Shown: positions 1 through 32,783 of the stretch, piece after piece
Numbering within the stretch: position 1 is the stretch's first letter
Layout of the letters: each line of letters starts with the position of its first letter
Assembly: GCA_015068065.1 (NCBI GenBank)
Contig: SVLE01000015.1
Coordinates: 1 to 32,783 of the forward strand
Length of the DNA: 32,783 bases
Origin: Oscillospiraceae bacterium
Lineage (GTDB): Bacteria; Bacillota; Clostridia; Oscillospirales; Oscillospiraceae
Direction: 5' to 3'
Notes under the pieces: model-generated
Told to the model about the DNA's origin: nothing
The model's input: only the letters and a program-made list of their open reading frames with translations
Databases searched by the model: none
Position numbers and translations under genes: made by a program

Positions 1-3000
1 CCAGCGTGGTGAGCATGTCCTGCTCCACGGCGGAGGCCTCTTTGTCCTTGAGCTGGATCTCACGCATCTTTTTCAGGCACACATCCATGCCCCGGCACAT
101 AAATGCCTCATCAAAGGCCTTGGCACGGATAGAGAAATAGGCGGCGTAGAAGGCCAGAGGCCGATGCACCTTGAACCAGGCAATGCGGAAAGCCATCATC
201 ACGTAGGCCACAGCGTGGGCCTTGGGGAACAGGTAGGCGATCTTCTTACAAGAGCCGATGTACCAGTCCGGCACGCCGGCGGCCTTCATTTCCTCCTCCG
301 CACCGTCGGGCAGACCTCTGCCCTTTCGCACCGCCTCCATGATTTTGAAGGAGCGCTTGGGGTCCATTCCCTTGGAAATAAGGAACAGCATGATATCGTC
401 ACGGCAGCCGATGGCCTCGCTGACCTTGGCAGTGCCCGAGGTGATCAGGTCCTTGGCGTTGCCCAGCCACACATCCGTACCGTGGGAGAAACCGGACAGA
501 CGCACCAGAATATCGAACTGGTCGGGCTGTGTATCCTCCAGCATACCGCGCACAAAAGATGTGCCGAACTCCGGGATGGCGGTACCACCGGTTGGGCCCA
601 GAATTTTGTCATTCTCATAGCCCAGCGCCTTGGAGGACTGGAAAATGGACATGGTGTCCCGGTCATCCAGTGGAATCTTCTGAGGATCGATGCCGGTAAT
701 ATCCTGCAGCATGCGGATCATGGACGGGTCATCGTGTCCCAGAATATCCAGCTTCAGCAGGTTGGACTCCATGGAGTGATATTCAAAATGAGTGGTGACG
801 ATATCACTGTCCGGGTCGTCCGCCGGGTGCTGCACGGGACAGAAATCGTAAATTTCCTTGTTTTGCGGAATGACCACCATGCCGCCGGGGTGCTGTCCGG
901 TGGTGCGTTTTACGCCGGTACAGCCGATGGCCAGACGGTTTTCCTCCGCCTTGGACACCATTTTTCCACGCTCAGCCAGATACTTTTTTACATAGCCGAA
1001 TGCGGTCTTTTCCGCCACTGTACCCACCGTACCGGCGCGGAACACATGGGTCTGTCCGAACAGTTCAAAGGTATAGCGGTGAGCGTTGCCCTGATACTCG
1101 CCCGAGAAGTTCAGGTCGATATCCGGTACCTTGTCGCCGCCAAAGCCCAGGAAGGTTTCAAAGGGAATGTTGAAGCCGTCCTTGGCATAGGGTGTGCCGC
1201 AGATCGGGCAGTTCATATCCGGCATATCCGCACCGCAGCCGTAAGGGTGCTCCGGATCCTGCGCATAATCAAAGTCCGCATGCTTGCAGTTGGGACAGCG
1301 GTAATGGGCCGGCAGCGAGTTCACTTCCGTGATGCCGGACATAAAGGCCACCAGAGAGGAGCCCACCGAGCCACGGGAACCAACCAGATATCCGTGGGCC
1401 AGAGAATCCTGCACCAGCTTCTGTGCGGACATATAGATCACGTCATACTTACAGCCGATGATGTCGCCCAGCTCCACATTGATGCGGTCCATCACGATCT
1501 GAGGCGGCTCTTCTCCGTATAGTTCGTGAGCCTTGCCCCACACCAGACGCTTCAGCTCTCCGTCCGAGTCCTCCAGCTTTGGGGCAAACAGTCCCTTGGG
1601 CAGTGGCTGTACCTTGTCGCACCAGTCGGCGACGAGGTTGGTGTTCTTCACCACAACCTCGTAGGCGGTCTCCTCGCCAAGATAGGAGAACTCCTCCAGC
1701 ATCTCGTCCGTGGTCTTGAAGTAGATGGGCAGCTCGCTGTCCGCATCCTCAAACCCCTTGGAGGCCAACAGAATGTGGCGGTAGATCTCGTGCTCCGGCT
1801 CCAGAAAATGCACGTCACCGGTGGCGCATACAGGCTTGTCCAGTTCCTTTCCAATCTGTACCACTGTACGGTTGAAGTCACGCAGTTCCTCAACGTCCTT
1901 CACTGTGCCGTCACGCAGCATGAACATATTGTTGCAGATGGGCTGGATCTCAAGGTAATCGTACCAGGAGGCGATGCGCTTGAGTTCTTCCATGTCCTTG
2001 CCCGCCACCACCGCGCCGAACAGTTCGCCCGCCTCACAGGCAGAGCCGATGATCAGACCCTCGCGGTTCTCGTTGATCAGACTCTTTGGCATGATGGGGT
2101 AGCGCTTGAAGTGCTCCAGGTGAGACAGGGAGATCAGTTTATAAAGATTGCGCAGACCCATCTGGTTTTTTGCCAGAACGATCAGGTGCTTGGGTTTGCG
2201 TTTTGCCTTGCCGTTGCCGCGAAGCTTGGTCATAGCAGGGTTGATCTGCTGCAGTGTGTGTACTCCCTGCTCTTCCAGCCGCTTGAACAGAGGCGGCAGC
2301 ATATAGGCCACCGTGGCCGCATCGTCACTGGCCCGATGATGGTTGAATGCGGGCAACTGCAGATGCTCTGCCACTACGTCCAGCTTATACTTACCCAGCT
2401 CCGGCAGCAGGTTCTGCGCCAGAATCAGGGTATCAATGGAGGTCTTTTGGAAGGGAATTCCATACTTCCGGCAGCCCTCGGCAATAAAGCCCATATCAAA
2501 ATCGGCATTATGAGCAGCCAGAGGCCGATTCCCTACGAAGTCAAGGAACGCACGCAGCGCCTCCTCCTGAGAGGGTGCGCCCACCAGCATCTCATCAGTG
2601 ATTCCGGTCAGCTGAATGATTTCCGGATTCAGGATGCGTCCGGGAGAAACGAAGGTATTAAAGGTCTCGGTCACCTCACCGTTGCGCAGAACGGCGGCAC
2701 CGATTTCGATGATAACCTCGTGCTTTTTGTTCAGGCCCGTGGTCTCAATATCAAAGCAGACAATTTCATCCCTAAAACCCTGTTCATGCGCTCCATGGAT
2801 CACCACACGGTCGTCCACATCGTTGATAAAATAGGCCTCCACACCGTACAGGATCTTAATGTTCTTTGCCGAATCCCGGGCGTGGGGAAACGACTGGGCA
2901 ACGCCGTGGTCGGTAATGGCAATGGCCTTATGGCCCCAGCTCTCTGCACGTTTGACCACATTGGTATCCGGGCCACGCTTGGGGTGTACATCGGTGAGTG

Positions 3001-3805
3001 CGTCCATGGCCGACATATCGGTATGCAAATGCAGCTCCACACGCTTTTCCGGGGCGGTATCCTGCCGCATGGTCTTGGTCCCCTCCATGATGGAGACGGG
3101 CTCCAGCACCATATCGCCATAAAAGCGATCCATGTTCAGCCGCCCCTGAATGATCAGGCGCTGGCCCTTCTTCACTCCGTCCACGATGGCCTTTGCATTC
3201 TCCTCCGCGGGCAGGAATTTGCTCACTCGCACAGAGCCGGTGTAGTCGGTCACGTCAAAGGCCACCACCCAGGCATTGCGCTTTTTCAGTTCCCGGTGAT
3301 CAACGGCAAATACGTCACCTTCGATGACCACAGTACCCATGTCCAGATTCAGCTCACCCATGGGGGTAGGCTTCTTTTTGACTACGTGACCAAAGATGAC
3401 CTTGCCGTGATCCTTGGTAGCCTTTTTTTCTTCCGAAGAAGGCACGGCACGTTTTATGCTCTTCATCGCTTCGGCCCGGAGCGCCTCGGTACGTGCAAAG
3501 GCATTCTCTGTGGTTATGGCAGCAGGCTGTGCCTCATCCGCCGGAGGTACGGGAATCTGCTTTTCCTCAGTAATGACCGCATCGATTTTCACACTGTTCA
3601 GTCCATAGGTACGGCACAATGTATCCTGCGTTTCCAGTATTAAATTCGGTCCTGCGCCCCCGGCACCCTCCACCACGATGGTGGCACTGCGCTGCGCTTT
3701 GTTAATTGCCGCGGACACGATGATCCAGCCCTCCACCGCAACGGCAAGCTCCGTGTAACGGCGCAGAGCAGAAAACATTTGCAAAAAGGGGATCTTTTCC
3801 GACAT
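1..3805 (-). CDS. polC: DNA polymerase III alpha subunit, Gram-positive PolC type (3' end cut by window)
   Basis: Replicative polymerase with built-in proofreading. The minus-strand frame stays open from ATG at 3805 to the left edge, about 1268 codons of the roughly 1430-1450 usual for PolC, so the C-terminus is missing. Visible in order: an OB-type nucleic-acid-binding region (about residues 150-230), a PHP domain starting with HLHTDMSAMD (about 257) and AITDHG, an inserted DnaQ-like exonuclease starting with FDIETTGL (about 351), a zinc-binding cluster CPNC...CPICG (about 836-868), and the polymerase motif PDIDLNFSGE (about 893). The exonuclease inside the PHP region separates PolC from DnaE. 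An AAAGGAG ribosome site lies about 12 bases before the ATG. I checked the frame at four separate motifs and found no shift. It is the last visible gene of the uppS-cdsA-dxr-rseP-ispG series, 32 bases after ispG. Confidence 0.97.
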   Translation of the reverse strand, partial: MSEKIPFLQMFSALRRYTELAVAVEGWIIVSAAINKAQRSATIVVEGAGGAGPNLILETQDTLCRTYGLNSVKIDAVITEEKQIPVPPADEAQPAAITTENAFARTEALRAEAMKSIKRAVPSSEEKKATKDHGKVIFGHVVKKKPTPMGELNLDMGTVVIEGDVFAVDHRELKKRNAWVVAFDVTDYTGSVRVSKFLPAEENAKAIVDGVKKGQRLIIQGRLNMDRFYGDMVLEPVSIMEGTKTMRQDTAPEKRVELHLHTDMSAMDALTDVHPKRGPDTNVVKRAESWGHKAIAITDHGVAQSFPHARDSAKNIKILYGVEAYFINDVDDRVVIHGAHEQGFRDEIVCFDIETTGLNKKHEVIIEIGAAVLRNGEVTETFNTFVSPGRILNPEIIQLTGITDEMLVGAPSQEEALRAFLDFVGNRPLAAHNADFDMGFIAEGCRKYGIPFQKTSIDTLILAQNLLPELGKYKLDVVAEHLQLPAFNHHRASDDAATVAYMLPPLFKRLEEQGVHTLQQINPAMTKLRGNGKAKRKPKHLIVLAKNQMGLRNLYKLISLSHLEHFKRYPIMPKSLINENREGLIIGSACEAGELFGAVVAGKDMEELKRIASWYDYLEIQPICNNMFMLRDGTVKDVEELRDFNRTVVQIGKELDKPVCATGDVHFLEPEHEIYRHILLASKGFEDADSELPIYFKTTDEMLEEFSYLGEETAYEVVVKNTNLVADWCDKVQPLPKGLFAPKLEDSDGELKRLVWGKAHELYGEEPPQIVMDRINVELGDIIGCKYDVIYMSAQKLVQDSLAHGYLVGSRGSVGSSLVAFMSGITEVNSLPAHYRCPNCKHADFDYAQDPEHPYGCGADMPDMNCPICGTPYAKDGFNIPFETFLGFGGDKVPDIDLNFSGEYQGNAHRYTFELFGQTHVFRAGTVGTVAEKTAFGYVKKYLAERGKMVSKAEENRLAIGCTGVKRTTGQHPGGMVVIPQNKEIYDFCPVQHPADDPDSDIVTTHFEYHSMESNLLKLDILGHDDPSMIRMLQDITGIDPQKIPLDDRDTMSIFQSSKALGYENDKILGPTGGTAIPEFGTSFVRGMLEDTQPDQFDILVRLSGFSHGTDVWLGNAKDLITSGTAKVSEAIGCRDDIMLFLISKGMDPKRSFKIMEAVRKGRGLPDGAEEEMKAAGVPDWYIGSCKKIAYLFPKAHAVAYVMMAFRIAWFKVHRPLAFYAAYFSIRAKAFDEAFMCRGMDVCLKKMREIQLKDKEASAVEQDMLTTL

Positions 3806-3837
3806 TGGTTTTTAGGTCTCCTTTGTCAATATCGCTT

Positions 3838-4875
3838 TTACAGCGTCTCGATCAGGGCAAACAACTCATCCACAAGCTGGTCCTGAGGTACTTTCTTGAT
3901 AATCTGGCCTTTCTTGAACAGCAGGCCTTCACCAACACCACCGGCAATACCACAGTCGGCGGCAGAGGCCTCACCGGGGCCGTTGACAACACAGCCCATG
4001 ACAGCTACGGTGATGGGCTTGTCCACGCTTTTGAGCCGCTCCTCCACCTGTCCGGCCAGACCGATCAGGTCGATACGAGTGCGACCGCAGGTGGGACAGG
4101 ACACAAGCTCCGGTCCGTCCTTACGAATTCCCGCCGCCTTCAAAATATCACGGGCAGCATAGACCTCTTCAATGGGATCAGCGGACAGGGACACACGCAT
4201 GGTGTCACCGATTCCCATGGCCAAAAGGCCACCGATACCCACAGCGGACTTGAGGGTTCCCATGCGCACAGTGCCGGCCTCAGTCACGCCAATATGTAAA
4301 GGATAATCACTTTCCTGACGCATAAGCTGATAGGCTTTCATGGTCATTGGTACGTTGGAGGACTTGAGGGAAACACAGATATCATCGAAATCAAACTTGT
4401 TCAGCAGGCGGATGTGACCAAAAGCAGACTCCACCATGGCCTCCGGGCACACGCCGCCGTATTTTGCCAGCAACCCCTTTTCCAAAGAGCCGCCGTTGAC
4501 TCCAATGCGGATGGGGATATGGCGCAAACGGCAGGCATCCGCCACTGCTTTGACCCGGTCCTCTCCCCCGATGTTGCCGGGGTTAATGCGCACCTTGTCC
4601 GCGCCGGCGGCAATGGCTTCCAAGGCAAGTTTATAGTCAAAGTGGATATCCACCACCAGCGGAATATCAATGCGCTCCTTGATGGCTCCCACCGCCCGGG
4701 CCGCGTCCATATCGGGCACGGCCACACGGATGATCTCACAACCAGCGGCAGTAAGACGACGGATCTGTTCCACCGTGGCATCCACATCATCCGTGCGGGT
4801 ATTGCACATGGATTGGATGGAGACGGGTGCACCGCCACCCACAAGCACATTACCGACTTTGATCTGCTTTGTCAT
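3838..4875 (-). CDS. ispG: 4-hydroxy-3-methylbut-2-enyl diphosphate synthase (flavodoxin-type IspG/GcpE)
   Basis: IspG catalyses the penultimate MEP-pathway step, the reductive ring opening of methylerythritol cyclodiphosphate to HMBPP, using a 4Fe-4S cluster. The 345-residue protein has the N-terminal TIM-barrel (VQSMCNT-type segment SIQSMCNTRTDD, VRINPGNIG) and a C-terminal iron-sulfur region with SCPTCGRT and MGCVVNGPGEA, which supply the three cluster cysteines and the ligand region. I chose ATG at 4875 because TGGAGG lies 9 bases upstream. A TTG at 4884 would extend the frame by three codons but sits directly on that ribosome site. The start is just after the rseP stop at 4881, so the genes are probably co-transcribed. 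With dxr and uppS nearby, the operon links early and late isoprenoid steps. Confidence 0.96.
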   Translation of the reverse strand: MTKQIKVGNVLVGGGAPVSIQSMCNTRTDDVDATVEQIRRLTAAGCEIIRVAVPDMDAARAVGAIKERIDIPLVVDIHFDYKLALEAIAAGADKVRINPGNIGGEDRVKAVADACRLRHIPIRIGVNGGSLEKGLLAKYGGVCPEAMVESAFGHIRLLNKFDFDDICVSLKSSNVPMTMKAYQLMRQESDYPLHIGVTEAGTVRMGTLKSAVGIGGLLAMGIGDTMRVSLSADPIEEVYAARDILKAAGIRKDGPELVSCPTCGRTRIDLIGLAGQVEERLKSVDKPITVAVMGCVVNGPGEASAADCGIAGGVGEGLLFKKGQIIKKVPQDQLVDELFALIETL

Positions 4876-4880
4876 GGAAC

Positions 4881-5942
4881 TCAACCTCCAAAAATTCGGG
4901 CAAGGTCATTAAATGTCACCACGGCCATTAGGGCAAGCAGCGCCACCAGTCCGGCCACATGGACATAGCTTTCATATTTTGGGTCAATGCGGCGGCGGAA
5001 CAGGAGCATCCAAGCTCCGTTGATGAGCAGAAAGAAGATGCGTCCGCCATCCAGCGCAGGCAGAGGCAGCAGATTCATCACTGCCAGATTGACCGCTATC
5101 AGCGCGCCAAAGTAGAGGATATTTTCCAGCGCGATACGCACAGAGGCGGACTGACTGCCCACCTGTGTAATGGTATCCACGATACCCACAGGGCCGGTCA
5201 TGTCCTTCAGCCCCGCGTTTCCGGACACAAGGTCCGTCAGGCTGATGCGTACCAGACGCACAAAGTCAATGGCATTGTACCAGCTGTTGCGCAGCTTCGC
5301 GCCCACCGTCGCCTCTTCGATGGAAAAATACAGGCCGTAACGGGTCACAGTCTGGCCATCCACCGTATATTCCCGCGGCTCCAGCGGCAGATCGTTCAGA
5401 ACGACACGCTGCCCGTTCCGCTCCACCACGATGTCGTAGGGCTCACCGTTTCCACGGCTCAAAAACAGGGTCACATCATTATAGAGATAAATGCGCTCCC
5501 CGTTGATGGACACAATGCGGTCCCCGGCCATCAGTCCCTGCTCGCCCTCCAGTGGAAATCCGTCCATAAAGCCGGAAATCACCGGGGTAGAAAAGGCCTG
5601 AGCTCCGGAAAAGAGCAGCAGGATCAGCACAAGTCCCGCCAGAAAGTTCATAAACGCACCGGCGGCCAGAATAACAAGGCGCTTCCACCCTTTCTGTGCA
5701 CCGAAAGCCCTGGGGTCGTCAGAATCCTCATCCTCTCCCTCCATGGCACAGTATCCGCCTACGGGGAATACCCGCAGGGCATACAGGGTCTCCCCCTTCT
5801 GCCGGGAAAAGATTGCCGGACCCATACCGATGGCAAACTCGTTCACCCGAACACCAAAGGCTTTCGCAGTGATAAAGTGCCCGAATTCATGGATGGCGAT
5901 GAGAAATCCAAAGAGCAGCACTGCAATGATGATATAGAGCAT
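4881..5942 (-). CDS. rseP: RIP-type site-2 zinc metalloprotease RseP
   Basis: Intramembrane protease of the RseP/RasP family, which cleaves anti-sigma factors and signal-peptide remnants within the membrane. The 353-residue protein starts with a hydrophobic helix containing the zinc-binding HEFGH at residues 18-22. It has a hydrophobic segment around 80-100, a PDZ-like region (about 105-190) and the second zinc-ligand motif NLLPLPALDGGR near residue 290-297, followed by a C-terminal membrane helix pair. Length is normal for a single-PDZ Firmicute member (B. subtilis RasP about 420, many clostridial ones about 340-360). ATG at 5942 has GGAGG only 4 bases upstream, which is short but the best choice. 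It lies 21 bases after dxr, as in many Firmicutes. The substrate is not identifiable here; no anti-sigma gene is in the window. Confidence 0.95.
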   Translation of the reverse strand: MLYIIIAVLLFGFLIAIHEFGHFITAKAFGVRVNEFAIGMGPAIFSRQKGETLYALRVFPVGGYCAMEGEDEDSDDPRAFGAQKGWKRLVILAAGAFMNFLAGLVLILLLFSGAQAFSTPVISGFMDGFPLEGEQGLMAGDRIVSINGERIYLYNDVTLFLSRGNGEPYDIVVERNGQRVVLNDLPLEPREYTVDGQTVTRYGLYFSIEEATVGAKLRNSWYNAIDFVRLVRISLTDLVSGNAGLKDMTGPVGIVDTITQVGSQSASVRIALENILYFGALIAVNLAVMNLLPLPALDGGRIFFLLINGAWMLLFRRRIDPKYESYVHVAGLVALLALMAVVTFNDLARIFGG

Positions 5943-5963
5943 AGGACCTCCATAATGGAAACA

Positions 5964-7115
5964 TTACTTTACATTGGACATAACAACTTGACGCGCCTGT
6001 GCGTCCGCTTCCAGCACGTCCTCCAACACGGACACGGACCGAACGGGGATCTCCTCCATGGCCCGCTCCACCAGCCGCGGGATGTCCATAAAGCGGATCT
6101 TTTCCTTCAAAAACAGTCCCACCGCCGCCTCATTGGCACCATTGAGCACCGCACCGGCGTTTCCGCCCAGCTTCGCCGCCTTCAGGGCAAGTCCAAGGCA
6201 GGCAAAGGTTTCCGGGTCAGGCTTTGCGAAGGTCAGATTGGGGCAGGACAGCATATCAAGTTCGGTAGCCGGACCGGGAATGCGCTCCGGCCAGCTCAAA
6301 GCATACTGGATGGGCAGACGCATATCTGCCGTGCCCATCTGAGCCAGAATGGCATTATCACAGTATTCCACCAGCGAGTGGATAATACTCTCTCTGTGAA
6401 CCACAATCGAAATTTTTTCCGGGGGCATGGCATACAGATGCATGGCCTCAATAAACTCAAGTCCCTTATTCATCAGGGTCGCAGAGTCGATGGTGATCTT
6501 GGCCCCCATGGACCAGTTGGGATGCTTGAGGGCCTGCGCCAGCGTCACCTGCTCCAGTTGTTCCTTGGTATAGCCAAAGAAGGGGCCGCCGGAGGCGGTG
6601 AGGATAAGGCGCTTGACCTCTCCCCTGTCCCGATTGCCCTGCAAGCACTGAAACAAGGCTGAGTGCTCAGAGTCCACCGGCACAATTTCGGCATTGTACT
6701 TTTTCGCCTCTGCCATAACAATCTGGCCACCACACACCAACGTCTCCTTGTTGGCAAGGGCGATACGTTTACCTTTGCGGATGGCCGCAAGAGTGGGACG
6801 CAGACCAACCATACCCATCACTGCGGTGATGACAGTATCGGCGCTTTCGATCTGCGCCGCTTCCAGCAGGCCATCCATGCCGGAGGCAACCCGCACATTG
6901 GTATCGGCAAGGCGCACCTTCAAATCTGCAGCCGCCTTCTCATCCATCATAACCGCCAGTTCGGGACAAAATTGACGCACCTGCTGCTCCATCAGCTCCA
7001 CGTTATTATTGGCCGTCAATGCCGCCACACCCATGCCGCAGGCGGCAATCACATCCAGTGACTGCCGCCCGATGGAGCCGGTAGAGCCCATAAGGGAAAC
7101 GGTTCTCTTTTTCAT
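5964..7115 (-). CDS. dxr: 1-deoxy-D-xylulose 5-phosphate reductoisomerase
   Basis: Dxr (IspC) converts DXP to methylerythritol 4-phosphate with NADPH, the first committed MEP step. The 383-residue protein begins with the Rossmann nucleotide-binding motif GSTGSIG at residues 10-16. It contains ANKETLVCGG, the metal-binding and catalytic segment VDSEHSALFQCL, SGGPFFG and the substrate-loop region HPNWSMGAKITIDSATLMNKGLE (in parts). All expected landmarks are present and the length is typical. The ATG at 7115 has AGAGGAG 6 bases upstream. It is 12 bases downstream of cdsA and 21 bases upstream of rseP, so it is certainly operonic. It shares the pathway with ispG, two genes downstream. Confidence 0.97.
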   Translation of the reverse strand: MKKRTVSLMGSTGSIGRQSLDVIAACGMGVAALTANNNVELMEQQVRQFCPELAVMMDEKAAADLKVRLADTNVRVASGMDGLLEAAQIESADTVITAVMGMVGLRPTLAAIRKGKRIALANKETLVCGGQIVMAEAKKYNAEIVPVDSEHSALFQCLQGNRDRGEVKRLILTASGGPFFGYTKEQLEQVTLAQALKHPNWSMGAKITIDSATLMNKGLEFIEAMHLYAMPPEKISIVVHRESIIHSLVEYCDNAILAQMGTADMRLPIQYALSWPERIPGPATELDMLSCPNLTFAKPDPETFACLGLALKAAKLGGNAGAVLNGANEAAVGLFLKEKIRFMDIPRLVERAMEEIPVRSVSVLEDVLEADAQARQVVMSNVK

Positions 7116-7127
7116 AACATACTCCTC

Positions 7128-7949
7128 TTAAAAGGCCGGAAGCAAAGTAACCAGCAACCACATAACAGGCGCTGCAAAGCTCATGCTGTCGAACCGGTCC
7201 AGCATGCCGCCGTGACCGGGCAGCAGCGAGCCGTAATCCTTGATGCCGTACTGCCGCTTGATCAGCGAGAAAGACAGATCGCCCAGCATGGTCACAAAGC
7301 TTCCCAACAGACCGTACAGTGCCATACGCAGCAGATCAACCTCAAGATCAAATCCGTTTTTCGTGACGAGACCGTAGAGCACCATAAATACAACGCCGGA
7401 AACAAGTCCACCCACAAAACCCTCAACAGACTTGTTGGGGCTGACCTTTGTGACTCCTCTGTGCTTACCGAGGAACATTCCAAAGAAATACGCACCCGTA
7501 TCGGTCAGAAAGGCCGACACGATGGGCAGCATCACCAAAAATGCACCCTTCTCCATCATTCTCAGCTGTACCAGAGAGGACATGAGAATCGGATACAAAA
7601 TGCCGCCAAACAGGCTAAACAGGATTTCTTCCGCATTCACGGACTTCTGCCGTCCGTAAGTAAACACCGCGGTGGCAAAGAGGGCAAAAAGCAGCACCAT
7701 CAGGATCAGTTTGATAGCCCAGTTATCCACCTGCTGCCAATAACATAAAGGAATTAGCGCTGCTGCAGCTGCGGTGATCATACAGAGAAACCGTTTTTTT
7801 ACTGCCCCAACCGCACGCAGCAATTCGAAAGACGCAAGGGTCACGATACCGGTCACCAAGAGGGTCACGATACCCACAGGTGCAAACAGCAGGATAGCCA
7901 GAAACAGTGGTGCCAGCACCAGAGAAACAACGATTCGTGTGAGCATCAT
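7128..7949 (-). CDS. cdsA: phosphatidate cytidylyltransferase (CDP-diacylglycerol synthase)
   Basis: Membrane enzyme making CDP-diacylglycerol from phosphatidic acid and CTP, the branch point for phospholipids. The 273-residue protein has about seven hydrophobic segments and the CdsA signature region: SPNKSVEGFVGG in the middle and GHGGMLDRFDSMSFAAP near the C-terminus, where the DRxDS residues bind metal and CTP. The start ATG at 7949 overlaps the uppS stop in an ATGA arrangement, suggesting translational coupling. The gene sits at its usual place between uppS and dxr. Confidence 0.96.
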   Translation of the reverse strand: MMLTRIVVSLVLAPLFLAILLFAPVGIVTLLVTGIVTLASFELLRAVGAVKKRFLCMITAAAAALIPLCYWQQVDNWAIKLILMVLLFALFATAVFTYGRQKSVNAEEILFSLFGGILYPILMSSLVQLRMMEKGAFLVMLPIVSAFLTDTGAYFFGMFLGKHRGVTKVSPNKSVEGFVGGLVSGVVFMVLYGLVTKNGFDLEVDLLRMALYGLLGSFVTMLGDLSFSLIKRQYGIKDYGSLLPGHGGMLDRFDSMSFAAPVMWLLVTLLPAF

Positions 7950-8698
7950 ACACCTCCGTACCGGCGGGAGCGGCCCTGAAAGGCCGCAATCGCCCGGTGC
8001 AGTTCGTTTTTGTCAAAGTCAGGCCAGAGCACATCGGTAAAGTAAAACTCCGCGTAGGCGGACTGCCACAGCAGGAAGTTGGACAGGCGCAGCTCACCGC
8101 TGGGTCGAATAACAAGATCAGGGTCCGGTACGCCCTTGGAAAACAGATAGCCGCCCAGCTGTTCATCGCTCAGATGGTTTGGATCAGCCTTCCCCTCCAG
8201 ACAGTCCTGAGCATAGGCCTTCGCTGCACGCAGCAGCTCGTCCCGACCGCCGTAGTTCAAACAAATATTCACCTGACAGCCATCGTAGCGCTTGGAAATC
8301 TCGCGCGTCTGCTCGCAAAGCTCTCGCAGCTCCGGGGTCAGCGCGGACAGGTCCCCGAAAAACTCCATTTTGACCTTGTCCCGTTCCATCTGTTCAATGG
8401 CCTCCAGCAGGTACTTTTTCAATAGTCCCATGATGGCCCCCACCTCTTCCTGGGGACGCTTCCAGTTCTCGGTGGAAAAGGCATAGACCGTCAGATAGTC
8501 CAGACCGATCTCCTTGCAGTAGGTGGCAATAGTTCGGAACGTCTCCGCACCTGCGGCATGACCGGCAGTGCGGGGCAAACCGCGCTTTTTCGCCCAGCGG
8601 CCGTTACCGTCCATGATAATGGCAATATGGTGGGGCAGGTTTTGAAAATCCACCTGAGGCTCATTTTTGGCTTTTGATTTGAAAAGCGGCATATCCAT
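7946..8698 (-). CDS. uppS: isoprenyl transferase / undecaprenyl diphosphate synthase
   Basis: Cis-prenyltransferase that makes the C55 lipid carrier precursor for peptidoglycan and wall polymers. The 250-residue protein carries IAIIMDGNGRWAKKRG with the catalytic Asp at residue 30, a GHxxG-like motif (TAGHAAGAE), the YAFSTENWKRP segment, and the C-terminal RPSGELRLSNFLLWQSAYAE substrate-binding motif. The start could be ATG 8698 or ATG 8692 (two codons later); the GAAGG ribosome site is 4 bases from the first and 10 from the second, so 8692 is also credible. The stop overlaps the cdsA start. The gene lies 96 bases after frr with a hairpin in between. Confidence 0.96.
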   Translation of the reverse strand: MDMPLFKSKAKNEPQVDFQNLPHHIAIIMDGNGRWAKKRGLPRTAGHAAGAETFRTIATYCKEIGLDYLTVYAFSTENWKRPQEEVGAIMGLLKKYLLEAIEQMERDKVKMEFFGDLSALTPELRELCEQTREISKRYDGCQVNICLNYGGRDELLRAAKAYAQDCLEGKADPNHLSDEQLGGYLFSKGVPDPDLVIRPSGELRLSNFLLWQSAYAEFYFTDVLWPDFDKNELHRAIAAFQGRSRRYGGV

Positions 8699-8744
8699 CG
8701 TTCCTTCGCCTTCTGAATTGTTGCTGTGTCAAAACAGCAAAGCA

Positions 8745-8781
8745 GGGTGCAGGATGCCGTTTTATACCGCATCCTGCACCC
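8745..8781 (-). terminator. stem-loop after frr, probable terminator or attenuator
   Basis: A perfect 13-bp inverted repeat (8745-8757 with 8769-8781) encloses an 11-base AT-rich loop. On the minus strand it follows the frr stop by 13 bases and is trailed by a T-rich but interrupted tail (TGCTTTGCTGTTTT). It probably ends or attenuates the pyrH-frr transcript before uppS. On the minus strand a TTGACC hexamer 17 bases before TAAAAC overlaps the stem, so an uppS promoter here is possible but unconvincing. The rest of the 96-base gap holds a weak second inverted repeat. Confidence 0.6.
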
Positions 8782-8794
8782 GGTCAAAACGGTG

Positions 8795-9349
8795 TTACAC
8801 CGCCATGAGCTCCTGTTCCTTCTTGACGCACAGCTCGTCAATGTCCTTGCAGCGCTTGTCGGTCAGATCCTGCAGCTCCTTCTCCAGATTCTTCTGGTCG
8901 TCCTCGGTGATCTCGGAGTTCTTCTTAGCCGCCTTAATGTCATCCATGGCATCACGACGGATGTTGCGCACAGCCACCTTGCCCTCTTCGGCGTACTTCT
9001 TCACCTGCTTGGTCAGGTCCTTGCGGCGCTCCTCGGTCAGCTGGGGGAAGGACAGACGAATCAAGCGTCCGTCATTCTGGGGGTTGATGCCCAGATCAGA
9101 GGTCTGGATGGCCTTTTCAATGGCCTTGAGCAACGAGGCATCCCAAGGCTGAATGGTCAGAGTCCGGGGATCGGGGGTGGAGATGGCCGCTACCTGATTC
9201 AGCGGAGTGGGCGTGCCGTAATACTCCACCATGATGCGGTCCAACACACCGGCATTGGCGCGACCGGCACGCACGGAAGCAAAGTTGGACTTGACCACTT
9301 CGATGGTCTTGAGCATTTTGCTGTCAAAATCCTTGATTTCGATACTCAT
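8795..9349 (-). CDS. frr: ribosome recycling factor
   Basis: RRF splits post-termination ribosomes together with EF-G. The frame is open further upstream to 9424, but the protein starts at ATG 9349 (MSIEIKDFDSKM), giving 184 residues, the family's standard length, with a GGAAG ribosome site. The sequence shows the family landmarks VRAGRANAGVLDRIMVEYYG, a PLNQVA segment, TIQPWD, and a charged helical C-terminus (RKDLTKQVKKYAEEG, then a helix ending LCVKKEQELMAV). It follows pyrH by 34 bases, the near-universal bacterial order. Confidence 0.97.
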   Translation of the reverse strand: MSIEIKDFDSKMLKTIEVVKSNFASVRAGRANAGVLDRIMVEYYGTPTPLNQVAAISTPDPRTLTIQPWDASLLKAIEKAIQTSDLGINPQNDGRLIRLSFPQLTEERRKDLTKQVKKYAEEGKVAVRNIRRDAMDDIKAAKKNSEITEDDQKNLEKELQDLTDKRCKDIDELCVKKEQELMAV

Positions 9350-9383
9350 AATGAACTTCCTTTCCTTTTGAAATCCGTCTGTT

Positions 9384-10097
9384 TCAGCCCACCACAGTGC
9401 CGATCTTCTCACCCATGACCACACGCAGAATATTCTCGGGGTCCTTCAGGGCAAACAGCAGCACTGGGATCTTGTTGTCCATGGACAGGGATGTGGCAGT
9501 GGAGTCCATCACCTGCAGGTGCTGCGCCAACACCTCGTCATAGCTGATGGTGTCATACTTGACGGCATTGGGATCCTTCTTGGGGTCGGCGCTGTATACG
9601 CCGTCAATGTTCTTGGCCAGCAGGATCACATCCGCATCGATCTCCGCAGCACGCAGCACAGCGGCAGTATCCGTGGAGAAGAAAGGATTGCCCGTACCGC
9701 AGCCAAAGATGACCACGCGGCCCTTCTCCAGATGACGAATAGCACGCTGACGGATATAGGGCTCGGCAACAGACTTCATTTCGATGGCAGTCTGAACGCG
9801 AACCTCCACGCCCTTCTGCTCCAGCACATCGGCCACAGCAAGAGCATTGATGGAGGTAGCCAGCATGCCCATATGATCGGCACGAACACGGACCATACGG
9901 TCACCGCCATCCTTCAGTCCGCGCCAGAAGTTTCCGCCGCCGACCACGATGCCCACCTGTACTCCAAGCTCCACACAGCGCTTGATCACATCGCAGACCT
10001 CACCGATCACATTAAAATCCAGACCGCGGGAGGCCTCTCCGGCCAACGCTTCTCCACTGATTTTCAGCAGTACGCGTTTATAACGAGGTTCGCTCAT
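9384..10097 (-). CDS. pyrH: UMP kinase
   Basis: Hexameric UMP kinase of the amino-acid-kinase fold, producing UDP for pyrimidine nucleotide supply. The 237-residue protein begins [18 protein letters not shown] and contains the glycine-rich [20 protein letters not shown], and [16 protein letters not shown]. The frame extends upstream to 10136, but AAGGGG lies 10 bases before ATG 10097 and the protein then has the typical length. It is separated from tsf by a clear terminator, so it probably has its own promoter in the 10098-10214 gap and forms a pyrH-frr unit. Confidence 0.97.
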
Positions 10098-10150
10098 TGA
10101 AAACATCCCCTTCTTCATCCGACCATAAGTCGGCACTTTTTCTTTTACTT

Positions 10151-10179
10151 ATTTTAATATAAAAATCGTCGTTTGCATA
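10151..10179 (-). promoter_or_regulatory. weak candidate sigma-A promoter for pyrH-frr
   Basis: In the AT-rich stretch between the tsf terminator and pyrH, TAAAAT (minus strand, 10151-10156) is preceded 17 bases upstream by TATGCA (10174-10179). The -10 is good but the -35 is poor (3 of 6). A small hairpin, CCGAC-TTATG-GTCGG, sits just upstream of the pyrH ribosome site. Some promoter is expected here because the upstream operon is terminated, but this exact placement is tentative. Confidence 0.3.
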
Positions 10180-10214
10180 GAGGGGAACGGCAAAAAGTTT
10201 ATAATTCCTGCTGT

Positions 10215-10253
10215 AAAAAATTCCGGTCAGTCCACAGCGGACTGACCGGAATT
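10215..10253 (-). terminator. intrinsic terminator of rpsB-tsf
   Basis: A perfect 15-bp stem (10219-10233 with 10239-10253) with a 5-base loop starts 18 bases after the tsf stop. On the minus strand it is followed directly by a run of six T residues. This is a textbook intrinsic terminator separating rpsB-tsf from pyrH-frr. Confidence 0.93.
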
Positions 10254-10271
10254 ATGTTTGTAAATTTGATC

Positions 10272-11183
10272 TTACTTGATCATGGAAGCGACCTCGGCAG
10301 CGAAGTCGTCAGCCTTCTTCTCGATGCCCTCGCCCTTCTCGAAACGCACAGCGTCAACGAAGGTGATGGTGCCGCCCAGAGCCTTGGCAGCGGAAGCGAT
10401 ATACTTCTCGACGGTGAACTCGCCGTCCTTGACGAAGTCCTGCTGCAGCAGGCAGTTCTCGGCATAGAACTTGTTCAGCTTGCCCTCAACGATCTTGACC
10501 TTGACCTGCTCAGGCTTGTTGGCCATCTTGGGATCGTTGTCCATCTGGGCCAGCATGATCTTCTTCTCCTCGTCCAGAACCTCCTGAGTGACCTGGCTCT
10601 TGTCCCAGAAACGGGGGTTCAGAGCAGCGATCTGCATGGCAGCGTCCTTGCCGATCTCGGTGGCGTCAATGCCGCCCTCGACCTTCAGGTTGACCAGCAC
10701 GCCGATCTTGCCGCCGGCATGGATGTAGGGAACGGAAGTGTTCTCGGCGAAGAAGTGGAAACGGCGAACCTTGATGTTCTCGCCGATGACCAGAACCATC
10801 TCCTGCTGCTGCTCGGTGACGGTCTTGTCGGTGTCGGCGTACTTGCACTCCATCAGAGCCTCCAGAGAAGCGGGCTTGTTGGCAGCCACAGTGGCGGCAA
10901 CACCCTTGACGAAGTCGATGAACTTGTCGTTCTTGGCAACGAAGTCGGTCTCGGCGTTGACCTCGACCACAACGCCCATGCCGTCCACGACGGCGGCGTA
11001 AGCCATACCCTCGGCAGCAATGCGGCCGGCCTTCTTGGCAGAAGCGGCCAGACCCTTCTCACGCAGGATCTCGATAGCCTTGTCGATGTTGCCCTCAGCC
11101 TCGGTCAGGGCCTTCTTGCAGTCCATCATGCCCACGCCGGTCATCTCGCGCAGGTTCTGTACGTCCTTAGCAGTAATAGCCAT
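10272..11183 (-). CDS. tsf: translation elongation factor Ts
   Basis: EF-Ts is the guanine-nucleotide exchange factor for EF-Tu. The 303-residue protein shows the N-terminal UBA-like domain ending in LREMTGVGMMDCKKALTEA and the conserved TDFVAKN motif at about residue 80, followed by the two dimerisation/exchange subdomains. Length is normal. ATG 11183 has GGAGGT 8 bases upstream. Codon use is strongly biased toward C/G-ending codons, as in rpsB and as expected for a highly expressed gene. It follows rpsB by 89 bases containing a GC-rich hairpin. Confidence 0.97.
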   Translation of the reverse strand: MAITAKDVQNLREMTGVGMMDCKKALTEAEGNIDKAIEILREKGLAASAKKAGRIAAEGMAYAAVVDGMGVVVEVNAETDFVAKNDKFIDFVKGVAATVAANKPASLEALMECKYADTDKTVTEQQQEMVLVIGENIKVRRFHFFAENTSVPYIHAGGKIGVLVNLKVEGGIDATEIGKDAAMQIAALNPRFWDKSQVTQEVLDEEKKIMLAQMDNDPKMANKPEQVKVKIVEGKLNKFYAENCLLQQDFVKDGEFTVEKYIASAAKALGGTITFVDAVRFEKGEGIEKKADDFAAEVASMIK

Positions 11184-11223
11184 AGTAATTTACCTCCAAT
11201 AAAATCATTTGTTAAAACAAGGA

Positions 11224-11249
11224 AGCGCCCGCCCAAACCGGCGGGCGCT
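11224..11249 (-). terminator. GC-rich hairpin between rpsB and tsf, possible partial terminator
   Basis: A 10-bp stem (11224-11233 with 11240-11249) with a 6-base loop follows the rpsB stop by 23 bases. On the minus strand the tail is T-rich but broken (TTCCTTGTTTT). It may reduce read-through into tsf or stabilise the 3' end of rpsB mRNA. tsf itself shows no clear separate promoter. Confidence 0.5.
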
Positions 11250-11272
11250 CCTAAGAGTCCGAATGTTCCGAA

Positions 11273-11998
11273 TTACTCGGCAGCAGCCTCAGCCTCGGCG
11301 GCGGGGGCGCTGTCCTGGCCCTGCTTGCCTTCCTGGATGGCGTTGGCCATGACACTGGCGATCAGCTTGATGGCGCGGATGGCGTCATCGTTGCCGGGGA
11401 TCACATAGTCGATCTCGTCGGGATCACAGTTGGTGTCCACGATAGCCACGATGGGGATGTTCAGCTTGCGGGCCTCGTTGATGGCGTTGCGCTCCTTGCG
11501 GGGGTCAACGACGAACAGAGCACCGGGCAGCTTGCGCATCTCGGTCACGCCGCCCAGATACTTCTCCAGCTTGGCGATCTCACCCATGTGCTTGATAACT
11601 TCCTTCTTGGGCAGCATGTCGAAGGTGCCGTCCTCCTGCATCTTCTTCAGCTGGTTCAGACGGTCCACGCGGCCACGCATGGTCTTGAAGTTGGTGAGCA
11701 TACCGCCCAGCCAGCGGGCATTCACCCAGTACATGCCAACGCGCTCAGCCTCTTCCTTGATGGCGTCCTGAGCCTGCTTCTTGGTGCCGACGAACAGGAT
11801 GCTCTCACCCTTCTCGCCCAGCTCACGGACAAAGCTATAGGCCTCTTCCAGCTTCTTCACCGTCTTCTGCAGGTCAATGATATAGATACCATTGCGCTCG
11901 GTGTAGATGTAGGTGGCCATCTTGGGGTTCCAGCGACGGGTCTGGTGGCCGAAGTGAACGCCGGCCTCCAGCAGCTGCTTCATAGATACGACTGCCAT
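11273..11998 (-). CDS. rpsB: 30S ribosomal protein S2
   Basis: S2 binds the back of the 30S subunit and is assembled late. The 241-residue protein contains the family hallmarks [20 protein letters not shown] at the N-terminus, [23 protein letters not shown] and [14 protein letters not shown]. It ends in an alanine/glutamate-rich tail. ATG 11998 has AGGAGG 11 bases upstream. It is first in an rpsB-tsf operon with a strong promoter and a structured leader. Confidence 0.98.
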
Positions 11999-12033
11999 AG
12001 TTTTTGTTTCCTCCTAAAATGTTTTTTTACCTC

Positions 12034-12095
12034 TGGAATGTTCATCTCCCCTGCCAACCCGACTTGTCGGGCAACCGGCAGAAAATCCCATTCCA
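12034..12095 (-). ncRNA. structured 5' leader of rpsB, candidate S2 autoregulatory element
   Basis: The untranslated leader between the promoter and rpsB can fold into stacked helices. The outer one pairs 12034-12040 with 12089-12095 (7 bp). A middle helix pairs 12051-12055 with 12077-12081 (5 bp). An apical hairpin pairs 12058-12062 with 12067-12071 (5 bp) around a 4-base loop. Internal loops separate them, and the whole lies about 22 bases upstream of the ribosome site. Ribosomal protein operons commonly have leaders that bind their own product, so S2 binding is a reasonable inference. I do not recognise it as a specific catalogued family. There is no terminator-like T-run, so control would act on translation. 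Confidence 0.5.
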
Positions 12096-12111
12096 TGCGT
12101 AATGCTCTGGT

Positions 12112-12140
12112 ATTTTAGCATAGTTGTTTCCCTATTGCAA
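12112..12140 (-). promoter_or_regulatory. sigma-A promoter of rpsB-tsf
   Basis: On the minus strand TTGCAA (12135-12140) and TAAAAT (12112-12117) are separated by exactly 17 bases. The base triplet before the -10 gives an extended TGC-TAAAAT. Transcription would begin near 12105, giving a leader of about 105 bases. The preceding 30 bases hold only an AT-rich 8-bp repeat around the stop of the upstream gene. Confidence 0.85.
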
Positions 12141-12171
12141 GCCTTTTTCGCAAAGAAAAACAACTTTTTTC

Positions 12172-12840
12172 TTATCGGAAGGCCTTGCCTTCGCAATCCA
12201 GCGCCTCACGGCGGTGGAAAGACACGAAACCGGGCTCAAATTGGGGATATTCCTCGCAGAAGGCTGCCCGAATCAGCTCAGGGTTCAGGCCGGGATTCTG
12301 AGCAGCCAGCACCACATCGGCCACAAGCGTATCCCTTCTCCCCTCCACGCTCCAGCTTTTGATCAGGGGGATGAGGTCCACCTCGGTAAATCCCGTTTTG
12401 GCCTTTTTGGATTTTTTGCGCACCACAACACTGTCGCGGCCCAGCAATTCCTTCAGCGCAGTCTCCGCCCCGGCGGGCACGCCCGTCTCATAATCAAAGG
12501 TGATGATGTAATTCAAATGAGTCAGTGCCTTGATAGGCTTTTCCGCCTTGTAGCAGGAATGGATGGTGATCCCCTCGGGCAGTGCAGCGTTCATCCGGGC
12601 GGGCACATCCTCCTCCCCCACACCATCCAGCAGGCCGAACTCCAACAGCTCACACTGGCTGGAATAGCCTACGGACAGGGGCAGAGCGATGGAAACAAAG
12701 GCATGGGGATTAAATCCCTCGGTGTGCTTGATGGGTATCCCGGCCCGGAAAAAGGCACGCTGAAAGGTGCGCATCAGATCCAGATGGGAAATATAGCGGG
12801 CACGGCCCGTTTTGGAAAAGAGCAGGCGATGGTCAGCCAT
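12172..12840 (-). CDS. TIGR03936-type radical SAM-linked protein (DUF2344)
   Basis: A 222-residue protein of the DUF2344 family, found almost always next to, or fused with, a TIGR03960-type radical SAM protein; its biochemical role is unknown. Landmarks are LLFSKTGRARYISHLDLMRTF, AGIPIKHTEGFNPHA and the IALPLSVGYSS segment near residue 60. The open frame extends to 12939, but ATG 12840 is preceded by GGGAGG at 8 bases and gives the typical N-terminus MADHRLLFSK. The start overlaps the end of the radical SAM gene by 8 bases (ATGGCTGA), pointing to coupled translation and a joint function. Family members resemble tRNA-modifying or RNA-associated proteins only by context, so I leave the function open. 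Confidence 0.9.
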   Translation of the reverse strand: MADHRLLFSKTGRARYISHLDLMRTFQRAFFRAGIPIKHTEGFNPHAFVSIALPLSVGYSSQCELLEFGLLDGVGEEDVPARMNAALPEGITIHSCYKAEKPIKALTHLNYIITFDYETGVPAGAETALKELLGRDSVVVRKKSKKAKTGFTEVDLIPLIKSWSVEGRRDTLVADVVLAAQNPGLNPELIRAAFCEEYPQFEPGFVSFHRREALDCEGKAFR

Positions 12841-14671
12841 TGCACACACCTCCCTCAAGGAACTTGTTTGCACCACAGCCGGAGCAGCGGGTGCGGCAAT
12901 CGGGCGTGGTGGTGGACTGATAGCACAACTCACGCTCACGCCACAAAAAATCCCGACTCACGCCAACACTGGGCACGGACCAGGGGAACACCTCGTCCTT
13001 TTCCCGCACCCGGTGGGCATAGAAATCGCCGTCCAGACCACAGGCGGACAGGGCGTCCATCCAGCGCTGGAAATCGAAATACTCACTCCAGGAATCAAAC
13101 TTGGCCCCATGCTCCCAGGCCCACTCCAGCACGTCGGCCAACCGCCGGTCGCCCCGGGAGAAAATGGCTTCCATGTAGCTGGTCTGAGGATCGTGCCAGT
13201 TGTACGTGATGGACTTGTCCCGTTTCAGGGCATCGCGCAGCAGATTGACCCGGCGCTGATACTCCTCCACAGGGATCTGAGCCTCCCACTGGAAAGCGGT
13301 GTGAGGCTTGGGAACAAACCACGAAGTTGACACAGTAATGCGTACACCGCGTGCCTTGTTGGGCGCACACTCCTTCCACGCAAAGTAGACCTTGCGGGCA
13401 AGGTCAGCGATACCCAGCACATCCTCGTCCGTCTCCGTGGGAAGGCCAAGCATAAAATAGAGCTTTACGCCGTTCCAGCCACCGGAGAAGGCGGTACGCA
13501 CGGACTGGATGAGGTCTTCCTCACGCAGGTTTTTGTTGATTGCATCACGAAGGCGCTGGGTACCCGCCTCGGGGGCAAAGGTCAAACCGCCCTTGCGTAC
13601 ATGCTGCAGACGCTCCATGAGATTCATAGAGAAGGTGTCCGCTCGCATGGAGGGCAGAGACAGGCTGATATTGCGCGGCTCACAGAACTCAAGCAGATCG
13701 TCGCACAGATCCACCAGACCGGGATAGTCGGTGGAGGACAGACTGGACAGGGTGATCTCCTGATAGCCGGAGTCAAGACAGGCCTCTCGTCCCAGCTCGC
13801 CCAGCTTTTTCGCATCACGGCAGCGGACAGGGCGGTAAGCATAGCCCGCCTGACAGAAGCGGCAACCCCGGATACAGCCCCGAAACAGCTCCAGCATGAC
13901 CCGGTCATGGACGATTTCGGTAGAGGGAATGATGGTTTTGGCAGGGAAATAGGACTTGGTCATATCTTCCACGATGCGCTTGGTCACAGTGGCAGGCGCG
14001 CCGTCTGCGGGCGTAATGGCAGCAACGGTGCCATCTTCATTGTAAGTCACATCATAGAGAGAGGGCACATAGATACCGGGAATCTTGGCCGCCTCACGCA
14101 GCAGTTCCTCCTTGGACCATTCCTCATCCCGGGCTTTTTTATAAAGCTCGATGTACTCCAGTGTGACTTCTTCTCCCTCACCAAGTACGAAGAAGTCCAC
14201 AAAGGGTGCAAGAGGCTCCGGATTATAGCAGCAGGTGCCGCCCGCGACTACGAGAGGGGCAAGTTCCCTTCGGTCAGTCGCGCGCAGAGGCAGTCCGGCC
14301 AGATCCAGCATATTGAGCACATTGGTATAGGCCATCTCGTATCCCAGAGAAAACCCGATAATATCAAAGTCGGCAATGGGGTCTCCGCTCTCAAGGCCAT
14401 AGAGCAGAATGCCCTCTTTGCGCATCTCCTCCTCCATGTCACCCCAGGGAGCGTATACGCGCTCGCACCACAGCCCCTCCTGTTCGTTCATCAGACCATA
14501 CAGGATGCGGCATCCCAGATTGGACATGCCGATCTCATAGGTATCGGGAAAGCACAGGGCATATCGGGTGTCTACCTTGCTGCGTTCTTTTACCACAGCG
14601 TTATACTCTCCGCCCGTATAGCGTGCAGGTTTTTGCACCTTGGGCAGGATCCGTTCCAGCATTCGATTCAT
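12833..14671 (-). CDS. TIGR03960-type B12-binding-domain radical SAM protein
   Basis: A 612-residue radical SAM enzyme of unknown substrate. The N-terminal third (about 1-200) has the Rossmann-like layout of a B12-binding domain, with GMSNLGCRILYGLMN and the FIGFSLGYEM-type segment IIGFSLGYEMAYTNVL. The radical SAM core starts with CIRGCRFC near residue 265, the C-x3-C-x2-C cluster ligands. EAGTQRLRDAINK and a C-terminal cysteine-containing stretch (CRTRCSGCGANKF) follow. ATG 14671 has GAGG 12 bases upstream. In many clostridia this pair precedes RNase G and rplU; here it precedes rpsB. Family assignment is from recognised motifs; the reaction is not known. Confidence 0.92.
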   Translation of the reverse strand: MNRMLERILPKVQKPARYTGGEYNAVVKERSKVDTRYALCFPDTYEIGMSNLGCRILYGLMNEQEGLWCERVYAPWGDMEEEMRKEGILLYGLESGDPIADFDIIGFSLGYEMAYTNVLNMLDLAGLPLRATDRRELAPLVVAGGTCCYNPEPLAPFVDFFVLGEGEEVTLEYIELYKKARDEEWSKEELLREAAKIPGIYVPSLYDVTYNEDGTVAAITPADGAPATVTKRIVEDMTKSYFPAKTIIPSTEIVHDRVMLELFRGCIRGCRFCQAGYAYRPVRCRDAKKLGELGREACLDSGYQEITLSSLSSTDYPGLVDLCDDLLEFCEPRNISLSLPSMRADTFSMNLMERLQHVRKGGLTFAPEAGTQRLRDAINKNLREEDLIQSVRTAFSGGWNGVKLYFMLGLPTETDEDVLGIADLARKVYFAWKECAPNKARGVRITVSTSWFVPKPHTAFQWEAQIPVEEYQRRVNLLRDALKRDKSITYNWHDPQTSYMEAIFSRGDRRLADVLEWAWEHGAKFDSWSEYFDFQRWMDALSACGLDGDFYAHRVREKDEVFPWSVPSVGVSRDFLWRERELCYQSTTTPDCRTRCSGCGANKFLEGGVCNG

Positions 14672-14705
14672 AGTGAATCACTTCCTCTCAAAGACAGACA
14701 CAATT

Positions 14706-14734
14706 ATTTTACTCGTTTCCTACACAAAAGACAA
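14706..14734 (-). promoter_or_regulatory. sigma-A promoter of the radical SAM pair
   Basis: On the minus strand TTGTCT (14729-14734) and TAAAAT (14706-14711) are 17 bases apart, 35 bases before the radical SAM start codon. It lies downstream of the spoIVA hairpin, so the vegetative pair is insulated from the sporulation unit. The rest of the 172-base gap contains nothing else I can name. Confidence 0.75.
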
Positions 14735-14780
14735 CCCTTTTCCCGACGGGTTTCGCAACGAAAATACTGCCAACAGCACA

Positions 14781-14810
14781 AGCGCGCCGCCGGAAAGCCG
14801 GCAGCGCGCT
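14781..14810 (-). terminator. GC-rich stem-loop downstream of spoIVA
   Basis: A 13-bp stem (14781-14793 with 14798-14810) with a 4-base loop begins 33 bases after the spoIVA stop. One position is a G-U wobble when transcribed from the minus strand but a C-A mismatch on the plus strand, which favours minus-strand use. The following T-tract is interrupted (TTGTGCTGTT), so efficiency is uncertain. Confidence 0.65.
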
Positions 14811-14843
14811 CGTTTCAATACATATTCTCCTAACGCGACATTT

Positions 14844-16322
14844 TTAAAGGATAATACAAATCAGTCCGCCCGAGCCCTCGTTGATGATCCGCTGCAGAGT
14901 CTCGCGCAGCTTGCCCCGGGCATCGTCCGGCATACGCTTGAGCTTGGTATTCAGGTCCTCCCCTACAAGCTCATGGAACGATTTTCCGAAGATGTTGGAC
15001 TGCCAGATTTTTGCCGTATCGCCCTCAAACTCCCGGAGCAGATAGTTGATCATCTCCTCGCTCTGTTTTTCGGTCCCTACAATGGGCGAAACCTCTGTCT
15101 GAATATCGGCGCGGATCATGTGGATGGACGGGGCGCTAGCCTTGAGCCGTACGCCGTAGCGCCCACCCTGACGGACGATCTCCGGCTCCTCCAGAACCAG
15201 TGTTTCGGGGGATGGCACCACGATGCCGTAGCCGGTCTCCTCCACCTCTTTCAGGGCCTGTGCAACCTTGTCATGTTCTGCTTTCACCTGCGCCAGCTGT
15301 GTCAGCAGGCAGATCAGATCCCCATCGTCCCCGATCCGGAACCCGGACTGCTGGGACAGGGTTTGATAAAACAGCGTTCTGGGAAGTTCAAGCCTTGCCT
15401 GTGCGATCCCCGTACCCAGATCGATTCCACAGACCTGTGCCCCGCTTACCTGCTCGCACCGGGCAATGGAATCCAAGGCGCTGTGTACATCACGAATCCG
15501 CCGCAGCTCCTGCGCCCCTTCCCGGATCGCGCCATAAAGCTCAGATTTGATGGGATGCTCCTGTTCCAGCGCATTTACCCATTCCGGCAGGAACAGGTCC
15601 AGTTCCTTGATGGGAAATTCATATAGTACGTCCCGGATGATATCCGCGATCTCTTCCCTGCCGATTTCCAGACAGTTGACCGCCACGCAGGTCACATCAT
15701 ACTGCGCTTCCAGCTCCGCCCGGACCGCCTGTGCCCGCTCAGACCTAGGATAAGCGGAGTTCAGCACCACAACAAAGGGCTTCCCCAATTCCTTCAGTTC
15801 GGTGATGACCCGTTCCTCTGCCTGTATGTAGTCCTCTCTGGGGATATCTGTAATGGTGCCGTCGGTGGTGATCACGATTCCAATAGTGGAGTGCTCTGCA
15901 ATCACCTTTCGCGTCCCCAGCTCAGCCGCCTCGGTCATGGGAATTTCGTGGGAAAACCACGGTGTGGTGACCATTCGGGGTTCCTCACCCTCAAACTGGC
16001 CTACCGCTCCATCCACCATATATCCAACACAGTCGATCAGCCGTACCTGAAAGGCCGCTCCGCCCTCCATACTGACCTCTACAGCATCCTCAGGTACAAA
16101 CTTGGGTTCTGCGGTCATGATGGTCCGCCCAGACCCGCTCTGGGGCAGCTCATCTCTGGCTCGTTCCCGGCGGTATACATTCTCAATGTTCGGAATGACC
16201 AGCGTCTCCATGAACCGTTTAATAAAGGTCGATTTGCCCGTGCGCACCGGCCCAACGACCCCGATGTAGATGTCGCCCTCGGTCCGAAGCGCGATATCCT
16301 CGTAGATTTTACGTTCTTCCAC
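14844..16322 (-). CDS. spoIVA: stage IV sporulation protein A (SpoIVA), spore coat basement ATPase
   Basis: SpoIVA polymerises, using ATP, on the outer forespore membrane to form the platform for the spore coat. The open frame runs to 16649, but GTG at 16322 with AAGGAGG 7 bases upstream gives 492 residues, the length of the B. subtilis protein, and a matching N-terminus (EDIALRTEGDIYIGVVG). The Walker A motif GPVRTGKST places the key lysine at residue 30. The Walker B aspartate is at residue 97 (LIDCVGY). The region near the sensor threonine reads TIMTAEPKFVP with Thr70. The C-terminus ends GGLICIIL, as in the family, the part that contacts SpoVM. It is transcribed from its own sigma-E-type promoter and lies downstream of sipL and spoVM. 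Confidence 0.97.
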   Translation of the reverse strand: MEERKIYEDIALRTEGDIYIGVVGPVRTGKSTFIKRFMETLVIPNIENVYRRERARDELPQSGSGRTIMTAEPKFVPEDAVEVSMEGGAAFQVRLIDCVGYMVDGAVGQFEGEEPRMVTTPWFSHEIPMTEAAELGTRKVIAEHSTIGIVITTDGTITDIPREDYIQAEERVITELKELGKPFVVVLNSAYPRSERAQAVRAELEAQYDVTCVAVNCLEIGREEIADIIRDVLYEFPIKELDLFLPEWVNALEQEHPIKSELYGAIREGAQELRRIRDVHSALDSIARCEQVSGAQVCGIDLGTGIAQARLELPRTLFYQTLSQQSGFRIGDDGDLICLLTQLAQVKAEHDKVAQALKEVEETGYGIVVPSPETLVLEEPEIVRQGGRYGVRLKASAPSIHMIRADIQTEVSPIVGTEKQSEEMINYLLREFEGDTAKIWQSNIFGKSFHELVGEDLNTKLKRMPDDARGKLRETLQRIINEGSGGLICIIL

Positions 16323-16363
16323 TTGAATTCCTCCTTCGGCCCGTGAGCCGCTGTTTTCCTTAC

Positions 16364-16392
16364 AGTGTATGGGGATAAGCTGTGGAATATGA
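16364..16392 (-). promoter_or_regulatory. sigma-E promoter of spoIVA
   Basis: The minus strand reads TCATATT (16386-16392), 14 bases, CATACACT (16364-16371). These match the mother-cell sigma-E consensus as I know it from B. subtilis (KMATATT and CATACANT) at every position with ideal spacing. Transcription would start near 16357, about 35 bases before the GTG. This fits the known sigma-E control of spoIVA. Confidence 0.9.
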
Positions 16393-16415
16393 CACCAGTC
16401 CCGGATGAAAAGACA

Positions 16416-16445
16416 GTGTGGGCCGCCCTTCCGGGCGGCCCACAC
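16416..16445 (-). terminator. intrinsic terminator between sipL and spoIVA
   Basis: A perfect 13-bp GC-rich stem (16416-16428 with 16433-16445) with a 4-base GGAA loop on the minus strand starts 4 bases after the sipL stop. It is followed by TGTCTTTTC. It should strongly limit read-through from sipL into spoIVA, so the two genes are separate transcription units despite being neighbours. Confidence 0.85.
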
Positions 16446-16449
16446 AAAT

Positions 16450-17973
16450 TCAGCGAATACTGGGTATGAGCAGCATCTGCCCACAGGGCAGGTTGTCGCT
16501 GTCCATACAGTTGGCTTTTTTGATCTGCTCGCAGGTTGTTCCACAGGTTTTTGCAATATCCCAGAGTTCCTCCCCCGGCGCTGCCATACGCAGCACGACG
16601 GATGGGTGGCCCGCTCCCTTGCTTTCCCGTGGTTCGCCCAGTTTTGCACTGTTGACCACGCCTACCTCCTGCGCCCGGGCAGTCAGGCAGCAGAATTCTA
16701 CATTGAAGCGCACTTCCACTCCCCCCACTCCGGGAACAGCAAACGCCTCACCGGGGCACTGACAGCGGCACACACATCGATCTCCATCAGCGATATCCAG
16801 GTGCCCGGATACTGTGAGTGGTCGGTGAACCGCCTCCAGTTGATCCTGCTCGTTCATGTAAAGCACACACACATTCAGTTCCGCGCTGACAGCAAGTTGA
16901 CCGCTTTCTCTGTTCTGCCGCACCTGACCGACAGAAACCGAGCAGTCCACGACATTTTTTACCGCAGACCCGGTCTCCAGCAGTTCCCGTACGCTTTGCG
17001 GGCGCATCGTATCTTCCACGATCTGAAGCACCGTATACTTTTCCTGCCCGATCTGCATATCGTAAGTGGTGCTGTATACGTCCTGCAACAGAATGATGTT
17101 GTGTCGGTCGCGCACCACCGCCTGACCAAGCAGCTCCAGTGTCACGTTTATCGTCCGTCCATCCTCGCCGGCAGCAGTGTATTCCACATCCGTAACACAC
17201 ATGGTCAGATCACACTGGGCATCGTCTCCGGTCTGAGTAATCTCCATGATTTGTGAAAAGGCCATAGGGCAACGCATGCTACATAGTTCGCCTTCGACCT
17301 GATACCGGATCTGAAGTACCGCCTCTCCTTTGAAAATCAGCTTGCTGCCGATCACTTTTGATTCCGTACAATAGGCATCCGCCTGTACCGACAGCACCTC
17401 AGCACGGCCCGATGGACCGACCGCCAAGCGCACCTCGTCATAGAATGTAAATTCCTTTTCTTCTACTGCCGCAGTAACGCAGGCAATATGCGTCTGTGTG
17501 CGTTGCTGAACGGCGCATTCCTGTCCACAGGTAATTCCGCTGCACAGCATCTGTTCCCGATTGGCGTACGCCTGCACACCGATCCCGATATCCGCTCGCA
17601 GCAACATCTTTCTGGGGTTGAGCGCTCGGGCGTCCAGACGTTTCAATGTTGGCACAAGTACACACCGCCCGTTGCTCTGAAGGCCGGGGACCTCAAGCTG
17701 GCCGTCAAAGGGGATCTGTACCGCCACCCTGCACAGGTCGTCGCCTCCCTCCGGCTGATACACGACCCAGCCCTTTACTGTGCCGGAAGCAGACACACCT
17801 CCATCGTACACATTTTTCCCGGACAGGCAGATTTGTCCGCCCGCATCCACGATCCTCAGAATATCAGGACAGGCGTCCGGCACGATCGTCTCCAGCGTTT
17901 CTTCCTGATATATCCCGGAGTCCAACAGCATTTCATATCCGTTGATATGTTCCCACTCAAGCTTCAGTTCCAT
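16450..17973 (-). CDS. sipL: SipL-like spore coat morphogenetic protein (DUF3794 plus LysM)
   Basis: A 507-residue protein with a long N-terminal region of DUF3794-type beta-rich repeats and a C-terminal LysM domain at about 460-507 (GEELWDIAKTCGTTCEQIKKA). This layout and length match SipL of Clostridioides difficile (about 520), which binds SpoIVA through its LysM domain and replaces SpoVID in clostridia. The N-terminus MELKLEWEHING is typical. ATG 17973 has AGAGG 7 bases upstream; a TTG at 17994 is less likely. It lies directly between spoVM and spoIVA, which strongly supports the assignment. DUF3794-LysM proteins are a wider family, so the identity rests partly on this context. Confidence 0.9.
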   Translation of the reverse strand: MELKLEWEHINGYEMLLDSGIYQEETLETIVPDACPDILRIVDAGGQICLSGKNVYDGGVSASGTVKGWVVYQPEGGDDLCRVAVQIPFDGQLEVPGLQSNGRCVLVPTLKRLDARALNPRKMLLRADIGIGVQAYANREQMLCSGITCGQECAVQQRTQTHIACVTAAVEEKEFTFYDEVRLAVGPSGRAEVLSVQADAYCTESKVIGSKLIFKGEAVLQIRYQVEGELCSMRCPMAFSQIMEITQTGDDAQCDLTMCVTDVEYTAAGEDGRTINVTLELLGQAVVRDRHNIILLQDVYSTTYDMQIGQEKYTVLQIVEDTMRPQSVRELLETGSAVKNVVDCSVSVGQVRQNRESGQLAVSAELNVCVLYMNEQDQLEAVHRPLTVSGHLDIADGDRCVCRCQCPGEAFAVPGVGGVEVRFNVEFCCLTARAQEVGVVNSAKLGEPRESKGAGHPSVVLRMAAPGEELWDIAKTCGTTCEQIKKANCMDSDNLPCGQMLLIPSIR

Positions 17974-18012
17974 GGAATGTCCTCTCCCTTGCAAATTGTT
18001 TGGCCTTGCAAA

Positions 18013-18041
18013 ACTATATGCACAAGGGTGGACAGCTATGT
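18013..18041 (-). promoter_or_regulatory. candidate sigma-E promoter of sipL
   Basis: On the minus strand CATATAGT (18013-18020) matches the sigma-E -10 consensus at seven of eight positions. ACATAGC lies 14 bases upstream (18035-18041), a weaker -35 (4 of 7) overlapping the spoVM stop codon. sipL is sigma-E-dependent in C. difficile. Co-transcription with spoVM is equally possible. Confidence 0.45.
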
Positions 18042-18112
18042 TACTTCATGTGAAAGATTTTGCGCAGGATCCCCCGCAGAAACTTTGGCGACCTGACCAC
18101 TACGATTCCCAT
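18041..18112 (-). CDS. spoVM: SpoVM, membrane-curvature-sensing sporulation peptide (23 residues)
   Basis: A 23-codon gene that standard ORF length filters miss. It starts at ATG 18112 with GGGGAGG 7 bases upstream and stops at TAA 18041. The core SPKFLRGILRKIF aligns without gaps with the amphipathic helix of B. subtilis SpoVM (26 residues): Pro9, Lys10, Phe11, Leu12, Gly14, Ile15 and Arg17 are all at identical positions, including the helix-kinking Pro9. SpoVM settles on the convex forespore membrane and recruits SpoIVA. In B. subtilis spoVM also lies just beyond the prpC-prkC-rsgA cluster. Here it sits 115 bases after rsgA and 67 bases before sipL. It lacks the last three residues of the Bacillus peptide. 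Confidence 0.93.
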   Translation of the reverse strand: MGIVVVRSPKFLRGILRKIFHMK

Positions 18113-18147
18113 GTTCCGCCCTCCCCTCTCCCATGCGAACTCATTTC

Positions 18148-18176
18148 AGTATATGTTTTCCCGCAGCACTTGACAC
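18148..18176 (-). promoter_or_regulatory. candidate sigma-E promoter of spoVM
   Basis: On the minus strand CATATACT (18148-18155) matches the sigma-E -10 at seven of eight positions. It would start transcription about 28 bases before the spoVM ATG. The -35 region (GTGTCAA at 14-base spacing, 18170-18176) is poor, so only the -10 is convincing. The upstream terminator makes a promoter here necessary. Confidence 0.4.
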
Positions 18177-18222
18177 AAAAAAGCGTCTGCTGCCCTTGTT
18201 TGAAGACAACAGACGCTTTTTC
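18177..18222 (-). terminator. terminator of the priA-rsgA operon
   Basis: A perfect 12-bp stem (18178-18189 with 18210-18221) with a 20-base loop begins 5 bases after the rsgA stop. On the minus strand it ends in a run of six T residues; the plus strand also has T residues, so it could work both ways. It separates the vegetative operon from the sporulation genes. Confidence 0.88.
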
Positions 18223-18226
18223 AACT

Positions 18227-19102
18227 TTATCGCTGCCAGTCTGGAATGGCCTTTGCCTGCTCGTACAGACGGACATAGCTTGCATGACGGGTCGGCTGTA
18301 TCTCACCCCGATCAAGTGCCTCCAGAACTGCGCATCCCTTTTCTTTCACGTGTGCACAGTCCAGAAACATACACTTATCCAGATAAGGAGTAAAGTCCGG
18401 GAAGCAGTGCTGAAGCTCCTCCTTGCGGCAAATATCCATTTTATCAGCTTCAAAGGAAGAAAACCCGGGCGTATCCGCAATCAGGGTATGCTCATCCAGT
18501 GCAAACAGTTCAACATGCCGGGTGGTATGGCGTCCGCGGCCCAGCTTCTCGCTCACATCTCCGGTCTCCAGAGAAAAACCGGGATGCAGCGCATTCAGGA
18601 TGCTGGATTTCCCAACGCCGGAATTACCTGTAAAGGCAGATACCTTTCCAGAAATCAGTGTTCTCAGCTGCTCCATACCTTTCCCCGTTTGGGCGCTGAC
18701 CCGCACAGTAGGAAAGCCTGCTGCCGTATAGATCCGGTACAGTTCATCCCCCGCATCCAGATCGCACTTGTTCACGCACACCACACACTGGCATGTTCGG
18801 CCCGCGGCAATGGCGATGATGCGATCGATCAGATAAGGGTCGGTCACAGGGGTGGCCTGAGAAACGATAATAACCAACTGGTCAATATTGGCCACGGCTG
18901 GACGGGTAAACTGATTTGTGCGTGGCAGAATCTCATCCAGCGCTCCGGTCATGTTTTCAAGGGGCGTAAAACGGACCCGATCCCCTACCAGTGGAGAAAG
19001 CTTGTCGTGCCTGAATTTCCCACGGGCACGGCAACGGTATATCTCTGCACCGGAATGAACATAGTAGAATCCGCTGAGGGCTTTTAAGATAATACCTTCC
19101 AT
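18227..19102 (-). CDS. rsgA: ribosome small-subunit-dependent GTPase A
   Basis: RsgA (YloQ/CpgA in Bacillus) is a circularly permuted GTPase that checks late 30S assembly. The 291-residue protein has an N-terminal OB fold (about 1-65). The GTPase motifs are in permuted order: VNKCDLD (G4) near 110, FTGNSGVGKSS (G1) near 157, then DTPGFSSF (G3) near 212. A C-terminal zinc region holds CRKEELQHCF and the C-x4-C-x-H type segment KCMFLDCAH. It begins 3 bases after the prkC stop and has no strong ribosome site, so translation is likely coupled. This is the conserved prpC-prkC-rsgA order. Confidence 0.96.
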   Translation of the reverse strand: MEGIILKALSGFYYVHSGAEIYRCRARGKFRHDKLSPLVGDRVRFTPLENMTGALDEILPRTNQFTRPAVANIDQLVIIVSQATPVTDPYLIDRIIAIAAGRTCQCVVCVNKCDLDAGDELYRIYTAAGFPTVRVSAQTGKGMEQLRTLISGKVSAFTGNSGVGKSSILNALHPGFSLETGDVSEKLGRGRHTTRHVELFALDEHTLIADTPGFSSFEADKMDICRKEELQHCFPDFTPYLDKCMFLDCAHVKEKGCAVLEALDRGEIQPTRHASYVRLYEQAKAIPDWQR

Positions 19103-19105
19103 AAA

Positions 19106-21109
19106 TCAGCTACCAAAATCCACAGTTTCTGTTTTGATCAAAGTCCCGTTAAAGAAGATCTGATAGGCTTTCACACCGGTCCCGGTCACAGTACAGGTCA
19201 CAGCGGCATCCAGCGTGGTATCCACAGAGCGGTTCAAAACCACCTTATCCCCGTCCCGCACCTCCACTTGAACAACAGATCCCTCGTCAGGCAGAGCAAT
19301 CTGGAATGAGCGGGTCTGTTCCTTGGGCCCAACGGTGGACGGGTCCGTTCCCTTGCTGACCTGAAGGTTGATTTTGGTACCCTGCGCCACTTCGGTGTAG
19401 GCTGCAACACTCTGGTCCACAACTACCCCCGCCTCATATTCACTGCTCCAGACATGGAACACTTCATCAATCACCAGATTTTGCAGGTCAGCCTTGTTGC
19501 GCGCCCATTCCTCTGTCTGACCGACGAAGAGAGGAACCGCCTCCAGCTTTTCAGCCGGACCTTTGCTAACGATCAGCTGGACCTTATCACCGGGACGCAT
19601 CACAGTCCCCTCCAGCGGAGTATGGGAAATGATATGATTGGAGGGGATCTCCTCATGGGTCTCGTACTCCGGAATGGGAACCTTCAGGCCCATATTCTGC
19701 AGCTCCACAAGGGCCTTAATGTATTCCCACCCAACAACGCTGGGCATGCTGATAATTTCGGGTCCGGCGCTTACAGTGACAGAAATCTCCGTCTTGGGAT
19801 CCTTTGTGGTGCTGTCTCCCTCGGGCTGCTGTCTCAGGATCGTCCCTGCAGGTTCTTCGCTGGTAATTTCAGACGAGACGGTAATGGTAAACTCTTTCAA
19901 CAGTTCTTTGTTCTCAACAACCTGTTCATAGACCATTCCGCTCAGATCCGGAATGACATAATCGGGCGTGGGCGCCAGCAGCGGCTGAATGAACGAAGAG
20001 TAGAAAAAGTACATAATGCCTACCGTAAAGGCCAAAATCGCCAGAACGGCCACAAAAATCGGCCAGTTGGGCCCCTGCTCCTCGTAGTCATCGTAGTCAT
20101 CCCTTTTTTCAGTTCTGCGCCGATTTTCCCGCTCCGCAGTCCGGTTAGGCTGTTGGGTCACAGGTTTGCGCTGGCCGCGCAGCGCACCAATGGAGATCGG
20201 CTGCGTACGCTCCTGACCGGAAACATCCGTTTCTTCCATAATTTTCAAGTCATTCGCGTTATATTCAAAGTTAATGTTGGGGTTTTTGCGGAATTCCTCC
20301 AAATCGGCCAGCATTGCGTCCGCTGACTCATACCGATCCTCCACTTTGGGCGCCATGGCCTTCATAGTAATGGCCTCCAGAGCCTCGGGGATGTCCGCAT
20401 TCAGCTCTCTGGGTGAAAGAGGAATGCTGTTGATGTGTTGAATGGCAACGGAAACCGGTGAATCCCCCTCAAAGGGCAGTCGTCCGGTGGTCATCTCGTA
20501 AAGCACCACACCGGCAGAATACAGGTCGGACCGGGCATCAATATGGCTGCCTCTGGCCTGTTCCGGGGAAATGTAGTGCACAGAACCAAGCGTTTCCTGA
20601 GTCAGCGTACTGTGCCCTGCGGAAATCAGGCGGGCAATACCAAAATCCGTCACCTTGACGCTTCCGTCCCTAAGCACCATAACGTTGTGCGGCTTGATAT
20701 CCCGGTGAATGATACCGCGGCTGTGGGCATGCCCCAGCGCCTTGACGATCTGGGTGATGAAGTGCAGCGCCTCGCGCCAGTTCAGCTTATTCCCCTTCTT
20801 CTGCATGTACTGCTTCAGGGAAATGCCGTCGATCAGCTCCATCACGATGTATTCCAGCTCCGATGAGCGGCTCACATCATACACGGCCATGATGTTTGGG
20901 TGGGACAGCATGGCGACTGCGTGGGACTCATCATGGAAGCGGCGGCGGAAATCGGAATCCTGAGACAGGTCATCCCGCAGGATCTTGACCGCCACAAGAC
21001 GGTTGAGGCGATGACAGCGGGCCTTGTAGACCTTTGCCATGCCGCCCACACCGATCAGTTCCAGAATTTCATATCGGTTGTCAAGCATTTTTCCAATATA
21101 TTGATCCAT
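19106..21109 (-). CDS. prkC: PASTA-domain serine/threonine protein kinase PrkC
   Basis: A 667-residue membrane kinase that senses muropeptides or lipid II and phosphorylates growth and translation targets. The kinase domain (about 1-270) has the glycine loop IGVGGMAKVYKA, VAVKIL with the catalytic lysine, HRDIKPHN, VTDFGIAR and the SPEQARG version of the APE motif. A basic juxtamembrane stretch leads to one membrane helix at about 347-370. Three extracellular PASTA repeats begin near residues 382, 450 and 521. The C-terminal 75 residues form an extra beta-rich segment like that of some clostridial homologues. ATG 21109 has GGGAGG 9 bases upstream. It is 17 bases after prpC, its phosphatase partner. 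Confidence 0.97.
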   Translation of the reverse strand: MDQYIGKMLDNRYEILELIGVGGMAKVYKARCHRLNRLVAVKILRDDLSQDSDFRRRFHDESHAVAMLSHPNIMAVYDVSRSSELEYIVMELIDGISLKQYMQKKGNKLNWREALHFITQIVKALGHAHSRGIIHRDIKPHNVMVLRDGSVKVTDFGIARLISAGHSTLTQETLGSVHYISPEQARGSHIDARSDLYSAGVVLYEMTTGRLPFEGDSPVSVAIQHINSIPLSPRELNADIPEALEAITMKAMAPKVEDRYESADAMLADLEEFRKNPNINFEYNANDLKIMEETDVSGQERTQPISIGALRGQRKPVTQQPNRTAERENRRRTEKRDDYDDYEEQGPNWPIFVAVLAILAFTVGIMYFFYSSFIQPLLAPTPDYVIPDLSGMVYEQVVENKELLKEFTITVSSEITSEEPAGTILRQQPEGDSTTKDPKTEISVTVSAGPEIISMPSVVGWEYIKALVELQNMGLKVPIPEYETHEEIPSNHIISHTPLEGTVMRPGDKVQLIVSKGPAEKLEAVPLFVGQTEEWARNKADLQNLVIDEVFHVWSSEYEAGVVVDQSVAAYTEVAQGTKINLQVSKGTDPSTVGPKEQTRSFQIALPDEGSVVQVEVRDGDKVVLNRSVDTTLDAAVTCTVTGTGVKAYQIFFNGTLIKTETVDFGS

Positions 21110-21126
21110 TACAGTTCACCTCCCCC

Positions 21127-21852
21127 TCAGCATCGAATCAGAGCGACCGTAACGTTGTCGGGCGCTCCCCGTTTCAGGGCAATATCCAACAGCCGCTGAC
21201 AGCACTCATCTGCCGGGCCACCGTGTATCACTTCGTAGAGCATTTCCTGATCGGACACAATGTTGCTCAACCCGTCGCTGCAAAGCAGGAAGAAATCCCC
21301 CTGTTTTGCCTCCTGCACGAACAGATCGGCGTGCAGGTCGGGTTCTGCACCCAAGGCCCGGGTAATCAGGTTCTTATGCGGATGCGTTCTGGCCTGCTCG
21401 GGCGTAAGGTCTCCACGCAGCATCAGATCCTCCACCAGAGAATGATCCCGGGTGACCCGGGTAATATTCTCCTGGGTAATGTGGTAGGCACGGCTGTCAC
21501 CCTCATTCAGAATGACTGCTCGCTCACCGTCCAAAAGTACCACTACCATGGTAGTTCCCATGCCAAAGCACGCCTCGTCCGTGGCAGAGCGGCGGTGGAC
21601 CACTTCGTTTGCATAGGCCGCAGCAGATTCCAGCATCTGCTCGCTGGCCACCTGCTTATCATTCCAAAGCTGCCCGAACAGTTCCAAAAAGGTCTCTACC
21701 GCCAGCGTACTGGCAATATTTCCCGCCCGTGCGCCGCCCATGCCGTCACATACCACAGCCAGCAGCTTATCTTCCGCCAGCGTACGAACTGCGAAGGCAT
21801 CCTGATTCTCTTCCCGCACAACACCGCGGTGGGTGATTCCCCATATATCCAT
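21127..21852 (-). CDS. prpC: PP2C-type serine/threonine phosphatase PrpC (Stp1)
   Basis: A 241-residue metal-dependent phosphatase that opposes PrkC. It has the PPM-family aspartate motifs: RGVVREENQDAF at the N-terminus, VCDGMGGARAGNIAS, NEGDSRAYHI, TRDHSLVEDL and LLCSDGLSNIV, which give the binuclear metal site. Length is typical. It lies 36 bases after rlmN and 17 bases before prkC in the same operon. Confidence 0.97.
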   Translation of the reverse strand: MDIWGITHRGVVREENQDAFAVRTLAEDKLLAVVCDGMGGARAGNIASTLAVETFLELFGQLWNDKQVASEQMLESAAAYANEVVHRRSATDEACFGMGTTMVVVLLDGERAVILNEGDSRAYHITQENITRVTRDHSLVEDLMLRGDLTPEQARTHPHKNLITRALGAEPDLHADLFVQEAKQGDFFLLCSDGLSNIVSDQEMLYEVIHGGPADECCQRLLDIALKRGAPDNVTVALIRC

Positions 21853-21888
21853 GAGACATCAACCTCTTTTCCTGTTATCTGCTGCAGC

Positions 21889-22911
21889 TCAGCTCTGCTG
21901 CATGGCCTTGCGGCGCAGCTGGCCGCAGGACGCGTCAATATCGCTGCCCAGTCTGCGCCGGACGGTAACCGTGATTCCCTGCTCCTCCAGCCGGCGCTGA
22001 AATTCCTTCACTCTTCGGCTTGGCTTCAGAGGACTCTCCTCCACGTGGTTGAGCGGGATCAGATTGACATGGGCAGACATACCCCGAATGCGTTTTGCAA
22101 GCAGATCTGCCTGTGCATCCGAGTCATTCACTCCATCGATCATGGCATATTCAAAGGAAATACGTCTGCCTGTCTCTCTAAAATAGTCGTGACAAGCCTG
22201 CATCAGCCGCTCCACCCCCACGCTGCGGTTGACCGGCATGATTTTGGAGCGGGTCTCATCATCGGGGGCATGCAGTGACACGGACAGGGTCAATTGTAAC
22301 CGATGCCGGGCCAGCTTGTCAATTTGGTCGGCCAGACCGCAGGTAGACAGAGAGATATGACGCATACCGATATTTAATCCGTCTGGGGAATTGACCAGTT
22401 CCAGAAACCGCAGCACTGTGTCCATATTGTCAAGAGGCTCACCAATACCCATAAGCACGATATTGGAGATAGGCTCGCCGCTGTCCAGCTGGGTAAACAG
22501 CACCTGATCCAGCATCTCGGATGGGCGCAAATCGCGTACCTTACCGCCCAGCGTGGATGCACAGAAAGCGCACCCCATACGGCACCCTACCTGACAGGAG
22601 ATGCACACGGTATTACCATGCTTGTACCGCATCAGCACGGTCTCAATACAGTTCCCGTCCGGCAGACGCCACAGGTACTTGATGGTACCGTCAATGGCGG
22701 ATACCTGCTTTCGCTCCACCTTAGGCACATCGATGTAACAACAGCCTGCCAGCTTTTCCCGAAGGGACTTGGACAGGTTGCTCATCTCATCAAAGGACTG
22801 CGCGCCCTTATGCAGCCAGCAGAACACCTGCTTTGCACGGAAGGCCGGCTCACCCAGTTCTTTGAAAAAGGCGGTCATTTCCGCCTGAGTCATGGATTTG
22901 ATGTCAGTCAT
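21889..22911 (-). CDS. rlmN: dual-specificity 23S rRNA (A2503)/tRNA (A37) C2-methyltransferase
   Basis: A 340-residue radical SAM methylase acting on A2503 of 23S rRNA and on some tRNAs. The cluster motif is CRMGCAFC near residue 108-115, preceded by CISCQVG. SNIVLMGIGEPLDN and the SLHAPDDETRSKIMP region are diagnostic. The second catalytic cysteine is in DIDASCGQLR near the C-terminus. The ATG at 22911 overlaps the TGA of the rsmB C-terminal reading frame (ATGA) and has AGGAGG upstream. Confidence 0.97.
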   Translation of the reverse strand: MTDIKSMTQAEMTAFFKELGEPAFRAKQVFCWLHKGAQSFDEMSNLSKSLREKLAGCCYIDVPKVERKQVSAIDGTIKYLWRLPDGNCIETVLMRYKHGNTVCISCQVGCRMGCAFCASTLGGKVRDLRPSEMLDQVLFTQLDSGEPISNIVLMGIGEPLDNMDTVLRFLELVNSPDGLNIGMRHISLSTCGLADQIDKLARHRLQLTLSVSLHAPDDETRSKIMPVNRSVGVERLMQACHDYFRETGRRISFEYAMIDGVNDSDAQADLLAKRIRGMSAHVNLIPLNHVEESPLKPSRRVKEFQRRLEEQGITVTVRRRLGSDIDASCGQLRRKAMQQS

Positions 22912-23048
22912 GCCTTCCTCCTCAGTCTGGCGAAGAAAAATCCATCCGTATCATGCAGATGGGGATACAGCGTCAACCGTCCCTCCTGCACCGTTCCAAT
23001 GGGGTTGGGCAAAGAAAAGCGTTCAAGTGAATACTCGTCATGTTCCTT
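22908..23048 (-). pseudogene. frameshifted C-terminal end of rsmB
   Basis: The last 46 codons of rsmB are in the -1 frame relative to the main part. They read KEHDEYSLERFSLPNP and end DGFFFARLRRKA, the typical RsmB/Sun C-terminus (a TDGFFxAxLRK-like ending). The stop TGA overlaps the rlmN ATG by 4 bases, exactly as expected for the ancestral gene junction. There is no independent ribosome site, so this piece is only made if the frame is corrected. Confidence 0.88.
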
Positions 23049-24235
23049 CAAAACGTGTCTACAATAGCCTCGTTCTCCCGTTCCAGAACCGTGCAAGTAG
23101 AGTAAAGCAGCACACCGCCGGGTTTTACATAGCGGCACACATTTTCCAAAATCCGGTTCTGCACTTCAGGAAGTCCTTCCAGCAGTTCCGGGTCCTTATA
23201 GCGGATATCCGGCTTCTTGCGGATCACACCAAGTCCGGAGCACGGCACATCGGCCAACACCAGGTCAAAAGCGGCATCCCATTCCGGTCGATACTGGGTG
23301 GCATCCGCTGTCTGGGGCTTCATACATTCAAGTCCGAGCCGCTCAGCTCCTGCCCGCATCAGCTTTTTCTTGTGGGGATGCAGGTCGCAGGAGATGATCT
23401 CGCCGCGATTCTCCATATCCATGGCCGCAGCAAAGGATTTACCGCCCGGTGCTGCACAGGCGTCCAGTATGCGCATATCAGGCTGCACACCGGCAGCCAT
23501 GACAGCAAGGCGGGAGGCCGGGTCCTGAATATAGAACAGGCCGTCACGGAAGCTGTCCAACTGCTCAAGATCGCCGGTCTGTCGTATAACAATACAGTCC
23601 TTCAGCCACGGGTGTACCTGAGCATCCACACCCGCCTCGGACAGGCGGCCCAGCAGAGCAACAGTGCTGATTTTGCAGGTATTCACCTGGGCTGTCACGG
23701 GGGGCGCGCTGTTATCCGCAGCCAGCAGCCGCTCCGCCTCCTGCCGTCCCAACTGCTTCACCCACAACTCAACCAGCCATTTAGGGTGGCTGTAAAGGGT
23801 GGAAAGGTATTCCGCCTCATCCTCGGCAGGAATCGTGGGCAAACGGTCCAGCGTGCGCTCAACAGCGCGTAGAATGCCGTTGACCATTCCGGACGCTCTC
23901 GGGTTCTTGCAGTGTTTGCGGGTCATTTCCACCGCGCTGTTCACCGCGGCGCTGTGGGGAATTCGGGTCAGGAACAGCATCTGATAAAGAGCGATGCGCA
24001 AAGCCTGAACCACCTTTGCCTCCATCCGCTTGAGGGGAATGTTGGAAAAGCGGGACAGGTAAAAATCCAGAAGGAATTTGTTCTGGAGCACACCAAAGCA
24101 GATTTGAGTGGCCAGACCTGCGTCCCGGCTGTCCAGTCCACTCTGGGCAAGCTGTTTTTTCAGCACACCATCCGACCAGCCTCCCTGCCGCTCACAGGCA
24201 TTGAGGGTCAGCAGTGCCACCTCTCTTGCATCCAT
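23048..24235 (-). CDS. rsmB: 16S rRNA (cytosine-967-C5)-methyltransferase RsmB, frameshifted near the 3' end
   Basis: A 395-residue product: an N-terminal NusB-like RNA-binding domain (about 1-140) and a Rossmann methylase domain with ACAAPGGKSFAAA, the motif IV cysteine in ADVPCSGLGVIRKKPDIRY (in parts) and the motif VI cysteine in LYSTCTV. The frame ends at TGA 23048 straight after NEAIVDTF. The homologous sequence continues in the -1 frame to 22908. Adding one T to the minus-strand T4 run at 23050-23053 would give a normal protein of about 442 residues. The catalytic cysteines are retained in the truncated form. The start is ATG 24235, with AAAGGAGG 9 bases upstream; a TTG at 24241 is too close to it. 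The cause could be sequencing error or a real mutation. Confidence 0.93.
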   Translation of the reverse strand: MDAREVALLTLNACERQGGWSDGVLKKQLAQSGLDSRDAGLATQICFGVLQNKFLLDFYLSRFSNIPLKRMEAKVVQALRIALYQMLFLTRIPHSAAVNSAVEMTRKHCKNPRASGMVNGILRAVERTLDRLPTIPAEDEAEYLSTLYSHPKWLVELWVKQLGRQEAERLLAADNSAPPVTAQVNTCKISTVALLGRLSEAGVDAQVHPWLKDCIVIRQTGDLEQLDSFRDGLFYIQDPASRLAVMAAGVQPDMRILDACAAPGGKSFAAAMDMENRGEIISCDLHPHKKKLMRAGAERLGLECMKPQTADATQYRPEWDAAFDLVLADVPCSGLGVIRKKPDIRYKDPELLEGLPEVQNRILENVCRYVKPGGVLLYSTCTVLERENEAIVDTF

Positions 24236-24262
24236 GTACAAATTCCTCCTTTCGTAGGTTTA

Positions 24263-25183
24263 TCAAATATTGATTGGATGTCCGCGCAGATAGTCCGCTG
24301 CAGCCATGCGCTTGCCGCCCTGGGCCTGCAGTTGCTTAATACGCAGCAGTTTCCCGTCTCCGCAGGCAACATCGATTCCCTGCTTTCCCGCGGCCACAAT
24401 GGTGCCGGGAACGGCATCGGTGGAAACGTCAGTCTCCTCCACTTCAAATATCTTCACAGGCTGACCGCCGATGATGTCAGTAGTCGTGGCAGGCCACGGA
24501 ATCAGACCACGCACCTGATCGTGCAGCTGCCGTGCGGTCCTGTTCCAGTCCAGCGGGGACAACTCACGGGACAGCATAGGCGCAAAGGTGACCTTGCTCG
24601 TGTCCTGAGGGGTACGGGTGGCAGTACCTGCTTTGATTCGATCCACCACGTCCACCAGAAGCTGCGCACCCATCTGCGCCAGACGATCATGCAGCATTTC
24701 CACAGTCTCGTTGGGATCAATGGGTGTAACCGCCTGATCGATAATATCACCGGCATCCATTTCCTTGGCCATGTGCATGATGGTCACGCCGCTCTCTTTC
24801 TCGCCGTTGAGAATGGCCCAGTGGATGGGGGCGGAACCGCGATATTTGGGCAGTAGCGAGGAGTGAACATTGATACAGCCAAAGGCAGGATAGTCCAGAA
24901 TATCAACAGGCAGGATGCGTCCGTAAGCCGCCACAGCGATCAACTCAGGAGCAAGCTCCCGAATGATGTTCAGCGCAGTACCGTCTTTGACGGTTTCCGG
25001 TTGGAATACCGGGATATCATGTGCAAGGGCAAACTCCTTTACAGGCGGTGCCTGCAGCTTCATTCCACGGTTTTTTGGCTTGTCCGGCTGGGTAAACACA
25101 CCGCAAACCTCGTGTCCGGCATTTACCAGCGCCTCAAGGGAGGGCACAGCAAAATCCGGAGTACCCATGAAGAGAATTTTCAT
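24263..25183 (-). CDS. fmt: methionyl-tRNA formyltransferase
   Basis: Fmt formylates initiator Met-tRNA using 10-formyl-THF. The 306-residue protein begins MKILFMGTPDFAVPSLEAL and has the catalytic segment INVHSSLLPKYRGSAPIHWA (Asn and His of NVH) and the MDAGDIIDQ aspartate. It ends in the C-terminal OB-type tRNA-binding domain. Length is normal. The start overlaps the def stop in an ATGA arrangement; def removes the formyl group after translation, so coupling makes sense. Confidence 0.97.
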   Translation of the reverse strand: MKILFMGTPDFAVPSLEALVNAGHEVCGVFTQPDKPKNRGMKLQAPPVKEFALAHDIPVFQPETVKDGTALNIIRELAPELIAVAAYGRILPVDILDYPAFGCINVHSSLLPKYRGSAPIHWAILNGEKESGVTIMHMAKEMDAGDIIDQAVTPIDPNETVEMLHDRLAQMGAQLLVDVVDRIKAGTATRTPQDTSKVTFAPMLSRELSPLDWNRTARQLHDQVRGLIPWPATTTDIIGGQPVKIFEVEETDVSTDAVPGTIVAAGKQGIDVACGDGKLLRIKQLQAQGGKRMAAADYLRGHPINI

Positions 25184-25665
25184 TCGTCCTCCTCCATCAT
25201 GGCATCCAGTTCTTCGGAGGTGTAAAGGCGATCCGTATGCTCTACAAAGAGGTGACCATCCAGATGGTCCAACTCATGGCAGAAGCAGCGTGCGGTCAAC
25301 TCCTCGTCCTCCACCTCGAACCAGTTTCCGTTGCGGTCCTGTGCCCGTACACGCACGACCATGGGCCGCTTTACATTGCCCCATTTTCCGGGCACGCTCA
25401 AGCAGCCCTCAAGGCCCTCCTGCTCGCCCTCAGTTTTGATGATGGTGGGGTTGATCAGCTCCAGCACCTCGTCCTGACTGTTGATGACCAGCACCACCCG
25501 GCGCAGGATGCCCACCTGAGGGGCAGCAAGGCCCACGCCGTTGGACTCTGCCAGCGTCTCCTGCATGTCATCCAGCAAAATCCACAGCTTTTCGTCAAAT
25601 TTTGTTACAGGGTGGCACACCTTGTTCAGTACGGGATCACCCTCGGTCACAATGGTTCTCAGCAT
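25180..25665 (-). CDS. def: peptide deformylase
   Basis: Metal enzyme removing the N-formyl group from new proteins. The 161-residue protein has the three family motifs: GVGLAAPQVG near residue 43, EGCLSVPG (metal-binding Cys) and CFCHELDHLDG (HExxH metal site). ATG 25665 has AAAGGAG 9 bases upstream. It is 30 bases after priA and overlaps fmt by 4 bases, as in many bacteria. Confidence 0.97.
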   Translation of the reverse strand: MLRTIVTEGDPVLNKVCHPVTKFDEKLWILLDDMQETLAESNGVGLAAPQVGILRRVVLVINSQDEVLELINPTIIKTEGEQEGLEGCLSVPGKWGNVKRPMVVRVRAQDRNGNWFEVEDEELTARCFCHELDHLDGHLFVEHTDRLYTSEELDAMMEEDE

Positions 25666-25695
25666 AGTGAAACACTCCTTTAGTAAGCACTTGCT

Positions 25696-28161
25696 TTAAT
25701 CAAAGGGGTTGATGTCGGCAAAGGCGGACACTCCCCTGCATTCCTTATCCTGGTGTACGGCCCGAAGCAGATGGGATATCAGATGTCTCTGCCCCGGTGT
25801 ACTTGTTCCCGCCAACGTCAGACGATAGCGGTAGCGGTTATTCACCTTTGTTATCACGGCAGGGGCAGGACCAAGCACACGGGTCTTCTCCCCCAGTTTC
25901 TCCAGCCCCTGCTCCAGTCCCATACGCAGTTTCGCACAGACACGCAGTACCACCCCTTCATCCGGTCCGGACACCGTGAGCACGGTAATGTCCTGAAAGG
26001 GCGGGAAGCCGCGCAGCTTCCGCAGAGAGATTTCCTGCTCATAAAAGCTGTCGTAGTCCTGTTTCGCCGCAAATCGGATCACTTCATGTTCTGGGGTATA
26101 GGTCTGGATAACCGCACGACCGGTCTTTTCCCCTCGTCCGGCCCGACCGACTACCTGTGTCAGCAGGGAAAACGTGCGCTCACCGCCCCGAAAATCTTCC
26201 ACGAACAGGGACAGGTCGGCCGCAATCACGCCAACCAGCGTCACATTCTCAAAATCCAGTCCTTTGGCGACCATCTGCGTACCCAGCAGGATGGGGATCT
26301 TTTCTTTGCGAAAACGATCCAGAAAATACTCGTGGGGATGGGCCGCCGTTACGGTATCCGTATCCATACGGAGAATCTCTGTGCCGGGGAACAGTTCTTC
26401 CAGTTCTTCCTGCACCTTCTGGGTTCCGATACCAATGAAGTTGAGCATGCCCCCACACTCCGGGCAACCCTGCGGCAGGCGTTGGGAGTGTCCGCAGTAA
26501 TGGCACATAAGCCGCCCGTTGGCGGAGTGGTAGGTCAAATGGGTGGAGCAGCGCGGACACTCTGGAACATGGCCACATTCGCCGCAGGATACCATGCGGC
26601 TGGCCCCTCTTCGATTCAAAAAGAGAATGGATTGCTCCCCTTTTGCCAGATTGTACTCCAACTCCATCCGCAAATCGGTGCTGATGGATGTACCATTCCC
26701 CTGCCGCAATTCTTCTTTCATATCTGCCACAAAAACCTGCGGCAGCGCCTTTTGATTGTACCGATGGGTCAGCCGGATCAATTCATACTGACCACGGCTT
26801 GCGTGGTACATCGTCTCCACACTGGGGGTGGCAGAGCCAAGCACCAGCAGGGCATTTTCCTGCGCGCAGCGGTACTTGGCAACATCCCGCGCGTGGTAAC
26901 GGGGGGTATTTTCCGACTTGTAGGATCCCTCCTGCTCCTCATCCAGAACGATCAGGCCGATATCGGACAGGGGTGCAAAGACGGCTGAACGAGTACCGAT
27001 GACCACTCTTGCTTCCCCGCTGCGCACCCGTTTCCATTCATCATAGCGCTCTCCCGCCCGCAGCGAGCTGTGGAGCACGGCGATCTGCTGACCAAAATGA
27101 GAGGTAAAGATACGCAGCAGCTGGGGGGTCAATGCGATCTCGGGCACCAGAACCATGGCGCTGCGGCCCCGTTCAAGGGTCTTTTGAATCAGCTTGATGT
27201 ATACCTGAGTCTTGCCACTGCCCGTCACCCCGTACAGCAGCGCCGCTCCGGGCTTGTCAGACCGAGCAAGCCCATCAAGCCGTTCAAAGGCCACGGACTG
27301 CTCCTCATTCAGGAGCACCGGACCGGCAGGCTCAACCTCTTCCTGCTCCACACGCCGAAGCACTTCCTGCTTTTCCAGCGTGATGATACCTTTCTGCGCA
27401 AGGCTGCGCAGTGTTGCAGAAGAAGCGCCTGTAAAATAACACAGTTCTTTGACTCCGGCGCTGCCCATGGCACACAGAAGCTCCACTACGGCATAGCGCA
27501 GCGGTGCGCTTTTGCGCCGCGGGGCAACCTGAGCCAGGGCTTCTTCTGCAGGAATGGCAAGCACGGCGACCTGTCTGGTTTTATCGTTGACGGCACGCAT
27601 GGCGCTTGTCTCAATATCAATAATCCCTTTGTCAGACAGCAGCTTTATGGCCGCGGTGGGCGACTTTGTTCCAAAGGCCCCGCGCACCTGCTCCATATCG
27701 GCTTTTCCGCCGCAGGCAAATAAAAGCTCCAGCAGTTTTTTTGCGCCGGCCGACTGGCCGCAGGCCTCATATGCCTCTTCCCTGCTCACAGACTCTTTCA
27801 AACTGCAACAGTCACGCAGGGAAAAATATAACCCTGCCGGCAACATGGCCTTTACCGCATCGTATACGGTGCAGAAGCACCGTTCCCGCATCCAGAGGGC
27901 AAGCTTCAGCAGCTTTTTGTTCAGAACCGCCTCTTCATCCAGCAGGCTGATCACATGTTTCAGGCTCGGGCCGTCCTCCTGCGATGTCAGCGCCAATACG
28001 ATGCCATCACAGGGACGGTTTCCGCTCCCAAAGGGCACGAGCACACGCATTCCCGGACAGATTCGATCCGCAAGTTCAGAGGGAACGACATAATCATAGG
28101 GCTTATCAATGACATAAATCGCCTTGGAAACAGCAACTTTTGCTATGCATTTTTCAGCCAT
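25696..28161 (-). CDS. priA: primosomal replication-restart helicase PriA
   Basis: PriA reloads the replisome at stalled forks. The 821-residue protein has an N-terminal DNA-binding region, a helicase core with Walker A YGVTGSGKTQVY and motif II LDEEQEGSYKS, and an inserted zinc-binding region with eight cysteines (CGECGHVPECPRCSTHL, CHYC and CPECGG). LGTQMVAKGLDFENV and VGRAGRG follow in the second helicase lobe. Motif II reads DEEQ rather than the DEEH of the E. coli enzyme. I chose ATG 28161 (MAEKCIAKVAVSK) because AGGGGG is 7 bases upstream; the frame stays open to 28185, inside the hairpin. coaBC, which usually precedes priA, is absent. Confidence 0.96.
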   Translation of the reverse strand: MAEKCIAKVAVSKAIYVIDKPYDYVVPSELADRICPGMRVLVPFGSGNRPCDGIVLALTSQEDGPSLKHVISLLDEEAVLNKKLLKLALWMRERCFCTVYDAVKAMLPAGLYFSLRDCCSLKESVSREEAYEACGQSAGAKKLLELLFACGGKADMEQVRGAFGTKSPTAAIKLLSDKGIIDIETSAMRAVNDKTRQVAVLAIPAEEALAQVAPRRKSAPLRYAVVELLCAMGSAGVKELCYFTGASSATLRSLAQKGIITLEKQEVLRRVEQEEVEPAGPVLLNEEQSVAFERLDGLARSDKPGAALLYGVTGSGKTQVYIKLIQKTLERGRSAMVLVPEIALTPQLLRIFTSHFGQQIAVLHSSLRAGERYDEWKRVRSGEARVVIGTRSAVFAPLSDIGLIVLDEEQEGSYKSENTPRYHARDVAKYRCAQENALLVLGSATPSVETMYHASRGQYELIRLTHRYNQKALPQVFVADMKEELRQGNGTSISTDLRMELEYNLAKGEQSILFLNRRGASRMVSCGECGHVPECPRCSTHLTYHSANGRLMCHYCGHSQRLPQGCPECGGMLNFIGIGTQKVQEELEELFPGTEILRMDTDTVTAAHPHEYFLDRFRKEKIPILLGTQMVAKGLDFENVTLVGVIAADLSLFVEDFRGGERTFSLLTQVVGRAGRGEKTGRAVIQTYTPEHEVIRFAAKQDYDSFYEQEISLRKLRGFPPFQDITVLTVSGPDEGVVLRVCAKLRMGLEQGLEKLGEKTRVLGPAPAVITKVNNRYRYRLTLAGTSTPGQRHLISHLLRAVHQDKECRGVSAFADINPFD

Positions 28162-28183
28162 ACAATCGCCCCCTTTGCACCGC

Positions 28184-28219
28184 AAAAGGCAAGTGAAAGC
28201 ATTCGTTCACTTGCCTTTT
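28184..28219 (-). terminator. strong stem-loop between rpoZ and priA
   Basis: A perfect 14-bp inverted repeat (28184-28197 with 28206-28219) with an 8-base loop starts 4 bases after the rpoZ stop. On the minus strand the stem ends in four T residues followed by GC-rich sequence; the plus strand has five. It is a probable terminator, although only 22 bases remain before the priA ATG and no promoter is seen there. Confidence 0.75.
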
Positions 28220-28223
28220 TGGT

Positions 28224-28415
28224 TTATTCCCCGATGTTCGCCTCGCCGCTGGCAATCTCACGGATCGCCATGCTCACGGGCTTGTCTTCCAGAGGGATAC
28301 CGGCCTCTTCTGCCTCGCTGGCGATCTGACGGGCACGGCAAGCAACGACATTGACCAGCTCATAACGGCTGGGCACCTGAGTCAGCAGGTCTTTCATAGG
28401 GGGTTCGAGCATCAT
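28224..28415 (-). CDS. rpoZ: RNA polymerase omega subunit
   Basis: A 63-residue omega subunit, which helps assemble the beta-prime subunit. Landmarks are SRYELVNVVACRARQIASEA and the KPVSMAIREIASGE helix. Length is normal for Firmicutes. The start overlaps the gmk TGA. ATG 28412 (one codon later) is an equal alternative. Confidence 0.95.
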   Translation of the reverse strand: MMLEPPMKDLLTQVPSRYELVNVVACRARQIASEAEEAGIPLEDKPVSMAIREIASGEANIGE

Positions 28416-29029
28416 AACGCATAATCTCCTTCAACAATATTTTTCCGGTTCATGACACGGCACTCCGCAGCGGTAAGGATGGACTCGATTTCTCCCACAG
28501 CGTTGGAAACCTTGTCATTGATGACCAGATAGTCATAATTTGGTATTTCCTTATATTCCTGCCGGGCCTTTTCCAGCCGGCCGGTGATCACATCCTCGTT
28601 ATCGGTATTGCGCGCATGCAAACGGCGGGACAATTCCTCAAACGAAGGCGGAATCATGAAGATAAAAATGGCATCCGGGCAGCTTTGGCGCACCTTGGCA
28701 GCTCCCTTCACCTCAATGTCCAGAAGGACATCCATACCGGAGTCCAGCTTTTCACGGATCACCTTCAAAGAGGTTCCGTAGTAGTTGTTGACATATTCCG
28801 CATATTCCAGCAGTTCGTTGTCGGCAATCATACGCTCAAACTCCTGCCGGGACACAAAGTTGTAGTTGACTCCGTCCTGCTCTCCCGTGCGGGGCTGACG
28901 GGTGGTGTAAGAAACAGAAAAGTAAAGAGGCCGCTGGGCCATAAGCTCTGCGATCACAGTACTCTTTCCAACACCGGAGGGTCCGGACAACACAATAAGC
29001 TGCCCTTTTGTCTTTTTGCGCTGTGTCAT
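28412..29029 (-). CDS. gmk: guanylate kinase
   Basis: A 205-residue kinase converting GMP to GDP. It shows the P-loop [10 protein letters not shown] near residue 15, the GMP-binding region [20 protein letters not shown] and the [14 protein letters not shown] segment. The ATG overlaps the remA TGA by 4 bases and rpoZ overlaps its end, the conserved remA-gmk-rpoZ arrangement. Confidence 0.97.
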
Positions 29030-29295
29030 TCCTCAACCTCCTCGTCTGTCAGAGTGATGTCCTTATCTCCAAGCCGGTTTGCAAGGGTTTCCGGCTGCAG
29101 CGCAGACAGCACCAGATGGTCGTTATCCATGATAAGTACCGCGCGTGTACGCCGGCCGTAGGTGGCATCAATGAGCACCGCACGATCCCGTGCCTCCTGC
29201 ACCATACGTTTGATGGGCGCAGACTCCGGGCTGACAATGGCGATAAGCCGTCCTGCGGAGATCATGTTGCCAAAGCCGATATTGATCAGTTTCAC
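29026..29295 (-). CDS. remA: RemA-family DNA-binding regulator (DUF370)
   Basis: An 89-residue protein of the RemA family. In B. subtilis RemA is a ring-forming activator of biofilm matrix and osmoprotection genes; its role in clostridia is unclear. The N-terminus [20 protein letters not shown] and the basic [12 protein letters not shown] segment near residue 47-58 are family hallmarks, the arginines lining the DNA-binding face. The start is GTG 29295 with AAAGGAG 9 bases upstream. It sits between yicC and gmk, its conserved place. Confidence 0.95.
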
Positions 29296-29309
29296 CCGTT
29301 CAGACTCCT

Positions 29310-30188
29310 TTACTCCACATTCTGGACCTGCTCACGGATCTTTTCGATCTCCGCCTTGATGTCCACCACATGGCGCGCGATCTCCAGATCGGTGCACTTG
29401 GATCCGATGATATTGGCCTCCCGGTTAAATTCCTGAATCAGGAAGTCCAGCTTACGCCCCACGGGGACACCGCTGCTAATCATCTCTTCCAGCTGACCCA
29501 GATGGCTGTGCAGACGAACCGTCTCCTCGTCCACGGCGACCTTGTCCGCAAAGATGGCAGCCTCGGTGAGAATTCGACTTTCCTCGATCTGGGTATTTTC
29601 CAGTACCTCGCGCATGCGGTTTTCCAGCTTGGCTCGATACTCCGACACAGTCTGAGGAGAGCGCTTTTCCACCTTTTCCAGCAGCGTGGTGATGGTCGCG
29701 GCACGGCTGCGGATATCCTCTGCCAGCTTTTCACCTTCCCGCTGACGCATGGAGGTAAAGTCGGCCAAAGCCGTGTCCAGCACCGTACAGATATCCTGGG
29801 CCACCGCTTCCACATCCTCCTGGCTCTTCTCCACCAGAAGCACGTCCTGGAAGCGGGAAAGCAGTGAGACGGAAATATCGTCCCGCAGTCCGTAGCGGTC
29901 ACGCAGGGCCGTCAGAGCATTATAGTAGCCATCGGCCACCGACTGATTGACACTGACCTCCACCTGGTCACCCTGAGTGTTGTCCAGCGTAACGAAAACA
30001 TCCACCTTGCCCCGTGAAATGCTGTTCTGCACCCGGGACTTGATGGCATCCTCGGCAAAAATGTAGAGTCTGGGAACCTTGACCGAACAGTCGAGATACC
30101 GATTGTTAACAGAACGGACCTCAACGGTAATGGAACGGCCGTTGAGCACAGCCTCTCCCCGGCCGTAGCCAGTCATACTTTTGACCAT
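29310..30188 (-). CDS. YicC/YloC-family endoribonuclease
   Basis: A 292-residue YicC-family protein; E. coli YicC is reported as an endoribonuclease acting on small RNAs. Diagnostic features are the N-terminal [14 protein letters not shown], the [18 protein letters not shown] region and the C-terminal [20 protein letters not shown] with [20 protein letters not shown] (in parts). ATG 30188 has GGAAG 7 bases upstream. It lies 14 bases before remA and 12 bases after the unknown membrane protein. Confidence 0.95.
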
Positions 30189-30200
30189 GATTACACTTCC

Positions 30201-30734
30201 TTATTTTAGCCCCAGCGCATCGGCGATCCGGGCAGAATATAATGCGATCAGGCGGGACAGCCCGATATCATACACAAGAAAAACAGCGTTGCACGCAAGA
30301 AGCACAAGCGGCATGCTCTGCAAATTAGCGGGCAGCGCAGAGAAAAATACACCGCGAAGCAGCCACAGGGATGCAGCCAGTACCCCGTTAAAATATACAA
30401 ACTTCAGCACCCACTCAATAACGACGTTCTTTGTCTGCTCCAGTCTGCTTTTTACCACAGGATACAGTCCAAAAAACACAAAGTAGGTCAGCACAAGCCA
30501 CTTATCCGGACAAAGAATCAGAGCCAGTACGCTGCTCCCACCCCAGCACAGATACCCCGCACCGCGGCCGGCAGCGATCACCGCTACCACGGGAAACAGT
30601 CCCGCCAGTGCTGTCACAGCAAGTTGAGCCGACGGAACAAACGTACTCAGATACTGAGTCAGCGTGCTCAGACCGATCAGAATACCGCACAGCGCCGTAC
30701 GCCGTGCCCCGGAGGAAAAGCGAGTTTTCCCCAT
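30201..30734 (-). CDS. unknown integral membrane protein
   Basis: I do not recognise this 177-residue protein. It has about five hydrophobic segments: LCGILIGLSTLTQYLST, a stretch around AVTALAGLFPVVAVIAAG, WGGSSVLALILC, LTYFVFFGLYPVV and a C-terminal pair near residues 110-155. The size and the small-residue-rich first helices are reminiscent of ECF transporter S components, but I see no family signature and would not assign that. The start ATG 30734 has GGGAGG 11 bases upstream, lying inside the end of the J-domain gene. It is sandwiched between that gene and yicC and is surely co-transcribed. Confidence 0.85.
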   Translation of the reverse strand: MGKTRFSSGARRTALCGILIGLSTLTQYLSTFVPSAQLAVTALAGLFPVVAVIAAGRGAGYLCWGGSSVLALILCPDKWLVLTYFVFFGLYPVVKSRLEQTKNVVIEWVLKFVYFNGVLAASLWLLRGVFFSALPANLQSMPLVLLACNAVFLVYDIGLSRLIALYSARIADALGLK

Positions 30735-30735
30735 A

Positions 30736-31326
30736 TCAGAAGCAGCCTCCCGGTGTCAGGCAGTCGATGCACATCAGCGTGGTACAGCAGTCCATGCTGC
30801 CCATTCCACCGGAATGACCGTAGGGCTGATATGCAAACCCGCCCCGCTGCATCATCATCAGTGCCTGCCGATACTCCATATTGTTGGGTTCCATCTGGCA
30901 GGCGATCTGGTAGTTCTGCATGGCCTCGTCCAGCCAGCCCTTGCGGTAGGCAATGGCTCCCCGCAGAAAATACCACTCGCCGTTATGAGTGCTCATTTCC
31001 TCCAGCGTAGTCTCGGCCTGAGCAAGATTTCCCGCGTTAATCAGCGCGCGAATACGGGCAAAAGACGGATCCTGACTCTGGCCGGTATAGGTGGTTCTCC
31101 CCTGATACCCGGCAGAATGGGCGGAGGTGTGTCCGCCCTCCCGCATCTTCTGGATGGCATCATATGCCTCGTTGATAGCCTTCATCTTCTCCTCTGCCAG
31201 ATCGGCCAGAGGATTGTCCTGATAGTTGTCCGGATGGTACTTACGCGCGAGCTCACGATAAGCTTTTTTGATCTCGTCATCGCTGGCGTTTGCGCTGACA
31301 CCCAGCACACTGTAGGGATCGTTCAT
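30736..31326 (-). CDS. J-domain protein with helical repeats and cysteine-rich tail
   Basis: A 196-residue protein starting with a J domain (about 1-65) whose HPD motif is at residues 31-33, the part that stimulates Hsp70 (DnaK). A helical, TPR-like region (about 95-165) and a short C-terminal tail follow, with five cysteines in the pattern CC-x4-C-x2-C-x5-C. It is not DnaJ itself: the G/F region, zinc repeats and C-terminal substrate domains are missing. ATG 31326 overlaps the DUF5685 stop (ATGA) with GGAG 9 bases upstream; a TTG at 31341 sits on that ribosome site. The client is unknown; the neighbour translated just before it is the obvious candidate. Confidence 0.92.
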
Positions 31327-32195
31327 GGTTTGTTTCTCCAAATCTTCTGTTTTTTCATCTGTTTCCAGCTGCCGTCAAAAACCGACCGCTGGATCACAGG
31401 CAGGCCCAGATAAAGCACATTGTTTATCAGTGCTTCCTGTCTGCCAAGCTCCAGCAGCGCACAGGCGGACCGCATCAGATTCAGCGAGTGTTCCAATGTC
31501 ATCTGAAGCTGTCCGTCCCCATCTTTGTCTGGAAAGCGCAGAACGATGGGATTATAGTTTCCACGCTCATGATCTTCGTCCAGATCATCTCTGGCGTCAA
31601 TCAGGTAGATCCACCGACCCAGATGATAGAGCAGCTGCTCCATCGTTCGGTCCCGGGCCGAATCTCCCGCCTTGGGGACGGCAGCCTGAAGCAACGTTCC
31701 AAAGGTGTCTGCCGGGCGGTCAAGGGAAGCGCATTCCTCCTTCTCTAACTGATGCAAAAGCCTAAGCTGTTCTGTCACCGCCCGGTCGAATTCCGGCCGT
31801 CGGGACACTGCCCTTCGGTAGGCGGAATGAAGCAGCATACTGCTCAGCCTTGCGGGAAGTCCGCGCAAAAATGTCTCATCACTGACCTTATCCCGAAGCT
31901 GCCAATAGGCAAGGATAACACTCTCGTCTGCCGCAAGCTCCAGAGCAGGTGAAGAGCAGCACATGCACTTGCGCCGAAAGGGCGGAATGTGGCAGCGCCC
32001 ACAGTCTGTCAGCCGTTCCCCCTCCTCCGGCGCCAGAAGAAGCGCCAAAAAAGTGAAGTCAAAGTTGAGCACCATAGGTGCCAACAGTCCACAGCGCCGG
32101 CGCATGGTCTGACACAGCCCGCAGTAAGTGGCCCGGTACAGGTCAAGGTCCCGGCACTTGAGTTCATCTCGGACCGGCCGCACGTATCCAAACAT
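31323..32195 (-). CDS. DUF5685-family cysteine-rich protein
   Basis: A 290-residue protein with no known function. The N-terminal 80 residues hold nine cysteines, including C25-x2-C28-x6-C35 and C65-x2-C68-x8-C77-x-CC, suggesting a metal or iron-sulfur site. The rest looks alpha-helical. Two aspartate pairs stand out: D102-KVS-D106 and, about 100 residues later, the segment [17 protein letters not shown] (192-208) followed by a RGNYNP stretch. These resemble the two Asp-rich motifs of phytoene/squalene synthases (see findings). ATG 32195 has GAGGG upstream, overlapping the end of the RseC gene. It overlaps the J-domain gene by 4 bases, implying coupled translation. Confidence 0.85.
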
Positions 32196-32198
32196 CGC

Positions 32199-32615
32199 TT
32201 ACCCTCTGACCCGCAGGATGGTGAATTCCGGTCTGCCGGACCTGAGAATGGCCCGATTCAGCAGCAAAGCCGGAACAAAACCCACCACAAGCCCACCAAA
32301 GGCCATCAGCACACACAGTCCCTCGCCGAGGCCCAGCCAGGCTCCAAGCAGATACCCAAAAATCAAAAACACACAGGGCACCAGGTAAACCAGTGCAGCA
32401 ATGCCAATGGCACTTCCCGAGTTGGACTCCACCTCTACCACCATACCCGGCTGCGCGCCAATGGGATTTTCCGCCAGCGCCAGAATTTCATCCTTGGGCT
32501 TTTGGGGGCAGCCCTCACAGCTTTTACAGCTCAGACCGCACTCCAGCTGGCGCATCAGAGAGACCTCCGCCACAGTAGAAGATACAATTCGCTTTACAAC
32601 GGCTGTCTGGATCAT
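32199..32615 (-). CDS. RseC/MucC-family (SoxR-reducing type) membrane protein
   Basis: A 138-residue protein with an N-terminal soluble part holding C-x3-C-x2-C-x2-C (CGLSCKSCEGC, near residues 26-36) and two membrane helices (about 70-90 and 95-118). This is the RseC layout. In proteobacteria RseC/RsxC-related proteins modulate sigma-E and SoxR reduction; in Firmicutes the role is unproven. The N-terminal pattern VKRIVSSTVAEVSLMRQ is typical. ATG 32615 has AAAGGAG 9 bases upstream. No rnf/rsx genes are nearby. Confidence 0.85.
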   Translation of the reverse strand: MIQTAVVKRIVSSTVAEVSLMRQLECGLSCKSCEGCPQKPKDEILALAENPIGAQPGMVVEVESNSGSAIGIAALVYLVPCVFLIFGYLLGAWLGLGEGLCVLMAFGGLVVGFVPALLLNRAILRSGRPEFTILRVRG

Positions 32616-32635
32616 GTCCGTGCGCTCCTTTGGTA

Positions 32636-32783
32636 TCAGTGTTTGGATAGATTGATTACAACGTTATTGTGCCCGATGACACCCACATCTCCGTTGGTGT
32701 ACAAATAAACTTTAACCGGCACGTTATAGGATCCTGTTGCAGTGGACAGTTCCGACAGATCGGCCACAATACGGATTTGGGAT
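32636..32783 (-). CDS. C-terminal end of a YbbR/CdaR-like repeat protein (5' end outside window)
   Basis: The last 48 codons of a gene entering from the right edge, ending at TGA 32636. The visible sequence (VADLSELSTATGSYNVPVKV, then NNVVINLSKH) fits the end of a YbbR beta-strand repeat, where a DLS segment is followed by a G-x-Y-x-VPV strand. YbbR/CdaR proteins regulate the diadenylate cyclase CdaA and are usually encoded just after it, so cdaA may lie to the right. The family call rests on one partial repeat and is tentative. The RseC-type gene follows 20 bases later. Confidence 0.72.
   Translation of the reverse strand, partial: SQIRIVADLSELSTATGSYNVPVKVYLYTNGDVGVIGHNNVVINLSKH

Follow-up and report, generated by a model that had tools for sequence, protein, structure and literature searches.

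The minus-strand open reading frame at 18041..18112 of the window (the whole stretch of 32,783 nucleotides analyzed here) is very probably the spoVM gene of this genome, which would act in the formation of the spore coat basement as outlined below. The frame consists of 23 codons followed by TAA, with the ATG at 18112-18110 and the stop codon at 18043-18041, encodes MGIVVVRSPKFLRGILRKIFHMK, and is preceded, 7 bases before the ATG, by the Shine-Dalgarno sequence GGGGAGG (18120..18126, minus strand). The original prediction had proposed a 23-codon minus-strand frame with this ribosome site between rsgA and sipL, and the coordinates, strand, neighbors and spacing are all borne out, as is the identification of the product as SpoVM. 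Pro9, Gly14 and Arg17 indeed align with the B. subtilis peptide (26 aa), which is of the same length class and also shares Ile15 and the K-F-L run after Pro9; overall, the two peptides are 35% identical, with Gly2, Val6 and Arg13 in the window in place of Lys2, Ile6 and Gly13. We counted as SpoVM any small peptide, roughly 22-31 residues long, that contains Pro9 and whose C-terminal half is basic and amphipathic; the window peptide fits this description in its 23 residues, Pro9, and the basic residues Arg13, Arg17 and Lys18.

The claim that automatic annotation would miss this gene finds support in both of the model libraries tried. In the HMM search that had been suggested as a check, the NCBIfam model NF033436 (SpoVM_broad) covered the whole peptide with 30.0 bits and an E-value of 3.7e-7, which is 1 bit short of the curated cut-off of 31 bits required for membership, and the Pfam model PF08183, which gives 61 bits for the peptide of B. 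subtilis, gave no match at all. Among ten clostridial peptides tested (that of the window and nine others), a single one, 65% identical to the window peptide, passed the NF033436 cut-off, and none was matched by PF08183. Because the two curated models miss 9 and 10, respectively, of these ten peptides, that is, most of those tested, the failure to recognize spoVM is a fault of the models, not of the peptide; we treat the NF033436 cut-off as an annotation threshold rather than a biological feature, and PF08183 seems to be narrow. Under-annotation as such is not new: spoVM has been described as “rarely recognized in genome annotation”, with 70 newly identified spoVM genes given in Table 2 of the respective paper (Galperin et al. 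2012, PMC3533761), the portions of which considered here do not name the lineage of the window. A catalogue of small proteins (PMC11364881) names SpoVM in its reference list only. The window spoVM is a further member of a known family and, with the under-annotation published already in 2012, ordinary as a finding.

A sequence search of 99 genomes produced matches at E <= 0.01 in 72, namely, the genome of the window itself, 55 of the 60 other genomes of the same genus, and 16 of the 38 other genomes of the order. One more copy, in G052, was recovered with the family profile and has a SipL domain after it, bringing the count to 56 of the 60 other same-genus genomes. In the four remaining ones (58-81% complete), neither spoVM nor a SipL domain match was found, except that one of them (G002) contains a 261-residue frame in which SpoVM is matched weakly and in part (E 0.07); given that the SipL domain is missing as well, the locus is probably unassembled in these four genomes. 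In every genus assembly where sipL was seen, spoVM was found too. Loss of the reading frame in close relatives and a better spoVM elsewhere in the genome had been named in advance as grounds for rejection; as these counts show, the frame is kept in the relatives, and a family search found no second copy in the 87.6% complete draft genome. A PF08183 search of the same genome is uninformative in this respect, this model being blind even to the window spoVM.

The substitutions among the 45 distinct sequences from the 56 genus copies indicate that selection on this frame is purifying. Over the first 20 codons, with the start codon excluded, pS is 0.452 and pN is 0.089, yielding a pN/pS of 0.196, compared with 1.48 (+1) and 3.50 (+2) in the shifted forward frames of the same DNA; given that the sequences are related, these ratios describe the data and do not amount to a formal test. 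The three reverse-strand frames gave 1.56, 0.33 and 3.02, with a low value expected where third positions coincide. Variation is greatest at the third codon positions of spoVM, and stop codons occur in 0 of the 45 sequences in frame, against 18 and 2 in the other forward frames. The frame is short, with only 23 codons, and scores below both curated cut-offs, as a chance open reading frame in an intergenic region might; such an origin has, however, next to no probability in view of the conservation, the frame-specific selection, the ribosome site and the neighborhood. The NF033436 E-value, the presence of the frame in 56 of the 60 genomes, the pN/pS, and the GGAGG located within 25 bases 5' of spoVM in 56 of the 56 genus copies are our reasons for considering it a real gene.

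Upstream of spoVM, on the same strand, lies the gene for the ribosome biogenesis GTPase RsgA (18227..19102; PF03193, 171.6 bits; PF16745; TIGR00157, 210.7 bits), followed at its 3' side by an intrinsic terminator hairpin (18177..18222, minus strand; 20-bp stem, including its T-run). The fold of 18160-18226, which includes this terminator-like hairpin, has an energy of -28.6 kcal/mol and a z of -4.56. An Rfam scan of 16400-19200 gave one microRNA match, on the rsgA terminator, which at 25 bits against a gathering threshold of 72 was dismissed as chance. Downstream, also on the minus strand, are sipL, encoding a 507-aa protein with SPOCS and LysM domains (16450..17973; PF12673, 94.8 bits; PF01476, 34.1 bits; Shine-Dalgarno sequence at 17988-17981), for which 16450-17961, without the first 4 residues, served as the domain query, and spoIVA (14844..16322; 492 aa if the start is GTG; TIGR02836, 708.8 bits, and three Pfam SpoIVA domains). 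Judged by eye from the open reading frames, the genes before rsgA (19106-22911, minus strand) appear to encode a Ser/Thr kinase with PASTA domains, a phosphatase of the PP2C type and RlmN, in the order in which these genes occur near spoVM in B. subtilis. The B. subtilis spoVM gene order is presumably unlike that of the window, where spoVM adjoins sipL and spoIVA. A literature search on spoVM together with prkC and rpmB returned no match.

The arrangement of spoVM, sipL and spoIVA in one cluster extends beyond the window. In all 56 genus copies, similarity to sipL starts 79-190 bp after the spoVM stop codon, on the same strand; spoIVA is located downstream of spoVM in 40 of the 56 fetched stretches, some of which end early and some of which have several genes intervening before spoIVA, and rsgA is located upstream, at a distance of 97-1367 bp, in 24 of the 56. 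A SpoIVA search of named genomes, confined to the best 80 of 526 relatives and thus leaning to close kin, showed a detectable sipL in 38 of the 80 loci and a SpoVM match in 19. The order spoVM-sipL-spoIVA on one strand is present in 17 of these 80 loci, including those of Intestinimonas butyriciproducens and Flavonifractor sp. An306, with 70-896 bp between spoVM and sipL; in locus L124, spoVM and sipL lie on opposite strands, and in L182, a distance of 9 kb separates spoVM from spoIVA, and sipL was not detected. The three-gene cluster is a simple route to spoVM in other Oscillospiraceae, and the window spoVM supplies the missing member of the coat-basement set (SpoVM, SipL, SpoIVA) in a lineage of the gut for which mostly draft genomes are available.

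We examined the regions 5' of spoVM and sipL for the -10 and -35 elements of the sigma-E consensus. A putative sigma-E-like -10 box of spoVM, CATATACT, is located at 18148..18155 (minus strand), with a weak candidate -35 element, GTCA, recognized by eye at 18171-18174 (minus strand). The putative sigma-E promoter of sipL, also read by eye (18013..18040, minus strand), consists of CATA at 18040-18037, 16 bases, and CATATAGT at 18020-18013. The motif CATANNNT occurs upstream of spoVM in 54 of the 56 genus copies, compared with a mean of 3.9 and a maximum of 9 in shuffled sequences, and upstream of sipL in all 56 (shuffle mean 3.6, maximum 10), in 200 runs in which only single-base content was kept. 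TCATA, with at most one mismatch, is found 14-17 bases before the sipL -10 box in 46 of the 56 copies, with a spacer of 16 in all 46 (shuffle maximum 2; the -35 box of the window's own sipL, read by eye, lies outside the scored region), against 19 of the 56 at the same spacing before spoVM. This difference fits a sigma-E promoter of sipL that would be stronger than that of spoVM, as would agree with C. difficile, in which the expression of spoIVA and sipL is 50- to 100-fold above that of spoVM (PMC5607322).

An inverted repeat at 17989-18011, between the sipL -10 box and the ribosome site, is present also in the 56 sipL leaders of the genus (L031-L102). Its arms co-vary: the mean perfect stem among the 49 distinct leaders, which are related sequences, is 5.55 bp, compared with 3.90 (maximum 4.27) in leaders shuffled with only single-base content kept and 4.69 (maximum 5.04) when arms were swapped (200 runs each). 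The window's own copy is weak (TTGCAA/TTGCAA, p 0.06). When the 5' part of the repeat, CATATAGTGTCAACAAAG, was sought in 6 genomes, G007 and G009 each gave a single exact match, located at sipL; all further matches had 3 mismatches and were about as many as with the reversed control. The concerted changes of the arms and the widely varying distance between them speak against a fixed DNA-binding operator, and an RNA hairpin is likewise uncertain because part of the 5' arm would precede the expected transcription start. A different short hairpin, resembling GCCG...CGGC, just 3' of the spoVM -10 box, is present in 34 of the 56 genus copies and absent from the window.

The constant position of the frame 79-190 bp before sipL in all 56 genus copies and the co-varying repeat that intervenes before the ribosome site of sipL could also be expected if it encoded a regulatory leader peptide for sipL, SpoVM-like by resemblance and acting in cis, with no job of its own for the peptide. 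We consider this very improbable because the residues are conserved as well as the frame (Pro9 in 56 of the 56 copies), sipL has its own putative promoter box after the spoVM stop codon, and in L124 and L182, spoVM is, respectively, on the other strand than sipL and remote from spoIVA with sipL undetected.

Together with the conserved frame under purifying selection, the conserved neighborhood and the sigma-E-like boxes, the genome contains a sigma-E gene (373.6 bits, with a cut-off of 348.6). In the proposed mechanism, the mother cell would transcribe spoVM during sporulation from its own sigma-E promoter, with the terminator separating this transcription from that of rsgA. The peptide would adopt the form of a short amphipathic helix, its N-terminus remaining flexible up to Pro9. 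Inserted in the outer forespore membrane, which is convex, it would anchor the SpoIVA ATPase, encoded two genes downstream; SpoIVA would then polymerize into the coat basement, and SipL, the product of the gene in between, would link SpoIVA to the rest of the coat. Membrane binding, curvature preference and SpoIVA binding of the window peptide are inferred here by analogy with published findings for B. subtilis and C. difficile. The closest parallel is the clostridial SpoVM of C. difficile, with the same partners, SpoIVA and SipL: according to Ribis et al. 2017 (PMC5607322), it binds SpoIVA and is under the control of sigma-E; the window has sigma-E-like boxes.

The points that we counted against this assignment are the 1 bit lacking in the NF033436 score, the silence of PF08183, Gly2, the weak -35 element of spoVM, the lack of a SpoVM match in 118 of 293 class genomes, and the missing Spo0A domain. 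The C-terminal domain of Spo0A was not found in the 87.6% complete draft genome of the window (G000), where the six TIGR02875 matches were all rejected as far under the cut-off and confined to the receiver half. This domain was matched in 37 of the 37 same-genus relatives searched, one of which (G017) has 18 matches; in another (G013, 81% complete), the best match reaches only 2.5e-27, and the true gene may be missing. The missing Spo0A is most simply explained by a gap in the assembly, with loss as the alternative; sporulation of this very strain is therefore unproven. In the same draft, a sigma-factor match at G000:C66:1498-2253 is split into two pieces (L110, L112), one of which has an in-frame TAA.

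The identity of the gene is separate from its importance, which is uncertain, SpoVM being largely dispensable in C. difficile (PMC5607322). Conceivably, although we regard this as unlikely, the window gene encodes a true, translated SpoVM that is a dispensable accessory, with SipL and SpoIVA being sufficient in clostridia, which lack the CmpA checkpoint; this possibility shares the identification of the gene with our preferred explanation and differs from it on importance. In addition to the C. difficile data, including the absence of CmpA from clostridia stated in the cited parts of that paper, it is favored by the distribution of SpoVM: no SpoVM was seen in the fetched stretch, in some cases a short one, at 61 of the 80 named SpoIVA loci, and a class-wide search at E <= 0.1 matched 175 of 293 genomes and left 118 without a match, so that, at this sensitivity, SpoVM cannot count as a universal SpoIVA partner. 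Within the genus, however, the low pN/pS and the presence of spoVM in every assembly where sipL was seen argue against this possibility.

The suggestion that curvature sensing may be altered by Gly2, Arg13 and the short length of the peptide is not supported by comparison with its relatives (alignment A1 comprises 24 of the 44 distinct peptides, from which L096 and L097, where residue 1 is not a start codon, were left out, and that of B. subtilis). Among the 56 genus copies, Pro9 and Arg13 are each present in 56, Gly14 in 55, Gly2 in 54 and Arg17 in 53. In a class-wide sample of 60 out of the 69 best-listed matches from the 293 class genomes, position 13 is most commonly Arg (26, with Gly in 20), position 2 is occupied by Lys in 39 and never by Gly, and position 9 is Pro in all 60; with the other nine matches (Pro9 in 8, Ser9 in G190), Pro9 is found in 68 of 69, a count biased upward by a query built from Pro9 sequences only. 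Thus, Pro9 is kept, Arg13 is ordinary, and the peptides of the fetched relatives have lengths of 22-31. Gly2, near fixed in the genus yet absent from the class sample, is a mark of this genus.

The mutational data available from B. subtilis bear on the same positions. The K2A form of SpoVM is defective and activates the CmpA checkpoint, absent from clostridia, and I6A breaks the binding of SpoIVA, which is rescued by G486V in SpoIVA (PMC5607322). The window has Val6 in SpoVM, and its SpoIVA keeps the equivalent of Gly486, numbered according to the 492-residue model; in C. difficile, the residue is Asn491 (PMC5607322). Pro9 is the only completely conserved residue in the alignment of Ribis et al. 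(PMC5607322), the sole match in a literature search on SpoVM with Pro9; according to the cited section of a review (PMC12004969), P9A causes the loss of both localization and curvature discrimination, and proline restored at positions 7-13 has been used as a probe of the flexible N-terminus.

The by-products of this analysis, namely, the three-gene cluster, the co-varying repeat, and SpoVM-like genes without Pro9, are more interesting than the window gene itself. The Pro9-less genes are found in other clostridial families, one of them of the same order. In the named genome L177, a form with Ser9 (8129-8209) lies in the order rsgA, Ser9 form, sipL, spoIVA; with its peptide as the query, 17 of 391 class genomes were matched at E <= 0.01, and Pro9 is missing in 13 of these 17 peptides. 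Position 9 is Ser in L216, L217, L219, L221, L222 and L224, and, combined with Pro8, in L225, L230 and L231; Thr in L226 and, combined with Pro8, in L227; His in L220; and Lys in L229. Pro9 is kept in L218, L223, L228 and L232. Searches with the window's proteins detected no rsgA, sipL or spoIVA in the stretches of L221, L222, L224, L225, L227 and L229. In L216, L217 and L226, sipL and then spoIVA directly follow the Pro9-less gene; in L219, both are nearby in the opposite orientation; in L230, rsgA is upstream and spoIVA 3.1 kb downstream; and in L220 and L231, rsgA is upstream. We tentatively suggest, and consider it a minority possibility, that Pro9, held to be essential for curvature sensing, may be dispensable in nature and that, taken together with the Gly2 form, SpoVM might take a route different from that in B. 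subtilis. If so, SpoVM would find the forespore, or work with SpoIVA and SipL, unlike in B. subtilis. The Pro9-less relatives represent a natural test of the accepted mechanism of curvature sensing.
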